Source: Natronorubrum halophilum
GTDB taxonomy: Archaea; Halobacteriota; Halobacteria; Halobacteriales; Natrialbaceae
Direction of reading: 5' to 3'
DNA length: 64,000 nt
Assembly (NCBI RefSeq): GCF_003670115.1
Contig: NZ_QQTY01000002.1
Location: 434,001 to 498,000, forward strand
Under the pieces are notes generated by a model. The model saw only the letters and a program-made list of their open reading frames with translations. It did not search any database and was not told where the DNA came from. The position numbers and the translations under genes were made by a program. Each line of letters opens with the position of its first letter. The first letter of the stretch is position 1. Shown piece after piece: positions 1 to 64,000 of this stretch.

Positions 1-329
1 AAGTTCCGACTTCCGCCCAGGAAGAGCGCGTCGGCGTCGTCGGGCAGCCCGTCCGGCGCTTCCGCGTTTCGAAGCTCGATATCGGCCGTTATCGATCCCT
101 CGTTCGCGGCGAGGTTCTTCTCTGTCGTCTCGAGCCGTTCCGGTTTCCGCTCGAGTGCGGTCACCCGTCCGGCCCGCTGTGCGGCTTCGATCGTGATCGC
201 TCCCGTGCAGGAACCGACCTCCGCGAAGTGGTCGTCCGCCTCGAGTGCGAGCTTCGAATGGACGACGGCGCGGACCTCCGATTTGGTCGGCCCGGCTTTC
301 GCATCGTGTGGAAGCGCGATGGGTGGCAT
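1..329 (-). CDS. cbiT: Cobalt-precorrin-6B C15-methyltransferase CbiT (partial)
   Basis: Decarboxylating SAM-dependent C15 methyltransferase of the corrin ring, cytosolic. Only the first 109 codons are in the window; the 3' part lies beyond the left edge. The N-terminus carries the CbiT hallmark (A-G-P-T-K-S-E-V-R, then V-V-H-S-K-L, residues about 12-26), followed by SAM motif I (EVGSCTGAITIEAA, about 36-49) and the acidic ribose-binding strand ALERKPER. The ATG at 329 is preceded by a TATA-like TTTTAG about 28 bp upstream, which suggests a leaderless message. It is in the same orientation as cbiA and the cobN-cbiC-cbiE operon. Family identification is from motif recognition; partner steps are supplied by the neighbours. 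Confidence 0.85.
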   Translation of the reverse strand, partial: MPPIALPHDAKAGPTKSEVRAVVHSKLALEADDHFAEVGSCTGAITIEAAQRAGRVTALERKPERLETTEKNLAANEGSITADIELRNAEAPDGLPDDADALFLGGSRN

Positions 330-353
330 CACCCTGTGGAACAGGGGCCGTCC

Positions 354-401
354 CTAAAACAATTATGATTGTGATAGACCAAATACGATTGCCCAAATGC
401 G
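354..401 (-). promoter_or_regulatory. cbiT promoter with a direct repeat
   Basis: On the minus strand an AT-rich TTGTTTTAG box (354-362) lies 25-33 bp before the cbiT start. Just upstream are two copies of CCAAATRCG (plus-strand 379-387 and 393-401) spaced 14 bp start to start. They could be a regulator site for cobalamin genes. That role is inference. Confidence 0.4.
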
Positions 402-528
402 TTTGTGGTAACGAAATTGAATTTGTTAATCGACCGGTGACTGTCGGCCCGATAGAAACGTGACACGCGAACCATCCCGACAACGCGCGCGCCGGTCGAT
501 CGCTCGAGCCGCCGCGATCGCGCCGTCG

Positions 529-1311
529 CTACCACTCCATGCCGCCGTTGATCCCGATGACCTGCCCGGTCATGTACTCCGCGTAGTCGCTCGTGAGAAA
601 TCGGATCATGCCGACGATGTCTTCGGTCCGGGCGAAGCGATTCAGCGGGATATCATCGCGGATCTTCTCTTGCACACGGTCCGGAACCTTCTCGAGCATA
701 TCCGTTTGCGTAAAGCCGGGGGCGACGCAGTTGGCCGTCGAGCCGTGACTGGCCAGTTCCAGCGCCAGCGTTCGGGTGAACGCGAACAGCCCGCCTTTCG
801 ACGTCGCGTAGTTCGCCTGTCCGTAGTTCCCCTGCTGGCCAACGACGCTCGAGATGTTGATCAGCCGGCCGTTGTCGGACCGCTTGATGTCCTCGTAAAA
901 CGCCTTCGTGCAGTTGAACGTCCCGTTCAGGTTTACGTCGATCACCGTTCGCCAGTCCTCGTAGGTCATGTTCTCGAACGTTCGATCGATGGTGATTCCG
1001 GCGTTATTGACGAGGACGTCGATCTCGCCGAGTTCGTCGCGGATTTCCTCGGCCATCGCCTCGATCTGTGCCGGCTCGGAGATATCCGCCTGCACCGGAA
1101 CGGCTGTCTCGCCGTTCGCTTCGATCGTTTCGGCGACCTCGAGCGCTCGTTCTTCGGCCGAGCGGTAGTTCACCGCCACGTCGGCCCCGCAGCGGGCGAG
1201 TTCGAACGCGATGTCGCGACCGATACCGCGCGAAGAGCCCGTGACGAGGCAGGTTCGATCGGCCAGTGGTCGTTGCTCCAGTGGGTCGAGCCGCTGGACT
1301 GATTCGGACAT
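529..1311 (-). CDS. Short-chain dehydrogenase, acetoacetyl-CoA / 3-oxoacyl reductase (PhaB/FabG-like)
   Basis: NADPH-dependent 3-oxoacyl-CoA (or ACP) reductase of the SDR superfamily, 260 aa. Visible motifs are the Rossmann glycine loop GSSRGIG (about residue 26), NNAG (about 103), the catalytic serine in INISS and the YATSK Tyr-Lys pair (about 167-171), and a C-terminal YMTGQVIGINGG cofactor-loop segment typical of FabG/PhaB. Haloarchaea use such enzymes to make (R)-3-hydroxyacyl-CoA for polyhydroxyalkanoate, and a MaoC hydratase with a PHA-like N-terminus lies at 12.99 kb. No pha synthase is in the window, so the PHA role is inferred. It sits between cbiT and cbiA without an obvious link to cobalamin. 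Confidence 0.85.
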   Translation of the reverse strand: MSESVQRLDPLEQRPLADRTCLVTGSSRGIGRDIAFELARCGADVAVNYRSAEERALEVAETIEANGETAVPVQADISEPAQIEAMAEEIRDELGEIDVLVNNAGITIDRTFENMTYEDWRTVIDVNLNGTFNCTKAFYEDIKRSDNGRLINISSVVGQQGNYGQANYATSKGGLFAFTRTLALELASHGSTANCVAPGFTQTDMLEKVPDRVQEKIRDDIPLNRFARTEDIVGMIRFLTSDYAEYMTGQVIGINGGMEW

Positions 1312-1396
1312 ACGATCGGGAGTACACCGGCACAGGTGTTAACTATTTGACTTCATATCAACGTCGGAGAAGGGCTTCGAAAGCGGCGCGTCGAAC

Positions 1397-2701
1397 TCAC
1401 TCGAGACGCTCGAGGAACCGATCGAACGCCCCGCTTTCGGCGTGAACGTGGACGTACGTGCCCAGCGACTCGTACTCCGTCAGGCCGTCGTGGTCGCCGT
1501 CGATGCCGTCGCCGCGGACCGTCTCGAACGCGAACCGAGCGTCGCCGTCGACCTCGGCGCTCGAGTAGTGGAACTCGTGTCCGCGAACCGTCTCGCCGGC
1601 GTTCGCGGTGAGGGTCCCGTCGAGGGCCTCGAGTTCGACGTGATCCAGCGCCTGATAGCGGTCGTGCATGGTCACGTCCGCTGGCAGAATCCCGGCCATC
1701 TCGTGACGGTCGCCCTCCGCTGTCGTCAGCGACCGGCTCATCGCCATCAGGCCGCCGCACTCCCCGAGAACGGGCAGCCCATCGCTCGCCCGCCGACCGA
1801 GTTCCGCGAGCGTTCCAGCCGACTCGAGTTCCGCGGCGTGAAGTTCGGGGTAGCCACCGGGGAGGTAGACGCCGTCGCAGTCGGGGATCGGATCACCCGC
1901 GACCGGCGAGAACGTGACCAGTTCGGCGCGCTCGCGGAACCGCTCGAGCGTCGCCGGATACCGGAAGCAGAAGGCCGCGTCGTCGGCCACGGCGATCGTC
2001 GAAGCGACCGGCTCGGCGGGCTGGACGGGGTCGTCGGGAGCCGGTGGCTCGCTCGCCACGTCGGCCAGACGCTCGGCCTCGAGTGACTCTGTAGCCTTCC
2101 GGAGCGCTTCCGTCGGCAGCGCAGCCTCCTCGCCCATCTCGAGACCGAGGTGCCGATCGGGAATCTCGAGGGCCGAATTCGGCGGGATTCGGCCGAAGAA
2201 CTCGAGGTCGTCCGGCAGGGCGTCGCGGATTCCCTGCTCGTGGCGGCCGCCGTGGGCGCGCTGGGCGACGATGCCGGCGACCTCGATGTCGCGACCGATG
2301 GTTTCGGCGTATCGCTGGAATCCCAGCGCGGTCGCCGCGACGCTCTCCATCCCCGCCTTCGCGTCGACCACGAGGACGACGGGAATATCGAGCGCTTCGG
2401 CGACCATCGCGGTGCTCGAGCCGTCGCCGTCGTACAGTCCCATCACGCCCTCGACGACGCAGATATCTCCCTCGCCGCGCCGGTAGTTCCGGCGAAGACC
2501 GTCTCGGCCGCAGAGCCACAGATCGAGGGTACGGGAGGGGCGACCCGCGACGGCCTCGTGGTGGCTCGGATCGATGAAATCCGGCCCCGCCTTGGCCGGT
2601 TGGACCGAATAACCCGCGTCCTCGAGCGCCCGAATTATCGACAGCGTCGCGACCGTCTTCCCGACGCCGGAACTGACGCCGCCGAGGACGAATCCGTTCA
2701 T
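1397..2701 (-). CDS. cbiA: Cobyrinate a,c-diamide synthase CbiA
   Basis: ATP- and glutamine-dependent amidation of the a and c side chains of cobyrinate, 434 aa. The N-terminal P-loop GGVSSGVGKT (residues 7-16) and PAKAGPDFIDPSHH belong to the dethiobiotin-synthetase-like ATPase domain; VVEGVMGLYDG is the conserved magnesium-binding region. The C-terminal class I glutamine amidotransferase domain has the nucleophile in LGECGGLMAMS and a late His in the GHEFHYS region. I place the start at the ATG at 2701; an adjacent ATG at 2704 and one 27 nt upstream (2728) are alternatives, but homology begins at NGFVLGG. Same strand as cbiT and the cobN operon. Confidence 0.93.
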   Translation of the reverse strand: MNGFVLGGVSSGVGKTVATLSIIRALEDAGYSVQPAKAGPDFIDPSHHEAVAGRPSRTLDLWLCGRDGLRRNYRRGEGDICVVEGVMGLYDGDGSSTAMVAEALDIPVVLVVDAKAGMESVAATALGFQRYAETIGRDIEVAGIVAQRAHGGRHEQGIRDALPDDLEFFGRIPPNSALEIPDRHLGLEMGEEAALPTEALRKATESLEAERLADVASEPPAPDDPVQPAEPVASTIAVADDAAFCFRYPATLERFRERAELVTFSPVAGDPIPDCDGVYLPGGYPELHAAELESAGTLAELGRRASDGLPVLGECGGLMAMSRSLTTAEGDRHEMAGILPADVTMHDRYQALDHVELEALDGTLTANAGETVRGHEFHYSSAEVDGDARFAFETVRGDGIDGDHDGLTEYESLGTYVHVHAESGAFDRFLERLE

Positions 2702-2840
2702 CATTGTGGTTGCGTTCGCACAACCCAACTTGAATGCGTCGGTGCTACCGGCGGTCTCTCCCTCGAGAATCGCTCGAGTGACGGAATCGGCCCGCCGACG
2801 AATTTAACAGACCCGATCGGTTATAGTCGTCCCGATCGCA

Positions 2841-3011
2841 ATGACCGACGAAACCGACCCCGAACGCGAAATGGAGATGCACCTCCGAGAAGCGCTGCGA
2901 CACCTCGGCGAAGCGCAGCAGGGCGATCTCAGAAAGACGAACGCCGTCGCGCTCGAGGAGGTCTCGAACACCGTCTCGTCGGTGCTGCGCGAGCACGAGC
3001 AGGACGGGTGA
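2841..3011 (+). CDS. Small conserved-looking haloarchaeal protein, unknown function
   Basis: A 56-aa charged, largely helical protein starting MTDETDPEREMEM and continuing with HLREALRHLGEAQ. ATG at 2841 follows a TATA-like GGTTATAG about 20-25 bp upstream, and the stop is at 3009-3011. The helix pattern (leucine spacing in HLREALRHLGEAQ and VSNTVSSVLREH) suggests a small helical bundle or dimer. It has no recognisable catalytic motif. It lies divergent from cbiA with a 139-bp spacer. Composition and promoter spacing support a real gene; the function is unknown to me. Confidence 0.55.
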   Translation: MTDETDPEREMEMHLREALRHLGEAQQGDLRKTNAVALEEVSNTVSSVLREHEQDG

Positions 3012-3167
3012 GGTGCCGCCGGCCGGGACGCGGGTCGACGGTTCCGATCGAGTACCGATTCCGATCAGCGAGCCGACGACGGCGACGTGTTATTTGTAAC
3101 AACTCAGGGAGTGCACATATTACCGCTTCGCGAAACTGCTTATCGCCCTCGTGAGAAGACGGCGGTC

Positions 3168-3848
3168 ATGACGCAACACGAACAGACGGGCGAAGACGTC
3201 AAGCAGGTCGTCCAGCGGTACTGGGACGACCGCGCTGACTCGTTCGACGACGACAGCCAGCACGGCATTCACAGCGACGAGCAACGAGAGGCGTGGCTGT
3301 CGGTGCTGCGTCCGTGGACGGGCGAGCCACCGAAGCAGGTCCTCGACATCGGCTGTGGCACCGGCGTGATCTCGCTGCTGCTGGCGGAACTCGGTCACGA
3401 CGTCACGGGCGTCGACTTCGCGCCGGAAATGCTCGAGCGGGCGCGAACGAAGGTCGAGCAGTCGGAACTGTCCGTCGAGTTCCAGCGCGGCGACGCGGAG
3501 AACCTGGCTCAGCGCGACGACGCCTACGACCTGGTGACGGCGCGCCACCTCATCTGGACGCTGCCGACCCCGGAGCACGCGATCGACGAGTGGCGGCGCG
3601 TCGTCAAGCCCGGCGGTCGTCTCGTCCTGATCGAGGGCCACTGGGACTTTTCGGAGGTGTTCGAGGGGTACGAAGAGATCCACGACGACCTGCCGCTGTA
3701 TGACGGACGGCCGCCCGAAGAGCTGGCGGCGTTCCTCGGAGAGCAAGGCCTCGAGAACGTCGAGTACGAACCTCTGGCGAAATCTGCGCTCTGGGGACAG
3801 GAGCCGAACTACGAGAAGTACATCATGGCCGGCGACGTGCCCGAATAG
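3168..3848 (+). CDS. Class I SAM-dependent methyltransferase
   Basis: 226-aa methyltransferase of the UbiE/Methyltransf_11 type. SAM motif I is VLDIGCGTGVISLLLAELG (about residues 57-75), with the acidic residue of GVDFAPEMLERA (motif II) and the post-motif DLVTARHLIWTLPTPEHAIDEWRRVVKPGGRLVLIEG. No metal site or substrate domain identifies the acceptor. ATG at 3168 was chosen because the MTQHEQTGEDV start directly precedes the homologous YWDDRADSFD segment; longer versions would read through a GC-poor leader. It sits between cobalamin genes but on the opposite strand, so corrinoid involvement cannot be claimed. Confidence 0.85.
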   Translation: MTQHEQTGEDVKQVVQRYWDDRADSFDDDSQHGIHSDEQREAWLSVLRPWTGEPPKQVLDIGCGTGVISLLLAELGHDVTGVDFAPEMLERARTKVEQSELSVEFQRGDAENLAQRDDAYDLVTARHLIWTLPTPEHAIDEWRRVVKPGGRLVLIEGHWDFSEVFEGYEEIHDDLPLYDGRPPEELAAFLGEQGLENVEYEPLAKSALWGQEPNYEKYIMAGDVPE

Positions 3849-3988
3849 GTCGTTCTGTCCCGCGTCGTCGCGATTTCCTCGAGCGGCCGCGGTTCGAACC
3901 GCTCGCTGTCGGTCGCTGTACTCGAGAGGGTGCGACTCGGTCGGGGACGGGCCGGCGAGGCGGCCGTCCGAACGTGACGCGAGTCGGG

Positions 3989-4879
3989 CTACGACACGGG
4001 CTGTCTGACCGCAAGTACGACCAGATCCGAAAACGGCGTGTCTGCCTCGCCGCTGTCGCCGGCGTGCTCGGACAACTCGGCCAGCGTGAACCGGTGAATC
4101 CGCTCGTCATCGTGCGTTAGTTTTTCGAGCACCAGCGCCTCGAGAGTCGGCTCAGCGCCCGCCTCGAGCAGGAACTCGGCGAGGTCACCGGGCATCCGGT
4201 CGTAGGGTCGCGGGAGCACGAGCAGGTGACGTTCATCTACCGTCGCCGCGGCGGCGAGACGGTCCATGTCTGCCTCGAGGTCGCCGCTCTTGTGCAGCGT
4301 GACGAACTCGGTATCCTCCATCGGCGTCCGGGCGCGACTCGCGGCCATCTGGAGCGAGGAGATGCCGGGAACGACGCGAACGGGAATCTCGGCATCCCGA
4401 CGCTGAACCGCGTCCTGACGAGCCTGCGAGTCAGAGCTCGTGGAAGTTCGTTCCACGGCGTCCTGCTGAGTTTGCGAAGCAGGGCTCGTCGAGCTCTGCT
4501 CGACCGCATCCTGTACCTTCCCGACGAACTGGTAGCCCGAGTGGTTCGGGTCGCCCATCGCGACCGCAGTACCCGACTCGCCGGCAGCGACGCGCTCGCC
4601 GAACTCCTCGAGCGCCTCGGCCTCGTCCTTGTAGCCGCAGGTCAGCAGGTCGGCGTCGGTCAGATCCTTGACGAACTCCACGACGGTCGTAAAGCCGACG
4701 ACGACGTCCGCTTCCTTAATCGCCCGCCGGCCACGCGGCGTGAGATACTCCTGATTCCCCGGACCGACGCCGACGGCGTAAACCGGATCGTCGACGTCCT
4801 CGTCGATATCCGGCTCCGCCGCTCCCGCGGCGAAGGTCGCCGGATCCGGCCCCGAATCGAGGTCGTACTCCCCACTCAT
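3989..4879 (-). CDS. cbiE: Cobalt-precorrin-7 (C5)-methyltransferase CbiE with an in-frame repeat insert
   Basis: Tetrapyrrole methylase fold, 296 aa, methylating C5 of the corrin ring with SAM. The glycine loop VYAVGVGPGNQEYLTPRG (about residues 32-50), AMGDPNHSGY, the VVPGISSLQMAASR segment and the FSDLVVLAV end fit CbiE. Between the central GKVQDAVE and EIPVRVVPG (about residues 123-156) there is a Ser/Thr/Gln-rich insert made of two 16-aa repeats plus the start of a third (QDAVE.., QDAVER.., QDAVQR..), which CbiE proteins do not normally need. It overlaps cbiC by 4 bp (ATGA), so translation is probably coupled. Last gene of the cobN-cbiC-cbiE operon. Confidence 0.88.
   Translation of the reverse strand: MSGEYDLDSGPDPATFAAGAAEPDIDEDVDDPVYAVGVGPGNQEYLTPRGRRAIKEADVVVGFTTVVEFVKDLTDADLLTCGYKDEAEALEEFGERVAAGESGTAVAMGDPNHSGYQFVGKVQDAVEQSSTSPASQTQQDAVERTSTSSDSQARQDAVQRRDAEIPVRVVPGISSLQMAASRARTPMEDTEFVTLHKSGDLEADMDRLAAAATVDERHLLVLPRPYDRMPGDLAEFLLEAGAEPTLEALVLEKLTHDDERIHRFTLAELSEHAGDSGEADTPFSDLVVLAVRQPVS
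4410..4513 (-). repeat. In-frame 48-bp tandem repeat with palindromes inside cbiE
   Basis: Two 48-bp units (4418-4465 and 4466-4513) plus the start of a third at 4410; each unit begins CAGGAYGC on the coding strand. Within them are near-perfect inverted repeats at 4479-4499 (10-bp arms GCAGAGCTCG / CGAGCCCTGC around one base, one mismatch) and a perfect 6-bp stem at 4440-4456 (GTGGAA ... TTCCAC). Because 48 is a multiple of three, the frame is kept. The core of the first palindrome recurs in purA at 47153-47171. Confidence 0.85.
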
Positions 4880-5652
4880 CGGTCCTCGCCGTCTTCGGTC
4901 GTGTCGGTGCCCTTCTGGGCTGCCCGAGCCGCAGCCGTGAGCGCCAACTCGAGGTCGTCGGTCCGAACGTCCGTTGCGACGTGGATCAGTTCGTTCGTCA
5001 GCGCGGCGGCGAGTCCGCTACCGCCGCGGCGGCCGACGTTGGTAATCGCCGGAACGTCGTACTCCTCGCTCACCTCGCGGATGCGCTGGCGGCTCTCTTC
5101 GGCCTTGACGAAGCCGACTGGCGTCGCGACGATGACGGTTGGTCGGGTGCCGTTCTCGATGCAGTCTGCGAGCGCGAACGCGGCCGTCGGAGCGTTTCCG
5201 ATCGTTGCGATCGCGCCGTCGTAGACGCCCTGCTTGTCGAGTTCGAGCACCGAGGCGGCGGTCCGGGTCATCCCGGTTTCCTTCGCCAGTTCGGCCCCGT
5301 TCCCGATCGCCTTGCGCTTCTCGCAGTTGTGACCGCGGCCGGTGATTCCGGCCTTTGACATCGTGATGTCGGTGACGATCGTCGCCTCCTCGAGCACCGC
5401 CGTCGCGCCGGCGCGGACCGGCGCGTCCTCGTCGTCACCGACCCCGTCGCGTCCGGTGAACTCGATCAGGTGCTGGAACTCGATGTCGCCCATCGAGTGA
5501 ACGGACTTCTGCCGGATCCGGTCCGCCAGCGTTTCGTCCGGGACGAACTGCCGAACGATGTCCATGCTCGTCTCCGCGATGTCCATCGCGTCCTGCGTCG
5601 TTGCACCCAGATCCGCGTACTCCCGTTCGAACTGCTGCTCGCCCTCAGTCAT
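4876..5652 (-). CDS. cbiC: Cobalt-precorrin-8 methylmutase CbiC
   Basis: 258-aa isomerase that moves the C11 methyl group to C12, giving cobyrinate. Characteristic segments are KSVHSMGDIEFQHLIEF with the active-site His (about residues 49-65), TIVTDITMSKAGI, the ASVLELDKQGVYDGAIATIGNAPTAAFAL block and the PTVIVATPVGFVKAEESR block. It overlaps the cobN stop by 8 bp and cbiE by 4 bp, forming a tight cobN-cbiC-cbiE operon. The last 20 residues are acidic and not conserved. Confidence 0.93.
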   Translation of the reverse strand: MTEGEQQFEREYADLGATTQDAMDIAETSMDIVRQFVPDETLADRIRQKSVHSMGDIEFQHLIEFTGRDGVGDDEDAPVRAGATAVLEEATIVTDITMSKAGITGRGHNCEKRKAIGNGAELAKETGMTRTAASVLELDKQGVYDGAIATIGNAPTAAFALADCIENGTRPTVIVATPVGFVKAEESRQRIREVSEEYDVPAITNVGRRGGSGLAAALTNELIHVATDVRTDDLELALTAAARAAQKGTDTTEDGEDR

Positions 5653-8600
5653 CGTTCGTCACCTCCATCGCGGGGTTCGTCGTCCGCGCCTCGAGGTCGC
5701 CCTCGACCTCGAGATTCAGGTCGCGTAGCCGGTCGACCGTCTCGTCGCCGGCGTCCCAGAGGTCGCGCTCGACGGCCTCGAGGAGCGTATCGGTGATGGA
5801 CTCGAGCGCCCAGGGGTTCACGTCGCGCATCCACCCCTGGCGGTCCTCGTCGAAGGCGAACTTCTCGGCGACGTCTTCCCAAAGGGTGTCCGAGATGACG
5901 CCGGTCGTCGCGTCCCAGCCGAGCGTCACGTCGACGGTCGTCGAGAGGTCGCCCGCGCCCTTGTAGCCGTGCTCTTCCATCGACTCGAGCCAGTCGGGGT
6001 TCAGGACGCGAGCGCGCATCGCCTTGCGGACCTTCTCCTCGTTCGTGTAGACGTCAACGTTGTCGGCGTCGGAGGAGTCACCGACGTAGGAGGCGGGTTC
6101 CTCGCCCGAGATCTCCGAGACGGCGGAGATGAAGCCGCCGTGAAACGCGTACCAGTCCGAGGAGTCGAACTCGTCTTGCTCCATCGTGTCCTCGATCTTG
6201 ACCGTCGCGTCGACGCTCGAGAGCCGGCGTTCGAAGGCGTCGTGGGCGTCGGAGACGCGGCCGCGCGACCCCATGGCGTACCCGCCCCACTGGACGTAGA
6301 CGCTCGCGAGGTCGGCGCGCTCGTCCCAGTTCCCCTCGTCGACGGCCTTGTTCGTCCCGGCACCGTAGCCGCCGGGTCTGGTGGTGAAGACGCGGTGTAA
6401 GGCTGCCTTTCTGGCGTCCGATTCGTCGAGTCCCGCTTCCGCCTGCAACTCTTCGGCCTCCTCCTCGACGTGTTTTTTCACGTAGTTCATCTCGAGGGGT
6501 TCCTCGAGGTCGACGACAGTGTCGACGGCGTCGTGGATGACGCCCGCCGCCGCCGGGAACGCGTCCCGGAACAGCCCGGAGACGCGGGTCGTCACGTCGA
6601 CGCGTGGACGACCGAGTTCCTCGAGCGGAATCGGCTCGACGTCGTCGATCCTGCCCGCGTCGGTCCACTGCGGTTCGACGCCCATCATCGCGAGCACCTG
6701 AGCGATCGTCTCGCCGCGGGTGCGGACGGTCGGAGTCCCCCACGCCACGACGCCGATCTCCTCGGGATACTCGTCGTGTTCGTCGTGGTGGCGCTCGAGA
6801 ACGCCCTCCGCGACCTCACTTCCGACCTGCCAGGCAGCCTTCGCGGGCACCTTGCGCGGGTCGAGCGTGTAGAAGTTCCGCGCGGTCGGCAGCAGGTCGA
6901 CGCCGCCGCGGGTCGGCGCGCCCGATCCTCCGGGCGGCACGTACTCGCCCGAGAGCGCGTCCACCGTCCGCGGAATCTCGTCCTCGGCTCCCTGCACGCG
7001 GGGCTGGGCCTCCTCGCAGATGTACGCCAGCGCCTTCCGGAGGTCGTCGTGAGCGCCCGATCTGGCGCGGCCGTCCCCGATCGTCTCGAGGTCGACCACG
7101 AGCAGGTTCATGTTCACCTCGTCCTCGGGGCCGCCCTCGAGTTCCGACGCTGGTACGTCGAACTCGTGTTCGGCGAGCGTCTCGATCAGGTCGACGCTGG
7201 TCTCGTAGACCACGTCCGCGGCCTCGGCGTAGGTCATCCCGAGGGCCTCGTCGTAGGTTCCCGGGGAGTCGAGCATCGTCTCGTAGTCGACGCCCAGCGC
7301 GCCGGCCACGCTCTCGCGCAGGCTCGGCCCGCCGGGGTTCTCGAGCCGCGTCAGCGCGACGAGGTACTCCACGAGGCGTTCGTCGGCTGGCGGCTCGGAC
7401 ATCGTGTGCAGTCCGAGGCGAATCTGGGTGGTCTTGACGTCCGTGAGGTACTCGTGAATGCGCTCGACGAGGTCGTCGATCGCGAGATTCTCGCCCTCGA
7501 CGTCGCCCTCAGCCAGGGTCGAACCTGCTTCGTCCGGACCGCGGACGTCGGCCTTCTCGTCTATGGTACCTTTGATACCCAATTCTACTGCGAGATCCAG
7601 TTCATCAACTTTCTCGCGCATGAGGTCCTCGAGGTGTTGCCCGTCGTCGGCGCGGGCGTCCTCCATGCCGGCTTCCCGGTACTGGTTAGCCAACTCCTCG
7701 AGTTCCGACAACTCGTCGTAGGTGCCCGCGTTTCGCATGACGGGGGTGAGATAGTCGACGATGGCGGCGTACGAGCGACGTTTGGCCTGCGTTCCTTCAC
7801 CCGGATTATTCACGATGTATGGGTAGACGTTCGGGACGTCGTCGATCAGTTGGTCCGGCGCGCTCTCGCCGTTCAGTCCGACGGTCTTGCCGGGGAGCCA
7901 CTCGAGGCTGCCGTGGGTACCGAGGTGGACGACCCCGTCGGCCTCGAACGTGTTCCGGAGCCAACCGTAGAACGCGTAGTAGTCGTGTGGCGGTTGCAGA
8001 TCGGAATCGTGGTAGACCTTCGAGGGGTCCATCCCGAATCCGCGGGGCGGTTGTACGGTGACGAGCACGTTGCCGAACTCGACGCCGGGGATCGCGAACG
8101 GACGGTCGGGGACCTCGCCCCATTCCTCGACGATGTTCTCCCGAAATCGCTCGTCAGCGTCGGCGAACCAGTCGGCGTAGGTGTCGGCGGAGACGACGTC
8201 GACAGAGAGGTCGCAAACGTCTTCGGGGGCGACCCAGCGATCCTCGAGCGTCAGCTGTGCGGTCAGCTTCTCGACGAGTGTCTGCCCGTCTTCGGGCATT
8301 TCGTCGCCAAGGTTGTAACCGCGTTCATCGAGTTCCTCGAGCAGATTGACGGTCGACTTCGGACTATCGAGCCCGAACGCGGTCCCGATCCCGTCGTCGC
8401 TCGGCGGGTAGTTGTGCAGGACGACGGCAACTTGCTTGTCCTCGTTCGGGGTGTGTCGAAGCTCGGCCCAGTTAACCGCCAGCCGGGTCGCGTGATCGAT
8501 CCGCTCCTCGATCGGATAGTGGTGTTTCGGCGCGGAGCCGATGCCGGCCTCGTCGTCGGTTCGTTCCTTGCCCGAAATCGGGTGCGTGATGACGTTGCCG

Positions 8601-9580
8601 TCGAACTCCGGGAGGGCGACGGAAAGCGCGAGTTCGAAGCCCATCACGCCCGTGTCGCTGGATTCGTAGCGCGATCGCGATCGCATCGTCGTGATCGTCT
8701 GCAGGACGGGAACGCCGAGGCGATCGAGGAAGACGTCCTCGGCGCTCGAGCCCTCGTCATCGGCGCTGCGGCCGCGTTCGTCCATGGAGAGCGAGAACAT
8801 GAACGAGGAGAGGACGGCGTCGACGATCGGTTGTCCGTCGGCATCGGCGGTTTCACCGCCTTCTCGAGGCGTCAAAGACGCCTCGCTATCGATGAGCCAG
8901 TTATCGGTCACCCACTCCGCATCCTCTTGCTCGTCGGTATCCGTCGCCGGGTTACAGAAGATCGGCAGCGCGTTCGCGCCCTGCTCCTCGAGCGCCCGCA
9001 CCTGTGCGTCGACGTACCGGGTGTTCTCGTGGGTCCAGTGCGATTCGTAGAACCAGACGGCGACCGTCGGTCTGTCGGGGTCGTGGGTCTCGAGCAGTTC
9101 CTCGTATCCGATCCCGGGATAGTCGGGGTGATAGACGCCCTCAGTCGGCAGTTCGGTGGGATCGTCGTACTCCGTGTCCTGACCTTCGTACTCCGCGACG
9201 AGGAAGCGACACAGGTTCGCGACGTTGATCGTCCCGCCCTTCTCCAGATAGTCGTAGACGAGATCGCGATATCCCTCCGAGACCGTCGTATCCTCGAACG
9301 CGAAGGCGTCACCGGTCGCCTTGACGATCAGTGGGACGCCCGCCTCGGAGAGCGCTCCCGTCGCGTAGTCGTAGCCCGGCATGCTGTCTTCGGCACCGTG
9401 CAGCCAGAATATCGCTGCCGCGGCGTCGGTCAATTCCTCGACGAACTCCTCGATATCGGCCTCGTCGTCGAGATCGCTCTCCGATCGAACGACCAGTTCG
9501 ACGTCCGCGAGGCGCTCGGCAGCCCGTCCGATCGAGCCGAGTTCGTTCTCCGTCGCGGTGTAAATCCCGATCCGTGTCAT
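5645..9580 (-). CDS. cobN: Cobaltochelatase large subunit CobN
   Basis: 1311-aa CobN/BchH-type subunit that inserts cobalt together with an AAA/VWA ATPase subunit. The length matches the family (about 1250-1350 aa). Recognisable blocks are VAVWFYESHWTHENTRYVDA, the GVQTPRG-like LVTVQPPRGFGMDPSKVYHD, HLGTHGSLEWLPGKTVGL with a conserved His, and the YVNNPGEGTQAKRR and TRPGGYGAGTNKAVDEGNW regions. About residues 231-247 (SEASLTPREGGETADAD) is a hydrophilic stretch encoded by two adjacent DNA palindromes. It is first in the operon with cbiC and cbiE, and its start at 9580 lies back to back with the ChlID-type gene at 9615. Confidence 0.95.
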   Translation of the reverse strand: MTRIGIYTATENELGSIGRAAERLADVELVVRSESDLDDEADIEEFVEELTDAAAAIFWLHGAEDSMPGYDYATGALSEAGVPLIVKATGDAFAFEDTTVSEGYRDLVYDYLEKGGTINVANLCRFLVAEYEGQDTEYDDPTELPTEGVYHPDYPGIGYEELLETHDPDRPTVAVWFYESHWTHENTRYVDAQVRALEEQGANALPIFCNPATDTDEQEDAEWVTDNWLIDSEASLTPREGGETADADGQPIVDAVLSSFMFSLSMDERGRSADDEGSSAEDVFLDRLGVPVLQTITTMRSRSRYESSDTGVMGFELALSVALPEFDGNVITHPISGKERTDDEAGIGSAPKHHYPIEERIDHATRLAVNWAELRHTPNEDKQVAVVLHNYPPSDDGIGTAFGLDSPKSTVNLLEELDERGYNLGDEMPEDGQTLVEKLTAQLTLEDRWVAPEDVCDLSVDVVSADTYADWFADADERFRENIVEEWGEVPDRPFAIPGVEFGNVLVTVQPPRGFGMDPSKVYHDSDLQPPHDYYAFYGWLRNTFEADGVVHLGTHGSLEWLPGKTVGLNGESAPDQLIDDVPNVYPYIVNNPGEGTQAKRRSYAAIVDYLTPVMRNAGTYDELSELEELANQYREAGMEDARADDGQHLEDLMREKVDELDLAVELGIKGTIDEKADVRGPDEAGSTLAEGDVEGENLAIDDLVERIHEYLTDVKTTQIRLGLHTMSEPPADERLVEYLVALTRLENPGGPSLRESVAGALGVDYETMLDSPGTYDEALGMTYAEAADVVYETSVDLIETLAEHEFDVPASELEGGPEDEVNMNLLVVDLETIGDGRARSGAHDDLRKALAYICEEAQPRVQGAEDEIPRTVDALSGEYVPPGGSGAPTRGGVDLLPTARNFYTLDPRKVPAKAAWQVGSEVAEGVLERHHDEHDEYPEEIGVVAWGTPTVRTRGETIAQVLAMMGVEPQWTDAGRIDDVEPIPLEELGRPRVDVTTRVSGLFRDAFPAAAGVIHDAVDTVVDLEEPLEMNYVKKHVEEEAEELQAEAGLDESDARKAALHRVFTTRPGGYGAGTNKAVDEGNWDERADLASVYVQWGGYAMGSRGRVSDAHDAFERRLSSVDATVKIEDTMEQDEFDSSDWYAFHGGFISAVSEISGEEPASYVGDSSDADNVDVYTNEEKVRKAMRARVLNPDWLESMEEHGYKGAGDLSTTVDVTLGWDATTGVISDTLWEDVAEKFAFDEDRQGWMRDVNPWALESITDTLLEAVERDLWDAGDETVDRLRDLNLEVEGDLEARTTNPAMEVTNDD
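8845..8885 (-). repeat. Twin palindromes inside cobN
   Basis: Two perfect hairpins lie 4 bp apart inside the coding sequence: 8846-8860 (GGCGG - 5 nt - CCGCC) and 8865-8885 (9-bp arms CGAGGCGTC / GACGCCTCG around AAA). They encode a Glu/Ser/Thr-rich surface-loop-like segment of CobN. Confidence 0.6.
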
Positions 9581-9614
9581 CGTGTTTTTAAACCTCTATT
9601 GTATTAGCTCAAGT
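9581..9614. promoter_or_regulatory. 34-bp divergent promoter for cobN and the ChlID-like ATPase
   Basis: Only 34 bp separate the two start codons. TTTTTAAA (9585-9592) is placed 23-30 bp before the plus-strand ATG, and CTAATACA (minus strand, about 9600-9607) is 20-27 bp before the cobN ATG. Both messages would be leaderless, and their promoters overlap head to head. Confidence 0.6.
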
Positions 9615-11843
9615 ATGGTTGCAGAGTCTGGGGGCAAAAAGCTGTCGTCACTCCCCTTTCCGGCGATCGTCGGACAGGACGATCTGAAGCGCGTTCTCCT
9701 GACCGTCGCGGCAAACGACGGCCTCGACGGAGCCCTGATCGTCGGCGAAAAGGGGACCGCGAAGTCGACCGCCGTTCGGGGCCTCGTGGATCTCCTCCCC
9801 GATCAACGAGCCGTTTCGGACTGTCCGTACGGCTGTGCGCCGAGCGATCCGGCCCTGCAGTGTACGGACTGCCGAATCCGCGTTCGCGAGGGCGAGGATT
9901 TGCCCGTCGAAACCCGCCCCGTTCCCCTCGTGACGCTCCCTCTCGGGGCGACTCGAGACCGCGTCGTCGGCACGCTCTCCGTCGAGGACGCTCTCGCGGG
10001 CGCGGCCGACTTCGATCCCGGCCTACTGGCGCGGGCGAACCGCGGAATCCTGTACGTCGACGAGGTCAACTTGCTCGACGACCACCTGGTGGACGTCGTT
10101 CTCGACGCGGCCGCCAGCGGCACCAACACCGTCGAACGCGACGGCATCAGCGTCTCTCACCCGGCAAACTTCACCCTCGTCGGAACGATGAATCCGGAGG
10201 AGGGCGACCTCCGGCCCCAGTTGCGGGATCGATTCTCCCTGCAGGCGACCGTCGAGGGCTGTCGGGAGATCGACGAGCGCGTCGAGATCATCGACCGAGC
10301 GCTCGAGACCACCGCCGATGACGAGCCCGGTCCGGGAACGGAGTACGCAAGCGAGGTCGCGGCGCTTCGAACGGAGTTAGCTGCGGCTCGAGACCGCCTC
10401 TCGAGCGTCTCCCTGCCGGCCGATTTCAAAGCGGAGATCGCCGAACTGTGCATCGCGGCCGGCGTCGACGGCCACCGCGGTGACGTGGCGACGGCCCGGA
10501 CCGCGATGACGATCGCCGCGCTGGAGGGCCGGACCGCCGTTATCGAGTCCGACGTTCACGAGGCCGCCATCTACGCGCTGCCCCACCGGCTCCGAAGCAC
10601 CCCGTTCGAGGACGAACCGGATCTCGAGGACCTGCTCGAGGACCGATTCGACGAAGGGGAGTCGGCGGAAGCGGGAGACGAGACCGACGGGGCGGATGAT
10701 GAGGCGGACGGTGACGAACGCGAGAAGACCGGCGAGTGCGACGGGGGCAGTGAGACGGGAACCGAATCCGGCGGCGAGGGCGGTGATACCGACCGAAACG
10801 GCGGCTCCGACGGCGGTTCCGAGAACGGCAGCGACGGGACCGACGGGGAGTCCGACGCCGAACGCGGACCGGACGGCGGCGACCGACCGGCCGGTGGCGA
10901 GCGCGCTCCCGACGAAACCGGCGACGGAGGGGGGAGCGATCCCGCCGACGGCGACTCGAGCGAACGCGGTTCCGACGAGTCGGATGACGGGACTGACGAG
11001 GCCCAGCCGCTCGCTCCCGGCCGGCAGCGCGCCGATATCGCAGGCGTCGGTGCGGCCGAGGCACCCGATCTCGAGACGCCGTCGGTCGAGAGCCGAGACG
11101 CGACGGCTGCGGGCGGGTCGCGAGCGAGTACGGCCCCGAGCGCGGACAATCGAGGCGCCCGAGTCCGAACGGAACCCGCCTCGAGCGACGGCCCCATCGA
11201 CGCGGCGGCGTCGGTTCGCTCGGCCGCAGCCCGCGGCGAGTCCCGGGTCGAGAGCCGTGATCTCCGGCGGTCGGTTCGCGCCGGCGAGACGTCGGTAACG
11301 ATCGTCTTCGCCGTCGACGCCAGCGCCTCGATGCGTCCCGCCATGCGAACCGCCAAGGGCGTCGTCCTCGACCTTCTGCGGGACAGCTACCAGCAGCGAG
11401 ACCGGGTTTCGTTCGTCGCTTTCGCGGGCGACGACGCCGAGGTGCTGTTGCCCCCGACCGACAGCGTCTCGCTGGCCGCGCGTCACCTGAAAGAGTTGCC
11501 GTCGGGCGATCGAACGCCGCTGCCGGCGGGCCTCGAGACCTCGAGACGGGTCCTCGAGCGTGCGGAGACGGACGCGGCGGTCGTCGTCCTCGTGACGGAC
11601 GGGCGGGCGAACGTCGCCGACGGCAGTCCGACGGACGCGACGCGCCGTGCGGCTCGCGGGCTCGCGGCCACCGACGCGACGGTGGTCGTCGTCGACGCCG
11701 GCGACGACTCCCGCGCCGGCCTCTCGGAACTGATCGCCAGCGAGACCGCGGGTGAACTGGTCGCGCTCTCGTCGCTCTCGGCCGAGACGGTCCGCGCCGC
11801 GGCGGATCGCGCCGCGTCGGACGAGTCGCCCCGATCGTCCTGA
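9615..11843 (+). CDS. ChlI/ChlD-type AAA+ and VWA fusion, cobaltochelatase ATPase subunit
   Basis: 742-aa protein fusing a magnesium-chelatase-like AAA+ domain to a von Willebrand A domain; it should power CobN. The Walker A loop is GEKGTAKST (about residue 40). The LPLGATRDRVVGTLSVEDAL and ILYVDEVNLLDDHLVDVVLDAAASG blocks (Walker B) are typical of BchI/ChlI, and there is a four-Cys loop (CPYGC..CTDC) near residue 75-90. An acidic Gly/Asp/Ser linker (about 345-480) precedes the VWA domain, whose MIDAS motif is DASAS (about 568). The ATG at 9615 (MVAESGG) is preferred over an upstream one at 9582 because of the TATA spacing. Divergent from cobN. Confidence 0.9.
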   Translation: MVAESGGKKLSSLPFPAIVGQDDLKRVLLTVAANDGLDGALIVGEKGTAKSTAVRGLVDLLPDQRAVSDCPYGCAPSDPALQCTDCRIRVREGEDLPVETRPVPLVTLPLGATRDRVVGTLSVEDALAGAADFDPGLLARANRGILYVDEVNLLDDHLVDVVLDAAASGTNTVERDGISVSHPANFTLVGTMNPEEGDLRPQLRDRFSLQATVEGCREIDERVEIIDRALETTADDEPGPGTEYASEVAALRTELAAARDRLSSVSLPADFKAEIAELCIAAGVDGHRGDVATARTAMTIAALEGRTAVIESDVHEAAIYALPHRLRSTPFEDEPDLEDLLEDRFDEGESAEAGDETDGADDEADGDEREKTGECDGGSETGTESGGEGGDTDRNGGSDGGSENGSDGTDGESDAERGPDGGDRPAGGERAPDETGDGGGSDPADGDSSERGSDESDDGTDEAQPLAPGRQRADIAGVGAAEAPDLETPSVESRDATAAGGSRASTAPSADNRGARVRTEPASSDGPIDAAASVRSAAARGESRVESRDLRRSVRAGETSVTIVFAVDASASMRPAMRTAKGVVLDLLRDSYQQRDRVSFVAFAGDDAEVLLPPTDSVSLAARHLKELPSGDRTPLPAGLETSRRVLERAETDAAVVVLVTDGRANVADGSPTDATRRAARGLAATDATVVVVDAGDDSRAGLSELIASETAGELVALSSLSAETVRAAADRAASDESPRSS

Positions 11844-12026
11844 GAACCGACGGGGTGATCCGCACTCTCGATGTCGGCGAACGTGACCGACGAGGGACAG
11901 CCGTCGGTCGGCGACGGGTGTCGTCCGCTCCGCGACTCGAGTCCGACCGATTCGACTCCCGTTACACACTGCACGCAGTGCGTGCCACCCGCCGACCTAT
12001 ATGCACAGAGACGCATACGGAGTACG

Positions 12027-12854
12027 ATGGCAGAACTCTCCCTCGACGACGGCACGCTCTGGTACGAGACGCGAGGCGACGGCCAGCCGCTGGTCTGTAT
12101 TCACGGCGGCTGGATGAACGGGCAGGCCTGGACCCCGCAGGTCGAACGCTTCGCCGACGAGTACCAGGTGATCACCCTCGACGTCCGCGGGCACGGACGG
12201 ACCGGCGCAACCGAGCCGAACCGGTACTCGATCGAGCTCTTTACCGACGACCTCGAGGCGTTGTTCTCGGAGCTCGACCTCGAGGAACCGATTCTCTGTG
12301 GGCTCTCGCTGGGTTCGATGGTCGTCCAGGAGTTCCTCGATCGACACCCGGATCGCGCGGCGGGCGCGATTCTCGGCGGCGCAGTCCGGTCGATGCCGCC
12401 GGTGGACCTCCCATCTGGGATGAAACCGTTCCTCTCACCGCTGCCGGCGCTGACGACGTCGCTGTCGATGACGGGGACGAAGGCGACGTTTCGATCGATG
12501 CTGTCGTCGATTCGGGCGACGACCGGCGAGCAGTGGCTGTCGGTGAACCCGGGCGTGCGAACGACGGCGATGGAGGCCGTCGGCGACATCTCTCGAGACG
12601 AGTTCCGCAAGGTGTTCGGCGCGCTCTACCGCTACGAACCGTCTTCGCTCTCACACGTCGAGACGCCGACGCTCGTCATCCACGGCGAGCAAGAGGCACC
12701 GCTGGTCAAACGGCAGGGTCGGGACCTCGTCTCGGAAGTCACCGCCGGTGAACACGTAGAGCTTGCCGACTCGGGTCATCTCGTCAATCAGGACCGTCCG
12801 AACGCGTTCAACAGCGCGACTGCAGCGTTTCTCGGCACCGACAGCGCGGCGTGA
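12027..12854 (+). CDS. Alpha/beta hydrolase
   Basis: 275-aa alpha/beta-hydrolase-fold protein. The oxyanion-hole region is CIHGGWMNGQAW (about residues 24-35). The nucleophile elbow is CGLSLGSM (Ser about 97), the acid lies in TLVIHGEQEAPL, and the His is in LADSGHLVNQDRP (about 255). This is the complete Ser-Asp/Glu-His set of esterases, C-C hydrolases and haloperoxidase-like enzymes; the substrate cannot be deduced. ATG at 12027 is chosen because homology begins within 15 residues; the reading frame is open upstream but low in coding character. The spacer to the ChlID-like gene is 183 bp. Confidence 0.85.
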   Translation: MAELSLDDGTLWYETRGDGQPLVCIHGGWMNGQAWTPQVERFADEYQVITLDVRGHGRTGATEPNRYSIELFTDDLEALFSELDLEEPILCGLSLGSMVVQEFLDRHPDRAAGAILGGAVRSMPPVDLPSGMKPFLSPLPALTTSLSMTGTKATFRSMLSSIRATTGEQWLSVNPGVRTTAMEAVGDISRDEFRKVFGALYRYEPSSLSHVETPTLVIHGEQEAPLVKRQGRDLVSEVTAGEHVELADSGHLVNQDRPNAFNSATAAFLGTDSAA

Positions 12855-12987
12855 CGACCACACAAAGCAGAGTGTCATGTCGCGGCGTCCAACATGATTT
12901 GGCGGTGATAGAAAGTGGGTGGCGCGCGAATTGCCCCCGTGGATCGTCTCGACAGCGCGGTCGATTCGCCACCCGACTCACCCAGTT

Positions 12988-13653
12988 ATGAGTAGTAACC
13001 GTCCCGAACCCGACGCCGCCGATACCCCGGTACCGCCGAGCGAGCACTGGTCGAGCGTTTCGAAACACGTCGTCAACAGCTACGTCGAAGCTAACAACGC
13101 AGTCCTCGCGGCGATGGGGCTGTCCTCGTCGGCTGCGGCCGACGCTGGATCGGACACGGCACGACGCGGGCCGGAAGCGACTGACGCACCGATCACCGAA
13201 CTCGCCTTCGGCGACGATACCTGGCTGATGGAGCGGTCGATCGACAGCTATGACGACCTCGGCGTCGGGGAGTACGTTCGATTCACCAAGCCGATCGAGG
13301 AAGCCGACGTCTCCGCGTTCGCCCGCATCTCCGGCGATACCAACCGTCTCCACCTCGAGACGGCGTTCGCCGAGAAGACCCGATTCGGCGGCCGAATCGT
13401 CCACGGCACGCTCGTCGCCGGAACGATCAGCGCCGCGCTGGCCCGGTTTCCCGGACTGACGATCTACCTCTCACAGGATCTCGAGTTCCGCGAACCGGTC
13501 GAGATCGGCGAGACCGTCACCGCCACCTGCGAGATCATCGAGGTGCTTGGCAACACCCGATACCGGCTCCACACGATGGTCGAGAACGCGGCCGAGGAGA
13601 CGGTGATCGACGGGGAGGCGGTCGTCGTTATTCAAGAGCAACCCGAGACCTGA
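12988..13653 (+). CDS. MaoC-type (R)-enoyl-CoA hydratase with PhaE-like N-terminal helix
   Basis: 221-aa hot-dog-fold hydratase. The hydratase-2 motif is in ISGDTNRLHLETAFAEKTRFGGRIVHG (Asp and His spaced as in PhaJ), followed by LVAGTISAAL and an EPVEIGETV strand. Residues about 12-45 (SEHWSSVSKHVVNSYVEANNAVLAAMGL) form an amphipathic helix resembling the start of haloarchaeal PHA synthase subunit or granule proteins, not part of the hot-dog domain; a variable linker follows. In haloarchaea such MaoC proteins are found beside the phaRPEC genes. Here those genes are absent, so it may supply (R)-hydroxyacyl-CoA at a distance. Confidence 0.85.
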   Translation: MSSNRPEPDAADTPVPPSEHWSSVSKHVVNSYVEANNAVLAAMGLSSSAAADAGSDTARRGPEATDAPITELAFGDDTWLMERSIDSYDDLGVGEYVRFTKPIEEADVSAFARISGDTNRLHLETAFAEKTRFGGRIVHGTLVAGTISAALARFPGLTIYLSQDLEFREPVEIGETVTATCEIIEVLGNTRYRLHTMVENAAEETVIDGEAVVVIQEQPET

Positions 13654-13894
13654 TCGGTTGTGGGCGCTCGCGGTCGAAACGGTTCTCGGTGATCGGGTCC
13701 CTCTCGAGCCCGCCGTCAGCCGATCGATCCCGCCTTCGTGAACGTCGCAATACCGCTCTCGCCCATTCGTTCGCATTCGCGGTTGAACGGACCCAGATCC
13801 GGCGTATACGACTGCCTGTTCATCGCGATCGGGATGCAACAGCCTACACATCTTGGAGCAATGGTGATACCCGAGCGTACCGTTTTCCCGCGTG

Positions 13895-14092
13895 ATGAGT
13901 AGGTCAGAATCGCGCTCGAGAATCGTTGCGGTGTGTCGGTCCTGTGAATCGGTGTACGTCTCCGAGCAGAAGGCGGACGGCACGATCAGGCCGATCGGCG
14001 TCTCGGAGGAGTGTACCTGCGGTGACGGCGACTTCCGACGGATCACGTCCACGGGAGATAGCGGCCCATCGGCGGCGCGATCGTCGGACTGA
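13895..14092 (+). CDS. Small zinc-ribbon-like protein
   Basis: 65-aa protein with CRSC near residue 15-18 and CTC about residue 42-44, an arrangement able to hold one zinc ion. The spacing (CxxC ... CxC) and the segment IRPIGVSEEC are typical of haloarchaeal zinc-finger microproteins. A GTG lies 3 nt upstream of the ATG at 13895; either could start translation. There is no operon partner: the next plus-strand gene begins almost 1 kb downstream. Function is unknown; a role in regulation or protein-protein contact is only a guess. Confidence 0.6.
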   Translation: MSRSESRSRIVAVCRSCESVYVSEQKADGTIRPIGVSEECTCGDGDFRRITSTGDSGPSAARSSD

Positions 14093-14405
14093 CGTTCCGC
14101 TGGACCGGTTGTACGCTTTCGTTTTCGGGAGATGATGACGAAGTCACCGAGCATCACCTGCGCTCGAGAGCCTCGAGACTGTCGTTTCGGAATGTCTCGG
14201 TCGTCGCCGGCGGTTTTAGTGATCACTCCCTCCTCGAGCGTGCGATCTGTACGGCGTGAGACGACGTTCGAGGGGGTGCCAGGAGAACTCGAGCCGCGAT
14301 TCCGGGTCGGGCTCCGACGGCGGTCGTTGGGGTGCATTCGCACTGGTGGTGTGTCGTGACCGGCGTCGGTGACCCGACTGTCCGCCGCGACTCGAGACGG
14401 TGGCG
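14093..14405. other. Gene-poor stretch
   Basis: I find no convincing gene here. Open frames exist on both strands but are arginine-rich or serine-rich shadows of high-GC DNA without motifs or promoters. The stretch separates two zinc-finger microproteins facing each other. Confidence 0.5.
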
Positions 14406-14576
14406 TTACTCGAGTCTCGAGTCGGCGAGTCCGCCGGGTGGGAGGCGACAGCCGCAGGGAGCCGCGAAGCCGTCGGTCGGTCCGGAGACCGTCACGACGA
14501 CGACCGGTTCGCCGCAGTTGGGACAGGCGGGCCGCGTACTCGATTCGTCGGCGCTCGTCTCGTCGGCATCGCTCAT
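14406..14576 (-). CDS. CPxCG-type zinc-finger microprotein
   Basis: 56-aa protein, too short for most gene finders. It has CPNCGEP at residues 18-24 and CGC at residues 41-43 after the APCGC turn, which together give a four-ligand zinc site. The N-terminal 16 residues are acidic and Ser-rich. Start ATG is at 14574-14576 and stop TAA at 14406-14408, with a complete uninterrupted frame. Haloarchaea encode many such CPxCG proteins; several have been tied to swarming, biofilm and stress phenotypes in Haloferax, but nothing here assigns a role. Confidence 0.7.
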   Translation of the reverse strand: MSDADETSADESSTRPACPNCGEPVVVVTVSGPTDGFAAPCGCRLPPGGLADSRLE

Positions 14577-15074
14577 CGCGGTCTCCGGGCGGCGTCTTTG
14601 GACGACGGCGGGCTAGTGTGGTGGTTCATCGGTCGTTCGGGACGTTTATATCCCGACAGAATGTATGCAATCATGGCTTTGAACCTGTCCGGGGTTGGAG
14701 GCCGCGTCTCGGGTGCTGGTACCACCCGGGCATTTCCGTACCTGTCCCCTGTATTCTCGGAGTGTAGATTCCGTTCTAATTGTTGACTGTTGCTGACTTA
14801 TATCTACTGTTACAGCTCGGGAACTGGGATGTCGGTGGTTTCATCGGTTAGCCACAGCAGCCGCCGCCGTCCACCTCGAACGAATCATGTCGAGAACCGC
14901 GTCCACGGGACGGGGAAACGTTCGCGTACAGTGACGATTTTGGCCGGACGACTCGCCGTCTCCGCTCACGAACACCTCGAGACGATCGATTACTACGAGG
15001 CCGAAACCGTCCCGATGAAGGGATGGTTTACAAAACGAGTCGTGGGCGTACGTCCGATCGAGACCCCCACAACA
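14577..15074. other. Intergenic region with two TATA-like boxes
   Basis: Nearly 500 bp without a clear gene. It contains TTTATATCC at about 14644-14652 and CTTATATCT at about 14797-14805, both plus-strand promoter-like. A 42-codon frame beginning MYAIMALNLSG at 14661 follows the first box with proper spacing but has no recognisable feature. The second box could give the chorismate-lyase-like gene a leader of about 250 nt. Confidence 0.4.
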
Positions 15075-15623
15075 ATGAGCGACGAACGAACGCGACCACC
15101 GGCGGCGGACGAATCGGTTCGTTCGATGGTGGTCGACCTCGAGCGAGAGGCCGGGCTGACGTTGTCACCGATCGAACGACTGTTTCTCTCGACGGACGGG
15201 ACCGTCACCCACATGCTCGAGGCGCTGACGAGGCGCGACGTCTCGATCGACATCCTCGACCGCGAGGTGACCGGGAATCGACTGTATCGAACGGTCGCGC
15301 TCGAGTGCGACTCCGGGCGAACGCCGCTGGTCTGGGCTCGATCGACGATTCGCCTCTCACCGCTCGAAGAATCGATCGCCGACGAACTCGTCGACGGTGA
15401 TATCGGAATCGGTCACGTTCTTCGCGAGGAGTGTGCGGAGACGAGACGGACCATCGCCGAGGTGAACGCGCGTTTCGACGGCGAGGGGTTCCCGTCGTTC
15501 GTCGAGAGCGACGCGGCGTGTCTTCTGGAACGCACGTATCGGATCCACGCGGCGAGCGCCCACATCATGACGATCACGGAATTCTTCCCGAAAGACGGGC
15601 TCAGCCGGTATCGTACTCGCTGA
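15075..15623 (+). CDS. Chorismate-lyase-like protein (DUF98/UbiC superfamily)
   Basis: 182 aa. The pattern LSPIERLFLSTDGTVTHMLEAL (about residues 35-56), the Arg in VTGNRLYRTVALE, a LVWARSTIRLSP strand, IGHVLREECAETRRTI and the C-terminal LLERTYRIHAASAHIMTITEFFP match the DUF98/chorismate pyruvate-lyase fold, in which such enzymes release pyruvate from chorismate to give 4-hydroxybenzoate. I start it at the ATG at 15075 because upstream sequence in the same frame shows no homology. Its 3' end overlaps the convergent GNAT gene by 23 bp. The neighbour ligase at 16914 could activate an aryl acid, but that link is inference. Confidence 0.7.
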   Translation: MSDERTRPPAADESVRSMVVDLEREAGLTLSPIERLFLSTDGTVTHMLEALTRRDVSIDILDREVTGNRLYRTVALECDSGRTPLVWARSTIRLSPLEESIADELVDGDIGIGHVLREECAETRRTIAEVNARFDGEGFPSFVESDAACLLERTYRIHAASAHIMTITEFFPKDGLSRYRTR

Positions 15624-16767
15624 ACGTGATTCGCCAGGAGTCGGGGTCGGATAACGATTTTTCGTCGACGATCCACCGGTCGCTACCGGGCTCCTCGTCC
15701 GCCGCCAGCACACAGACGCCGTGAACTGTCGGTGTCGCAACCGTCGAGAGCGGGAGCGTAAGATTGCTCTGAAACCCGTATTCGGAGAGTACCGACCGCG
15801 GGATCGCCGTCGACGGCGCGACGACGAGCGCCGCGTCGTCGTTCGCTTCGAGGATGGCCTCGAGAATGGGGACGAACGCCGCCGTTCTGGCGCGGTTCGA
15901 AACGAGCGGAACGACGTCGGTGAGACGCGTAACGGGCGCTCCGTTTTCGACCCTCGTTCCCGTGACGATCGCGGCGACCGGCGACCCGTCGTAGCGCCCG
16001 ACGTACGTCGCGTACTCCCACTGCGGGTTGCCGAATCGCCAGTCGTAGAACGTCTCGTCGCGAACGACGTGAAACTCGTCGGGGACGTCCCGGCGATAGA
16101 GCGTCGCGAGCGTTTTTGCCGGGATTTCGTCGGTCCGAATCACGTCGACCTCGAGACGATCGGCGACCGACCGACGGCGGGACTTGGCCGCGAGATACCC
16201 GCGAGCGAGCAGCCGCGCACCGCCGTGTAGCAGCACCGAGACGGGACCGGTCGGCTGCCTCCCGATCATCGCGCCGGGCTGTTGGACGCGAAAGAGCGTC
16301 TCCTGTCGCCCGACGGGTCGCCACCCGTACTTTTCGAACGTCGCCTTGCTCAGTTCGTTCGGAAAGTCGAATGCGAGGTCGAAGCCGTTATCGTCGAATC
16401 GCTCGAGTCCGGCGCCGAGAATCTCGGTGAACAGTCCCTGCCGTCGGTGTGCCGGCCGAACCGCGGCATCACACGGCTGGACGACGCGCGTCGACCGCGA
16501 CCCCGTGTGTAACTCGAGGACCCAGAAGCCGCCCGCACCGACGATCCGCCCGTCGAACTCGGCGACGTAAACCGGGACGTCGTCGGTGTACGGATTCGTT
16601 TCGTACTTCCACTCGAACCACGCTTCGGACAGTCCCGGATCGAGTATCGTCTGATACAGCGAGAGCAGTTCGTCGCGATCACCATCGCGGTACTGTCGGA
16701 TCGTGTACTCGCGCTCGCCGCTGTCGTACTGCCGACAGGGCGGTTCCCCACGAGTCCGTTCGAACAT
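15601..16767 (-). CDS. GNAT-family N-acyltransferase, two-domain
   Basis: 388-aa protein. The N-terminal domain is a standard GNAT: YTIRQYRDGDRDELLSLY, VAEFDGRIVGAGGFWVLEL, and the acetyl-CoA loop AVRPAHRRQGLFTEIL (about residues 103-118). The rest (about 190-388) is a second, divergent GNAT-like half with FYDWRFGNPQWEYATYVGRYDGSPVAAIV. This layout is seen in acyltransferases near surface-polysaccharide and adenylate-forming-ligase genes. It converges on the chorismate-lyase-like gene and diverges from the ligase at 16914 with a 146-bp spacer that can hold both promoters. Acceptor substrate unknown. Confidence 0.8.
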   Translation of the reverse strand: MFERTRGEPPCRQYDSGEREYTIRQYRDGDRDELLSLYQTILDPGLSEAWFEWKYETNPYTDDVPVYVAEFDGRIVGAGGFWVLELHTGSRSTRVVQPCDAAVRPAHRRQGLFTEILGAGLERFDDNGFDLAFDFPNELSKATFEKYGWRPVGRQETLFRVQQPGAMIGRQPTGPVSVLLHGGARLLARGYLAAKSRRRSVADRLEVDVIRTDEIPAKTLATLYRRDVPDEFHVVRDETFYDWRFGNPQWEYATYVGRYDGSPVAAIVTGTRVENGAPVTRLTDVVPLVSNRARTAAFVPILEAILEANDDAALVVAPSTAIPRSVLSEYGFQSNLTLPLSTVATPTVHGVCVLAADEEPGSDRWIVDEKSLSDPDSWRITFSEYDTG

Positions 16768-16913
16768 ACCCAGACCAGCGAGCGATCGACCATAGTAATA
16801 GGTCCGATATTTCGCGGTATGACGCCGCTGTTAGCGTCACGGCGTCGGTACGGGCGGCGATCGTTCAAAACGGATCCATAACAAAGCCAGTTCAGCCGGT
16901 ACCGCCGGAGACT

Positions 16914-18248
16914 ATGGCCGAGATGTGGAACCCGTTGCTCGAGACGATGCCGCGCGAGGAACTCGAACGTCGCCAGATACGAAAATTCAGAGCGCAAGCG
17001 GTGTACGTCTACGAAACCGTTCCCGTGTTCAGACAAAAGCTCGACCGCGCCGGAATCGTTCCCGAGGACATCGAGACGTTCGAAGATATCCGTGCGGTTC
17101 CGACGACCACGAAAGACGAACTCAGACGGGCACAGGAGACGGAGTCCGCAGCGACGCCGTACGGGGACCTCCTCGCCGTGGACCCGGCGGACGTACGGGA
17201 GTATCATCAGACCTCCGGTACCACCGGCACACCGCTCCGACAGGCGGATTCGGGACGGGACTGGGAGTGGTGGAGCGACTGCTGGGCGACGGTGCTGTGG
17301 GCGCACGGAATACGACCGGACGATCGAGTCTTCGTTCCGTTTTCGTACAACGTTTTCGTCGCCTTCTGGGCGGCCCACTACGCCTGCGAGCGGATCGGTG
17401 CGGAAGTCGTTCCCGGCGGCAACCTCTCCTCCGTCGAACGCGTCGAGCTGATGGCCGACCTCGAGGCCACCGCGTTCATGACCACGCCGACGTACGCGCT
17501 TCGACTCGGAGAGGTCGCCGAACGGGAAGGTATCGACCCCGCAGCGACCAGCGTCGATCGGATCATCTGTGCCGGCGAACCCGGCGCGAGCGTTCCGGGA
17601 ACGAAAGCGAAGCTCGAAGCGCGCTGGGATGCGACGGTCCACGACCACGCCGGTGCGACCGAAACCGGCGCGTGGGGGTACAGCTGTGACGGCGACTCGC
17701 TCAGCCTCCACTTCAACGAGTCCCGGTTCCTCGTCGAGGTCGTAGACGACGACGGAACCCCGGTCGACCCGGGCGAAGAGGGAACGCTGATCGTGACGCC
17801 GCTCGACCGACGCGCCCAACCCTACCTCCGGTTCGAACAACGGGACCGTGTAAAACTCGAGGGGCCGAGCGCGTGCGACTGCGGGCGGACGTTTCGCATC
17901 GCCGACGGCGGCGTCCTCGGCAGGGACGACGATTTCACGATGGTCAACGGCGTCCTGCTCTCCCCGACGGCCGTCGAGGATATCGTCCGCCGGAGCGACG
18001 ACGTCACCGACGAGTACAAAATCGTCATCGACGAACACGACGAGAAGGAATCGGACGTCGCCACGCTCGTCACCGAAACGGCCCCGCGGGCAGCGCGGGA
18101 CCCCGAAGGGATCAAACGCGACCTCCGTCACCGACTCAAACAGGCCTGTGGCCTCTCGTTTCGCATCCGCCTGCGGGAGCGCGGCGTCCTCGAGCGCCCC
18201 GAACTCAAAGCCGATCGCGTCCACGATCAGCGGGTGAACGATGTCTGA
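16914..18248 (+). CDS. PaaK/CapK-type adenylate-forming CoA ligase
   Basis: 444-aa phenylacetate-CoA-ligase-like enzyme that would activate a carboxylic acid as acyl-AMP. The P-loop-like YHQTSGTTGTPLR (about residues 99-111), the HDHAGATETGAWGYSC block (A5-like, about 246) and RFEQRDRVKLEGPSACDCGRTF followed by a GRDDDFTMVNGVLLSP C-terminal linker fit the PaaK family. The CDCGR cysteines are typical of the zinc-binding PaaK subgroup. ATG at 16914 is the first Met of the homologous part. The stop overlaps the next gene by 8 bp. Substrate is not certain; an aryl acid is plausible given the nearby chorismate-lyase-like gene. Confidence 0.85.
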   Translation: MAEMWNPLLETMPREELERRQIRKFRAQAVYVYETVPVFRQKLDRAGIVPEDIETFEDIRAVPTTTKDELRRAQETESAATPYGDLLAVDPADVREYHQTSGTTGTPLRQADSGRDWEWWSDCWATVLWAHGIRPDDRVFVPFSYNVFVAFWAAHYACERIGAEVVPGGNLSSVERVELMADLEATAFMTTPTYALRLGEVAEREGIDPAATSVDRIICAGEPGASVPGTKAKLEARWDATVHDHAGATETGAWGYSCDGDSLSLHFNESRFLVEVVDDDGTPVDPGEEGTLIVTPLDRRAQPYLRFEQRDRVKLEGPSACDCGRTFRIADGGVLGRDDDFTMVNGVLLSPTAVEDIVRRSDDVTDEYKIVIDEHDEKESDVATLVTETAPRAARDPEGIKRDLRHRLKQACGLSFRIRLRERGVLERPELKADRVHDQRVNDV

Positions 18249-18519
18249 TAACGACCCTACCGCTCGACAGCGAGACGAGTCGGCCCAGGACCGAACGCGA
18301 CCGGACGGCGACCGGACGGATCACGACCACTGCGCTACGGACCGCGATCTCGAGCACCTCGCGGAACTCGTCGACGACCTCGAGGAGACCTCGACGGCCC
18401 TGATCGAACACGGCGCAGCACGCGATATTCCGGCGATCGAGCACAACGCTCGTTGCATCCGCGATACCGTTCGGGTGTTGGCACAGAACGTTCCCCGGGA
18501 CGGGCTCGAGTCCGAGTAA
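18241..18519 (+). CDS. Small acidic protein coupled to the ligase gene
   Basis: 92 aa, very hydrophilic for 34 residues, then a predicted helix pair (DLEHLAELVDDLEETSTALIEHGA and IPAIEHNARCIRDTVRVLAQNV). It has no catalytic motif. It starts 8 bp before the end of the PaaK-like gene, so it is almost certainly cotranscribed and translationally coupled. It could be a helper or carrier-like partner of the ligase, but there is no Ser-attachment motif of a carrier protein, so this is a guess. Confidence 0.65.
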   Translation: MSDNDPTARQRDESAQDRTRPDGDRTDHDHCATDRDLEHLAELVDDLEETSTALIEHGAARDIPAIEHNARCIRDTVRVLAQNVPRDGLESE

Positions 18520-18716
18520 CTGGCAGAGGGGTGAGGTCCCGTATGAGTGGAGAGCAGACGCTGGTAGCTGATTACAACGCAAACCGCGTTATTTGTTACC
18601 GTGAGAAGGGAGTAGCTGCTCCCGTTCGAATGAACGCATCCACCCCTGCAGAAATCACATCCGGCCAGTGGGCCGCCTAGCATTCGGACTCTACAGGAGT
18701 ACCAGTCGAAGTCGTG

Positions 18717-19706
18717 TTAATAGGTCTGTAGCGACCCGCGCTCTCGATCCTTTCTGAGCGTAGCGATCGACGTGCGGACGATCGCACCACTGACCAAGAC
18801 CGCGGTACCAAAGAGGAGGATTGCACTCACTGTCTCGAGCGTCTCGACCCCGTATACGCCACTCACCTGCTTACAGGCGGTGGCGACACCCCCGGCGAGC
18901 AGCATACCCGCAAAGTACCCCTTGATATCAGCCTCGTTTACCAGCTGCGTCGCACTCACACCGATACGAGCACCGAGCGCACTCCCGACGAGCAACGCGG
19001 CGACAACGGGGATCTCGACGGCATTCGACTGGGCGTAGACGAACGTCCCGAACGCACCCGAAACCATGATCTGGAGGATGCTGGTCCCAGCGGCGATTGC
19101 AGTGGGAACGCCGAACACGTAGACCATGATGGGGAGCAGAAGGAAACCGCCACCGACGCCGAGAAATCCAGAGAGAACGCCGATCCCCAGCCCGGCGAGA
19201 AGGATAACCCACACCGAAACGGTCGCACCGCCGGGTAGCGACACGAGTGGTGGAAACGCGATGGCCTGAACTCCGGTAGCGAGCTGTCCCGATCTCATAT
19301 CGGAACCGCCAGTACGAGCGTCTCGGCGGACAAAGAGCCCGACCGCACCGAGAAGTCCGACGTACACCACGCCGATGACGACGTCAGCGCTGCCGAGATC
19401 CGTCAGCAGGAACACGATACTGGTGCCGACCTCGATACCGAACGTCATCCCGAGAATCATCAGCGCCGCCAGTACGTAGCTGACCTGGCCGTGATCGCGG
19501 TGTCGGAGCACACCGATGACACTGGTGCCGAAGACGAACGCGAGTCCGCTTCCGACGGCCACCGGTGCCGGATACCCGACCACCAACAGTGCTGGCGTCA
19601 CGAGGAACGATCCCCCCATCCCGAAGAACCCGAAGAGGATGCCGATGAGTAGGCCGAATCCGACAAAGAAACCGATCATCACGATACCGAGACCAAGGAG
19701 TTCCAT
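18717..19706 (-). CDS. TauE/SafE-family anion exporter
   Basis: 329-aa polytopic membrane protein with about eight or nine hydrophobic segments. The two family repeats are visible: GILFGFFGMGGSFLVTPALL (about residues 22-41) and IGVLSGFLGVGGGFLLLPIMV (about 174-194), each with the G-x-G-G-G turn of TauE/SafE transporters, which move sulfite, sulfonates or small organic acids. The start at 19706 lies 2 nt after the stop of the small membrane protein, forming an operon with it and the FAD oxidoreductase. The last 20 residues are basic and cytosolic. Confidence 0.88.
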   Translation of the reverse strand: MELLGLGIVMIGFFVGFGLLIGILFGFFGMGGSFLVTPALLVVGYPAPVAVGSGLAFVFGTSVIGVLRHRDHGQVSYVLAALMILGMTFGIEVGTSIVFLLTDLGSADVVIGVVYVGLLGAVGLFVRRDARTGGSDMRSGQLATGVQAIAFPPLVSLPGGATVSVWVILLAGLGIGVLSGFLGVGGGFLLLPIMVYVFGVPTAIAAGTSILQIMVSGAFGTFVYAQSNAVEIPVVAALLVGSALGARIGVSATQLVNEADIKGYFAGMLLAGGVATACKQVSGVYGVETLETVSAILLFGTAVLVSGAIVRTSIATLRKDRERGSLQTY

Positions 19707-19708
19707 AA

Positions 19709-19954
19709 TCAGGTGTTCACGAGTAGTTCACGGGCGGCCGGGCTAGTAACCCGCGTCAGTGCCCCGTATCCGACGTAGAGCACGAGCGCTTCCGCCAGGA
19801 TGTAACCGACCGTGGCAGCGGCCTCCCCGGACTCACCGAAGACGGGAGCGATTAGCGGAACGCTCAGCGCTACCACCGTTGTACTCAACAGTACGACCAA
19901 TACCGTCGCTAACTGCCGCCCGAACGCGGGGAGTTCGACGTTTCGATCATTCAT
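19709..19954 (-). CDS. Small two-helix membrane protein next to TauE
   Basis: 81 aa with two hydrophobic segments: LATVLVVLLSTTVVALSVPLIAPV (about residues 15-38) and the AAATVGYILAEALVLYVGYGAL segment (about 45-66). The second ends in EALVLYVGYGAL, a pattern I associate with small haloarchaeal membrane proteins (DUF7512-like) found beside TauE/SafE genes. The start overlaps the FAD-oxidoreductase stop by 4 bp (ATGA) and its stop is 2 nt from the exporter start, so the three are one operon. A subunit-like or stabilising role for the exporter is inferred. Confidence 0.75.
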   Translation of the reverse strand: MNDRNVELPAFGRQLATVLVVLLSTTVVALSVPLIAPVFGESGEAAATVGYILAEALVLYVGYGALTRVTSPAARELLVNT

Positions 19955-21438
19955 AGCACGCCCCCGTCATCGGCTCGAGCGGTTCCGGACGGTGCGATGT
20001 TCTGGTTGCGGCTGAACAAATCCGTCGGATCGTACTCGTCCTTTAGCGCGACCAACCGCTCGTACGTCGGCCCGAACGTGGTCCGCATCATCTCGTCGCC
20101 TTCCTCGAAGAATCCCGGGAAGTTCAGGTACACCGAACCGTCCGAGAACTGGCGCATGTCCTCGAGACAGTCGCGCACCCACTCGACGTTCACATCGTCG
20201 GCCTCCGGACGCTCCCAGTTCGCTTCGACGCCCAGCAGGAAGGGAGCGTGCCGCCCCGCGAACGCACTGTCCTCGGTGTCGACTCGCGCGACCGCACCGC
20301 CCAGCTGCCAGACGTCGACCGTCGAGAGCGGTGACGGTGCCACACCGGACCAGTAGGCGATTCGATCGATGGCGGACTCCGACAGGCCGTCGAGGTACAG
20401 CGACTTCCAGTAGTAGCGCATCCCGTCGGGGTAGTCCTCGTCGAAGAGTTGCTGGAACTCGACGTACGGCATCGGTCCGCTGAAGTCGGCTACCGGCTCG
20501 TGGATCTCCCGCAAGGGTGCCAGCGCACGCTCACCAGCCGCGACCGACCCCGCGTAACAACCTGCGATCGCGATCTTGCGTTCGTCCACCGTGTCTGGCG
20601 CGAACAGTTCCTCGTCGGGCAGTACACCGGACAGGGTGAGCAAGCTGACTTCCGGGGGCGCATCCGCGACGTAGTCGCGGTAGGCTTCCAACACCTCGAT
20701 CATCCGTTCACCCGAATAGAACACGAGACAAACCGCCACATCCGGACCGACCGGGTGGAGATCGAACTCGAAGCCGGTAACCACCCCGAAGTTGCCGCCG
20801 CCACCGCGAAGCCCCCAGAAGAGTTCCTCGTGTTCGTCGGCGCTGGCGGTCAGATAGTCGCCGTCTGCCGTGACCAGATCGATGGATGCGAGGTTGTCAC
20901 AGGTCAGACCGTACTTGCAGCGGAGATGACCGATGCCGCCACCGAGGGTCAGACCCGCGAACCCCGTCTCCGAGACGGCCCCTCCCGGCGTTGCGAGACC
21001 GAAGGCCTGGGTCTCGCGATCGACGTCGGCCCACGTGGCACCGGCCCGTACCCACGCCGTCCGCTCATCGGGGCCGACCCACACGTCCCTCATCTCGGAG
21101 AGGTCGATGACGAGTCCATCGTCGCAGACGGCGGTCCCGGCGACGTTGTGCCCGCCGCCACGTACCGCCACCAACAGGTCGTGTTCGCGGGCGAAGTTCA
21201 CCGCGCTGATCACGTCGCCGACGCCACGACACCGGGCAATCAGGGCTGGATGCCTGTCGATCATCCCGTTCCACACCGCGCGAGCCTCGTCGTAGTCAGC
21301 GCCCTCAGAACGGCTGTGTCGTTCCGATGGGGTCGAAAGAGTTCCGCTCTTTCGAACGTCGTCGGGGTGAATCACGTCGCCGTGGAATCCGGCTTCGAAC
21401 CGTTCGATCCGGTCGGCGGGGATGGGATCTTGTGCCAT
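19951..21438 (-). CDS. FAD-linked oxidoreductase, berberine-bridge-enzyme type, with N-terminal insert
   Basis: 495-aa FAD_binding_4 plus BBE-domain protein. VAVRGGGHNVAG (about residues 91-102) contains the His that carries 8-alpha-linked FAD in this family; FAGLTLGGGIGHLRCKYGLTCDNL and the LFWGLRGGGGNFGVVTGFEF block follow; the C-terminal DPTDLFSRNQNIAPS is the BBE motif. Residues about 28-44 (KSGTLSTPSERHSRSEG) are extra relative to the usual N-terminus and are encoded by two DNA hairpins. It is first in an operon with a small membrane protein and a TauE exporter, which hints that the product or a sulfur/carboxylate by-product is exported. Substrate unknown. Confidence 0.88.
   Translation of the reverse strand: MAQDPIPADRIERFEAGFHGDVIHPDDVRKSGTLSTPSERHSRSEGADYDEARAVWNGMIDRHPALIARCRGVGDVISAVNFAREHDLLVAVRGGGHNVAGTAVCDDGLVIDLSEMRDVWVGPDERTAWVRAGATWADVDRETQAFGLATPGGAVSETGFAGLTLGGGIGHLRCKYGLTCDNLASIDLVTADGDYLTASADEHEELFWGLRGGGGNFGVVTGFEFDLHPVGPDVAVCLVFYSGERMIEVLEAYRDYVADAPPEVSLLTLSGVLPDEELFAPDTVDERKIAIAGCYAGSVAAGERALAPLREIHEPVADFSGPMPYVEFQQLFDEDYPDGMRYYWKSLYLDGLSESAIDRIAYWSGVAPSPLSTVDVWQLGGAVARVDTEDSAFAGRHAPFLLGVEANWERPEADDVNVEWVRDCLEDMRQFSDGSVYLNFPGFFEEGDEMMRTTFGPTYERLVALKDEYDPTDLFSRNQNIAPSGTARADDGGVL
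21308..21355 (-). repeat. Twin palindromes inside the FAD-oxidoreductase gene
   Basis: 21308-21324 is a 5-bp stem (GAACG ... CGTTC) and 21333-21355 is a perfect 9-bp stem (TCGAAAGAG ... CTCTTTCGA) with a 5-nt loop. They lie 8 bp apart and encode residues about 28-44, in frame. Confidence 0.6.
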
Positions 21439-21575
21439 ACACTAGTGGACGACTGCACGGGTGTTGGCCTCACCCGTCGAGTAGCGTTCGGCCTCGAGAG
21501 TACCGTTTCACCCGATGAGACGAATTCCGGAGCGCGTACGGGATAGAGTTACTATCAGTGACGGCCTCCGTCTTA

Positions 21576-21588
21576 GTGAGTGACTCAC
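21576..21588. promoter_or_regulatory. Perfect 13-bp palindrome abutting the regulator start
   Basis: GTGAGTGACTCAC (6-bp arms around one G) ends directly before the ATG at 21589. Its position over the expected transcription start of a leaderless message makes it a good autoregulatory operator candidate. The GTG at 21580 lies inside the palindrome. Confidence 0.55.
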
Positions 21589-22497
21589 ATGAGTCCTGAC
21601 CAAGACGACCGACTTGAGGGGGATGGTCATCCGCCACCGGGATCGCTGATTCTGGAGGCGATTCTGGAAAACGAACGGAACCGTCGCTACCTGGGCCAGC
21701 GTCTGGACGCCGCGGGCGACCGCGTCGATACGGACCTGCTCGGCGACATCGTCAGGCATGGCCCGATCCTCGAGGCCCTGTTGGAAGAACCGCTCGATCG
21801 CCGGGAGATCGAAGCGCGCCTCGACGTTTCACGGGCGACGAGTCACCGCTACACGCAGTGGCTCGCCGAGCAGGACTTCGTCGAGAAGATCGATGGTCGA
21901 TTTCAACTGACCTGGCACGGCGCAGTCATCGCCGAGGAGGTCCTCCGGTTGGAGGCGAACGTGCGGACCGCACACAGAATAACGCCGCTTCTGGATGCGG
22001 TCTGTGAGGATCACCGAGACTTCATCCTCGAACCGTTCGTGGGCGCGACAGTTACCGTCGCCGAACCCGACAATCCGTACAAACCGGCCGAGCGGTTCGT
22101 CGCGCTCGTCGACGAATCCGACACGTTTCGTGGATTTAACACGACCCACATGGCTCCGCTGGTCCTCGGCGAGTTTCACCAGCAGGTGTTCGAGAAAACG
22201 GATACCGAGATCATCTACCTGCCACACATCGTCGAGAATTTCGTCGAGACGTGCCCTGAACGTGCCCGGGAAGCGATCGACAGCGGGCACTTGGCCCTCC
22301 GGACGCGTGACGACCTCCCGTACGGTCTCGCTCTCTTCGACGAACGCGTCGGAATCGGCGGCTACGAGGAGACCACCGGCTTCATGCAGGTGTTCGTCGA
22401 TACGGATTCCCCGATCGCGTGTGAGTGGGGCGAGCGCGTCTACGCGTCAGTCAGAGCCGATTCCGATCCCCTCGATGCGATGGATTTGACTCAGTGA
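21589..22497 (+). CDS. Winged-helix transcriptional regulator, haloarchaeal two-domain type
   Basis: 302-aa regulator. The N-terminal wHTH is visible as GPILEALLEEPLDRREIEARLDVSRATSHRYTQWLAEQDFVEKIDGRFQLTWHG (residues about 60-110). A C-terminal effector-like domain of about 170 residues contains EPFVGATVTVAEPDNPYKPAERFVALV, repeated short strands and GYEETTGFMQVFVDTDSPIACEWGERVY, a layout common in haloarchaeal MarR/DUF1724-type regulators. ATG at 21589 is preferred over GTG at 21580, which is within the palindrome. It diverges from the FAD-oxidoreductase operon, 150 bp away, which it probably controls. Confidence 0.82.
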   Translation: MSPDQDDRLEGDGHPPPGSLILEAILENERNRRYLGQRLDAAGDRVDTDLLGDIVRHGPILEALLEEPLDRREIEARLDVSRATSHRYTQWLAEQDFVEKIDGRFQLTWHGAVIAEEVLRLEANVRTAHRITPLLDAVCEDHRDFILEPFVGATVTVAEPDNPYKPAERFVALVDESDTFRGFNTTHMAPLVLGEFHQQVFEKTDTEIIYLPHIVENFVETCPERAREAIDSGHLALRTRDDLPYGLALFDERVGIGGYEETTGFMQVFVDTDSPIACEWGERVYASVRADSDPLDAMDLTQ

Positions 22498-22620
22498 TAC
22501 GCTCGTCGCGCGAACTGACCATCGGGATCCACGCCGAACGAAGCGAGGTTCCCCGTCTCGTCTCGTTCAAATCCTTCGCGGTCCAGCGCTGACGCTCACG
22601 AGTTTGTTCGCGTCAGCAAG

Positions 22621-22695
22621 TGGGCGCTACAGGATTTGAACCCGTGGCAACTTGGTCCGAAGCCAAGCACTCTGTCCAGACTGAGCTAAGCGCCC
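22621..22695 (-). tRNA. tRNA-Arg (anticodon TCG)
   Basis: 75-nt cloverleaf on the minus strand. The acceptor stem GGGCGCT/AGCGCCC, a D-arm with GCTC/GAGT, a five-bp anticodon stem CTTGG/CCAAG around loop CTTCGGA (anticodon TCG), and a T-loop TTCAAAT are all present, with discriminator A. CCA is not encoded. A TATA-like CTTATAC box lies about 30 bp upstream (22721-22727). Confidence 0.95.
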
Positions 22696-22720
22696 GTACT
22701 ACAATGGTTTCCGCCGTCGT

Positions 22721-22727
22721 GTATAAG
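22721..22727 (-). promoter_or_regulatory. TATA-like box of tRNA-Arg
   Basis: CTTATAC on the minus strand, centred about 29 bp from the mature 5' end of the tRNA, the archaeal BRE/TATA distance. Confidence 0.6.
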
Positions 22728-22855
22728 TCACTCGATTTGGAACCATTTCGACAGCCGTCACCACACCTCGAGTCACCACGCCAACCCACTCTTCTCACGC
22801 GGTGAAAACCGCCGCCTGGGGTCTTTGTCGTGCGTGGTGAACGACCGGCTATCCA

Positions 22856-23038
22856 ATGACGGTGAACGAGTCCCACGTACCCGACGATGGACCGTCCGCA
22901 GCCGCACCGCTCGAGTTACTCACCGACGACGAGAAAGTCTGGACCGCCGTCCCGGCCGATGCTACCGGTAACGAGCGAGTGAGTGAGTGGCTCTCGATCA
23001 ACGCCGATTCGCTCCACACTCTCGAGGACTGGCGGTAG
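22856..23038 (+). CDS. Small haloarchaeal protein (DUF7511-like)
   Basis: 60-aa protein. The C-terminal part, PADATGNERVSEWLSINADSLHTLEDWR, resembles the short haloarchaeal family whose members end in DATG...W(L/I)...D(S/A)(F/L)..L(D/E)..R, which I tentatively equate with DUF7511. The N-terminal 20 residues are variable. It has no membrane segment or metal site. It lies between tRNA-Arg and the DGGGP synthase and reads in the same direction as the latter, 120 bp upstream of it. Confidence 0.6.
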   Translation: MTVNESHVPDDGPSAAAPLELLTDDEKVWTAVPADATGNERVSEWLSINADSLHTLEDWR

Positions 23039-23157
23039 CGCCGCGTCGATCGCCACTCGGCTCGAACGCTCGCCCCGGTGGGTGGGCTCCACCCCGTAGC
23101 GACGCCCGCCGACGGCGGACCGCACCGTTTAACCAGCCCGACCGAGCAGTCCCGGTC

Positions 23158-24009
23158 ATGACAGCGGGCGAGACGAGCCGTGGGTTGCTCGAGTTGATGC
23201 GGCCGGTGAACGTGATCGCGGCGAGCGTCTTGACGTTCATTGGCGCGTTCGTCGCCGGTGGCGTCGCCGGCTATCCGCTCGAGGTGGTAACTGCAGTCGC
23301 CGCGACCGGGTTGGCGGTCGGAGCCGGAAACGCGATCAACGATTACTTCGATCGGGAGATCGATCGGATCAACCAACCCGGCAGGGCGATCCCTCGCGGT
23401 GCCGTGAGTCCGCGCGGCGCGCTCGCGTTCAGCCTCGTGCTCTTTGCCGCGGCGGTCGTTCTCGCCGTGACGCTTCCCGCCCCAGCGATCGCCATCGCAG
23501 CGATAAACCTCGCCGCGCTGGTAGCATACACCGAGTTCTTCAAGGGATTGCCGGGGCTCGGAAACGCGCTGGTCGCCTACCTCGTCGGCAGCACGTTCCT
23601 CTTCGGGGCCGCGGCGGTCGGCGATATGGGTCCCGCCGTGATTCTGTTCGTCCTCTCGGCGATCGCGACGGTGACCCGAGAGATCATCAAAGACGTGGAG
23701 GATCTCGAGGGCGACCGCGAGGAGGGGCTGAACACGCTCCCGATCGCGATCGGCGCACGCCGCGCGCTGCAGGTCGCAGCCGCGTTGCTCGTCGCAGGCG
23801 TTCTCGCGAGCCCGATCCCGTATCTGCTCTACTTCGGTGTTCCCTACCTGCTCATTGTACTCCCGGCCGACGCGATCATGCTCTATGCGGCCTTCGAGAG
23901 CTTCGAAGACCCGACGGCCGGCCAATCACACCTCAAGTACGGGATGTTTCTCGCGGCGCTGGCGTTTATCGCCGGCCGCGCAGCGACCGCGGTTCCGGGG
24001 AGCATCTGA
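23158..24009 (+). CDS. Digeranylgeranylglyceryl phosphate synthase (UbiA family)
   Basis: 283-aa polytopic prenyltransferase that attaches the second geranylgeranyl chain to GGGP in archaeal membrane-lipid synthesis. The first Asp-rich motif is in NAINDYFDREIDRINQPGRAIPRG (about residues 60-83) and the second in EIIKDVEDLEGDREEGLNTLP (about 178-198), separated by hydrophobic helices. The length matches archaeal DGGGP synthases. ATG at 23158 has a TATA-like GTTTAACC about 27 bp upstream, indicating a leaderless message and ruling out the longer upstream reading. Confidence 0.92.
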   Translation: MTAGETSRGLLELMRPVNVIAASVLTFIGAFVAGGVAGYPLEVVTAVAATGLAVGAGNAINDYFDREIDRINQPGRAIPRGAVSPRGALAFSLVLFAAAVVLAVTLPAPAIAIAAINLAALVAYTEFFKGLPGLGNALVAYLVGSTFLFGAAAVGDMGPAVILFVLSAIATVTREIIKDVEDLEGDREEGLNTLPIAIGARRALQVAAALLVAGVLASPIPYLLYFGVPYLLIVLPADAIMLYAAFESFEDPTAGQSHLKYGMFLAALAFIAGRAATAVPGSI

Positions 24010-24192
24010 GGTGAATCGACGCCGCTTTCGAGCCGCCGTACCGGATACAACCATTCTAAATTAGCATCGGTTGTTGTACCGCAATCAAAAGGAATATAAG
24101 CTGGTTACCGTATTCTCATACTACACACCGGAGTAGCCAGCAGTCTCGGTAACAGACGCCACTACGGCTGCAGATGGATGTGAGTATCTGGT

Positions 24193-24825
24193 ATGTATGA
24201 CCTCGCAGACGTCCTACCGGACGCCGAAATCGATCCCGGGACGAACCTGCTCGTTGCAGGTCCACCGCTAACGGGGAAGCGAGAAATCGCCTTCGATATC
24301 CTCGCGAGCGGTGCCGAACACGGCGATGGATCGATCATCGTCACGACGAAGGACAGCGCCGACAAGGTGCTCGAGACGTTTACCGGCTCCGTCGATCCTG
24401 CCGTCGATCCCAGTGTTGGCGTCGTCGACTGCGTGACGAAACAACGCGGAATCGGAACCGTTAACGACGATCCGCGGGTCAAGTATGCTTCCTCGCCGGT
24501 CGACATGACCGGGATCGGTATCAAGCTCTCCGAGTTCCTCCAGGAGTTCTACGAGGACCGAGGGCTGACCCGGAACCGCGTCCTCCTGCATTCCGTCTCG
24601 ACGCTACTCATGTACTCGAACCTTCAGACCGTGTTCCGATTTCTCCACGTCTTCACGGGCCGAATCCAGAGTGCAGACGCCATGGGAATCTACGTCATCG
24701 ACTCGACGGCCCACGACGATCAGACGATGAACACGCTCAAACAACTGTTCGACGCCGTCATCGAACTCGAGGAGAACGACGGAGACGACGAGCCCCAGAT
24801 TCGGACGGCCGGCCTCTCGAACTGA
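24193..24825 (+). CDS. KaiC/RadA-like ATPase with degenerate Walker A
   Basis: 210-aa RecA-superfamily (KaiC/GvpD-like) protein. The P-loop region reads VAGPPLTGKREIAF: the glycines and Lys are present but the residue after Lys is Arg rather than Ser/Thr (residue 30). A Walker-B-like strand AMGIYVIDSTAHDD and a preceding VLLHSVSTLLMYSNLQTVFRFLHVF helix fit the family. Such single-domain proteins are abundant in haloarchaea as signalling or taxis-related proteins. Upstream, AAGGAATATAAGC at about 24090-24102 provides a strong TATA-like box with a leader of about 70 nt. Function is unknown. Confidence 0.75.
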   Translation: MYDLADVLPDAEIDPGTNLLVAGPPLTGKREIAFDILASGAEHGDGSIIVTTKDSADKVLETFTGSVDPAVDPSVGVVDCVTKQRGIGTVNDDPRVKYASSPVDMTGIGIKLSEFLQEFYEDRGLTRNRVLLHSVSTLLMYSNLQTVFRFLHVFTGRIQSADAMGIYVIDSTAHDDQTMNTLKQLFDAVIELEENDGDDEPQIRTAGLSN

Positions 24826-24871
24826 TCGGACCACGGAACGTTTTACCGCTGAGCCCGTACGGTCGAGTAAC

Positions 24872-25282
24872 ATGCCAGTCGACTCCGCGGACGACATCAA
24901 GGCCGTTCTCGATTACGAGACGATCGCCGTCGTCGGCTGCTCGAGCACGCCCGGCAAGGCGGCCCACGACGTTCCGAACTACCTGCTCGAACAGGGCTAC
25001 GACGTGATCCCGGTCAACCCGTTCGCGGACGAGATTTTCGGGAAACCGGTCCCCGACTCGCTTGCGGAGGTCGACGCCGAGATCGACGTCGTCTGCATCT
25101 TCCGCCCGAGCGACGAGGTCGGGGAGATCGTTGACGCAGCGCTCGAGCGCGACGACGTCGACGTCATCTGGACGCAGCTGGGGATTCGCGACGACGACGC
25201 GGCGGATCGCGCCGAAAACGCAGGCCGAACGGTCGTGCAAGATCGGTGCATGAGAGTCGAACACCGCCGACTCGTTGCCTGA
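24872..25282 (+). CDS. CoA-binding domain protein
   Basis: 136-aa Rossmann-fold CoA_binding_2 protein. IAVVGCSSTPGKAAHDVPNYLLEQGYDVIPVNPF (about residues 17-50) is the nucleotide loop, and IFGKPVPDSLAEV, DVVCIFRPSDEV and WTQLGI are family blocks. The protein ends VVQDRCMRVEHRRL, with the conserved Cys-Met. Homologues bind CoA, possibly through the Cys as a mixed disulfide. A GTTTTACC box about 28 bp before the ATG suggests a leaderless single-gene message. Confidence 0.88.
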   Translation: MPVDSADDIKAVLDYETIAVVGCSSTPGKAAHDVPNYLLEQGYDVIPVNPFADEIFGKPVPDSLAEVDAEIDVVCIFRPSDEVGEIVDAALERDDVDVIWTQLGIRDDDAADRAENAGRTVVQDRCMRVEHRRLVA

Positions 25283-25344
25283 TCTCCTCCGTCTGTTATT
25301 CGCGCGGCGCTCACTACTCGAGCACAGCCGCCGGAACCCTGTGC

Positions 25345-26556
25345 TCAAGACGTCGTCGCTGTCGTCCGTCGTTCGAGCGCGTCGAGTGCGTCGGCAAGCG
25401 ACGTGCTCATCACGCCGTCGGCGACGGTCGCGACGTGAACGAGCATGATGAGTACCTCCGCGAGCGGTTCGACGGGGAGTTCGTCGACGCGATTCTCGAG
25501 CGCCGCACGATCGCCGTCGGCGTCACAATCGGTCTCGGCGTCATCGAGACTGCTGGTAATTGGAAGCTCGTCTGTGACCGCTTCGACGACGCGGCGAGTT
25601 TCCAGTTCGTCGCTGGCCAGTTGCGCGCGAATCTCGCGCTGGCGGGCCGGCGGCACGGTCCGCTCGAGCGGGACCGAACAGACGGATTCGCAGTACCACG
25701 ACAGTCCCCGGCGAACCGCCTCGAGAATCGCCTCGTCCGATCGGTCGAGCGATGCGGCGAACTCGCGAGCGCCGGCCTCGAGGTCGGCCCAACGGTCGGC
25801 GAGGAGCGCGTCGATCCGACGAGGCGCGTCCGACTCGAGGAACGACTCGGCGACGGCTGCCGCCGATTCGGTTTCGGTCGTCTCGCCGTCGTAGAGCGCG
25901 AGCGGCACGTTCACGACGCCGTTGTCGACGTCCTCCGGTAGATCTTCGACGTCGTCGACGACGGTGAGAACGAACATCCCGTTCGTCGTGATCGTCCGAA
26001 GACGCTCGAGTTGGGCCGCGGAGTAGCCGTCGATAGCGTCGATCAGCGAGACTGCGAGGTCGCCCCAGACGGCTCCGCGTTCGTCGACGCGAGCGATGGC
26101 GTCCTCGAGCGTCGCCGTCGTCGGCGCGAGCGCCTCCTCTCTCAACTGTCCCGTTCCGATTCGTCGTACCGTTCCGAGTACCGACTCGAGATCGACTCCC
26201 TCGGGGAGCGAGCCGGCGACCTCGACGACGTCGATGAAGACGAGATCGCCGAGCGTGATGTGCTCGTTCAGTCGCCGTTTTCGATCGTCATCCCATGCGT
26301 CCGCCTCGTCGATCGCGTCGTCGTGCAGACTGCTCGTGACGAAGAGAGCCGTCGGGACCGACGCTATCGCGGCATCGAGGTCGTCGTCGAACCGCGTGCC
26401 CTGAGCAGGCTGTTCTGCGCTGTCGGTCTCGAGGGCGACGAGCGCGTACGCGAACGCGCCGAGCAGTCCACCCTGATTCGTGTAGGCCTCGTGTTTGGCC
26501 CGCACGGCAGGTGAGAACTCGTGATCGGCGGGGAGGGCGAAAAGCGGCCGGGTCAT
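25345..26556 (-). CDS. Divergent polyprenyl-synthetase-like protein
   Basis: 403-aa all-helical protein. Two Asp-rich segments at the right spacing, SLHDDAIDEADAWDDD (about residues 76-91) and LTVVDDVEDLPEDVDNG (about 197-213), recall the FARM and SARM motifs of trans-isoprenyl diphosphate synthases. The first is DDxxD-like only loosely, and the usual Gly-Lys-Arg and Arg-Arg IPP-binding sites are not evident. The second half (about 250-403) is unlike the family. It may be an inactive or altered-specificity paralogue. It converges on the CoA-binding gene; upstream is cysK on the same strand. Confidence 0.65.
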   Translation of the reverse strand: MTRPLFALPADHEFSPAVRAKHEAYTNQGGLLGAFAYALVALETDSAEQPAQGTRFDDDLDAAIASVPTALFVTSSLHDDAIDEADAWDDDRKRRLNEHITLGDLVFIDVVEVAGSLPEGVDLESVLGTVRRIGTGQLREEALAPTTATLEDAIARVDERGAVWGDLAVSLIDAIDGYSAAQLERLRTITTNGMFVLTVVDDVEDLPEDVDNGVVNVPLALYDGETTETESAAAVAESFLESDAPRRIDALLADRWADLEAGAREFAASLDRSDEAILEAVRRGLSWYCESVCSVPLERTVPPARQREIRAQLASDELETRRVVEAVTDELPITSSLDDAETDCDADGDRAALENRVDELPVEPLAEVLIMLVHVATVADGVMSTSLADALDALERRTTATTS

Positions 26557-26626
26557 ATGCTCTCCTGTCAGAGACGAGTAATCAGTGTACTGGTCGCGGT
26601 TCGCGCCGCGAACTGAGGGCTCCGAA

Positions 26627-27607
26627 TTAGCCCTCCCACTCCTCGAACGACCGGTAGATCCCCTTCGAGAGGTAGCGCTCGCTCGAGTCGGGAAACACCG
26701 TCACGACGGTATCGTGTGGCGCGTCCAGCGTCCCGTCCGAGATCTCCCGTGCAACGCGTTTCGTGGCGACGCTCGCGGCCCCGGCGCTCGAGGCGACGAG
26801 GTGACCCTCCTCGCGGGCGAGGCGACGGAGTTCGTCGTGAGCGTCCCGATCCGGGACGGCGTAGACGGCGTCGACGAGGTCGGGATCGAACAGTTCGTTG
26901 GTCTCGACGTTGTGGGTCCCGATCCCCTCGATTTTGTACTCGCCTTCCTCGCGCGCTTCGCCGAGGACTTCGCCGTACAGCGAGCCCTCGGGTTCGACGG
27001 CGGCGACGTACGTCTCGGGCCGTTGCTCGAGCGCGTATCTCGCGATGCCCATGAGCGTACCCGCGGTTCCACAGCCGGCGACGACCGCGCCGACCTCACC
27101 CTCGAGCGCCTCGTAGATTTCGGGGGCCGTGGTCTCGTAGTGGGCTTCCGTGTTCAACGGATTCGAGAACTGCTGGGGGACGACGGCATCGTCGAGTTCG
27201 TCGGCTAGTTCGTGTGCGCGCTCGATCGCGCCGCCCATACCCGCATCCGTCGGGGTGTTGATGATCTTGGCACCCAGCGCGGCCATCAGCTGCTGTTTTT
27301 CGACGCTAAAGCGCTCGGGAACGACGAAGATCGCCTCGATATCGAGCTGTCCGGCGGCGATCGCGAGTCCGATTCCCGTGTTTCCCGCGGTCGGTTCGAT
27401 GATCGTCCCGCCCTCGGAGAGTTCGCCGCGCTCGAGCATCTTCTCGAGCATGTAGCGGCCGATGCGGTCTTTTACGCTTGCCCCGGGATTGAACGACTCG
27501 AGTTTCGCGTAACACCGGACGTCTTCGGGCCCGTCCTGGAGGCGAACGAGCGGCGTCCGACCGATCGTCTCGAGCACCGAATCCACCGACTGCTCGTGGG
27601 TCGTCAT
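26627..27607 (-). CDS. cysK: Cysteine synthase (PLP-dependent)
   Basis: 326-aa fold-type II PLP enzyme making cysteine from an activated serine and sulfide. The Schiff-base Lys is in FNPGASVKDRIG (about residue 46), PTAGNTGIGLAIA is the substrate loop (about 73), AGCGTAGTLMGIARY is the phosphate cup (about 178-192), and SSAGAASVATKRV carries the PLP-N1 Ser. The length and the IEGIGTHN motif fit CysK/OASS rather than serine dehydratase. O-phosphoserine use, known in some archaea, cannot be excluded. Transcribed alone. Confidence 0.9.
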   Translation of the reverse strand: MTTHEQSVDSVLETIGRTPLVRLQDGPEDVRCYAKLESFNPGASVKDRIGRYMLEKMLERGELSEGGTIIEPTAGNTGIGLAIAAGQLDIEAIFVVPERFSVEKQQLMAALGAKIINTPTDAGMGGAIERAHELADELDDAVVPQQFSNPLNTEAHYETTAPEIYEALEGEVGAVVAGCGTAGTLMGIARYALEQRPETYVAAVEPEGSLYGEVLGEAREEGEYKIEGIGTHNVETNELFDPDLVDAVYAVPDRDAHDELRRLAREEGHLVASSAGAASVATKRVAREISDGTLDAPHDTVVTVFPDSSERYLSKGIYRSFEEWEG

Positions 27608-27697
27608 CGTTTTGGCAAAAGTTGCCCCTATTGTTAGGTCTTGTCTTCTACCGATCGCCGACCGTCGTCGATCGGAAGGGGCCGGGGAGAACGGGCG

Positions 27698-28036
27698 TTA
27701 CTCGGCGGAGGCGTCGGCCGCCTGGTTTTCGTCCGCGGCGGCGTCGGCTGGTTCGCCGTCGGATTCGCCGTCTTCCGCCGCCTCGAGTTCGGCCTCGTCG
27801 ATGGCCGCCTCCGCGAGGATCTGCTCGCCGTCGATGCCCTGTTCGTCGGCTATTGCGAGCAGGAGGGCGCGCTGTTCGCCCAGTTGGTGGTCGAGACGCT
27901 TGACCGTCTCGTGGGTGTCGTCCATCTCCTCTTCGAGGCCGATGATTCGCTGCTGGAGTTGCTGTACCTGCTTGTACATCGCTTCGGCGCGATCCGAGAG
28001 GCTCTGAATCTTCTTTGCGGTGCTGCCAAGTCCCAT
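27698..28036 (-). CDS. DUF5798-like coiled-coil protein
   Basis: 112-aa haloarchaeal protein. The start MGLGSTAKKIQSLSDRAEAM and the heptad pattern in KQVQQLQQRIIGLEEEMDDTHETVKRLDHQL (about residues 20-52) form a coiled coil, then EQRALLLAIADEQGIDGEQILAEAAIDE and an acidic Glu/Ala tail. I match it to DUF5798 by the N-terminus. Cytosolic; role unknown. It lies 22 bp downstream of another small minus-strand gene and may be cotranscribed with it. Confidence 0.75.
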   Translation of the reverse strand: MGLGSTAKKIQSLSDRAEAMYKQVQQLQQRIIGLEEEMDDTHETVKRLDHQLGEQRALLLAIADEQGIDGEQILAEAAIDEAELEAAEDGESDGEPADAAADENQAADASAE

Positions 28037-28058
28037 GAGTAATGGATGTGTCGGCTAG

Positions 28059-28274
28059 CTAATGGGCCTTTTCCTCTCTCGTTCCGCCGACGTCGACGCC
28101 GACTCCGGACCAGACGTCGGCGAGTTCGGTGCCGTCCTCGGGGGTGCCGGAGGCGAAGCGTAACGCGTCCCGAAGGCGACGCTTGCTGTTCGCGGTGAAC
28201 CGTTCGTCGGTCCCGCGGAAGCGTTCGTGGCCGTTCGGGCATCGGGTACGCGTCTCGGGTGTGGGACCTTGCAC
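28059..28274 (-). CDS. Small haloarchaeal protein, GTG start (tentative)
   Basis: 71-aa protein read from a GTG at 28272-28274. The segment TRCPNGHERFRGTDERFTANSKRRLRDALRFASGTPEDGTELADVW, with a single CPNGH, looks like true protein rather than a shadow frame: it has balanced charge and helical leucine spacing. No ATG is near, and longer forms would be Arg-rich and unlikely. It overlaps no other gene, and the K+ channel gene diverges 98 bp away. Function unknown. Confidence 0.45.
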   Translation of the reverse strand: MQGPTPETRTRCPNGHERFRGTDERFTANSKRRLRDALRFASGTPEDGTELADVWSGVGVDVGGTREEKAH

Positions 28275-28371
28275 AGGCCCCACCAAGAACGATGACCGCC
28301 TCGGGCGTAGGTCGCCACGATTGAATGCCTGACGACAGAACCGGTCCGGACGGCGTCGGAACCGCGTAATC

Positions 28372-30021
28372 GTGGCCCGACTCACCGCTCGCGTCGCGGG
28401 GTATCTCGGCTCGCTCCTGATCCTGACGAGCGCGTACGCCGCCGTCTACTACTGGGGGATGGCGGCGCTCGAGGGCGAACCGCGAACGTGGTACCAGGCG
28501 CTCGAGGTCGTTATCCACTCGATGACGACGACGGGCTACGGCCAGGACGCGCCGTGGGAAACCCTCGAGATGACGGCGCTGGTCGTGTTGATCCAACTGA
28601 CCGGCATCACCTACATCTTCGTCGCCGTCCCGCTGTTCGTCGTGCCGTGGCTGCAGACGCTCGTCCGGCCGACGCCGCCGGAACACGTCAACGAACTCGA
28701 AGATCACGTTATCATCGCCGGCTACACGCCGCTCTGTGCGTCGCTCGTCGACGAACTCGAGTCCGGTGGCACCGAGTACGTCATCCTCGAACCGGACGGA
28801 GAACGGGCGCAGTCGCTTCACGAAGACGGCCTCGTCGTTCTCCATGGCGATCCGGCGACCGACGACAGCCTCGATGACGCACAGATCGGTGACGCGCTCG
28901 CGGTCGTCGTCGACGAGTCGGAGATCGACCACATCAGCACGGTCATCGAACTGGCTGATCGCGACGACAAGCCGCGAGTGCTCGCCCTCGTTGCGGATCC
29001 GTCGCGGGCCCGATACTTCCGCTACGCCGGGGCCGACGAGGTGATCTCACCCAAACACCGCCTCGGAAAGGCGCTCGGAGACAAGGTACGGCCGGTCGTC
29101 GGCGGCGACGTCGAGTCCGACGGCGAGATCGAACTCGACGGGGACCTTCACCTGGTCGAGTACCCGGTCGAAGCGGACAGTCGGCTGTACGACGAGTCAC
29201 TCGCCACCTTCCGACGCGTCGAATCCGGCGGTGCGACGGTCCTCGGTGCCTGGGTGCGAGGGAATTTTCTCCGGACGCTCCCCACGAACGTCCACGCCGA
29301 CGAGAACACGACGCTGCTCGCCGTCGGAACGTCGGACGACCTCGAGCGTGTCGCCGAGGTGACCGGCTCGGCCGGCTCCGACTACCGACCCATGCGCGAA
29401 CCGGTCCTCGTCGTCGGCACCGGAACCGTCGGCTCGTCCGTGATCGGCAACCTTGAGCGCGCTGATATCGAGACGGTCGTCCTCGATCGGCAGGACGGCG
29501 ATCTCGTCGACGTCACCGGCGACGTTACGACTGAAGAGGGCCTCGGTGCGGCGAACGTCACCGACGCCGGAACCCTCGTGCTCGCGCTCGACGACGACGA
29601 GAGCGCGCTCCTCGCGACCCTCGTCGCGCGAGAGCTCAATCCCGATCTCGAGATCCTCGCGGCCGCCGACATCGAGGAGAACGTTTCCCGACTTCAGGCC
29701 GCCGGCGCTGACTACGCCCTCGGACTCCCGAACGTCGCCGGACGACTGCTCGTGCTTCGGATCTTCGAGCACGAGGCCATGACGTTCGGCGATCGGATTC
29801 TGTTTCTACGGCTCGACGTACCCGAACCGTTCGACGACGGCCTCGACAGGGCGGCGATTCGAAACCGAACCGGCTGTTCGGTCGTGGCGCTCGAGCGGGG
29901 CGGGGACCTGCTCACGGATATCGACGGCCGAGCGCTCGAAGGGAGCGACCGTCTCGTCGTCGCCGGGACCGAATCGGAGCTGTCTCAGTTTCGGGCGGTG
30001 TACGGGCTCGAGTCGCGATAA
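28372..30021 (+). CDS. Two-TM potassium channel with tandem RCK/TrkA domains
   Basis: 549-aa MthK-like channel. Two membrane helices (about residues 8-32 and 66-92) flank the selectivity filter TTTGYGQ (52-58). Then come two Rossmann-type TrkA-N units: HVIIAGYTPLCASLVDELESGG (about 110-131) and PVLVVGTGTVGSSVIGNLERAD (about 343-364), each followed by a TrkA-C-like strand set. The cytosolic ring should gate K+ flow by nucleotide or ion binding. The start is a GTG at 28372; this fits homology (a second basic residue then a helix), since no ATG precedes it in frame. Confidence 0.9.
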   Translation: MARLTARVAGYLGSLLILTSAYAAVYYWGMAALEGEPRTWYQALEVVIHSMTTTGYGQDAPWETLEMTALVVLIQLTGITYIFVAVPLFVVPWLQTLVRPTPPEHVNELEDHVIIAGYTPLCASLVDELESGGTEYVILEPDGERAQSLHEDGLVVLHGDPATDDSLDDAQIGDALAVVVDESEIDHISTVIELADRDDKPRVLALVADPSRARYFRYAGADEVISPKHRLGKALGDKVRPVVGGDVESDGEIELDGDLHLVEYPVEADSRLYDESLATFRRVESGGATVLGAWVRGNFLRTLPTNVHADENTTLLAVGTSDDLERVAEVTGSAGSDYRPMREPVLVVGTGTVGSSVIGNLERADIETVVLDRQDGDLVDVTGDVTTEEGLGAANVTDAGTLVLALDDDESALLATLVARELNPDLEILAAADIEENVSRLQAAGADYALGLPNVAGRLLVLRIFEHEAMTFGDRILFLRLDVPEPFDDGLDRAAIRNRTGCSVVALERGGDLLTDIDGRALEGSDRLVVAGTESELSQFRAVYGLESR

Positions 30022-30158
30022 TTCGATCGAAGAACGACCTCGAGGCACGCGGCCTGCTCCGCCTGTAGAGCGTTGGGGGAGTTGCGAACCGAAGCGAAAT
30101 CGGGTCGCAGGCAACGAACGGGTAAACACGTGTAGGGCCTGGCGCCGTACCGATCGGT

Positions 30159-30857
30159 ATGAGCGACGGCGATACCGACTTCGATCCCGAAGATCCCGCG
30201 GAGAAAGAGATCGGACGCGAGATGGTCGATCAGAGCACGGGGCTCGGCTCCGTCACGGCGCACCTCTACCGAGGCGAGGTAGAACGCACCGTCGGATGGC
30301 GTGACCGGCTCGATACCACCACGAACTGGGCGGTGACGGTGATGTCCGCGATCGTCGCCTACGCCTTCTCGGGCGACGTCTCGCACGCGGTCATTCTCGC
30401 TGGCATCATCATGGGCACCGTCTTCCTGTTCATCGAGGCGCGTCGCTTTCGCGCCTACGACGTCTGGCGCTCGCGCGTCCGGGTGCTGCAGGAGAACCTC
30501 TTCGCCAACGCGCTCGACCCGTCGGAGGGCGTCGAACGCGACGCGTGGCGCGCGGAGCTGAGCGAGGATTACCGCAATCCGACGACGAACATCAGCTACC
30601 GCGGCGCGTTCAGTCACCGATTACGCCGGGTCTACCTCCCGCTAATATCCGGGATGCTCGTCGGGTGGCTCTTTCACCTCTGGGCGTTCACCCCGGACGA
30701 GGCGTTCCCCGCGAGCGCGTCGCTCCCCGGCATCAGCGGCTATCTCGTCACCGCGGTCGTCGCCATCTATTACGTCGTGTTACTCGTCCTGGCCATTCCG
30801 CTCTCGCGGAAGGAACGCGGCGAGGCCGGCGCGGCAGACCACGGCAACCTCGAGTGA
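30159..30857 (+). CDS. DUF2270 integral membrane protein
   Basis: 232 aa. The conserved core TAHLYRGEVERTVGWRDRLDTTTNWAVTVMSAIVAYAFS and the FIEARRFRAYDVWRSRVRVLQENLFA stretch (about 36-118) identify DUF2270. Four hydrophobic segments: about 61-75, 79-92, 162-178 and 196-214. The N-terminus is acidic and cytosolic. It is 137 bp downstream of the K+ channel gene in the same direction and just upstream of SRP RNA. Function unknown. Confidence 0.85.
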   Translation: MSDGDTDFDPEDPAEKEIGREMVDQSTGLGSVTAHLYRGEVERTVGWRDRLDTTTNWAVTVMSAIVAYAFSGDVSHAVILAGIIMGTVFLFIEARRFRAYDVWRSRVRVLQENLFANALDPSEGVERDAWRAELSEDYRNPTTNISYRGAFSHRLRRVYLPLISGMLVGWLFHLWAFTPDEAFPASASLPGISGYLVTAVVAIYYVVLLVLAIPLSRKERGEAGAADHGNLE

Positions 30858-30956
30858 CACCGAACGACGGACGTCTCGAGACCGCTCTCACGTCGCTCCG
30901 GCCCGATAGCCCCGCCTGACACCCGTGACTGCTGGCGATTAGAGAGACGAAAGGTC

Positions 30957-30963
30957 CTTAAGT
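30957..30963 (+). promoter_or_regulatory. TATA-like box of the SRP RNA gene
   Basis: CTTAAGT centred about 25 bp before the expected 5' end of the 7S RNA, after a purine-rich AAAGGT that resembles a BRE. Confidence 0.55.
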
Positions 30964-30982
30964 TCCACCGTCCTACGAACGA

Positions 30983-31288
30983 GTGGATAGGTCGGGCAGT
31001 TTGGCCCTGCTCGTTACCCGCGCTATGGTCATTAGCGGGGACCAAACACCGCGGGCGTCCGGTCAGACCGGCCGGGGCCCCGGGAGCCAACAGAGAAGCC
31101 TCGTCCGCCGGGGACAGCGGTCCACGATGGCCGTCCGCAGGGACGCCCCATCGTGGTTAGCCGGCGACAGCCCATCAGGCGCGGAAGCGAGCAGTGGACC
31201 GCCGGACACCTGTCGCTCGACGGGTCGCGGGGTGGAGAAGGCAACTGGGACTCCCCCGACCGGAACGCCGGGCAACCGCGATTTCCAT
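30983..31288 (+). ncRNA. ffs: 7S signal recognition particle RNA
   Basis: About 306 nt with the full archaeal SRP RNA layout. The 5' domain GGTCGGGCAGTTTGG ... GTTACCCGCGC holds helices 2-4. The long helix 5 follows, and the S domain has helix 6 and helix 8. Helix 8, with the SRP54-binding asymmetric loop and the GGAAGCGAGCAG tip, lies around 31178-31205. The 3' strand GACTCCCCCGACCGG re-pairs with the 5' strand. Ends are approximate. It scaffolds SRP19 and SRP54 for membrane targeting. Confidence 0.93.
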
Positions 31289-31411
31289 CATTCATACCGG
31301 TTTGTACGCTACGTGAGCGACGGCGCTACGCACCGCCGCTCACGCGAAAGATGAACGACGATCGGGCGCGCTACCCCGTCGTTCGCATCGCCACTCGAAA
31401 ACGGTCGAATC

Positions 31412-32347
31412 TCACTCCGCCGGCTCGACGACGCTCGAGGAGGTCCCGAGGTCGAGTCCGCCCTCGAGCGTTCGAACGGGGTAGGGGATGTCGATTCTTT
31501 CCGCGTCGAAGCGCTGCTTGACCGCGGTGACGTACTCGCCGCGGGTTCGCACGAAGTCGCCGCGGGAGGGGTTCTCGATCCAGATTCGAGATTGGAGACC
31601 GACGTCGGAGTCGCCGAGTTCCGTGAGTCGGACCGACGGGCCGGGGTCGTCCATGATGTCGGCGTGGCGTTCGGCCTCGTCGATGATGATCTCGGTCGCC
31701 TGTTCGATGTCGTCGTCGTAGCCGATTCCGAAGACGAACTTCAATCGGAGCTTATCGGCGTCGACGGGGTTTTTGAGAACGTTGTCGGTGAGCGCGGAGT
31801 TGGGCACGGTCAGCAGTTCGTTGTCGAACGTTCGCACTCGAGTCACGCGAAGACTGATGTCCTCGACGATGCCCGCGTAGGTGCCGTCGTCCCACTCGAT
31901 CCAGTCGCCGATCTTGAACGGGCGATCGGTGTAGATGAAGACGCCGGCGACGAAGTTTCGAATCACGTTCTGCATCGCGAGCCCGACCGCGAGCGCCCCC
32001 GCCGCGGCGATGCCGGCCATCGAGACGAGGAAGTTGCCGTAATCGGCGGCCCCGAACGCGACCGCGACGGCCACGAACAGGAGCAGGAAGTTCGCGATCA
32101 TCAGCAGTGGCTTCTGTGCGTGGCGGTCGAGTTTCCGCCGATCGAACGCGCGTTTGAGCAGCGGGAGAACGACGAGTTTTCCGATCAGGTAGACAACGGC
32201 GAACGCGAAAACGAACGAGATCACCTGTTCGACAGCCGCGGCTTGCGCGGCGGTGAGGTTGCCGAACTCTTCGAGGAGGTTCCCGATCACTCCGGTTTCG
32301 CTTGCGCCGTCACCGCTCGCCTGGAGGAGGATTTCGCTGGTTCCCAT
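31412..32347 (-). CDS. mscS: MscS-family mechanosensitive channel
   Basis: 311-aa small-conductance-type channel relieving hypo-osmotic pressure. Three N-terminal hydrophobic helices are followed by the Gly/Ala-rich pore helix SMAGIAAAGALAVGLAMQNVIRNFVAGVFI (about residues 108-137). The beta-domain follows (FKIGDWIEWDDGTYAGIVEDISLRVTRVRTFDNELLTVPNSALTDNVLKN), and then a cytosolic vestibule ending in an IPYPVRTLEG-type strand. It is 4 bp downstream of the YhbY gene on the same strand and probably shares a transcript with it and rnp4. Confidence 0.92.
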   Translation of the reverse strand: MGTSEILLQASGDGASETGVIGNLLEEFGNLTAAQAAAVEQVISFVFAFAVVYLIGKLVVLPLLKRAFDRRKLDRHAQKPLLMIANFLLLFVAVAVAFGAADYGNFLVSMAGIAAAGALAVGLAMQNVIRNFVAGVFIYTDRPFKIGDWIEWDDGTYAGIVEDISLRVTRVRTFDNELLTVPNSALTDNVLKNPVDADKLRLKFVFGIGYDDDIEQATEIIIDEAERHADIMDDPGPSVRLTELGDSDVGLQSRIWIENPSRGDFVRTRGEYVTAVKQRFDAERIDIPYPVRTLEGGLDLGTSSSVVEPAE

Positions 32348-32351
32348 CGAT

Positions 32352-32600
32352 TTACCGGTGGACGACCGCCGTGTGTCCGCGCGTGTCGATCACGTCGGCA
32401 TTGACGCGGTCTGCGAGATCGGCCGCCTTTTCTTCGGTCGAACTGCCCGCGCGGGCGGCGCGGAGGAATTTTACCTTCACGAGCGTTCGCTCCGAGAGCT
32501 GATCGCCGAGTTCGTCGACGACCGATTCGACGCCGCTCTTGCCGACCCAGACGGTGACATCGAGATCGTGCGCCTCCTGCTTGAGTTCCTGTTTATCCAT
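32352..32600 (-). CDS. YhbY/CRM-domain RNA-binding protein
   Basis: 82-aa CRM domain protein. The order LKQEAHDLDVTVWVGKSGVESVVDELGDQLSERTLVKVKFLRAARAG with VWVGKSGV (about residues 16-23) in place of the GxxG loop, then AADLADRVNADVIDTRGHTAVVHR, matches archaeal YhbY. Bacterial homologues associate with pre-50S ribosomes. ATG at 32600 is preferred over 32630 because homology starts at MDKQELKQEA. It lies between rnp4 and mscS on the same strand. Confidence 0.88.
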   Translation of the reverse strand: MDKQELKQEAHDLDVTVWVGKSGVESVVDELGDQLSERTLVKVKFLRAARAGSSTEEKAADLADRVNADVIDTRGHTAVVHR

Positions 32601-32725
32601 ACTCTCGAGTAGCGATGCGAGGCGTTTCAATCTTCCCGATTCGGAATCTCACTACGTTCTGCAAGGAATCGTACGGATGCAACGTCGGGAACGCATCCGC
32701 TGTTCTCTCACCACCGCGGTCGCGC

Positions 32726-33004
32726 TCACCCCTCGTAAGGGTATCGCGCGTGGGCCCCGCAGTCACAGGAGATGACGACGTGGCCGTCCTGCAGCCTGAC
32801 GCGGGCGTTCTGTCCCGGACGAAGATACGCGTCACAGCGATCGCAGGTGAATCGTCGAAACTCCCGCGGGAGCGTGAGCCGGTTTCGCTCCGCGACGCGG
32901 CGCGCCAGACGAACGTAGTAGCGCGCCCGATCGTCGTTCCGATCCGCTGCCGCCGCTCGAGCCAACTCGTGAAGGCGCTCGAGGCGTTCGGCGGCGATGT
33001 CCAC
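32726..33004 (-). CDS. rnp4: RNase P protein component 4 (Rpr2/Rpp21)
   Basis: 92-aa zinc-ribbon subunit of archaeal RNase P. An N-terminal pair of helices (AAERLERLHELARAAAADRNDDRARYYVRLARRVAERNRL) is followed by CDRC (about residues 54-57) and CDCGA (about 80-84), the four zinc ligands. It is read from a GTG at 33004, 21-29 bp downstream of a CTTATATCC box. YhbY follows 125 bp downstream on the same strand, a neighbourhood common in haloarchaea. Confidence 0.9.
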   Translation of the reverse strand: MDIAAERLERLHELARAAAADRNDDRARYYVRLARRVAERNRLTLPREFRRFTCDRCDAYLRPGQNARVRLQDGHVVISCDCGAHARYPYEG

Positions 33005-33024
33005 ACTTCGCCTTTCGGGCGGGC

Positions 33025-33033
33025 GGATATAAG
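33025..33033 (-). promoter_or_regulatory. TATA-like box of rnp4
   Basis: CTTATATCC on the minus strand, 21-29 bp before the GTG start, consistent with a leaderless mRNA. Confidence 0.6.
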
Positions 33034-33265
33034 TCAGTGAAGGTTTTCGATCGATGGACGGCGGAGCCGCTGTAAACCTCTCGGAAATATTTTACGTTGG
33101 GCGGTCACCGACCCCGGCGTCGGATCAGTTGGCATCGCACTGATCGTCCGATCTGGTCGAGTCTCGTGCTACCCCCTCTCGTAGATCTCGATATTTGGGG
33201 GATAAGAACCGGTTGTTAAAAGAGTTTCGACCCTCCCCTATAGTCGATCGTAGTGCGAAATATTG

Positions 33266-33273
33266 TTATATAT
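33266..33273 (+). promoter_or_regulatory. TATA-like box upstream of the first permuted binding-protein gene
   Basis: TTATATAT, 28-35 bp before the ATG at 33301, in an AT-rich stretch (about 33185-33300) that otherwise holds no gene. It is one of the strongest promoter-like sequences in the window and probably drives the pair at 33301-35936. Confidence 0.6.
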
Positions 33274-33300
33274 CAACAGCAAAGTGGTATAACAGACTGA

Positions 33301-35103
33301 ATGAATTGTGATACGACCGGTTCGGTTGACGGCGTCGATCGGCGTTCGGTCCTGGCTGCTGGTGCAGCGGGGCTCTCGCTCTCGCTGAGCGGCTGTATCG
33401 ATACTGTTCGAAGCGTCGTCACCGACGACAGCGATGACCAACTGTCACTCTCCATCGTCACGGTCCCCGCGGACAGTAACCGGGAGAGCGTCCGAATCGC
33501 CCGCCACCTTGAGTCGAATCTCGAGGCGGTCGGCGTGGACGTGACCCTCTCGATGCGTTCGGCGACCGATTTCCTGGAGATGATCCTGATCGACCGCGAT
33601 TTCGATCTGTACGTTGGTCGCCATCCCGCTGATTTCGACCCCGACTTCCTCTACGAGGCCCTCCACTCCACGTACGCCGACGAAGCCGGCTGGCAGAATC
33701 CGTTCGGATACTCCAACCCGTACTTCTTCGACCCCCTCCTCGAGGCCCAGCGTCGGGCGGATGGTGATGAACGGCTCGAGAAACTCGAACCAGTCCTGAA
33801 CGGGCTCGCAGAGGAGAAGCCGTTCGACCCGATCTGTCGGCCGACGGAGTATCGGCTCGCCGGAGATCGCTTCGACGGCTGGGACGATGACCACCTCGCC
33901 ACGCGGCGTGGCTATCTCGGTCTCGAACCGGACGACGACGTCGATCGGCTGAACGCGCTTGTAACCGACGCACGACCCTCGCGAAACGTCAACCCGCTCT
34001 CGGCGACGATTCGGGAACGGGGCACGATCGTTAATCTGCTGTACGACTCCCTCGGAACCATCGTCGCCAGCGAGGACGAGGACGGGTTCGAGGTCGAGAA
34101 GTGGCTCGCCGAGTCCTGGGAGTGGGACACGTCGTCGGACGACGAGAAGACGACCGCGACCATCAGACTCCGGGAGGACTGTACGTTCCACGGCGAGGAC
34201 GAGGTGCCGGTCACCGCGGAGGACGTGAAGTTCACCTACCGGTTCCTCGAGGACACCGCGCTCACTCACTCCGATACTCCCTCCCCAGCGCCGCGCTATC
34301 GCGGTCACGCGAGCGCCATCGACAGAATCGAGACCGACGCCGACGACGAACAGTGGCTCCGGATCACCTTCAACGCCGGCGAGGCGGTCAGCAAACGGGC
34401 CTTGACGGCTCCGATCCTGCCGCGACACGTCTGGCTCGAGGAACTCGACGACCGAATCGATAATCGACAGGACTTCTCGGCTCCGCAGGGACGGTGGGGG
34501 CTCGTCGTTACCGACTCGGTGCCCCCCATCGGGAGCGGGCCCTACCAGTTCGGGAGCCAATCCGAACGGAGCCATCTGACCCTCGAGCGCTTCGACGACC
34601 ACTTCACGCTCGACGAGGACGTCGACCTCCCCGGACCGACCGTCGACGAACTCCGATTCACCGTGGATCCGGGCAGTTCGTCCTCGATCGCACAGGTCGA
34701 AAGCGACAACGCCGACCTCACGTCGTCGATGCTCGGTGCCCACTCGCTCGGGGACATCTCCGACGACACCACTGCCGAACTGATCGATGATCCCTCGTGG
34801 ACGTTCTATCACGTCGGGTTCAACACGCGCACCGCACCGTGTAACGATCCTCGCTTCCGGCGCGCGGTAACCCAGTTGATCGACAAGGAGTGGATCGTTC
34901 AGGAGATTTTCTTCGAGGACCACGCGACACCGCTTTCGACCCCGGTGGCTGACGAGTGGGTCCCCGACTCCCTCGAGTGGGACGGCGCAGATCCCGTCAC
35001 ACCGTTTGTCGGGACCGAAGGAACGCTCAACGTCGAAGCTGCACGGGCGGCGTTCGAAGCGGAGAACTTCCGATACGATGATAACGGTCGGCTCTTGAAG
35101 TAG
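33301..35103 (+). CDS. Tat lipoprotein, circularly permuted SBP_bac_5 binding protein, copy 1
   Basis: 600 aa. A twin-Arg signal (RR at 14-15) ends in the lipobox LSGC (Cys 32), so it should be exported folded and lipid-anchored. Residues about 48-205 (LSIVTVPADSNRESVRIAR, DFDPDFLYEALHSTYADEAG, SNPYFFDPLLEAQRRADG) match what is normally the C-terminal part of DppA/OppA-type proteins. Residues about 216-600 (SRNVNPLS, VNLLYDSL, WLAESWEW, LREDCTFHGED, TAEDVKFTYRF, PIGSGPYQFGS, FRRAVTQLIDKEWIVQ) are the normally N-terminal part, and the protein ends at FRYDDNGRLL, exactly where the first segment would follow. No permease or ATPase gene is nearby. A PAP2-type gene follows after 5 nt. Confidence 0.88.
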   Translation: MNCDTTGSVDGVDRRSVLAAGAAGLSLSLSGCIDTVRSVVTDDSDDQLSLSIVTVPADSNRESVRIARHLESNLEAVGVDVTLSMRSATDFLEMILIDRDFDLYVGRHPADFDPDFLYEALHSTYADEAGWQNPFGYSNPYFFDPLLEAQRRADGDERLEKLEPVLNGLAEEKPFDPICRPTEYRLAGDRFDGWDDDHLATRRGYLGLEPDDDVDRLNALVTDARPSRNVNPLSATIRERGTIVNLLYDSLGTIVASEDEDGFEVEKWLAESWEWDTSSDDEKTTATIRLREDCTFHGEDEVPVTAEDVKFTYRFLEDTALTHSDTPSPAPRYRGHASAIDRIETDADDEQWLRITFNAGEAVSKRALTAPILPRHVWLEELDDRIDNRQDFSAPQGRWGLVVTDSVPPIGSGPYQFGSQSERSHLTLERFDDHFTLDEDVDLPGPTVDELRFTVDPGSSSSIAQVESDNADLTSSMLGAHSLGDISDDTTAELIDDPSWTFYHVGFNTRTAPCNDPRFRRAVTQLIDKEWIVQEIFFEDHATPLSTPVADEWVPDSLEWDGADPVTPFVGTEGTLNVEAARAAFEAENFRYDDNGRLLK

Positions 35104-35108
35104 TACTG

Positions 35109-35936
35109 ATGCTGACTGAGGTACTGACTAACCTCGTAATCGTCGTCGCGGTCTTGCTGTTGCTCTCGATTGCGCTGTTCGTCGGCCGGGAGCGACTCGA
35201 AACAACGCGAACCGAGTGGCGCGCTCGGGTTCGGACCTCCGGTCCGACCATTCTCGTCTTGCTAGTCGTGCTGGTGTTCAACCGCATCATGCGGTGGGAG
35301 CAGCCGGAGCTCAGCCTCACGACCCACATGACCTCGACGATCCGCAGTATCGAGGGGGACTTCGTCCTCATCTTTCAGGAGATCGCGACGCCGGAGCTTA
35401 CGGAATACTTCTCGTTCATCTACGTTTACGGCTACACGTTTTTGCTGATCTTCCCGGCCATCGCGTACTTCGCCCTCTCGGACACCAAGGCGTTCCGACG
35501 GCTGATGACGGCCTACGCGCTCAACTACGCGCTCGGCGTCGTCCTGTACATGCTCGTGATCGCGTACGGCCCGCGAAACGTGTTCGCCGGCGAACTGGCC
35601 ACCGTCCTCTACGACCACAGTCCGGAGTACCAGTACGTCACTCGCGAAGTCAACCAGAACACCAACGTCTTCCCGTCGCTCCACACGTCGCTTTCGGCGA
35701 CGGTCGGCGTCTTCGCGTTCATCACCCGCTCGAGCTATCCGAAGTGGTTCCCCGTCGCCCTCGTGCTCTCTACCAGCGTCATCATCTCGACGATGTATCT
35801 GGCGATTCACTGGGCGGTCGACGTCGTCGCTGGGCTCGCTCTCGCGGCCTTCTGCGTCTACGTCTCCTACCAGTTGGTCGGCCGCTGGTCGCTGTCGGAC
35901 CTGTACGACCGGGTGACCGGAACCGACCGACGCTAA
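35109..35936 (+). CDS. PAP2/Aur1-type membrane phosphatase or head-group transferase, copy 1
   Basis: 275 aa, about six membrane helices. Active-site blocks are FPSLHTSLSATVG (about residues 187-199; PSLH in place of PSGH, as in inositol-phosphorylceramide-synthase-like PAP2_3 proteins) and TMYLAIHWAVDVVAG, with the second His (about 234) and the Asp four residues later. The first Lys/Arg motif of classic PAP2 is not obvious; a GPRN segment precedes. Such enzymes remove or transfer phosphate-linked head groups from lipids or polyprenyl phosphates on the outer face. The 5-nt gap to the permuted binding protein shows cotranscription. Confidence 0.85.
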   Translation: MLTEVLTNLVIVVAVLLLLSIALFVGRERLETTRTEWRARVRTSGPTILVLLVVLVFNRIMRWEQPELSLTTHMTSTIRSIEGDFVLIFQEIATPELTEYFSFIYVYGYTFLLIFPAIAYFALSDTKAFRRLMTAYALNYALGVVLYMLVIAYGPRNVFAGELATVLYDHSPEYQYVTREVNQNTNVFPSLHTSLSATVGVFAFITRSSYPKWFPVALVLSTSVIISTMYLAIHWAVDVVAGLALAAFCVYVSYQLVGRWSLSDLYDRVTGTDRR

Positions 35937-36030
35937 CCCGCAACCGGGACGGGCTCGCGACTCGACGCCTCGCGGACCGGCAGCGTAATACTGTTATACC
36001 GCCGTCAGTGAACTGTGACAAACGATCGGA

Positions 36031-37830
36031 ATGAGTGATGAACGGGGTACGGCTGGCGGAACCAGTGTCGGAGATAGCGCTGACAGCGACGCTACGGGCG
36101 GAATCAGCCGTCGGGCTGCGCTGGCCGGAGCCGTCGGGCTGACGGCCTCGACCAGCGGTTGCGTCCGCCAGCTTCGGAGCATCGTCAACCGGGACGATAT
36201 CGAACAGCTCTCCCTGACGATCACGACCCTCCCCGCGGACGGTGACCGGGAGAGCATTCGGCTCGCTCGAGAGATCGCCGCGGTGCTCGAGGCCGTCGGC
36301 GTCGACACCTCGATCGAGATGCGGTCCAACGAGGAGTTTCTGCGGGCCGTCCTGATCAATCACGACTTCGACGTCTACGTCGGCCAGCATCCCGGCGGGA
36401 CCGACCCGGACTTTCTGTACGAGGCGTTGCACTCGCTGTACGCCGACGAATCCGGCTGGCAGAATCCCTTCGGCTTTACGAACCTGCTGGTCGACGACTT
36501 ACTCGAGACCCAGCGAGAGGCCGACGACGAGTCCCGTCGCGACGCCGTCGCGACGATGCTCGAGGCGGTGGCCATCGAACAGCCGTTCGTTCCCATCTGC
36601 AGCCCGATCGAGCACCGACTCGCCAGGACCGACCGATTCGACAACTGGTCGGAGGGCGATCTCACCACGCGACACGGCTACCTCGGACTCGAACCGCAAA
36701 CGGAGGAGAGTAGCGACCTGCTTCGGGCCGTCAACTTAGATTCTCGCCCGTCACAGAACCTCAACCCGCTGAACGCCGAGTACCGCGACCGGGGGACGTT
36801 CGTCGATCTGCTGTACGACTCGCTCGCGACTATCGACGGCGACCGATCGCTCGAGCCGTGGCTCGCTGAGGAGTGGGAGTGGACGGATGAATCGACGCTC
36901 ACCGTCGATCTCAGAGCCGACTGCGCGTTCCACGACGGTGAGCCCCTCACCGCCGACGACGTCGCCTTCACTTATCGCTTCATCGCCGACACCATGCGTG
37001 GCGACGGCCCGTCTCCAGCCCCGGCACCGCGCTATCGCGGCCGCGTCGACGCGATCGACGAGGTCACGGTACGCGACGAGTACCGCCTCGAATTTGCGCT
37101 CGAGACGGCCCGAACGGTCGGCGAACACGCGCTGACGGTTCCGGTCCTTCCCGAGCATATCTGGGCGGACCGCGCGGAGACGGCCGCCGTTCCGGGGGTT
37201 CGCGTCGCCCAGGGAACCACCGACGCGGTCGTGACGGACAACATCCCGCCGGTCGGCAGCGGTCCGTTTCAGTACGGCAGTCACACCGAGCGCGAACACG
37301 TCACCTTCGAGCGCTTCGACGACCACTTCACGCGTCGCGGAGGCGTCGACCTGTCCGAAGCGACGGTCGAAGAGCTTCGGGTTCAGATCGATCCGCGGAG
37401 CACGTCGGCGATTCAACTGATCGAGGACGGCAGCGCGGACGTCACGAGTTCGCGCCTCGAGAACTACGTCATCAACGACGTCGAGGAGACGGACGCCGTT
37501 CAGTTGCTCGAGTCGCCGTCGTGGACGTTCTATCACCTCGGGTTCAACGCGCGCAAGGCACCCTTCGGGAACCCGCGACTTCGGCAGGTCATCGCCCGGC
37601 TGATCGACAAGGCGTGGCTGGTCGAGGACGTGTTCCACGGCCGTGCGACGCCGATTGCGACGCCGGTGACGGGCGAGTGGGTTCCCGACTCCCTCAAGTG
37701 GGACGGCGAGGATCCGGAGATGCCCTTCCTCGGTTCGGACGGCGAGGTCGACGTGGACGCGGCACGGACGGCGTTCGAGGAGGCCGGCTTCCGATACGAC
37801 GGCGACGGCAACCTCCGGGTGAGACAGTAA
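36031..37830 (+). CDS. Tat lipoprotein, circularly permuted SBP_bac_5 binding protein, copy 2
   Basis: 599 aa, a diverged paralogue of the protein at 33301. The twin-Arg signal (RR at 27-28) ends at SGC (Cys 44), with Thr rather than Leu at -3 of the lipobox. The order is the same: LSLTITTLPADGDRESIRLAR to FDNWS (about 60-212) is the normally C-terminal segment. Then SQNLNPLNA, FVDLLYDSL, WLAEEWEW, DCAFHDGEPLTADDVAFTYRF, PVGSGPFQYGS and RLRQVIARLIDKAWLVEDVF (about 230-575) form the normally N-terminal one, ending FRYDGDGNLRV. A TTATAC box lies about 34 bp upstream. The stop codon overlaps the next ATG by one base. Confidence 0.88.
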   Translation: MSDERGTAGGTSVGDSADSDATGGISRRAALAGAVGLTASTSGCVRQLRSIVNRDDIEQLSLTITTLPADGDRESIRLAREIAAVLEAVGVDTSIEMRSNEEFLRAVLINHDFDVYVGQHPGGTDPDFLYEALHSLYADESGWQNPFGFTNLLVDDLLETQREADDESRRDAVATMLEAVAIEQPFVPICSPIEHRLARTDRFDNWSEGDLTTRHGYLGLEPQTEESSDLLRAVNLDSRPSQNLNPLNAEYRDRGTFVDLLYDSLATIDGDRSLEPWLAEEWEWTDESTLTVDLRADCAFHDGEPLTADDVAFTYRFIADTMRGDGPSPAPAPRYRGRVDAIDEVTVRDEYRLEFALETARTVGEHALTVPVLPEHIWADRAETAAVPGVRVAQGTTDAVVTDNIPPVGSGPFQYGSHTEREHVTFERFDDHFTRRGGVDLSEATVEELRVQIDPRSTSAIQLIEDGSADVTSSRLENYVINDVEETDAVQLLESPSWTFYHLGFNARKAPFGNPRLRQVIARLIDKAWLVEDVFHGRATPIATPVTGEWVPDSLKWDGEDPEMPFLGSDGEVDVDAARTAFEEAGFRYDGDGNLRVRQ

Positions 37831-38675
37831 TGCTGGGCAGAGTGCTGGTACAGTTGGCCGTGGTCGTGACGCTCATGGTCCTCCTCTCGACCGCGGTCTT
37901 CGTCGGCCGATACCGGCTCCGAGAGACGCGGGTCGAGTGGCGAGACAGGATTCGCGCTGCCGCCCCGATCACGGTCGTGCTCGCCATCGTCTTGCTGTTC
38001 AACAGCGTCGCCAGGCAGGTCGTGCCGGATCTCTCGTGGATGATCGACTGGAACCTGACGTGGGCGATCTACGACATCGAGGGCCAGTTCATCGTCTGGC
38101 TCCAATCGTACTCGACGCCGGCGGTGACGGCGTACTTCTCGTTTAGCTACATTTACAGCTACGTCTTCTTGCTCGTCTTCCCCGTCGTCGCCTACTTCGC
38201 GCTCTCGAACACGCGGCCACTCCGCGAGTTGCTGACGGCGTACACGCTGAACTACACGCTCGGATTGGCGTTGTACGTCTTCGTCATCGCCTACGGCCCG
38301 CGAAACATCATGCCCGAACTCGTCCAGGCGTTGTTGTACGATACGTACCCGGAGTACCAACACCTCACGCGACAGGTCAACCGCAATACCAACGTCTTCC
38401 CGTCGTTACACACCTCGCTCGCGGCCACCGTTTCGTTCCTGGCCTATCGGACGCGGGAGATCTATCCGAAGTGGAACCTCGTCGCGGCCGCCCTCGGCGT
38501 CTCCGTCGCGATTTCGACCATGTATCTCGGTATTCACTGGGCGATCGACGTCGTCGCCGGCATCGTCCTCGCGTACATCAGCGTCGAACTCGCCCACCTA
38601 CTGGTCGGACGCTGGTCGCTCTCGACGTGGATCGACGGTCGCGTGCCGTCGCTCGAAACCATCCGAAACCGGTAA
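37830..38675 (+). CDS. PAP2/Aur1-type membrane phosphatase or head-group transferase, copy 2
   Basis: 281 aa, paralogue of the protein at 35109, similar across its whole length. PSLHTSLAATVSF (about residues 190-202) and TMYLGIHWAIDVVAG, with His about 236 and Asp about 240, preserve the catalytic set. The N-terminal helix, ETRVEWRDRIRAAAP loop and EYFSF-like AYFSFSYIYSYVFLLVFP helix are conserved with copy 1. The start overlaps the stop of the preceding gene (TAATG), so the two are translationally coupled, more tightly than in copy 1. Substrate unknown. Confidence 0.85.
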   Translation: MLGRVLVQLAVVVTLMVLLSTAVFVGRYRLRETRVEWRDRIRAAAPITVVLAIVLLFNSVARQVVPDLSWMIDWNLTWAIYDIEGQFIVWLQSYSTPAVTAYFSFSYIYSYVFLLVFPVVAYFALSNTRPLRELLTAYTLNYTLGLALYVFVIAYGPRNIMPELVQALLYDTYPEYQHLTRQVNRNTNVFPSLHTSLAATVSFLAYRTREIYPKWNLVAAALGVSVAISTMYLGIHWAIDVVAGIVLAYISVELAHLLVGRWSLSTWIDGRVPSLETIRNR

Positions 38676-38929
38676 TCGTCTCGGCCGCGGATCGAGCGTT
38701 TCGTCCCTCCTCCGTGATCGCTTCGCTGCCACCGGCATCTGCGCCCACGTTCCGCGTCTCCTCGGACTCGAGGCTCAGCGGTTCGATGACGGGATGCGTT
38801 CGGCCCCGAGGCGGCGGCCGGAAATCTTCGAGCGACACGCGGGGAGATGATCGGCGAGTAACGAAGCGAGCCGGCGCTATCGGGTCCGTCGACGAAACCG
38901 CGAAAACTGCGCGGACGGCGTGGGGTTCG

Positions 38930-39313
38930 TTAGTTGTCCTCGAGCGCGTCGGCGATGCGCTTGAGCGCGCGGGTCTGGTCGCGCATCTCGTCGCGGAGCT
39001 GCCGGACTTCTTGGACGAGTTCCTCGTTGCCGACCTCTTCGCCGCGGCCACCCGGGCCGCCGCCCATACCGCCGGGACCGCCGGGGCCGCCACCGCCGCC
39101 CATCATGCCGCCCATCATCTGCGCGAAGGGATTACCGCCGCCGCCCATGCCGCCGGGGCCGCCACCGCCGCCGCCGAACGGACTCTCCGGGGGCTCACCC
39201 TCGCCTTCTCCCTCTTCGGCTCGTTTCTCTCGGATCTCTTCGACTCGCTCGCGGAACGACTTCTCCTCGCCGCCCTCGTCTCCGTCGTCGGTGGATTCGT
39301 TTTCGTCGGCCAT
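38930..39313 (-). CDS. Gly/Met-rich protein with flanking helices
   Basis: 127 aa. The N-terminus is acidic with a charged helix (EKSFRERVEEIREKRAEEGEG). The middle (about residues 45-90) is almost only Gly, Met, Pro and Phe/Gln (NPFAQMMGGMMGGGGG). The C-terminal helix is ELVQEVRQLRDEMRDQTRALKRIADALED, with clean heptads, likely a coiled-coil oligomerisation element. The codon pattern follows the neighbours. No known domain; a scaffold or condensate-forming role is speculation. Confidence 0.75.
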   Translation of the reverse strand: MADENESTDDGDEGGEEKSFRERVEEIREKRAEEGEGEGEPPESPFGGGGGGPGGMGGGGNPFAQMMGGMMGGGGGPGGPGGMGGGPGGRGEEVGNEELVQEVRQLRDEMRDQTRALKRIADALEDN

Positions 39314-39606
39314 ACCTCAGATTCTGTATCGGCGCGGAAAAGGATTGCCATGTGGTAGACACACGGGGTCGTACCGGGGCGTATTGGCGATCGGTCGCAA
39401 CGAAGCGCGATCAGTATCCGCTGACTGCTGTCCGGTGGCGTGCTTCCACGAGACGAAACCGACGGGACGGATTTCCACATCACGGTGGAGAGAACGATCG
39501 AATCGAGGGCTGGAAACGCGGATGACGGAAGCCGGGAGTGTCGGGTCGGCCTCGTTCGTCCCGCGTTATCGCTTGATATTTCACGACCGGATCGATACTC
39601 ACGCGT

Positions 39607-40053
39607 GTGAGATTACAACGGCCGCGTCGTCCACGGGGATTCCGACCCGCCGATTCCGCACAGCAGATCGTCGGCGGGTTTCTGCTCGCGGGGCCATTCG
39701 TCGTGACCGAGGAGGTCTGGGATCTGGCGGATAATATGAGCGTTGTGCAGGCGCTCGTGACGGTCAGCATCGTGTTCGCCATCGGATACGCGACGCTGTA
39801 CAAAGCGGATACGAAACGTGATGCGACGGACGAGCAGGAAGTCGTCGGTATCCCGATCCGATTCATTTCGCTCATGTGCGTCTCGTTCGGTTCGGTGACG
39901 ATTCTCGCGCTCCTGTTCGACGCCCCCGATACGTTTATCGAGTCCAGCAAAACGACCACCGCGATGGCGGTAACCACCTTCAAAGCCGTGAGCGTCGGCT
40001 CCGTTTTTAGCGTGGTCGGGGCGGCGACGGCCGACAGCGTCTTTTCGCGGTAG
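39607..40053 (+). CDS. DUF2391-like membrane protein
   Basis: 148 aa, read from a GTG at 39607. Four hydrophobic segments; the first reads QIVGGFLLAGPFVVTEEVWDLADNMS (about residues 20-45), the recognisable start of DUF2391/TIGR02587-type integral membrane proteins, then VSIVFAIGYATLY, FISLMCVSFGSVTILALLFDAPD and AVTTFKAVSVGSVFSVVGAAT. The N-terminal 18 residues are Arg-rich, possibly cytosolic anchoring or an over-extended start; an internal start is possible. Transcribed alone. Function unknown. Confidence 0.75.
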   Translation: MRLQRPRRPRGFRPADSAQQIVGGFLLAGPFVVTEEVWDLADNMSVVQALVTVSIVFAIGYATLYKADTKRDATDEQEVVGIPIRFISLMCVSFGSVTILALLFDAPDTFIESSKTTTAMAVTTFKAVSVGSVFSVVGAATADSVFSR

Positions 40054-40175
40054 CAGCCGTGTGACGCGCGGTCTATCGCTAGGGGAGTCGAGTCGAATTA
40101 TTCTACGAAGATAACGGAACATCCCCAGCACGACGCCGATTCGGCGGCGCTACTCGGATTCTCTCAGTTTTCGGA

Positions 40176-40937
40176 CTAGCCGAACGAACCGAGCGAGGAC
40201 TGGAGGTTGCGACTCGTCGATTCGCCCGCGACGAGATCGTAGCCCACGAGGTCGCGCATGTCGACGGCGTAGGTCGTCCCGCCTCGCTCGAGAACCAACA
40301 GTCGCCCCTTCACGCCGACGACGGTCCCCGCGGCGATCGTTTCGCGGACCGGTCGCGCCTCGCATTCGAGGCCGTAGTCCAGGTCGAACCGTTCGATGAC
40401 GTCGAACTCCTCGAGAGTGGCCTTCCAGGCGGCCTCGTCGACGTCGCTCGCGAGGGCGGCGACTTTGGAGCCGGTTCGAACCCGATCGACCAGCCGCGTC
40501 GCGATTTCGGATTCGATCTCGCGGGCGATCCGGCCGTTCGAGACGGTGTGTACGTGGGCCGCCCGATCGGCACCCTGTTCCCTGAGGCGGGTCTCGAGTC
40601 GCCGACGCTTCGTCACGCCGACTTTGAACGTATCGGGGGCGAACGCGGCGACGTAGACGGCGTGTTCTTGATAGCAGTCCATCTCGTCTTTCAGACAGGT
40701 ACCCGTACAGCGGGCACAGATCCACGTGCTGGTGTGATACTCGCAGTAGGGGGCCGACGGTCGGTCGCACGCGACGTGCTCGCCGTCGTCGATGGTGCCG
40801 GCGCAGTGACGCGAGCCGAGCGAATAGGAGAGGGAGTCGCCGGCCTCGAGCGGGCGGCGCTCGACCTCACAGCCGTCGCCGTCGCTGACCAGGAGCGCCG
40901 AGCCGTTCCCGCTCGATTCGTAGCCGACCAGTTGCAC
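40176..40937 (-). CDS. DUF2797 protein with zinc-binding cysteines
   Basis: 253 aa from a GTG at 40937. Cysteines CAGT..CD..CEYH and WICARCTGTCLK (about residues 45-85) form a probable zinc site, followed by YVAAFAPDTFKVGVTKRRRLETRLREQGA, a GIY-YIG-like strand-helix seen in DUF2797, and a beta-rich tail with GTVVGVKGRLLVLERGGTTYAVDMRDLVGYDL. The GTG is preferred over an ATG at 41009 because a TTTACG box lies about 27 bp upstream and homology begins with QLVGYE. Function unknown; nucleic-acid binding is plausible. Confidence 0.8.
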   Translation of the reverse strand: MQLVGYESSGNGSALLVSDGDGCEVERRPLEAGDSLSYSLGSRHCAGTIDDGEHVACDRPSAPYCEYHTSTWICARCTGTCLKDEMDCYQEHAVYVAAFAPDTFKVGVTKRRRLETRLREQGADRAAHVHTVSNGRIAREIESEIATRLVDRVRTGSKVAALASDVDEAAWKATLEEFDVIERFDLDYGLECEARPVRETIAAGTVVGVKGRLLVLERGGTTYAVDMRDLVGYDLVAGESTSRNLQSSLGSFG

Positions 40938-41074
40938 GGCCGACGGTTCGGGCCGGGCGTAAATAGACGTAGCGCTCCGTTGCGCCGGCGGACCGGTCGC
41001 CGTTCGCACGCCCGTCCTCGGAGAGTGGCGCGTTTCGTTCCGCTACGATCGGCAACGTACTGATACAGCAGCAG

Positions 41075-41131
41075 ATATATGCATATTATAACTTATATAT
41101 TTTAATATATGTAAAATATATAAATTATTGT
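41075..41131. promoter_or_regulatory. Extremely AT-rich promoter region of the PhoD-type gene
   Basis: About 57 bp with almost no G or C, in a genome region near two-thirds GC. It contains several overlapping TATATA-like boxes and a palindrome ATATGCATAT (41077-41086), and ends about 30 bp before the ATG at 41162. It may hold regulated promoter elements (phosphate response is a guess). Confidence 0.5.
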
Positions 41132-41161
41132 AGTACTCGAAGGACTGATCTATCGCGGTCT

Positions 41162-43339
41162 ATGACAGAGAGCCACTCGAACGGACGAGGCGAACCGGAT
41201 GACGACCGACGGGCGTTTCTTCAGACCATCGGACTGGCCGCAACGTCGACCGGCCTGGTCGGAACCGCAGTCGGTGAAACGAGCGCGGACGAACCGAACT
41301 CGAATCGGGGCGACGGCCTCGTGTCGCTGACCCACGGCGTGGCTGCGGGCGACGTCACCGCTACCACGGCGGTCGTGTGGGCGCGCGCGGTCAACGACGC
41401 GACGATTCACGTCGCGTACAGCCGCGATCGGTCGTTTAGCGGCGTCAACTACGACCGGACGACGGTCGACGACGAGACGGATTACACCGGACAGCTCCGA
41501 CTGTCGGGGCTCGAGCCCGGAACTCGCTACCACTATCACGTCTGGGCGACGGGGGCAGAGACGTCGTACCGACCGCTGTCCGAACGAAACGACGCCGACG
41601 GCGCTCGAGGCCGGAGCCGAAACGCCACGGCGGCAGACCGGAACGAGTCGACCCGGAACGACGGCGGGCCGCAGAACGGGTCGGAAGGCGGCGGCCGAGG
41701 CGACGGACCAACCGACGGGGCGGTCCCCGATGCGGTCGAAAGCGGGACGTTTCTCACGGCACCGGCACCGGACGACGAAGCGGGCGTCAGCTTCGCCTGG
41801 AGCGGCGACACGTGGGGCTACGGTGACGATCCCGTCGAACCGCCGTTCCCGGGCCTGCTGACGATCGCGGAGCGAGAACCGGACTTCTTCCTCTATCACG
41901 GGGACACGATCTACGCCGACGCGCAGACGCCGGCCGGGAAGATCACCGAGGACACGCCGATCGACGACGCCCTCGAGATCTACCGGGAGAAGTACAAGGA
42001 GATGCGCGACCCGCCGGCGGAGATCGCCGAGCGAACGAACCTGCGGGAACTCCTCGAGACGACGTCGGTCTACACCGTCTGGGACGACCACGAAGTCATC
42101 AACAACTTCGCGGGACCGATCGAGCCGCTGATGCCCGAGGGGCGGCGGGCCTTTCGCGAGTACTGGCCGCTCGACCGGGACGACGGGGCCGATCCCGGCG
42201 AATCCAACCGGTTCTACGACTCCTTCCGGTGGGGGAAACACGTCGAGTTGTTCGTCATCGACACCCGCCAGTACCGCGACCCGAACGTCGACCTCGACTC
42301 GAAAACGCTGCTCGGCGAGGCCCAACTCGAGTGGCTGAAGGGAGCGCTCGCCGACTCCGATGCGACGTGGAAGCTCCTCGCCTCGCCGGCCCCGCTGGGG
42401 TATCCGTCGGACTCGTGGGCGACGCCGACCGATCGAACCGGCTACGAGGCGGAACTCCTCGAGGTGATCGAACACGTGCAGACGGAGCCCGTCTCGAATC
42501 TGGTCGTCGTCGCGGGAGACGTCCACAAGTCGGTCGTAGGCGCGTTCGACCCCGACGACGACGGCGAGTTCGAGTTCTTCGAGGCTATCGCCGGACCCCT
42601 GGGTGCGCCGGCGGGCGAACCCGACGACCTCTATCCCGCGTTGAATCCGACGGAGTTCTTCGCGAAAGGCGAATACGCCAACTTCGGCACCGTGGAGGTC
42701 GACGAATCGGGCGAAACGCTGACGATCGGTATCTACGACGAGTACGGAACCGAAGCGTTCAGGAAGACGATCCACACGGACGATATCGACGCCGGCACCG
42801 AGCCGGTCACCCGCGTCGAGAGCACGTTCGACGAGGACGCCGACGGCTGGCTCGTCTCGCAAAACGGCGGGAGCAACCGCCCCGTCTACCGAGAGCGCGA
42901 CGGCAATCCCGGCGGCCACATCAGCGACGAGGAGAATCAGGGCGGCGTCGCCTGGTACTATCAGGCACCGTTCAAATTCCTCGGCGACCGCGAGGCGTTC
43001 TACGGCGGGTCGCTCTCGTTCGACCTTCGCCAGGCCCGGACCGATCAGCAGTTCGACGCCGAACCGGTCGAGGGCGGCGACATCCTGCTCGCGAGCGGGG
43101 ACAAGAGGCTCGTCTACGAGTTCCGCGGCCCCGACAGCAATCCGGGGGTGGAGTGGACGTCCTTCGAAGCGCCGCTGACGGCCGACGCGACGTGGATCGA
43201 TCTCACGAGTCGGGAGCCGTTCGCGACCGAAGCGCGGTTCCGCGCCGTCCTCGCCGATTTGGAAGTGCTCCGAATCCGCGGCGAGTACCGGTCCGGCGAC
43301 GATACGAGCTACCTCGACAACGTCGTCCTCTCGAGGTAG
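41162..43339 (+). CDS. PhoD-type alkaline phosphatase/phosphodiesterase, Tat-exported
   Basis: 725-aa secreted metallophosphatase. The Tat signal has RR at 16-17 followed by AFLQTIGLAATSTGLVGTAVG. A fibronectin-like N-terminal domain (about 45-140) has an acidic, Ser/Gly-rich insert (about 141-190) that lacks structure. Metal-ligand blocks are FAWSGDTWGYGDDP (about 214), DFFLYHGDTIYAD (about 240), VWDDHEVINNF (about 308) and VVVAGDVHKS (about 450), with a C-terminal 200-residue beta domain. Such enzymes release phosphate from esters outside the cell. A single gene with a strong AT-rich promoter. Confidence 0.9.
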   Translation: MTESHSNGRGEPDDDRRAFLQTIGLAATSTGLVGTAVGETSADEPNSNRGDGLVSLTHGVAAGDVTATTAVVWARAVNDATIHVAYSRDRSFSGVNYDRTTVDDETDYTGQLRLSGLEPGTRYHYHVWATGAETSYRPLSERNDADGARGRSRNATAADRNESTRNDGGPQNGSEGGGRGDGPTDGAVPDAVESGTFLTAPAPDDEAGVSFAWSGDTWGYGDDPVEPPFPGLLTIAEREPDFFLYHGDTIYADAQTPAGKITEDTPIDDALEIYREKYKEMRDPPAEIAERTNLRELLETTSVYTVWDDHEVINNFAGPIEPLMPEGRRAFREYWPLDRDDGADPGESNRFYDSFRWGKHVELFVIDTRQYRDPNVDLDSKTLLGEAQLEWLKGALADSDATWKLLASPAPLGYPSDSWATPTDRTGYEAELLEVIEHVQTEPVSNLVVVAGDVHKSVVGAFDPDDDGEFEFFEAIAGPLGAPAGEPDDLYPALNPTEFFAKGEYANFGTVEVDESGETLTIGIYDEYGTEAFRKTIHTDDIDAGTEPVTRVESTFDEDADGWLVSQNGGSNRPVYRERDGNPGGHISDEENQGGVAWYYQAPFKFLGDREAFYGGSLSFDLRQARTDQQFDAEPVEGGDILLASGDKRLVYEFRGPDSNPGVEWTSFEAPLTADATWIDLTSREPFATEARFRAVLADLEVLRIRGEYRSGDDTSYLDNVVLSR

Positions 43340-43412
43340 CCCGGCGCGAACAACGGTCCCGCTCTGTTTCGCTTCGGGAAGACCTATCCCGGACGGGACC
43401 GAACCGCGAGCC

Positions 43413-43757
43413 ATGACGCTCGAGGGATCGCTCGAGGCGGCGGTCGACGGCGCGACGGACGCGGTATCGTTCGCGTTCACCGTCACCAATGAGGGGGCCG
43501 AGCCGGTCGAACTCCGGTTTACGGACGCGTGTAAGGCGGAGTTCGTGGTCTCGGACGACGGGAACGAACGCTGGCGGTTCACCGAGGGACGCCTGTTCGC
43601 GCAGGTGCTCGGTTCGGAGACGCTCGCGCCCGCCGAGTCGGCGACGTACGAGGCGGAGTGGTCCGCCCCCGAGCCGGGCGAGTACACCGCGCTCGCGGAG
43701 TTGCGAGCGAGAGACGAGAGCTGCGAGGCGCGAACGGCGCTCTCGGTGCCGTCGTGA
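43413..43757 (+). CDS. BsuPI-like intracellular protease-inhibitor fold protein
   Basis: 114-aa beta-sandwich protein. VSFAFTVTNEGAEPVELRFTDACKAEFVVSDDGNERWRFTEGRLFAQVLGSETLAPAESATYEAEWSAPEPGEYTALAEL has the strand order of the BsuPI (Bacillus proteinase-inhibitor) family. No signal peptide is seen, unlike many haloarchaeal members. ATG at 43413. It lies 73 bp after the PhoD gene in the same direction; the role is not evident. Confidence 0.75.
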   Translation: MTLEGSLEAAVDGATDAVSFAFTVTNEGAEPVELRFTDACKAEFVVSDDGNERWRFTEGRLFAQVLGSETLAPAESATYEAEWSAPEPGEYTALAELRARDESCEARTALSVPS

Positions 43758-43860
43758 CGCCCGTCGGTTGACGGGTGAGGGATCGAGCGCGCCGCCGTCG
43801 GACCCGGCGACGAGCGCCGACAGCGAAGCGGATAAACCGTCCCCATCCTAACGGGCGCGT

Positions 43861-44772
43861 ATGAAAGCGCTGGTTATCGTGGCGCACGGCTCGCACCTGA
43901 ATCCGGACGCCTCGGACCCCACCTACGCCCACGCGGACACCGTCCGCGAGACGGGCGCGTTCGACGAGGTCCGCGAGGCGTTCTGGAAGGAAGAACCGCA
44001 CTTTCGCGAGGTGATCCGCACGGTCGAGTCCGAGGAGGTGTTCGTCGTCCCCCTCTTCATCAGCGAGGGCTACTTCACCGAGCAGGTGATCCCACGCGAA
44101 CTGCGCCTCGAGTCGTGGGATCCCGAGAGGTGGGACTCGGACGGGACCGACGCCTCCCAGGTCACGCTCGAGGCCGAAGACGTGGGGAAGACCATCCACT
44201 ACTGCGGCCCGGTCGGCACGCACGACGCGATGACGGACGTCATCGTCCAGCGAGCCGAGACGGTCACCGAGGACCCCGATGTGGGCGACGGCTTCGGTCT
44301 CGCGGTCGTCGGCCACGGCACGGAGCGCAACGAGAACTCCGCGAAGGCCGTCGAGTACCACACCGACCGCATCCGCGAGCGGGGTCGCTTCGACGAGGTG
44401 AAGGCGCTGTTCATGGACGAGGAACCCGAGGTCGACGACGTCACCGACTACGTCGAGTGCGACGATATCGTCGTCGTCCCGCTCTTTATCGCCGACGGCT
44501 ACCACACCCAGGAGGACATTCCGGAGGACATGGGATTGACCGAGGACTACCGACTCGGCTGGGGCGTGCCGAGCGAGGTCGACGGGCACCGCATCTGGTA
44601 CGCCGGGGCCGTCGGCACGGAGGGGCTGATGGCCGACGTCATCCTCGAGCGGGCGGCGGACGCCGGGGCCGATATCGGCGGCGCACTCGAGTCCGTTCGC
44701 GAGGGGGTCACGCTGACGGGCGAGAGCGGGCGTGGCTCCGACGCGGGACCGAACGCCGAGGCGGGGGACTGA
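43861..44772 (+). CDS. cbiX: Sirohydrochlorin cobaltochelatase CbiX
   Basis: 303-aa two-domain class II chelatase. The catalytic His are in IVAHGSHLNPDA (about residue 9-10) and VVGHGTERNENSAKAVEYH (about 160), and each half carries an FVVPLFISEGYFTEQ or VVVPLFIADGYHTQEDIP block; the second is the metal-site strand. ATP-independent cobalt insertion into sirohydrochlorin. It is followed after 3 nt by a DR2241-family gene, an arrangement common in haloarchaea. The last 25 residues are disordered. Confidence 0.92.
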   Translation: MKALVIVAHGSHLNPDASDPTYAHADTVRETGAFDEVREAFWKEEPHFREVIRTVESEEVFVVPLFISEGYFTEQVIPRELRLESWDPERWDSDGTDASQVTLEAEDVGKTIHYCGPVGTHDAMTDVIVQRAETVTEDPDVGDGFGLAVVGHGTERNENSAKAVEYHTDRIRERGRFDEVKALFMDEEPEVDDVTDYVECDDIVVVPLFIADGYHTQEDIPEDMGLTEDYRLGWGVPSEVDGHRIWYAGAVGTEGLMADVILERAADAGADIGGALESVREGVTLTGESGRGSDAGPNAEAGD

Positions 44773-44775
44773 CGG

Positions 44776-45954
44776 GTGACGCTGTCGACGGCCGATCTCG
44801 AGGCGCTGGTGGCCGCCGTCGAGTCCGACTCGGGGATCGAGTTCGACGGCCTCCGGATCGATCGCGAAGACGGCGCGTACGTCCTCGAGACGCCCGAGAG
44901 CGAACGGAGCGGCCTCGAAGCAGACGACCTCGAGCAGGCGCTCGAGCCGCTCGCTGCGTACGTCACGAACTGGCGCTACTGGCGCGAGCGGGTCGGCGGC
45001 GAGGGAACCGCTCGCCGGGCGTTCCTCCGATGGTGTGAACGAGCGCCGCTCGAGGGAGACGAGTCCGCCGAGCCATCGTCGACCGACGACCGGTCCGGCG
45101 GTGCGGCGTCGGCCGACGGCGGGACGCTCGCGGTTCCCGACCGATACGCGGCGCTCCACGACGGAATCGATCGCGAGTGGGGACAGCTGTGTCTCACCGC
45201 GCGTCTCGTCGACGATGCGGACGAACCGGCCGGCGAACGAGTCTACGACTGTTGGCACGTCGACGACGCCGACAGCGACCTCAGCGACCTCGAGATTCAC
45301 GACGATCCCCGAGACGCCCGCGAGATCGCGACCTACGACGAGGACGGGCGATACCGCCCGCTGAAGACCGCACCCACGCTGGTCTCGGGGTGGGCCTTCG
45401 TCGGCCTCTCGGGTGCGGAACTCGTCGAGACGATCGACTTTTTCTACCCCGCGACGGTCGCCAACTGGCACCGCGAGCGTCGGGGCCGTCTGGACGTCGA
45501 TCACTGGATCGAGACGGCCGAGCGCCAGACGGGCATCTACGACGTGGTCGACGAACTGCCCCGCGAGGCCGTCGAGTGGATGACCGAAGCCTGCTGCGTC
45601 GACTCCCAGTGTCTGCGCCGGCGCGAATGGGGGTACGACGAGGACGACCCGATCGACGTCGACGGCGGCGACGGCCCGTTCCCCTGTCGCGAGCCGTGTT
45701 CGCTCGTCGTCGCCGCCGCCCGCAAATGGGCCATCCTCGAATCCGAAGCGGAACGCACCTACGAACTCGAGTTGACGACGAGCGAACTGAACCAGCTGGC
45801 GGAACTGATCGATGCGGTCGCCGAGGGCCGCACCGACGACATTCGCGAGGCGGACGTCAACGACGGCGCGAACCGCTACCGTGCGCGATATCTCCGCGCC
45901 AAGCGCTTCGACGACGAGGGGACCCTCGAGACGCGGGAGCGACGCGAGGAGTGA
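44776..45954 (+). CDS. DR2241-family protein
   Basis: 392 aa, read from a GTG at 44776, 3 nt after cbiX. The N-terminal half (about 1-90) is a small alpha/beta domain, followed by a variable linker and LTARLVDDADEPAGERVYDCWHVDDADSDLSDLEIHDDPRDAREIATYD. The C-terminal part has clustered cysteines (ACCVDSQCLRRREWG ... CREPCSLVVAAARKW, about 272-316), consistent with a 4Fe-4S or zinc site. The family is repeatedly linked to cbiX; a role in cobalt or corrin handling, or in FeS support of the chelatase, is inferred. Confidence 0.8.
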   Translation: MTLSTADLEALVAAVESDSGIEFDGLRIDREDGAYVLETPESERSGLEADDLEQALEPLAAYVTNWRYWRERVGGEGTARRAFLRWCERAPLEGDESAEPSSTDDRSGGAASADGGTLAVPDRYAALHDGIDREWGQLCLTARLVDDADEPAGERVYDCWHVDDADSDLSDLEIHDDPRDAREIATYDEDGRYRPLKTAPTLVSGWAFVGLSGAELVETIDFFYPATVANWHRERRGRLDVDHWIETAERQTGIYDVVDELPREAVEWMTEACCVDSQCLRRREWGYDEDDPIDVDGGDGPFPCREPCSLVVAAARKWAILESEAERTYELELTTSELNQLAELIDAVAEGRTDDIREADVNDGANRYRARYLRAKRFDDEGTLETRERREE

Positions 45955-46031
45955 CGGCGGAGTGCGAAGTGGCGGTCGCTCGCTGTCTGATTCTTAACGG
46001 ATTTACAACAGTCGAGAGCGGACGCGTCCGC

Positions 46032-46607
46032 TCACACGACCAGCAACGCAAGCGCCACGCAGAAGCCGATGGCGACGACCGCGAGGCCGACCATCGCGAC
46101 CGTCCCGCCGATCGCCGCCGCGGCCATCGCGGCGGTCCCGACGGCAACGACGCCGAGCGCGACGACGGCGAGCGTCGCCGGCTCGAGACCGGTTCCGTCG
46201 ACCGCTCGCTCGAGGACGGTCGGTTCGGGGCCGGACGGTGCCGGGTCGGCGAGCGAGTCGTCGATCTCGACCGGCCCCGGAGCCGGTGAGACGGTGACGG
46301 GAATCGAGAGCGACTCGGATCCGTAGCCGGTCAGCACCTCGAGCGTCCCCTCGACGGGCGCGTCGATCACGTCGGCGTCGACGCGGACGGGAACGATCGT
46401 TTCTCCCTCCGATTCGACGTAGTAGTTAGACGTGTCGAGCGCTGCGATCCGCTCGATGTCGCCGTGGAGGCGGCAGTGGACGTGTGCGGGCGCGCCGTGG
46501 CTTCGTAGTTGGATGGTAAAAGACCCCTGCGTCTCGAGGTGACCGACGGCTGCCCCGAGCGACTCGGCGGATGCGCGGTTGACGTGGACGGTGACCTCTG
46601 GAGACAC
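46032..46607 (-). CDS. Membrane-anchored Ig-like domain protein
   Basis: 191 aa. The N-terminal 105 residues are beta-rich (VTVHVNRASAESLGAAVGHLETQGSFTIQL ... VRVDADVIDAPVEGTLEVLTGYGSESLSIPVTV), an Ig or DUF11-like sandwich; an acidic linker follows; the last 55 residues form two hydrophobic helices (LATLAVVALGVVAVGTAAMAAAAI and GTVAMVGLAVVAIGFCVALALLV). Without a signal peptide the N-terminus may be cytosolic or exposed depending on topology. It is 15 bp upstream of the Trm112 gene stop on the same strand. Resembles the DUF7524 type; function unknown. Confidence 0.75.
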   Translation of the reverse strand: MSPEVTVHVNRASAESLGAAVGHLETQGSFTIQLRSHGAPAHVHCRLHGDIERIAALDTSNYYVESEGETIVPVRVDADVIDAPVEGTLEVLTGYGSESLSIPVTVSPAPGPVEIDDSLADPAPSGPEPTVLERAVDGTGLEPATLAVVALGVVAVGTAAMAAAAIGGTVAMVGLAVVAIGFCVALALLVV

Positions 46608-46622
46608 GGGTTGATCTGGCCG

Positions 46623-46823
46623 TCAGGCCGGTGTTTCCTCGCGCATATCCGGTGGCAGCAGGTTCGGGATGCCGTCCTCGATAGGATACCGTTCGCCGCA
46701 CTCGCTACAGACGAGGGTGCCCGCGACGATTTCGTCGCCATCGTCGTCGTACTCGGCATCCTCGAGTTCGAGGTCGTGTTTGTCCAGCGGGCAACAGAGG
46801 ATTTCCAGTAACGACTCCTTCAT
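46623..46823 (-). CDS. trm112: Trm112-like methyltransferase activator
   Basis: 66-aa zinc-ribbon protein. MKESLLEILCCPLDKHDLELEDAEYDDDGDEIVAGTLVCSECGERYPIEDGIPNLLPPD has the Trm112/YcaR layout: C-C-P near residue 10-12 and CSEC near 40-43. Archaeal Trm112 stabilises several SAM methyltransferases (Mtq2, Trm9- and Trm11-like). ATG at 46823 is chosen; an extended form from 46850 is less likely. A Trm9-like gene is at 55022 in this window but not adjacent. Lies 15 bp from the Ig-like gene on the same strand, and both may share a transcript. Confidence 0.85.
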   Translation of the reverse strand: MKESLLEILCCPLDKHDLELEDAEYDDDGDEIVAGTLVCSECGERYPIEDGIPNLLPPDMREETPA

Positions 46824-46898
46824 ACTACGTAGGCTTGCCGCCTCCAGCAAAAGGTTTCGGGAACGCCGCTCGTGTCGCGACGATCCGCGAGCGGTGCG

Positions 46899-48314
46899 TT
46901 ACTCGTAAGGGTTCTCGACGACAACGGTCTCCCCGCGACCGGGGCCGACACCGACCGCGTAGATCGGCGTGTCGAGTTCGTCGCTGATGTACTCGAGGTA
47001 GGTCCGGGCGTTCTCGGGGATCGCTTCGTACCCCTCGCTCGCGACCTCGGCCCAGTCGACCTCGGGCCAGCCCTCGAAGCTGCGGAACGTCGCCTCACAG
47101 CGACCCCACTGCTCGGTGGTCGGGGGCATGGTGAAGATTTCGTCGCCGCCATCAGAACTCGTCGAGTTCTGATCGCTCGCTGAACTTTGCTCGGCGGTGT
47201 CGAACTCGTAGCTGTGACCGACCTCGACCTCGTCCAGTCCCGCGAGGACGTCGATGTGGTTGATCGCGAGTCCCGTAAAGCCGTTCGCGCGCGCCGCGTG
47301 GCGAAGCATCGGCATGTCGAGCCAGCCGACGCGGCGCGGGCGGCCGGTGACGGTGCCGTACTCGCCGCCCTCGTCGCGGATGTAGGTCGCGAGTTCCTCC
47401 TCGTCCGTCCCGCCGCCCACCTCGTCGTCGTAGTCGGGCGTCTGATCCTCGACGCCGCCGAGTTCGGTCGGAAGCGGACCGGTGCCGACCCGCGAGAGGT
47501 AAGCCTTGACGATGCCGATGACCTCGCCGCCGCCGACGACGGTCGGGCCGAGTCCGGTGCCGACGGTTGCGCCGCCGGCGGTCGGGTTCGAGGAGGTGAC
47601 GTAGGGGTAGACCCCGTGGTCGATGTCGAGCGATGTCCCCTGTGCGCCCTCGAGCATGACGTTATCGCCGTCGTCGATGCGGTCTTGCAGGAACGTCCCG
47701 CAGTCGACGGTCATGTCCTCCTCGGCGAGTCGTTCGCCGTACTCGCGGTAGGTGTCGTAGAGGTAGTCGATGTCGAACGCCTCGCCGGTCTCCTTGTCGA
47801 AGACCTCTTCCGCGAGGGCTTTCTTCTGGGGCACGACGTACTCCAGGCGCTCGCGCAGGATCTCGGGATCGAGCAGGTCTCCCACGCGGACGCCGCGGCG
47901 GCCCGCCTTGTCCTCGTAGGTTGGGCCGATGCCGCGTTTGGTCGTCCCGGCCGCGAGTTCCTCTTTCTCCGCTTCTTCGATACCGTCGAGCGCCCGATGG
48001 TATGGAAGGATGACGTGTGCGCGCTCGGCGACGCGAACGTCCGGCTCAAGGTCGCGTTCGCGGAGCGTGTCGATCTCGTCGAACAGCGTCTCGGGGTTGA
48101 CGACGCAACCGTTACCGAGAACGCCGACCTTCCCCCGGACGGCTCCGGACGGCACGAGCGATAGTTTGTACTTCTCCCCATCGTGGACGACGGTGTGTCC
48201 AGCGTTGTCGCCGCCCTGATAGCGCGCGACAACGTCAGCGGCGTCGCCGTACAGGTCGACGACCCCTCCCTTGCCTTCGTCGCCGAGTTGCGACCCGACG
48301 ATTGTGACGGTCAT
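46899..48314 (-). CDS. purA: Adenylosuccinate synthetase PurA with a palindrome-encoded insert
   Basis: 471 aa; typical length is about 425-445. GTP-dependent conversion of IMP and Asp to adenylosuccinate. The P-loop-like GSQLGDEGKGGVVD (residues 5-18), YQGGDNAGHTV, EGAQGTSLDIDHGVYPYVTSSN and GLAINHIDVLAG blocks are conserved. Between VGHSYEFD and FTMPPTTEQWGRCEA, about residues 370-388, there is an extra AEQSSASDQNSTSSDGGDE segment encoded by an inverted repeat also present in cbiE. A TGTTTATCGG TATA-like box lies about 27 bp before the start. Confidence 0.93.
   Translation of the reverse strand: MTVTIVGSQLGDEGKGGVVDLYGDAADVVARYQGGDNAGHTVVHDGEKYKLSLVPSGAVRGKVGVLGNGCVVNPETLFDEIDTLRERDLEPDVRVAERAHVILPYHRALDGIEEAEKEELAAGTTKRGIGPTYEDKAGRRGVRVGDLLDPEILRERLEYVVPQKKALAEEVFDKETGEAFDIDYLYDTYREYGERLAEEDMTVDCGTFLQDRIDDGDNVMLEGAQGTSLDIDHGVYPYVTSSNPTAGGATVGTGLGPTVVGGGEVIGIVKAYLSRVGTGPLPTELGGVEDQTPDYDDEVGGGTDEEELATYIRDEGGEYGTVTGRPRRVGWLDMPMLRHAARANGFTGLAINHIDVLAGLDEVEVGHSYEFDTAEQSSASDQNSTSSDGGDEIFTMPPTTEQWGRCEATFRSFEGWPEVDWAEVASEGYEAIPENARTYLEYISDELDTPIYAVGVGPGRGETVVVENPYE
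47151..47173 (-). repeat. Perfect 23-bp palindrome inside purA
   Basis: 11-bp arms ATCAGAACTCG / CGAGTTCTGAT around a single base, encoding QNSTSS in the PurA insert. Its 19-bp core differs from the cbiE palindrome (4480-4498) at only 3 positions, giving the shared consensus CAGARCTCGACGAGYYCTG. Confidence 0.9.
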
Positions 48315-48573
48315 AACAGCGGCGGGTTCTTGCCGGGCCGATAAACAGATTACGGTATGGACGGGTGCGACGCCTCGAGATGTGCACGGGTGTGGGTACC
48401 TTTGTGCCGTTCGAACGACATCGTCAACCGTCTCGGCCCGAAAGCGCCGACCGCACGGCGGTTCCGGGAACGGAAACGTTAACTACTGACAGGAACGAAC
48501 ATCTAGTTGACAGTGTTCTGTTCGATCTTCGAGAGTAACTTTTAAAAGGTCTAAAGACAAGTTAACAAATGCC

Positions 48574-48879
48574 ATGATAGACCGACTTGAGAAGGAAGTC
48601 GATATGCTGGAACGACATCTGCAGGTCCTGAAGATGGTTATCGAGAACGAACCGATCGGGATCGTCAAGATGTCGAACGAAACGGGCTACCCGCACCACA
48701 AAGTGCGCTACTCGCTGCGCGTCCTCGAAGAAGAGAACCTCATCGAGCCCTCCAGTCAGGGAGCGATCAAGACCGAGCGAACCGCCGAGTTCGTCGACGA
48801 ACTCGACGGCAAACTCGACGACATTATGGACAAGCTCGACGGGATGAAGATCGAAGACGTCGCCGAAATCGAAGGCTAA
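48574..48879 (+). CDS. Small winged-helix DNA-binding protein
   Basis: 101 aa. An N-terminal helix (IDRLEKEVDMLERHLQVLKMVIEN) is followed by a winged-helix unit: GIVKMSNETGYPHHKVRYSLRVLEEENLIEPSSQGAIKT (about residues 29-67), where KVRYSLRVLEEE is the recognition helix. The C-terminal helix (FVDELDGKLDDIMDKLDGM) should dimerise. A strong TATA-like box TTTTAAAAGG at 48540-48549 lies about 28 bp before the ATG. Conserved in haloarchaea as far as I recall; targets unknown. Confidence 0.82.
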   Translation: MIDRLEKEVDMLERHLQVLKMVIENEPIGIVKMSNETGYPHHKVRYSLRVLEEENLIEPSSQGAIKTERTAEFVDELDGKLDDIMDKLDGMKIEDVAEIEG

Positions 48880-49146
48880 TCGCTCCCGCAGTTCCGACTC
48901 GAGACTGAACGGTTGCCATCGGGCCATCTCGGGGGGATCTGGGAATCGAGACGTCGACCAGCGAGCCACGAACCGACCGCTCGCCGCCCGACTGTCCACG
49001 GGCGAAGACTGGACAGCAATCCCCGCTTTTTCGAGCGCCGGACGTCTGCATACTCGCGAGTGACGGCTGTCGAGAGAGCGAACGGCGCACGAATCACGAT
49101 CACCGCACCGTCGACCGGCGGGCACAGCCGGCTCAGTTCGGCGCGA

Positions 49147-51858
49147 TCACAGTTCGGGAACGTTCATGTGGAACCCTTCGGACCGCGACTCGACCAGACA
49201 GAGATGATAGCCCTGTTTCCGCGAGAGATTGACGTAGCTCAGTTTCGAGCCGCGGCTGAGAAGACCGCTACTCGTCGCCCGCTCTGCCACCTCGAGCGCG
49301 CCGGGGTCGAAGTAACTCGAGGTGACGACGGTCGCGGCCGCGAGCGACGGATAGTTCGCCTTGACAGCCGAGGCCGCCTCTTCCATCTCCTCGAGCATGG
49401 GTTCCGTCGCGGGCTCGCGCGAGTCGTTCAGGTTCGCGACGACCAGCGGGTTCCCCATCTTGTCGAACGCCACGACGTCGAACGTTACCTCGTCGGGAAC
49501 GTCTTCGGTATCGTCGTCCGCGAGCGAGATCGTCGCGCCCAGTTCGGCGCGATCGATCCGCGGAATCGCGTCGTAGAGATCCCCCAGCGCGTCGGCGTTG
49601 CCGGTGTCTCGGATCTCGTAGAGCACCGTCGCGGTGAGCCAGTCGACGAACCGGTGTTCCATCGTTCCGGTCAGAAACGCCTCGTAGCGTTCGCCGTCGA
49701 CTGCGACGTCGGCCGCGTCGAACCCGGTGTGGTGCTCGAGTCGCAGGTTCGAGGCGACCTCGTCGCGATCCGCCTGGCCGTCGTGGGCCGTCTCGAGCGT
49801 CGGCTGACTCTTCGAGGTGTAGCGGACGAAGAGATTCGTTTCGGCGAGGGCTCGCTGGGGCGACAGCTGCGTGCTCGCGTCCGACTCGCTCGCACCGCCG
49901 GTCGCCTCGCGGGCCCGTTCCAGGTCGGTCTGGAGCGTCTCGACTCTCGATCGGAGCCGTTCGACTGTCGAGGAGAGCTCCTCGTTTTCCGATCGAAGCT
50001 GATCGCGCTCGGCCTCGAGCTCCTCGGCTTTGGCTACGAGCGCGTCGCGTTGCTCCGCGAGCGTCTCCAGTCGCCGTGTGAGCGTCGCAACCCGCTGGTC
50101 GTGTTCGGCGCTCGAACCGGCGGCGCTCGCCGTCGCTGATTCGTCGCTCGAGTCGGTGCCGGCTCCGGCGTCGGCGCGATCAGTCCGCCCCGTCGGTTGT
50201 CGGGTCTGGGTACCCTCGGTGGAACGCTGGCGCTGTCGACCAGTCTGCGTCGAGCCCGTCGCCGATTCGGTGACCGACGTCGATGCGTTCCGGGATCCGC
50301 CGTCGGACTGTTCGGCGGCGTCCGATCCCGACGATCGACGATTTTGCGTCCGCTGGGTCGTCCCACCGTGGTTCTCGTTCGAGTCTCTCCCGCCCGATTC
50401 GGCCGTCTCGCTGTGGTCCGGATCGATCGACGGGATGGTGCGCGCTTCGCGCCACTGCTCTTCTTCTTCGAACCGCTCCTCCGGAATCTCCGATTTCTCG
50501 GGTCGTGGGGTCGGGTCTGGCCTCGAGCCGGCGGGGCCATTCGACGCCGATTCCTCGGCTGCGTCGTCCTCGGACTGGGACTCGATATCGTCCTCGGTCC
50601 AGGAGATATCGTTCTGATCCAGTTGCTCCGCTGCTTCCGCGACCGCAGCGGGGTCGGGACCCGAGCCTTCGGTGCGCTCGGTGTCGGCCCCAGCCGTCCG
50701 GATCTCATCGGAATCGACCGTGTCCGCGTCCGCAGTCGTGGCGTCGGTAGACTCGCCGCCGCTGGAGCCGGGACCAGCGTTCGCCTCCGCCGTTTCGGCC
50801 GACGGTGACGCGGGCTCGTGTCGGGTCCGTTCCGAGTCGGAACCGTCCCCACCGGTGCGGTCATCGTCCGATTCCAACTCGGCGGCGGTGTACTCGTGGG
50901 TCGTCCGTTCGGTATCTGCCTGCTCGTCTTCGACGGACGTCGAATCGAGTTCGGAGTCCGTCTCCACTCCCGCGTCGGTTATGCCGCTCGAGGTCGGCTC
51001 CGGTTCGGCGTCGTCGGTCGCCGTGATTCCCGACGGTTCCCCGGTCCCCTCGAGCGTCGACGAACCCGAGATGGCGTCGTCGATGGCGATGTCCTCGATC
51101 GCCGTGCCTGTGGTCGTCTCGTCGGCTGTCGTGGTATCCGGGTCCGTCCCCGAGAGGTCTATCGATCCGATCGCCGACTCCGTCGGATCCGTCTTCGGTT
51201 CGGAGCGGGCGACCGGGCGCTCGTCAGGTTCGCTTTTCGCCACCGCGTTCGCTGTCGGCTCGGCGTCGACTCCGGTTTCGATTCGCCCTTCGTCCCCGTC
51301 GCCGGCTTCGCTCTCGTCTGCCCCCGGGACGTCGGCCACGTCGATATCGACGGTTCGAACCTCGTAGATGCCGACCTCGTCGTCGGCTCGGTCGAACGCC
51401 TCGTCGTCGGTAAGCAGTCGTTCGGAGTTTCCGATATAGGCGGCCGCCATTCGGCGACCCCCGTAGTAGACGGCGTAGTAGTCGCCGCTGAGGACGTTTT
51501 CGCTCAGTTCGATGTAGCCGGTGAACGAGCCGTCCTGGAGCGTCTCGTCGACCTCCCGGAGCGCGGTCTCGTTCGTGTAGTATTTCGCTCTCGTTTCGCC
51601 GCCCCGTTCTTCCATCGCACAGAGGAGCGGGAGCGAGGGGTGTGGCGCCTCGTAAACGGTTCCCGACGCGCTCTCGAAATCCTCGATACCTCCGTCGACG
51701 ACGCCGACGACGCGGCCGTTGAGCATGAACAGCCACGTTCCGGTCGCGACGACGGCTCCCGAAAAATCGGCAGCAGCGAGATCGGCCAGACCATCGTACC
51801 CACCACTGAACGAACGAGAATCCCACTGTTCAACGCGCTCTTGCGTGCGCGAGTCCAT
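49147..51858 (-). CDS. Large haloarchaeal protein: two globular ends, acidic linker and coiled coil
   Basis: 903 aa. The N-terminal domain (about 1-170: SFSGGYDGLADLAAADFSGAVVATG, FMLNGRVVGVVDG, YYAVYYGGRRMAAAYIGNSERL) is conserved-looking and beta-rich. An unusually long Ser/Thr/Asp/Glu-rich low-complexity linker spans about 170-590. A coiled coil (about 590-660: ATLTRRLETLAEQRDALVAKAEELEAERDQL) follows. The C-terminal globular domain (about 690-903) has LFVRYTSKSQPTLETAH and LEHHTGFDAADVAVDGERYEAFLTG, ending in FHMNVPEL. No signal or TM. I believe it is the haloarchaeal DUF7527-type family, but the number is from memory. Function unknown. A GTATTTAG box lies about 27 bp upstream. Confidence 0.75.
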   Translation of the reverse strand: MDSRTQERVEQWDSRSFSGGYDGLADLAAADFSGAVVATGTWLFMLNGRVVGVVDGGIEDFESASGTVYEAPHPSLPLLCAMEERGGETRAKYYTNETALREVDETLQDGSFTGYIELSENVLSGDYYAVYYGGRRMAAAYIGNSERLLTDDEAFDRADDEVGIYEVRTVDIDVADVPGADESEAGDGDEGRIETGVDAEPTANAVAKSEPDERPVARSEPKTDPTESAIGSIDLSGTDPDTTTADETTTGTAIEDIAIDDAISGSSTLEGTGEPSGITATDDAEPEPTSSGITDAGVETDSELDSTSVEDEQADTERTTHEYTAAELESDDDRTGGDGSDSERTRHEPASPSAETAEANAGPGSSGGESTDATTADADTVDSDEIRTAGADTERTEGSGPDPAAVAEAAEQLDQNDISWTEDDIESQSEDDAAEESASNGPAGSRPDPTPRPEKSEIPEERFEEEEQWREARTIPSIDPDHSETAESGGRDSNENHGGTTQRTQNRRSSGSDAAEQSDGGSRNASTSVTESATGSTQTGRQRQRSTEGTQTRQPTGRTDRADAGAGTDSSDESATASAAGSSAEHDQRVATLTRRLETLAEQRDALVAKAEELEAERDQLRSENEELSSTVERLRSRVETLQTDLERAREATGGASESDASTQLSPQRALAETNLFVRYTSKSQPTLETAHDGQADRDEVASNLRLEHHTGFDAADVAVDGERYEAFLTGTMEHRFVDWLTATVLYEIRDTGNADALGDLYDAIPRIDRAELGATISLADDDTEDVPDEVTFDVVAFDKMGNPLVVANLNDSREPATEPMLEEMEEAASAVKANYPSLAAATVVTSSYFDPGALEVAERATSSGLLSRGSKLSYVNLSRKQGYHLCLVESRSEGFHMNVPEL

Positions 51859-51906
51859 ACGTCAACAAACGAGAACCGGACTAAATACGTTTCGCCTAGA
51901 TCGCCC

Positions 51907-52185
51907 TTATATCTTCGATTCGGCGTCCTCAGCGAGTTCCTTCATCCGCTTGCCGATTCGGCCGGCGCTCGAGAACTCGTCCTCGCTCATTCCTTTTGCG
52001 AGGGCGTTTCCGAGGACGAAGACGGCGTGTTTGTGTTCGCTCTTCGATTTGTGGACGTGGGAGGGATCGACGTCGAGTTGGTGGTAGGGATCGAAGAGTG
52101 CCTCATCGACGTCCTCGCGCTGGGAGAAATACTCCATGATGACGACGAGTTCTTCGTGGAGCTCGAGGAGTTCGTCTTTATGCAT
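51907..52185 (-). CDS. UPF0058 family protein
   Basis: 92 aa, all helical. MHKDELLELHEELVVIMEYFSQREDVDEALFDPYHQLDVDPSHVHKSKSEHKHAVFVLGNALAKGMSEDEFSSAGRIGKRMKELAED matches UPF0058. ATG at 52185 is supported by homology and by a GTTTAAG box (52210-52216) 25-31 bp upstream, so the message is leaderless. Cytosolic; function unknown. It is upstream of the 903-aa protein on the same strand, 48 bp apart. Confidence 0.85.
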   Translation of the reverse strand: MHKDELLELHEELVVIMEYFSQREDVDEALFDPYHQLDVDPSHVHKSKSEHKHAVFVLGNALAKGMSEDEFSSAGRIGKRMKELAEDAESKI

Positions 52186-52254
52186 GTCCGCGTGTACGGA
52201 CGGTTTCGGCTTAAACGTTGTGTGCAACCCGGACGCAAACCGAATCTGGAGTGC

Positions 52255-52905
52255 TTAGAAGCGCTGTTTGCCGGGTTTGCTGTCTGCGCGCTGATACTGC
52301 TCGAGGGCGAGGAGACCGATCCAGAGCCCGAAGGCGAGGGCGGCGACGAACTCCGGAACCGCAAACCACGCCGTCGGATCGCTCGTTCCGGTCCGAGACA
52401 GCAGCCACCCCAGCCAGACGAGCGGGTGGACGATTCCGAGCCAGAGCGAGTACAGTCCGAGTCGCTGTTCGTCCGCGAGAACCAGTCCGCTTCCGTAGAC
52501 CCACTGCGCGAACGGGGCAGCCCCGAAGTAGAGCACCGCAGCCACCCCGTGCAGATAGGTATCGAGGTAGAACTCGGTGTGGCCGAGGAAGAAGACGCCG
52601 ATGCCGATCAGTCCGACGGTCGCCGCCCACAGCAGGACGACTCCGAGCCGCTCGAGGACGTTCCGGCTCTCGAGCCAGAGTCGCCAGCCGAAGGGGACGC
52701 CGAGCAGCCCGCCGAGGATCAGTCCGCCATTGAACAGCAGGAAGGTCCGGGCCTCGTAGCGTCCCATATCCGAGAGCGCCCGGCCGCGCCACGTGAACGT
52801 CTCCGGGGACGCGATGAGCGTTGCGAGAACGATCACTCCCAGCGCGACGACCGGCGCGGCGAGTCCACACCCCGTTGCGATCCGACGCCAGTTCCTGTCG
52901 ATCAT
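52255..52905 (-). CDS. DUF998 membrane protein
   Basis: 216 aa with six hydrophobic segments. The pattern TFTWRGRALSDMGRYEARTFLLFNGGLILGGLLGVPFG (about residues 37-74), with ALSDMG, and the later HTEFYLDTYLHGVAAVLYFG block mark DUF998. Sugar-phosphate- or lipid-linked roles are sometimes proposed for this family, but none is shown here. A single gene with no operon partner. Confidence 0.82.
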   Translation of the reverse strand: MIDRNWRRIATGCGLAAPVVALGVIVLATLIASPETFTWRGRALSDMGRYEARTFLLFNGGLILGGLLGVPFGWRLWLESRNVLERLGVVLLWAATVGLIGIGVFFLGHTEFYLDTYLHGVAAVLYFGAAPFAQWVYGSGLVLADEQRLGLYSLWLGIVHPLVWLGWLLSRTGTSDPTAWFAVPEFVAALAFGLWIGLLALEQYQRADSKPGKQRF

Positions 52906-53080
52906 GGTCTTCGACTCGAGGGAGATCGCCCATCAAACTGTGCATTCGGCCGTTACCGTTCGTGAGGGCTGTGATTCGAACGATGTGGTCGTCGCTCGGG
53001 TTCGGAACCGGCAGTACAGCGCCGAAAATCACCGCGATCGGGGCCAAGCGGACCGGATAGCTCGATCTCCGTGAACGGGC

Positions 53081-54235
53081 TCAGTCCGCGGCACCAGTCG
53101 CCGTTTCGTCGCGCTGGTCAGCGGGGAACCACGCGAGTTCGTGGTCGGCGGTGATGCGAACGATGACGCGTTCGTCCGGATCGAACCGGTCGGCGTGGTT
53201 GTGCATACACTCGACGGTATCGCCGGAGTCGAGTTCGACGCGATAGAGGACGCTCGGACCGAGATACCGGCGGGAGACGACGCGGCCGTCGGCTTCGGAT
53301 CCCGCAGCCGGGACGGCCGTCACGTCGTCGGGCCGGACGAGCAGGTCGATGGCGGTCCCGTCGGACTGGTGGGCGAGGCCGTCGACGTCGTCGCGGAGCA
53401 CGCGTCCGAGAGCGGTGTCGACGCCGGCACCGCGGACCGCTCCCGAAAGGAAGCTGGCTCGGCCGAGAAAGTCAGCGATGAAGCGCGATTCGGGCCGTTG
53501 AAAGACCCGCTGTGGGCGATCGATCTGCTCGATGTCGCCCTCGTTCATCACCGCGATCCGATCGGAGATCGACAGCGCCTCCTCCTGGTCGTGGGTCACC
53601 GAAACCGCAGTGACGCCGGCTTCCGTAATGATTCGACGCACCTCCTCGCGCATCTCGACGCGGAGATCCACGTCCAGGTTCGAGAAGGGTTCATCGAGCA
53701 ACAGTATCTCGGGTTCGGGAGCGAGCGCCCGCGCGAGGGCGATCCGCTGTTGCTGGCCGCCGGAGAGTTCGTCCGGATAGTCCGCCCCGCGGCCCTCGAG
53801 ACGAACGAGTTCGAGCAGTTCGTCAACGCGGGCCTCGCGTTCGTCCGCGCCTCGTTTCCGAAGGGCGAAGCCGACGTTCTCGCGGGCGGTCAGGTGGGGA
53901 AAGAGGGCGAACTCCTGAAAGACGACGCCGACGCCGCGCTCTTCCGGTGGAACGAAGCGTCCGTTCCCCGCAACGTCGTCGCCCCGAAGTCGGATCTCCC
54001 CGGCGTTCGGTCGCTCGAGGCCGGCGATGAGCCGGAGCGTCGTCGTTTTGCCACAGCCCGATGGCCCGAGCACGGTGAGAATTTCGCCGTCGCGAACGGA
54101 CAGGGAGAGGTCGGGGACGACCGCTTCGCTGCCGTAGCGTTTCGCGACGCCCTCGAGTTCGAGTATCTCGTCGCCCGCGGCGGGTTCCGGCGGTGATCGC
54201 GCAGTTGCCGTCGTAAACGGGTGTTCGTTCGCCAT
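53081..54235 (-). CDS. ABC transporter ATP-binding protein (FbpC/PotA-like), orphan
   Basis: 384-aa ATPase. Walker A GPSGCGKTTT (about residues 51-60), the Q-loop VFQEFALFPHL, the signature LSGGQQQRIALARALAPEP and Walker B EILLLDEPFSNLD with the switch His in VTHDQEEA are all intact. The C-terminal 110 residues are a TOBE-type domain as in Fe3+, sulfate, polyamine and sugar importers; the LARRGAD variable region does not decide the substrate. Alternative start 54292 would add 19 residues. No permease or binding-protein gene lies next to it, so the transporter partners are elsewhere. Confidence 0.9.
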   Translation of the reverse strand: MANEHPFTTATARSPPEPAAGDEILELEGVAKRYGSEAVVPDLSLSVRDGEILTVLGPSGCGKTTTLRLIAGLERPNAGEIRLRGDDVAGNGRFVPPEERGVGVVFQEFALFPHLTARENVGFALRKRGADEREARVDELLELVRLEGRGADYPDELSGGQQQRIALARALAPEPEILLLDEPFSNLDVDLRVEMREEVRRIITEAGVTAVSVTHDQEEALSISDRIAVMNEGDIEQIDRPQRVFQRPESRFIADFLGRASFLSGAVRGAGVDTALGRVLRDDVDGLAHQSDGTAIDLLVRPDDVTAVPAAGSEADGRVVSRRYLGPSVLYRVELDSGDTVECMHNHADRFDPDERVIVRITADHELAWFPADQRDETATGAAD

Positions 54236-54350
54236 ATATGACTCCGGCGTCTGCCGGCGTTCGGTCGGTTCAGGCCGGTGTAATCCACTCATAGCCGCCG
54301 TTCAGCATCACTGGCGTGTGAGCGCCGAAAGTCAGACCGAACGCGACGAG

Positions 54351-54821
54351 TTAGAGTTCGACGCCGCTCGGGATCAGACTGTGCTGTCGAAGCAGGTCTC
54401 CCTCGTCATCGTAGACGAGGAACGTCCGCTTGTCGTAGGTGACGAAGTCGTCACCGTCGAGCGAGATTTCGACCTCGTACCGCCCGTCGTCTTCGGGGGC
54501 CTCCTCGCCGTAGCCGCGAGCAGCCTGGATGAACGACAGGACGTCGTCAGCGTCCTCGTTGAGCTCGAGGATGAACTCCCCGGTCACTCGGTTGGTTACG
54601 CTCACGACGCCTGCGCTATCGGTGTCCAGTGGCTTCTGTAGCCGGAGCGCAACGTCGGTTTCCCCGGCCTCGAGGAGTTCTCCGTCGGGACCGGTAAGGC
54701 GCTCGCGGAGCATCGTCGCCGGGCCAGTAAAGTTGATCGCTACCGAGGGTTTGCTCGGTTCGCTATCGGTCTCGACCCAGTCGACATTGTTGACATCTAG
54801 TGTGAAGTGCTCGCGCCTCAT
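54351..54821 (-). CDS. DUF5793-like protein
   Basis: 156 aa from the ATG at 54821. MRREHFTLDVNNVDWVE, PSVAINFTGPATMLRERLTGPDGELLEAGETDVALRLQ, VTNRVTGEFILELNEDADDVLSFIQAARGYG and YEVEISLDGDDFVTYDKRTFLVYDDEGDLLRQHSLIPSGVEL form a two-part beta-rich protein that I match to DUF5793. Homologues start at MRRxHFTLDV, favouring this Met over the earlier one at 54866. Function unknown; cytosolic. Confidence 0.82.
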   Translation of the reverse strand: MRREHFTLDVNNVDWVETDSEPSKPSVAINFTGPATMLRERLTGPDGELLEAGETDVALRLQKPLDTDSAGVVSVTNRVTGEFILELNEDADDVLSFIQAARGYGEEAPEDDGRYEVEISLDGDDFVTYDKRTFLVYDDEGDLLRQHSLIPSGVEL

Positions 54822-55021
54822 TCCGTACCAGACGGTTCGCACTCCCACCGTATCAACGTAACGCACAACGGATCAGGGATTCGGACGATCCGCGCTCGCG
54901 TTCGTCGACGGGTTGCGGCCGGTTCGACGCTCGATCCGCGGTGTCCGCCGCGCCGGCCGGCGCGAGGTCGGCCCGACGGTCGTTGCGAACGCTTTTGCGC
55001 GTCCCGAGACGAGGATCGACA

Positions 55022-55741
55022 ATGGCCGAGGAGCAGGAGCGAGGGCGAGTCCGCGACCCGGCCCGACGGGCCGCCGTTCGCGATACCTACGACCGCATTG
55101 CGACGCACTTCGCCGCTACCAGAGCGTACGCCTGGCCCGAAGTCGAGGCGTTCCTTGAGACGCACGCGCACGTGTGCACGGCAGATTCAAGCGAGTCTGC
55201 TGTCGGTCTCGACCTCGGCTGTGGCAACTGCCGGCACGCCGAACTGCTGACCGAACACTGCGCACCCGTCGTCGGACTCGATGTGAGCCGCGGCCTGCTC
55301 GAAACCGGTCGCGAGCGCGCGCGAGAACGCGAGTTCGACGTCGAACTCTGTCAGGGCGATGCGTCCGAACTGCCGCTGGCAACCGACAGCGTGGCCCTCG
55401 CGGTCTACGTCGCGACGCTCCATCACCTCCCGACGCAACGGGCTCGCCGGGCCAGCCTCGACGAACTCGCGCGCGTGATCGCCGCCGACGGTCGCGCGCT
55501 CGTCAGCGCGTGGTCGACCGCCCACGACAAGTTCGACGAAACGGAGGGGTTCGACACGACCATCGAGTGGACGCTCCCCGACGGCGAACCAGTCGATCGG
55601 TTCTACCACATCTACTCGCCCGAGGAGTTCGAAACCGATCTCGCCGAGAGCGACCTCGAGGTACTCGAATGGGAGCTCTCGAGCGGCAACTGCTATGCGA
55701 CGGTGGCTGGATCGGAGACGGACCCCGACGAGGATGCGTGA
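55022..55741 (+). CDS. Trm9/AlkB8-like SAM methyltransferase with a palindrome-encoded insert
   Basis: 239-aa class I methyltransferase. AVRDTYDRIATHFAATRAYAWPEVEAFLE is the Trm9-type N-terminus (tRNA wobble-uridine carboxymethyl esterification in yeast), SAM motif I is VGLDLGCGNCRHAELL (about residues 61-76), with DASELPLATDSVALAVYVATLHHLP, and HDKFDETEGFDTTIEWTLPDGEPVDRFYHIY is the Trm9-like C-terminal block. Between FLETHAH and VGLDLG is CTADSSESA, encoded by a DNA hairpin. Trm112 (46623) is the expected partner, and is in this window. Whether it modifies tRNA here is inferred. Confidence 0.85.
   Translation: MAEEQERGRVRDPARRAAVRDTYDRIATHFAATRAYAWPEVEAFLETHAHVCTADSSESAVGLDLGCGNCRHAELLTEHCAPVVGLDVSRGLLETGRERAREREFDVELCQGDASELPLATDSVALAVYVATLHHLPTQRARRASLDELARVIAADGRALVSAWSTAHDKFDETEGFDTTIEWTLPDGEPVDRFYHIYSPEEFETDLAESDLEVLEWELSSGNCYATVAGSETDPDEDA
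55181..55200 (+). repeat. Palindrome inside the Trm9-like gene
   Basis: 8-bp arms GCAGATTC / GAGTCTGC around AAGC, with one wobble mismatch, coding for ADSSESA in frame. A second imperfect palindrome GCACGTGTGC lies just before (about 55168-55177). Confidence 0.5.
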
Positions 55742-55817
55742 GCGCGCCCGAGCAGGGACCTCGATCGATAGTGTCGGGAATGGCCGACTCGAGCGGGTTG
55801 GACGAAAACGGAAGCGC

Positions 55818-55824
55818 CTTAAAC
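55818..55824 (+). promoter_or_regulatory. TATA-like box of tRNA-Gly
   Basis: CTTAAAC centred about 27 bp before the tRNA 5' end at 55848. Confidence 0.55.
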
Positions 55825-55847
55825 ACGGAACCAGAATCGGGAGATGC

Positions 55848-55918
55848 GCGCGGATGGTCTAGTGGTAGGACCTGAGCCTTCCAAGCTCATGGCCCGGGTT
55901 CAAATCCCGGTCCGCGCA
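55848..55918 (+). tRNA. tRNA-Gly (anticodon TCC)
   Basis: 71-nt cloverleaf. Acceptor GCGCGGA/TCCGCGC, D-arm GTCT/GGAC, anticodon stem TGAGC/GCTCA around loop CTTCCAA (anticodon TCC) and T-loop TTCAAAT with CCGGG/CCCGG. Discriminator A; CCA not encoded. A second copy of its last 22 nt lies at 56013. Confidence 0.95.
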
Positions 55919-56037
55919 CTTTTCGACGAACGGAGGCGAGGAGAACATGCGCGAGAGGGATTTGAATTCCGGAAGACGCTCGCGAGCGAAGCAAGTGAGA
56001 CCGACTTCAGGTGGTTCAAATCCCGGTCCACGCACTT
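55897..56037 (+). repeat. Duplicated 3' end of tRNA-Gly (possible att scar)
   Basis: 25 bp from the T-arm through the acceptor 3' strand and the following TT (55897-55921) recur at 56013-56037 with one mismatch (CGCG to CACG). The 116 bp between starts hold no gene, but include an inverted T-loop-like GGGATTTGAATTCC (about 55960-55973). The pattern is that left by tRNA-targeting integrases. Confidence 0.6.
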
Positions 56038-56155
56038 CTGTCGCGAGCAACCTCGAGAGTGACGGCACGCTACACTCGAGGTGCGAACTGACGAAAAGAG
56101 TCCGCGTAGCCGATAGGCCTTTGTGTTACGTTCACATTGGACAGCCTGCATCGTC

Positions 56156-56425
56156 ATGAAACCGTGCCAAAACTGTCAGGCGGCCATCGACGAGTATCTC
56201 TTGGATAAACAACTCGAACCCCTGCGCGAACTCACGGTCGACGACTTCAACATCTGCGCCGACTGCGCGACCATCGTTTCCGATGCGTGCGTGGAGTGTG
56301 GCGGCGCGGTCTACGTTCCTCGGAGCGTCACCGCCACGCCCGATTACTGCCCGGCGTGTCGGTCCAGTCACATCGAACGCACCGGTCACGATCCCGGCTG
56401 GAATCTCGATACCACGTCCGTCTGA
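56156..56425 (+). CDS. Double zinc-ribbon protein
   Basis: 89 aa. Four Cys pairs: CQNC (residues 4-7), CADC (about 36-39), CVEC (about 46-49) and CPAC (about 68-71), giving two zinc sites. ATG at 56156 gives MKPCQNCQAAIDEYLLDKQ; an upstream start is unneeded. The rest (VYVPRSVTATPDY, SSHIERTGHDP) has no known domain. Small cytosolic protein, perhaps nucleic-acid or protein binding. It lies next to the tRNA-derived repeat. Confidence 0.75.
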   Translation: MKPCQNCQAAIDEYLLDKQLEPLRELTVDDFNICADCATIVSDACVECGGAVYVPRSVTATPDYCPACRSSHIERTGHDPGWNLDTTSV

Positions 56426-56714
56426 ACGGCACGCGTCCGTTCGCAGCCACTCGTTCACTCGTTTTTTCCGGTTGCGTCATTCATAGCGCGATCGGCGACG
56501 AGGACGGAGCCGGGCTGGACAGCCCGCTGGAAAGCGATCGGGAGAGCGTCCTCGAGCACTGATCGTCGACCGGCGGATCGTGGGAGGGCTGTGCCGCGGG
56601 GCTAGCCGACGAACGCAGAGCAGAACGCGAGAAAGAACACCGTTCGGCGACGAAAGACGGCGTTTTGTGACTCGACGCGTCGAAATCGGCTCTACCGCGC
56701 TCGTCCACAACTCG

Positions 56715-57440
56715 TCAGCCGGCGCTTTTCTGGATCGCTCGCTCCAGTCTCGCAACGAGTTGCGTGTCGTCGACCCAGAACCCTTCGAACTCGCCGTCGT
56801 CGCGCTCTTTCGCCAGCAGCCCACTGGTCCAGAGTTCGTCACCGTCGCCGTCGAAGACGAGCATCCAGTACGAGCCGATCTCGTCGCCGGAATCGGCGTG
56901 GATCGTTACGCCCGGAATCGGTGGTCGGTCCCACTCATCGTCGATATAGACGGCGATATCGAGGGCCGACTCCGCGGCGAGACGGCTGTAGACCGGCACC
57001 ATCGCCTCGAGTGCGCTCGATCGCTGGAAGCCGACCCGAAGCGTGCCGCTGGCGACCCGCCAGGCCCGAGTTTCGATCGCGCGGCTGACCGCGAGCAGTT
57101 GCCGTCGCTGGAGGGCGTGCCACACCGTCGAGTCGAACACCTCGATCACGCGCCGGTGTGGCACATCGCCGAGCGCCCCGTTCCAGGGTTCGTGAATCGG
57201 CGGCTCGAGAAAATCTCGGACGGCCTCGAGGCCGATAGCGGCGCTGAACTCGCCGTCCTGGCGGACGACGAGAAAGCTCTGACTGGCCGCCGTCGCGTCC
57301 GGAAGCGAGCGGTAGTCGACGGATTCGACGCTGATCGCCGCCTCGAGCCAGTCGACGAGTTCGGGCTTCGGTGCGGGCGCATAGACGGTGACCGTTCGTA
57401 CCGGCCCCTCGATCCGGTCGAAGTAATCGGAGAGCGTCAT
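56715..57440 (-). CDS. DICT sensory domain protein
   Basis: 241 aa. MTLSDYFDRIEGPVRTVTVYAPAPKPELVDWLEAAIS, VDYRSLPDATAASQSFLVVRQDGEFSAAIGLEAVRDFLEPPIHEPWNGALGDVPHRRVIEVFDSTVWHALQRRQLLAVSRAIETRAWRVASGTLRVGFQRSSALEAMVPVYSRLAAES is the DICT (diguanylate-cyclase/two-component linked) sensory fold; it binds an unknown ligand. ATG at 57440 is supported by homology; the open frame upstream to 57713 is Arg/Ser-rich and not coding. It is 85 bp downstream of the DUF7344 gene on the same strand. Confidence 0.85.
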   Translation of the reverse strand: MTLSDYFDRIEGPVRTVTVYAPAPKPELVDWLEAAISVESVDYRSLPDATAASQSFLVVRQDGEFSAAIGLEAVRDFLEPPIHEPWNGALGDVPHRRVIEVFDSTVWHALQRRQLLAVSRAIETRAWRVASGTLRVGFQRSSALEAMVPVYSRLAAESALDIAVYIDDEWDRPPIPGVTIHADSGDEIGSYWMLVFDGDGDELWTSGLLAKERDDGEFEGFWVDDTQLVARLERAIQKSAG

Positions 57441-57525
57441 CGGGTTCGCCCCTCGAGCGATGGCGGACGGGTGAACCCGTAGCGAGTGGGTGCGCACCCG
57501 GAGCGACCAGGCAGTCGACGGGGAG

Positions 57526-57894
57526 TCACGAGCCGGTTTCCACCGCACAGGCTCGCGTTGCAAACTCTCGAATCGGGTCCGGACAGGGCGACAGCGAGAG
57601 GATATCGGAACGCTCGTCGTAAGAGACGACCCCGACGTCGACCAGATTCGGAACGTGCGAGTGCAAGAGTCGCAGGTAACACTGGTTCCGGCGCTGTGGT
57701 TCGGCGATCCCACCGTTCGCGGCGTGGATCCAGCCGGTAACGACGTCGGCCACTTCCGACAGCGACGCCGTCTCGTGCTCGAGGAGAAAGTAACAGACGA
57801 ATCGACAGTTCTGTTGTCGAAGCGCCAGAAACGCGGTATCTATCGTCTCTGGGTTCGTGGTCGGCCCGTTCGACGACGAGCGGTCGGGAGGCAT
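57526..57894 (-). CDS. DUF7344-like winged-helix protein
   Basis: 122 aa. DTAFLALRQQNCRFVCYFLLEHETASLSEVADVVTGW (about residues 19-55) is a wHTH-like core, followed by LRLLHSHVPNLVDVGVVSYDERSDILSLSP, the classic haloarchaeal DUF7344 wing (HxHLPxLxxxGxxxYD). ATG at 57892-57894 fits the family. Probably regulates or co-acts with the adjacent DICT protein. The last 20 residues are not conserved. Confidence 0.8.
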   Translation of the reverse strand: MPPDRSSSNGPTTNPETIDTAFLALRQQNCRFVCYFLLEHETASLSEVADVVTGWIHAANGGIAEPQRRNQCYLRLLHSHVPNLVDVGVVSYDERSDILSLSPCPDPIREFATRACAVETGS

Positions 57895-57971
57895 CTTCGC
57901 GGACTCTACTCCGGAACACCGTGTTAAGGGTTTCCCCTTCACCTGCCGGGCGAGGTGGGTTCGAAGCCGAA

Positions 57972-58523
57972 TTAGTCCTCGAGCGGCCGCCCCGTCGGTC
58001 GGTTGTCGAGGTCGACGATCGCGGCGAAGACGAGTCCGAGGACGGTTCCGAACACGAGGTGGCCGAGGAGGGTCTCGATAGCGGCCGTCGGGAAGTCTCC
58101 GACCGCTCCGCCCCCCACCGTCTGGACCCAGACGGGAAGGACGGCCAGGGGCAGGACCGCAAAGATCGCAATTCCGAAAACGAACCCGGCACCGACGAGG
58201 CGCAGCAGCATGCCGGTTCGGGAGAGCGCTTCGGTCTCGACGTCCGTCCGGAGGATGCCGAGAACGGATTTGCGGGTGACGATGAACCCGAAGATGAGCC
58301 CGAGGACGATCCCGTGGACGATGTGAATTCCCCAGCCGACGATGCCGGTGAGTTCGAGCCCGTAAATCGCGGGAATCGCAACGGCGACGGCGTCCGGATC
58401 GAACAGCCACATGAGAAGGCCGAACGCGGCGGCCCCGACCGCACCGCCGAGCGCCCCGCCGACGAGCCACCCACCGCTGCCACTGATCCCGAACGCGGAT
58501 GTGTTATCGGACTCGGTGCTCAT
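57972..58523 (-). CDS. Membrane protein, five or six helices, unknown
   Basis: 183 aa. After a short hydrophilic start MSTESDNTSAFGISGSG come hydrophobic helices at about 18-40, 49-64, 68-85, 105-125, 128-140 and 150-172. IVHGIVLGLIFGFIV and LLGHLVFGTVLGLVFAAIVD look like an internal repeat of a His-Gly motif (HGIVLG / HLVFGTVLG). I cannot name the family. Chosen start ATG 58521-58523; the ATG at 58640 adds a non-conserved Arg-rich leader. Confidence 0.72.
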   Translation of the reverse strand: MSTESDNTSAFGISGSGGWLVGGALGGAVGAAAFGLLMWLFDPDAVAVAIPAIYGLELTGIVGWGIHIVHGIVLGLIFGFIVTRKSVLGILRTDVETEALSRTGMLLRLVGAGFVFGIAIFAVLPLAVLPVWVQTVGGGAVGDFPTAAIETLLGHLVFGTVLGLVFAAIVDLDNRPTGRPLED

Positions 58524-58614
58524 AGCCCGGCGTACCACGAAGGTACGCAAAAGGGTTCGTCCAGCAACTACAACCACCGCGGGTATCCCGGTTTCCCAGC
58601 GCCGGCCCGATCCA

Positions 58615-58620
58615 TTAATA
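58615..58620 (+). promoter_or_regulatory. TATA-like box deciding the GTG start of the GNAT gene
   Basis: TTAATA, 25-30 bp before the GTG at 58645. It favours that start over a longer upstream reading in the same frame. Confidence 0.6.
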
Positions 58621-58644
58621 GGTGGGACACGAACGGTCACAGCA

Positions 58645-59220
58645 GTGGAGTACGACCTGCTCGGTTGGCCGCCCGACGGACCGAAACTCCGACTCGATTA
58701 TCAGCGGTTCAGCTACGCCGGCAAGTTCGTCATGACGAACACCGGGAAAGCCGTCGCTCGAGACGACGCCGAAACCGAGCGAACCCGCGGCGAGTCGGAC
58801 GCGCCGATCGTCGCGGCGGTGGCGTTCAACGAGGACCGCACCGACGCGGGAACGCTCTGGCTGCGATACGTCACCGTCGACCGCGAGCGCCGCGGCGACG
58901 GCATCGCCCCCTCGCTCCTCCGATTCGTCCGCGACCGCGCCCTCGAGCGAGGGTACGACCGTCTTCGAATCGCGGTCAACAACCCGTTCGCCTACGAGGC
59001 GCTCTACCGAAGCGGCTTCGAGTACACCGGCGAGACGACGGGAATCGCCGAACTGGTACTCGAGCATCCCGCTGCCGGCGAGGGCGAGTACGACGCAGCG
59101 AAACGCTATCAGGCGGGTCTCGAGGAGTTTCGCGACCGCGACCTCTCCGCGGAAGAGGAGGCGTTTCTCGAGGCCCGGCGCGGGAGCGACCCCCCGACCT
59201 CGAGTCGCACGAACACGTGA
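58645..59220 (+). CDS. GNAT acetyltransferase
   Basis: 191 aa from a GTG at 58645, preceded by TTAATA at the right distance. VEYDLLGWPPDGPKLRLDYQRFSYAGKFVMTNTGKAV opens the protein. Acetyl-CoA-binding strand and loop: LWLRYVTVDRERRGDGIAPSLLRFVRDRALERGYDRLRIAVNNPFAYEALYRSGFEYTGE (about 73-132). It ends EEEAFLEARRGSD. No acceptor is evident. The frame is open about 234 nt upstream, but that part is antisense to a membrane-protein gene. Confidence 0.85.
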   Translation: MEYDLLGWPPDGPKLRLDYQRFSYAGKFVMTNTGKAVARDDAETERTRGESDAPIVAAVAFNEDRTDAGTLWLRYVTVDRERRGDGIAPSLLRFVRDRALERGYDRLRIAVNNPFAYEALYRSGFEYTGETTGIAELVLEHPAAGEGEYDAAKRYQAGLEEFRDRDLSAEEEAFLEARRGSDPPTSSRTNT

Positions 59221-59235
59221 CGTAGACGGTCACGT

Positions 59236-59331
59236 GCTCGGCGTACAGTCGGATCCGCCGCCCGGTGTACAGTCGGACTCGGCGCTCGGTGTACAGTCAG
59301 ACCCGGCGCTCGGTGTACAGTAGGGCTGTAG
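59236..59331 (+). repeat. 24-bp tandem repeat, four copies
   Basis: Units at 59236-59259, 59260-59283, 59284-59307 and a partial 59308-59331, core GCTCGGTGTACAGTCRGA; each carries the palindrome TGTACA. No spacers, so not a CRISPR array. Right after it (59340-59560) is a purine-rich, repeat-like stretch with AGCGAGCGGAGCGC blocks. The GNAT gene ends just before it and FEN1 starts after it. Confidence 0.75.
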
Positions 59332-59709
59332 GACTCGCGTGCCCGGTGCGGAGTGGGGTCCACGTTCTCGGCGCGCAGCGGTGTGGCGAGCGGAAGCGAG
59401 ACGCACCGCGATTCGTGAGGGACGAGCGAGCGGAGCGCGGCGCGACGCGCCGCGATAACGCGAACGGCGAACGCCGTGAGCCCGCGAGCGAGTCGGCTGG
59501 GGAGGGTGTGGCAGTCATCGTTGCCGCGGTAGCGATCGGCCGTTTCCCGTCGTGTACTGACCGAATTCCGGGCTACCTCTCGGCTCTTCCCGCGCGCTGT
59601 TTCTCCCCTTCGTTTCCGTCGTACTCCGTGCTGACGATCACGACTCGAGCCGGTGTCCACCGCCCGAGAAGCCAATAATTCAAATCCCGGACCGCCTAAG
59701 GGAGGGATA
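59332..59709. other. Low-complexity intergenic region before FEN1
   Basis: No convincing gene. The first 220 bp are dominated by short GAGCG/GCGAG repeats of the kind scattered in haloarchaeal intergenic DNA, which produce long Arg/Ala/Glu-rich false frames on both strands. The last 30 bp hold the FEN1 promoter region. Confidence 0.5.
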
Positions 59710-60687
59710 ATGGGAAACGCTGCACTTCGGGATATCGCCGTCATCGAGGAGATTCCCTTCGACGAGATCGAAGGCGTCGTCGCCGTCGACGCGCACAACT
59801 GGCTCTACCGGTACCTGACGACGACGGTCAAGTGGACCAACAGCAGTAAATACACGACCGCGGACGGCACCGAAGTGGCGAACCTGATCGGCATCGTCCA
59901 GGGGCTCCCCAAGTTCTTCGAACACGACATCGTGCCGGTGATGGTCTTCGACGGCGGCCCTTCCGAACTCAAAGACGACGAGATCGAGTCCCGCCGGGAG
60001 CAACGCCGGAGCTACGAGGATCAACTCGAGACCGCCCGCGAGAAGGGTGACGCGGTCGCCATCGCCCAACTCGAGTCCCGCACCCAGCGACTGACGCCGA
60101 CGATCCAGGAGACCAGTCGGACCCTCCTCGAGTTACTCGACGTGCCGATCGTCGAAGCCCCCGCGGAGGGCGAGGCGCAGGCGGCCCACATGGCCCGACG
60201 CGGCGACGCCGACTACGTCGGCTCGGAGGATTACGACGCACTCCTCTTCGGCGCACCGCTCACGCTGCGCCAGTTGACGAGCAAGGGCAACCCCGAACTG
60301 ATGGATCTCGAGGCCACCCTCGACCACCACGACCTCACCCTGGAGCAACTGATCGACGCGGCGATCCTCATCGGGACGGACTTCAACGAGGGCGTGACCG
60401 GAATCGGCCCCAAGACCGCACTGTCCGAGATCGCCGAACACGGCGACCTCTGGAGCGTCCTCGAAGCGCGCGGCGACGCCGTCGAGTACGGCGATCGAGT
60501 GCGGCAGTTGTTCCGCGACCCCAACGTGACCGACGACTATGAGTTCGACACGACGCTGGATCCGGACCTCGAGGCCGCGCGCGAGTACCTCACTGACGAG
60601 TGGGCGGTCGACGAAGACGAGGTCGCCCGCGGCTTCGAGCGGATCGAAGAGAGCGTCACCCAGACGGGACTGGATCGTTGGACCTGA
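59710..60687 (+). CDS. fen: Flap endonuclease FEN1
   Basis: 325-aa structure-specific nuclease of replication and repair. N region [17 protein letters not shown] with [25 protein letters not shown] (about residues 22-105), I region [33 protein letters not shown] with the catalytic acidic residues, and [17 protein letters not shown] for the helix-turn-helix. The C-terminus QTGLDRWT resembles a PCNA-interacting peptide. ATG at 59710 is favoured; an upstream Met lies in the low-complexity leader. Confidence 0.93.
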
Positions 60688-60786
60688 CGTCGAGGCGTCT
60701 TCCCCTCTCCTCGTCTCTGTCACACGGCACCTTCTCTCCCAGCCGTAGTGATCAGAGACCGCACCCAGAGCCGCAACTCCGAGTTT

Positions 60787-61770
60787 TCAGAAGAGGTGTT
60801 TCTCCTCGTCCAGTAGCTTCGCGGGACCGCCGACGTTCCAGACGGTCGTCGAGACGCCGCAGTCGGCGATCTCCTCTTCGACGCGTTCGGCGTACTCGTC
60901 GGTGGTGTTGACGTAGACGCTGGCACCGGTGTCGGTCGAGAAGTAGACCGGGATATCCTCTTCCTCGCGGAGACTGCGCACACGGTTGAAAATCTCGAGG
61001 GTAGCCGGCTGCCAGTAGACCCACCCCGAGGGGCCGGTCATCGTCGTCGCGGCGAGCGACAGCGAGTCGTGCTCGGCGAGTTCGAACGCGTTCTCGAAGT
61101 CGTTGTTCCGCAGGTAATCCCGCATCTCGGCGATCTGGCCGTGGATGTGGGCGTTTCGGGCCTGGAACATGTGGCTGTCGGCGGCCTCGTTGTGGGCGTC
61201 CTCGGTCTCCTTGTGGTAGGGGACGAGGCCGACGATGATCTTGAGGTTCTCGTGGAGGTCGGTCGGGAGCCGCCGGGAGACGCAGTCCTCGTCGTTCATG
61301 CCCGTGTGGAGTTGGGAGAACGCGCCGGTGACCGCTCGAGCGGCCGACGCCGAGCCGACGCGGGCGATCGTCGAAATCTCCTGTTTCGACGCGTCGAGTT
61401 CCGCGGCTTCGGCGAGGGCCATCGCCGCGGCCGCGAAGCCGGAGGACGAGGAGCCGAGGCCGACGTTCGAGGGGAAGCTGTTCTCGCTCTCGAGGCGAAC
61501 GGGGTAGACGGTGTGGGCGGCGTCGGACTTCGAGCGCGCCTTCTCGACGACGGCTTCGACCCGTTCGTAGGCCCGGCCGTCGAGTTCCTCGCCGTCGACG
61601 ACGAAGGTGTCTTCCTCGTAATCCATCGAGAACTCGACGGTCGTTCGAGTGTGGCTCGGGGCCGTACAGAGGCTGATGCTGTCGTGGTAGGGGAGCCGCT
61701 TGATGTCGTCTCGCATTCCGTGATACTTGACCAACCCCTGGATCGGGTGGGCCATGGCGGTGGCTTTCAT
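60787..61770 (-). CDS. Phosphomevalonate decarboxylase (GHMP kinase family)
   Basis: 327 aa. In haloarchaea this enzyme decarboxylates phosphomevalonate to isopentenyl phosphate, a known branch of the archaeal mevalonate pathway. MAHPIQGLVKYHGMRDDIKRLPYHDSISLCT is the N-terminal substrate loop, SNVGLGSSSSGFAAAAMALAEAA (about 99-121) the GHMP phosphate loop, and VSTTVWNVGGPAKLLDEEKH the C-terminal block. ATG at 61770 has TTTAAGC (61794-61800) about 27 bp upstream, which excludes the longer frame. Supplies units for the prenyl enzymes elsewhere, including the DGGGP synthase at 23158. Confidence 0.88.
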   Translation of the reverse strand: MKATAMAHPIQGLVKYHGMRDDIKRLPYHDSISLCTAPSHTRTTVEFSMDYEEDTFVVDGEELDGRAYERVEAVVEKARSKSDAAHTVYPVRLESENSFPSNVGLGSSSSGFAAAAMALAEAAELDASKQEISTIARVGSASAARAVTGAFSQLHTGMNDEDCVSRRLPTDLHENLKIIVGLVPYHKETEDAHNEAADSHMFQARNAHIHGQIAEMRDYLRNNDFENAFELAEHDSLSLAATTMTGPSGWVYWQPATLEIFNRVRSLREEEDIPVYFSTDTGASVYVNTTDEYAERVEEEIADCGVSTTVWNVGGPAKLLDEEKHLF

Positions 61771-61793
61771 ACCCGGATAGGCGGATGACGGCC

Positions 61794-61800
61794 GCTTAAA
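61794..61800 (-). promoter_or_regulatory. TATA-like box of the phosphomevalonate decarboxylase gene
   Basis: TTTAAGC on the minus strand, 24-30 bp before the chosen ATG at 61770. Confidence 0.6.
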
Positions 61801-61862
61801 GGTCACGGCATCCGAGTGATCGGTGGCCAGCGCCTGTCGATGGCTCCGAGAGTCCTACCCCG

Positions 61863-62090
61863 TCAGGGCAGTACGGGGGCCATGATCGCGACGCCGATAC
61901 CGATGCCGCGACCGTACGCTATGCCGGTTTCCGTTATGCCATCGAGGATGTCCGCTGCGTATTCACGGGGTTTTCGATGACGGGCGGTCGGAGCTCCGGG
62001 CCCTTGAAAACGGCCAAGCACCCATCCGGTAACCGAATGATGTACAGCGCTGTGACAGCAGCCTCGGGCACCGTCTCGAGGCGTCGCCAT
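61863..62090 (-). CDS. Possible small membrane protein (tentative)
   Basis: 75 codons at most. Only the last 36 residues look real: RKPREYAADILDGITETGIAYGRGIGIGVAIMAPVLP, a helix plus a Gly/Ile-rich hydrophobic tail. The upstream half is Arg/His-rich and may not be translated; a shorter start within it is likely. No promoter or neighbour supports it. It could be a membrane microprotein or noise. Confidence 0.3.
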   Translation of the reverse strand: MATPRDGARGCCHSAVHHSVTGWVLGRFQGPGAPTARHRKPREYAADILDGITETGIAYGRGIGIGVAIMAPVLP

Positions 62091-62138
62091 CGGCGGTGAC
62101 CGACAGGATCAAATGGGCGCTTTCGCTACGAACGCTCC

Positions 62139-62822
62139 ATGGGAACCCCGCTCGAGAGTCGCGAGGAGCAGGCCGAGGAAGTCATCGAGCGCCTCGAGGA
62201 GGCGTATCCGGACTCGACGATTTCGCTGCGGTATTCGAATCGCCTCGAGTTGCTGATCGCGGTGATCCTCTCGGCGCAGTGTACGGACGAGCGCGTCAAC
62301 AAAGAGACGAAACACCTGTTCGAGAAGTACGACGGGGCCGAAGACTACGCGAACGCGCCCCAGGAGGAACTCGCGGAGGACCTGAGTTCGATCACGTACT
62401 ACAACAGCAAAGCGGAGTACATCCGCACCTCCTCCCAGACGATCCTTGAGGAACACGACGGCGAGGTGCCGGATACGATGGACGAGCTGACGGAGCTGTC
62501 GGGCGTCGGTCGGAAGACGGCGAACGTCGTCCTCCAGCACGCCCACGACGTCGTCGAGGGGATCGTCGTCGACACGCACGTCCAGCGCCTCTCCCGTCGA
62601 CTCGGGCTGACCGAGGAGGAGCGTCCGGAGCCGATCGAGCAGGACCTGATGGGGGTCGTCCCCGAGGGCTACTGGCAGCAGTTTACCCACCTCTGTATCG
62701 ACCACGGACGAGCGACCTGTACGGCTCGGAACCCCGACTGCGCCGACTGCGTGCTGGCCGATATCTGCCCCTCCGCGAAGGGTGACAGCGAGATCGATCT
62801 CGCCTCCGGCGAACCCTGGTAG
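62139..62822 (+). CDS. nth: Endonuclease III (DNA glycosylase/AP lyase)
   Basis: 227 aa. HhH-GPD glycosylase for oxidised pyrimidines. LLIAVILSAQCTDERVNKETKHLF opens the core. The helix-hairpin-helix is ELSGVGRKTANVVL (about residues 119-132) with the catalytic Lys, and the Asp is in VDTHVQRLSRRLGL (about 145). The 4Fe-4S cluster is CTARNPDCADCVLADIC (C-x6-C-x2-C-x5-C, about 194-210). A single gene. Confidence 0.94.
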   Translation: MGTPLESREEQAEEVIERLEEAYPDSTISLRYSNRLELLIAVILSAQCTDERVNKETKHLFEKYDGAEDYANAPQEELAEDLSSITYYNSKAEYIRTSSQTILEEHDGEVPDTMDELTELSGVGRKTANVVLQHAHDVVEGIVVDTHVQRLSRRLGLTEEERPEPIEQDLMGVVPEGYWQQFTHLCIDHGRATCTARNPDCADCVLADICPSAKGDSEIDLASGEPW

Positions 62823-62930
62823 TCGGCCGAGACCGCAGTCGAGATGCCCGGTTTCGACGAGAGCACGCCGCCGACACACGCAAGCCCAACGTCTTTTCAG
62901 GAATCGACAGTATCCCCAATCGGGATCAGT

Positions 62931-63182
62931 ATGTCCGAACACACCGACGACACCGGCAAAGACGAGCACGGGCGGGACGTCGAACTGACGCACGAAGATA
63001 CCGACGCCGAACGAGCGCCCGAAGAGGAGGAACTCACCGACGAGGAGAAGGAAGCGCGGGAACGCCGGGACGAAGAACAGCGCCGGCAGGACATCGAGCA
63101 GAAGTCCGACGAGCGAGAGAACGACGCCCGCGAGCACACGAATCCGGATAACCACCGCGACGAGGAGCCGTTCAACAGCTAG
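62931..63182 (+). CDS. Small acidic helical protein
   Basis: 83 aa, almost entirely charged: MSEHTDDTGKDEHGRDVELTHEDTDAERAPEEEELTDEEKEARERRDEEQRRQDIEQKSDERENDAREHTNPDN. It is predicted to be one long charged helix or disordered. No motif. The ATG at 62931 begins 108 nt after the nth stop; cotranscription is possible. Haloarchaea carry many such acidic proteins; function unknown. Confidence 0.55.
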   Translation: MSEHTDDTGKDEHGRDVELTHEDTDAERAPEEEELTDEEKEARERRDEEQRRQDIEQKSDERENDAREHTNPDNHRDEEPFNS

Positions 63183-63307
63183 CGGAGCCGTTCGACAGCC
63201 AGCGTTCGTCGAATCGACTGCGACGCGACGATCCGCCGCCATCCGCCGGTGCCGGTACGTTTTCTTCCGACGGACTCGAGGTCGGCCCGATCACCGAGAG
63301 CGACTGC

Positions 63308-64000
63308 TCAGTTCGACTCGAGGGCGTCGTCCGGAACCGAGAGCGTCGAGAGCGTCCCGTCGGCGGTGATGCTGACTCGCGAGCCGACGCCGATCGCGTC
63401 CACGGAACAGTCGTCGACGACGAGCGTGACGGCACCCTCGTCGCGTTCGACCGCGAGGGTGACGTTGTCATCCGGGAGCACCCACCGACGGGTCTGCGTG
63501 ACGAACGGGGCGATCGGGGCGACGGCGACCGCGTCCACGGCCGAAGCGAGGTGTGGAGCGTCGACGGCGCTGGCGTATCCGTGACTGCCGGCCGGCGTTG
63601 CGACGACGACGCCGTCGGCGCGGAACCTCGCGAGAGCGTCGCCGCAACTCTCCACGCTGTACTCGGAGATCCGCGCCGGTTCGTCGGTCACGAGCGTTAC
63701 GTCGAACAGCGCCCGTTCGCGGGTTTTGTCGGTATCATCGCTGGTGTCGTCGCCGGCGTCGTCACCCTCGACCACGACCCCCAGTAGCGACCGCTCGGAG
63801 ACGGTGGCGGTTCCCTCGAGGACGGCTCCGAGCGCCGCCGGAAGCTGCGCTCGCGCGACGGCGTCGATCCCGGAAATGTCGCCGACCGGCAGGACGGGAC
63901 CGTCGAATCCCACTCGAGCGACCGCCGACAGATCGCGCTCTCCCCCGGTCACCAGCAGCGATGGCGCTGCGGCGAGAACGTCCTCGAGGTTGCCACGGAG
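63308..64000 (-). CDS. NAD-kinase-like protein (partial)
   Basis: The gene runs off the right edge; about 231 codons up to the stop at 63308 are visible. LRGNLEDVLAAAPSLLVTGGERDLSAVARVGFDGPVLPVGDISGIDAV is followed by a variable acidic loop and ISEYSVESCGDALARFRADGVVVATPAGSHGYASAVDAPHLASAVDAVAVAPIAPFVTQTRRWVLPDDN, where ATPAGSHGYA corresponds to the ATPTGSTAY of NAD kinases. The usual Ser-Thr pair is Ser-His here, so activity may differ. Beta-rich ending VTLAVERDEGAVTLVVDDCSVDAIGVGSRVSI is family-like. Probably a second, haloarchaeal-type paralogue. Confidence 0.75.
   Translation of the reverse strand, partial: LRGNLEDVLAAAPSLLVTGGERDLSAVARVGFDGPVLPVGDISGIDAVARAQLPAALGAVLEGTATVSERSLLGVVVEGDDAGDDTSDDTDKTRERALFDVTLVTDEPARISEYSVESCGDALARFRADGVVVATPAGSHGYASAVDAPHLASAVDAVAVAPIAPFVTQTRRWVLPDDNVTLAVERDEGAVTLVVDDCSVDAIGVGSRVSITADGTLSTLSVPDDALESN

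Follow-up and report, generated by a model that had tools for sequence, protein, structure and literature searches.

What does a substrate-binding protein (SBP) serve when the gene behind it encodes a PAP2-type membrane enzyme? This question is raised by a locus in the 64,000-nucleotide stretch of DNA analyzed here, hereafter the window. Two head-to-tail SBP-PAP2 units are arranged in tandem at positions 33301-38675, with all four genes on the plus strand, and the host is a haloarchaeal genome (G000) of 4.67 Mb that has Natronorubrum bangense among its nearest relatives. The genes are as follows.

33301-35103, + strand: SBP1, 600 aa, Tat lipoprotein with a circularly permuted SBP_bac_5 fold, in which the C-lobe segment comes first (residues ~45-205) and residues ~220-600 come second
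35109-35936, + strand: PAP2-1, 275 aa, PAP2_3 membrane enzyme carrying the motifs PSLH and HWxxD
36031-37830, + strand: SBP2, 599 aa, Tat lipoprotein permuted like SBP1
37830-38675, + strand: PAP2-2, 281 aa, PAP2_3 membrane enzyme carrying the same two motifs

The tight spacing reported in a preliminary description of this DNA is exact by the window coordinates: 5 nt separate the SBP1 stop from the PAP2-1 ATG, and the TAA of SBP2 shares one base with the PAP2-2 ATG at 37830 (TAATG). The two SBPs are 51% identical to each other and the two enzymes 55%, while a comparison of the two unit leaders did not establish homology between them. When the four genes were compared with those of five related loci, dN values of ~0.09-0.27 and dS values of 0.5-0.93 were obtained, and dN/dS ratios of ~0.2-0.4 indicated purifying selection on all four. 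The host genome also has one PAP2 homolog without an SBP and a third, divergent SBP-PAP2 pair on the same contig (C2:1173645-1176289), which lies elsewhere in the genome and was not seen in the preliminary description. In pairs of this third type (L100 in the host; L101-L104), the gap between SBP and PAP2 is wider (~70-280 nt), and a photolyase-like gene, recognized by eye, lies behind the pair in several Natrialbaceae.

The unusual architecture of the binding proteins was evident in three alignments. PF00496 (SBP_bac_5) matched the two window SBPs with E values of 4e-42 and 1.4e-52, in two stretches each that cover both lobes. Profile positions 1-285 aligned to residues 264-595 and 274-594, respectively, and the second stretch of each protein completed the profile, such that the standard order of the N- and C-terminal segments is swapped. 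The same arrangement was obtained with PDB 5u4o, where SBP2 residues 259-547 match 73-330 and residues 70-203 match 370-502, and with a conventionally ordered SBP from the host genome (SBP2 residues 261-551 match 79-341, and residues 52-171 match 366-477). These data indicated that the permutation, which the preliminary description had proposed to be of one kind in both proteins, is real. A twin-arginine motif and a lipobox cysteine were present in 135 of 135 SBP homologs, and the SBP is thus a surface lipoprotein. In the open-access literature searched, we found no description of a permuted dipeptide-type SBP.

Permuted SBPs are found in transporter operons as well. Distant relatives that are 25-30% identical to SBP2 and collinear with it sit in canonical SBP-DppB-DppC-ATPase operons (L078-L085), and a still more distant relative in the host genome (L089) belongs to a Dpp-type ABC operon. 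The permutation is therefore not specific to the PAP2 partnership, and the permuted fold as a hallmark of that partnership was ruled out. The occurrence of permuted SBPs beside ABC permeases, which had been named in advance as an argument against a fixed partnership, was indeed observed, but in a different subfamily; the prediction that permuted SBPs pair with PAP2 in ABC-free neighborhoods holds for the close homologs and fails for the distant ones. In the simplest history, one clade arose within a family of transporter SBPs and took on PAP2 as its partner in place of the transporter.

No ABC permease or ATPase gene adjoins the pairs in the window. By motif scan, the only ABC-type ATPase there, with Walker A and LSGG motifs, is encoded at 53081-54292 on the minus strand, ~14 kb away. 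Among the surveyed haloarchaeal loci, no ABC importer gene was found beside the pair except a solitary plasmid gene for an ATP-binding protein, and the absence of transporter genes noted for the window was thereby upheld across loci. The SBP is not accompanied by the permease and ATPase that define an ABC importer in the same operon or locus, although it may share a transporter encoded at a distance; as an SBP-fold lipoprotein encoded outside an ABC operon, it falls among the orphan SBPs.

A fixed partnership of SBP and PAP2 across the class Halobacteria is well supported. A census of the class covered 145 good-quality genomes, in which PAP2 was directly downstream of 119 of 138 SBP genes; of the other 19, 15 were the second SBP in SBP-PAP2-SBP clusters of two genera and 4 were unlinked. 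The median gap in this census was 27 nt between alignment ends, with a few large gaps arising from partial alignments. At least one pair was present in 91 of the 93 genomes with PAP2, and neither gene in about one-third of the sampled genomes, so that the product is dispensable. Of 79 named loci spread over many genera, 78 have SBP then PAP2 on the same strand, and in 40 relatives a PAP2 homolog follows almost every close homolog of the SBP. Outside Halobacteria, a phylum sample of 197 genomes gave no match to the unit. The fixed partnership proposed earlier thus stands for the SBP, whereas it does not extend to every enzyme: the 31 unpaired PAP2 genes listed form a second PAP2 subfamily without SBP, and Natrinema has a second SBP without its own PAP2. 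Given these exceptions, the enzyme may be able to carry out its reaction without the SBP.

Members of the orphan PAP2_3 subfamily (L092-L098) occupy conserved places that were recognized by eye, for example following the RNA polymerase/nusA cluster or in the vicinity of genes for malate dehydrogenase and a helicase. Long open frames in two genomes had suggested an SBP-PAP2 fusion, for which inspection gave no support. We found no description of the SBP-PAP2 pair in the open-access literature searched. Database records label the two genes separately, the SBP as "ABC transporter substrate-binding protein" and its partner as "phosphatase PAP2 family protein" or "inositol phosphorylceramide synthase", and these labels hide a fixed partnership present in about two-thirds of the sampled haloarchaea.

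The two genes have diverged in concert. Distance matrices of SBP and PAP2 were correlated with r = 0.91 over 118 pairs, indicative of co-inheritance and cognate pairing, although the correlation alone is no proof of SBP-PAP2 contact, because tight linkage also yields correlated trees. At 23 tandem loci, r was 0.87 for true partners versus 0.19 on average when partners were swapped within loci. Across most Natrialbaceae genera, the first copies group together in both trees, and the second copies make up a separate clade. This co-divergence of cognate partners indicated that both genes of the unit were duplicated together and then retained, in agreement with the preliminary description. In Natrinema the second PAP2 was lost and both SBPs were kept; clusters of the SBP-PAP2-SBP type, in which the second PAP2 is missing, were seen in this genus (L135-L137, L143-L145, L149, and L150) and in Halovivax asiaticus (L180). 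Natronorubrum bangense carries the tandem cluster on its chromosome and on a plasmid (L120 and L121) with identical match values, and these may represent a recent segmental copy.

What kind of enzyme is the partner? PAP2_3 (PF14378) matched the window enzymes with 62.0 and 60.8 bits, against a Pfam gathering cut-off of 27. Both carry the PSLH and HWxxD motifs attributed to them earlier, and PSLH194, H236, W237, D240, and GPR156-158 show no variation among the 118 paired homologs or the eight orphans. The canonical PAP2 phosphatase signature is KX6RP-PSGH-SRX5HX3D. Here, PSLH stands for PSGH, the C3 Arg of the SRx5H motif is Thr230 in all 118 paired homologs, and no KX6RP was seen. In an AlphaFold model of PAP2-2 (pLDDT 89), the nearest solved fold was inositol phosphorylceramide (IPC) synthase (9vj4; Z 18.1 over 214 residues, 3.1 A), the second nearest was Aur1 (9ivc; Z 17.1 over 218 residues, 3.5 A), and LpxE (Z 16.4 over 165 residues, 2.4 A) and other PAP2 phosphatases came next. 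The IPC synthase and Aur1 alignments include the N-terminal helices, starting from model residue 31-38, while that of LpxE starts from residue 74. The predicted fold together with the invariant His/His/Asp residues places the enzyme in the Aur1/IPC synthase type, as had been proposed, but a shared fold does not by itself show activity. Realistically, the partner is either an Aur1-type lipid phosphotransferase or a lipid phosphatase. The charges of the loops and the precedent of other PAP2 enzymes suggest that the active site is extracytoplasmic.

Genes around the unit were inspected for a possible pathway. In several Natrialbaceae, two same-strand GT4 genes flank the unit, GT4b just upstream and GT4a just downstream. 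Both are present in Natronorubrum texcoconense (L123), Natronococcus pandeyae (L126), Natronoglomus (L156), and loci L117, L118, and L160; GT4b occurs alone in L153 and GT4a alone in L158, which makes eight GT4-flanked loci altogether. The best named model was the LTA glycolipid-anchor glycosyltransferase IagA/BgsA for GT4b (E = 4e-81) and GlcN-PG (GlcN-phosphatidylglycerol) synthase for GT4a (E = 5e-41), each below the curated cut-off. In the window, no glycosyltransferase adjoins the unit, GT4b and GT4a being absent there; GT4 paralogs lie together elsewhere in the host genome (C3:370-372 kb), where they adjoin genes for a flippase-like protein and a sulfatase-type enzyme as well as a homolog of the ~420-aa third gene described below.

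In other families, a GT-C (PMT_2) gene is often divergent from the unit, accompanied by an arylsulfotransferase-like gene in five loci. Plasmid loci of Haloferax gibbonsii, Haloarcula, Haladaptatus, Salinigranum, and Halobaculum carry a divergent arylsulfotransferase gene and a gene for a ~540-aa protein, annotated as glycosyltransferase family 39 in Salinigranum and as hypothetical in the other four. No GT4, GT-C, or arylsulfotransferase-like gene was found in the 14 loci of distant permuted SBPs. Glyco-enzyme neighbors are absent from many SBP-PAP2 loci, and the conserved neighbors may reflect regional synteny rather than pathway partners. The GT4 and GT-C/arylsulfotransferase-like contexts point to surface glycolipids or glycans, and the suggested surface lipid or polyprenyl role draws support from these adjacent genes in other genomes and from the GT4 paralogs elsewhere in the host genome.

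In 17 of 31 non-Natrialbaceae loci, the gene immediately preceding that of the SBP encodes a ~420-aa membrane protein. Members of this protein family, found for instance at L171:5719-6972, L182:2319-3629, and L122:11571-12860 and in the host genome at L203:8678-9880 and L204:8536-9909, have a soluble domain with LWPYT...RTLAINVV and WDWFRLRH motifs, followed by C-terminal helices. We had presumed a relationship to LssY_C, for which Pfam gave no support in 19 members, and a model of the protein (pLDDT 71) had no confident Foldseek match in PDB. In the window, a PhoD-type phosphatase whose C-terminal part is a Laminin B domain (PF00052; E = 2e-14) is encoded at 41162-43339 on the plus strand, 2.5 kb downstream of the unit.

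On balance, we lean toward a haloarchaeal cell-surface enzyme module rather than a transporter, in which the PAP2 enzyme acts on a phospho-headgroup and the SBP binds or presents the polar part. A Tat-exported, permuted family-5 SBP lipoprotein would be made together with an Aur1/IPC-synthase-like PAP2_3 enzyme whose catalytic His/His/Asp residues probably face outside. The enzyme may transfer or remove the phospho-headgroup of a glycolipid or of a polyprenyl-phosphate-linked glycan in the outer leaflet. The SBP would bind the polar sugar or headgroup part of the glycolipid or lipid-linked glycan, or else a soluble head group, and would present or gate the bound part for the enzyme. The topology, the physical contact between SBP and enzyme, the substrate, and the reaction are what we infer in this scheme. 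As to its history, a Dpp-type ABC SBP family may have lost its transporter, gained a PAP2 partner, and undergone tandem duplication, the last probably before the split of most Natrialbaceae genera. A more specific form of the proposal, in which the permuted SBP would be an obligate substrate-loading subunit of an Aur1-like phosphotransferase that places a soluble or glycan head group onto archaeal glycolipids outside the cell, so that an import protein would have been turned to lipid head-group transfer, seems doubtful to us. Glycocardiolipin synthase was considered as the specific reaction, but we do not propose it: Haloprofundus was the only named producer among the gene-lacking genomes, and Haloferax gibbonsii has the unit.

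Three other explanations deserve weighing against this module. The PAP2 enzyme could be an outer-face phosphatase of polyprenyl/dolichyl (di)phosphate or of lipid phosphate that recycles the carrier used by neighboring glycosyltransferases, with the SBP as a glycan-binding or regulatory accessory. The enzyme does belong to the PAP2 superfamily with its catalytic residues intact, it gave weak NCBIfam matches to PgpB, undecaprenyl-diphosphatases, and LpxE (the last with Z 16.4 in the structural comparison), and the GT-C neighbors are users of polyprenyl-phosphate sugars. Nevertheless, the closest folds are the transferases IPC synthase and Aur1, the canonical Arg of SRx5H is an invariant Thr, and a recycler with a housekeeping role should occur in every genome, yet about one-third are without it; we regard carrier recycling as possible, with considerable reservation. 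Alternatively, the SBP could be a regulator or sensor lipoprotein resembling LpqW, controlling the activity or localization of PAP2 without binding the enzyme's substrate. Such a role, which we rate as unlikely, is consistent with the view that LpqW (PMC3229680) as well as LpqZ and FecB (PMC12802301) are positive regulators, and with the single PAP2 between two SBPs in Natrinema and Halovivax.

Nutrient scavenging appears more improbable still. Here, PAP2 would dephosphorylate an external organophosphate and the SBP would capture the product for an ABC transporter encoded elsewhere. In its favor, the SBP descends from a family that works with ABC transporters, several SBP_bac_5 proteins are encoded in the genome with one in a Dpp-type operon, SBP_bac_5 relatives bind sugars and sugar phosphodiesters according to PDB names, and the PhoD-type phosphatase lies nearby in the window. 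Against it, the surveyed loci are devoid of ABC importer genes bar the one on a plasmid, the partner enzyme crosses the membrane several times and has an Aur1-type fold, and the neighbors are glycosyltransferases, not uptake genes.

Orphan SBPs serving envelope enzymes are of a known kind; new here are the permuted fold, the Aur1-type partner, and the fixed haloarchaeal pair. If the surface enzyme module is true, the repurposing of SBPs as partners of envelope enzymes would extend from mycobacteria to archaea, the pair would become a candidate for an unassigned extracytoplasmic step in the synthesis of archaeal glycolipids or surface glycans, and its relatives would offer an evolutionary series from ABC-linked to enzyme-linked SBPs.

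Among known systems, Aur1/IPC synthase (PDB 9ivc and 9vj4; PAP2_3) provides the closest fold, with Z 17-18 over ~215 residues, and shares the His/His/Asp catalytic residues. The Aur1 class comprises lipid head-group phosphotransferases, whereas the haloarchaeal activity is putative and the identity in the structural alignment is 14%. Haloarchaea are not known to make ceramides, and Kei1, the partner of Aur1, is no SBP. PgpB, LpxE, and BsPgpB have the PAP2 superfamily fold and catalytic His/Asp in common with the haloarchaeal enzyme but keep the SRx5HxxxD Arg and PSGH, where the latter has Thr and PSLH; they have no SBP partner and, LpxE excepted, are less similar in structure. Family-5 SBPs of Dpp/Opp/Nik-type ABC transporters are homologous to the haloarchaeal SBP over both lobes and share lipoprotein export, but in the haloarchaeal protein the segments are permuted, and a PAP2 gene replaces those of permease and ATPase. 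TpMglB-2 of Treponema pallidum is likewise a circularly permuted, membrane-tethered SBP, a glucose-binding lipoprotein that still binds its ligand; it belongs to another SBP class (MglB type), and an ABC or chemoreceptor role has been proposed for it (PMC4990184).

By analogy, the best-supported reading is that the SBP would work like the mycobacterial orphan SBP lipoproteins LpqZ, FecB, and LpqW. LpqZ and FecB bind the arabinosyltransferases AftA and AftB, respectively, with no transporter involved, and thus resemble the haloarchaeal protein as SBP-fold lipoproteins tied to a membrane enzyme of envelope synthesis (PMC12802301). LpqW is similarly linked to a membrane enzyme that makes envelope glycolipids/glycans and channels intermediates into lipomannan, directing its synthesis (PMC3229680). 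LpqW (2GRV) was absent among the best 60 of 106 PDB sequence matches of the SBP, and LpqZ (ProX-like) and the FecB-like proteins come from other SBP lineages not described as permuted. The mycobacterial partners are glycosyltransferases and form no fixed tandem gene pair, whereas the haloarchaeal partner is a PAP2 enzyme.
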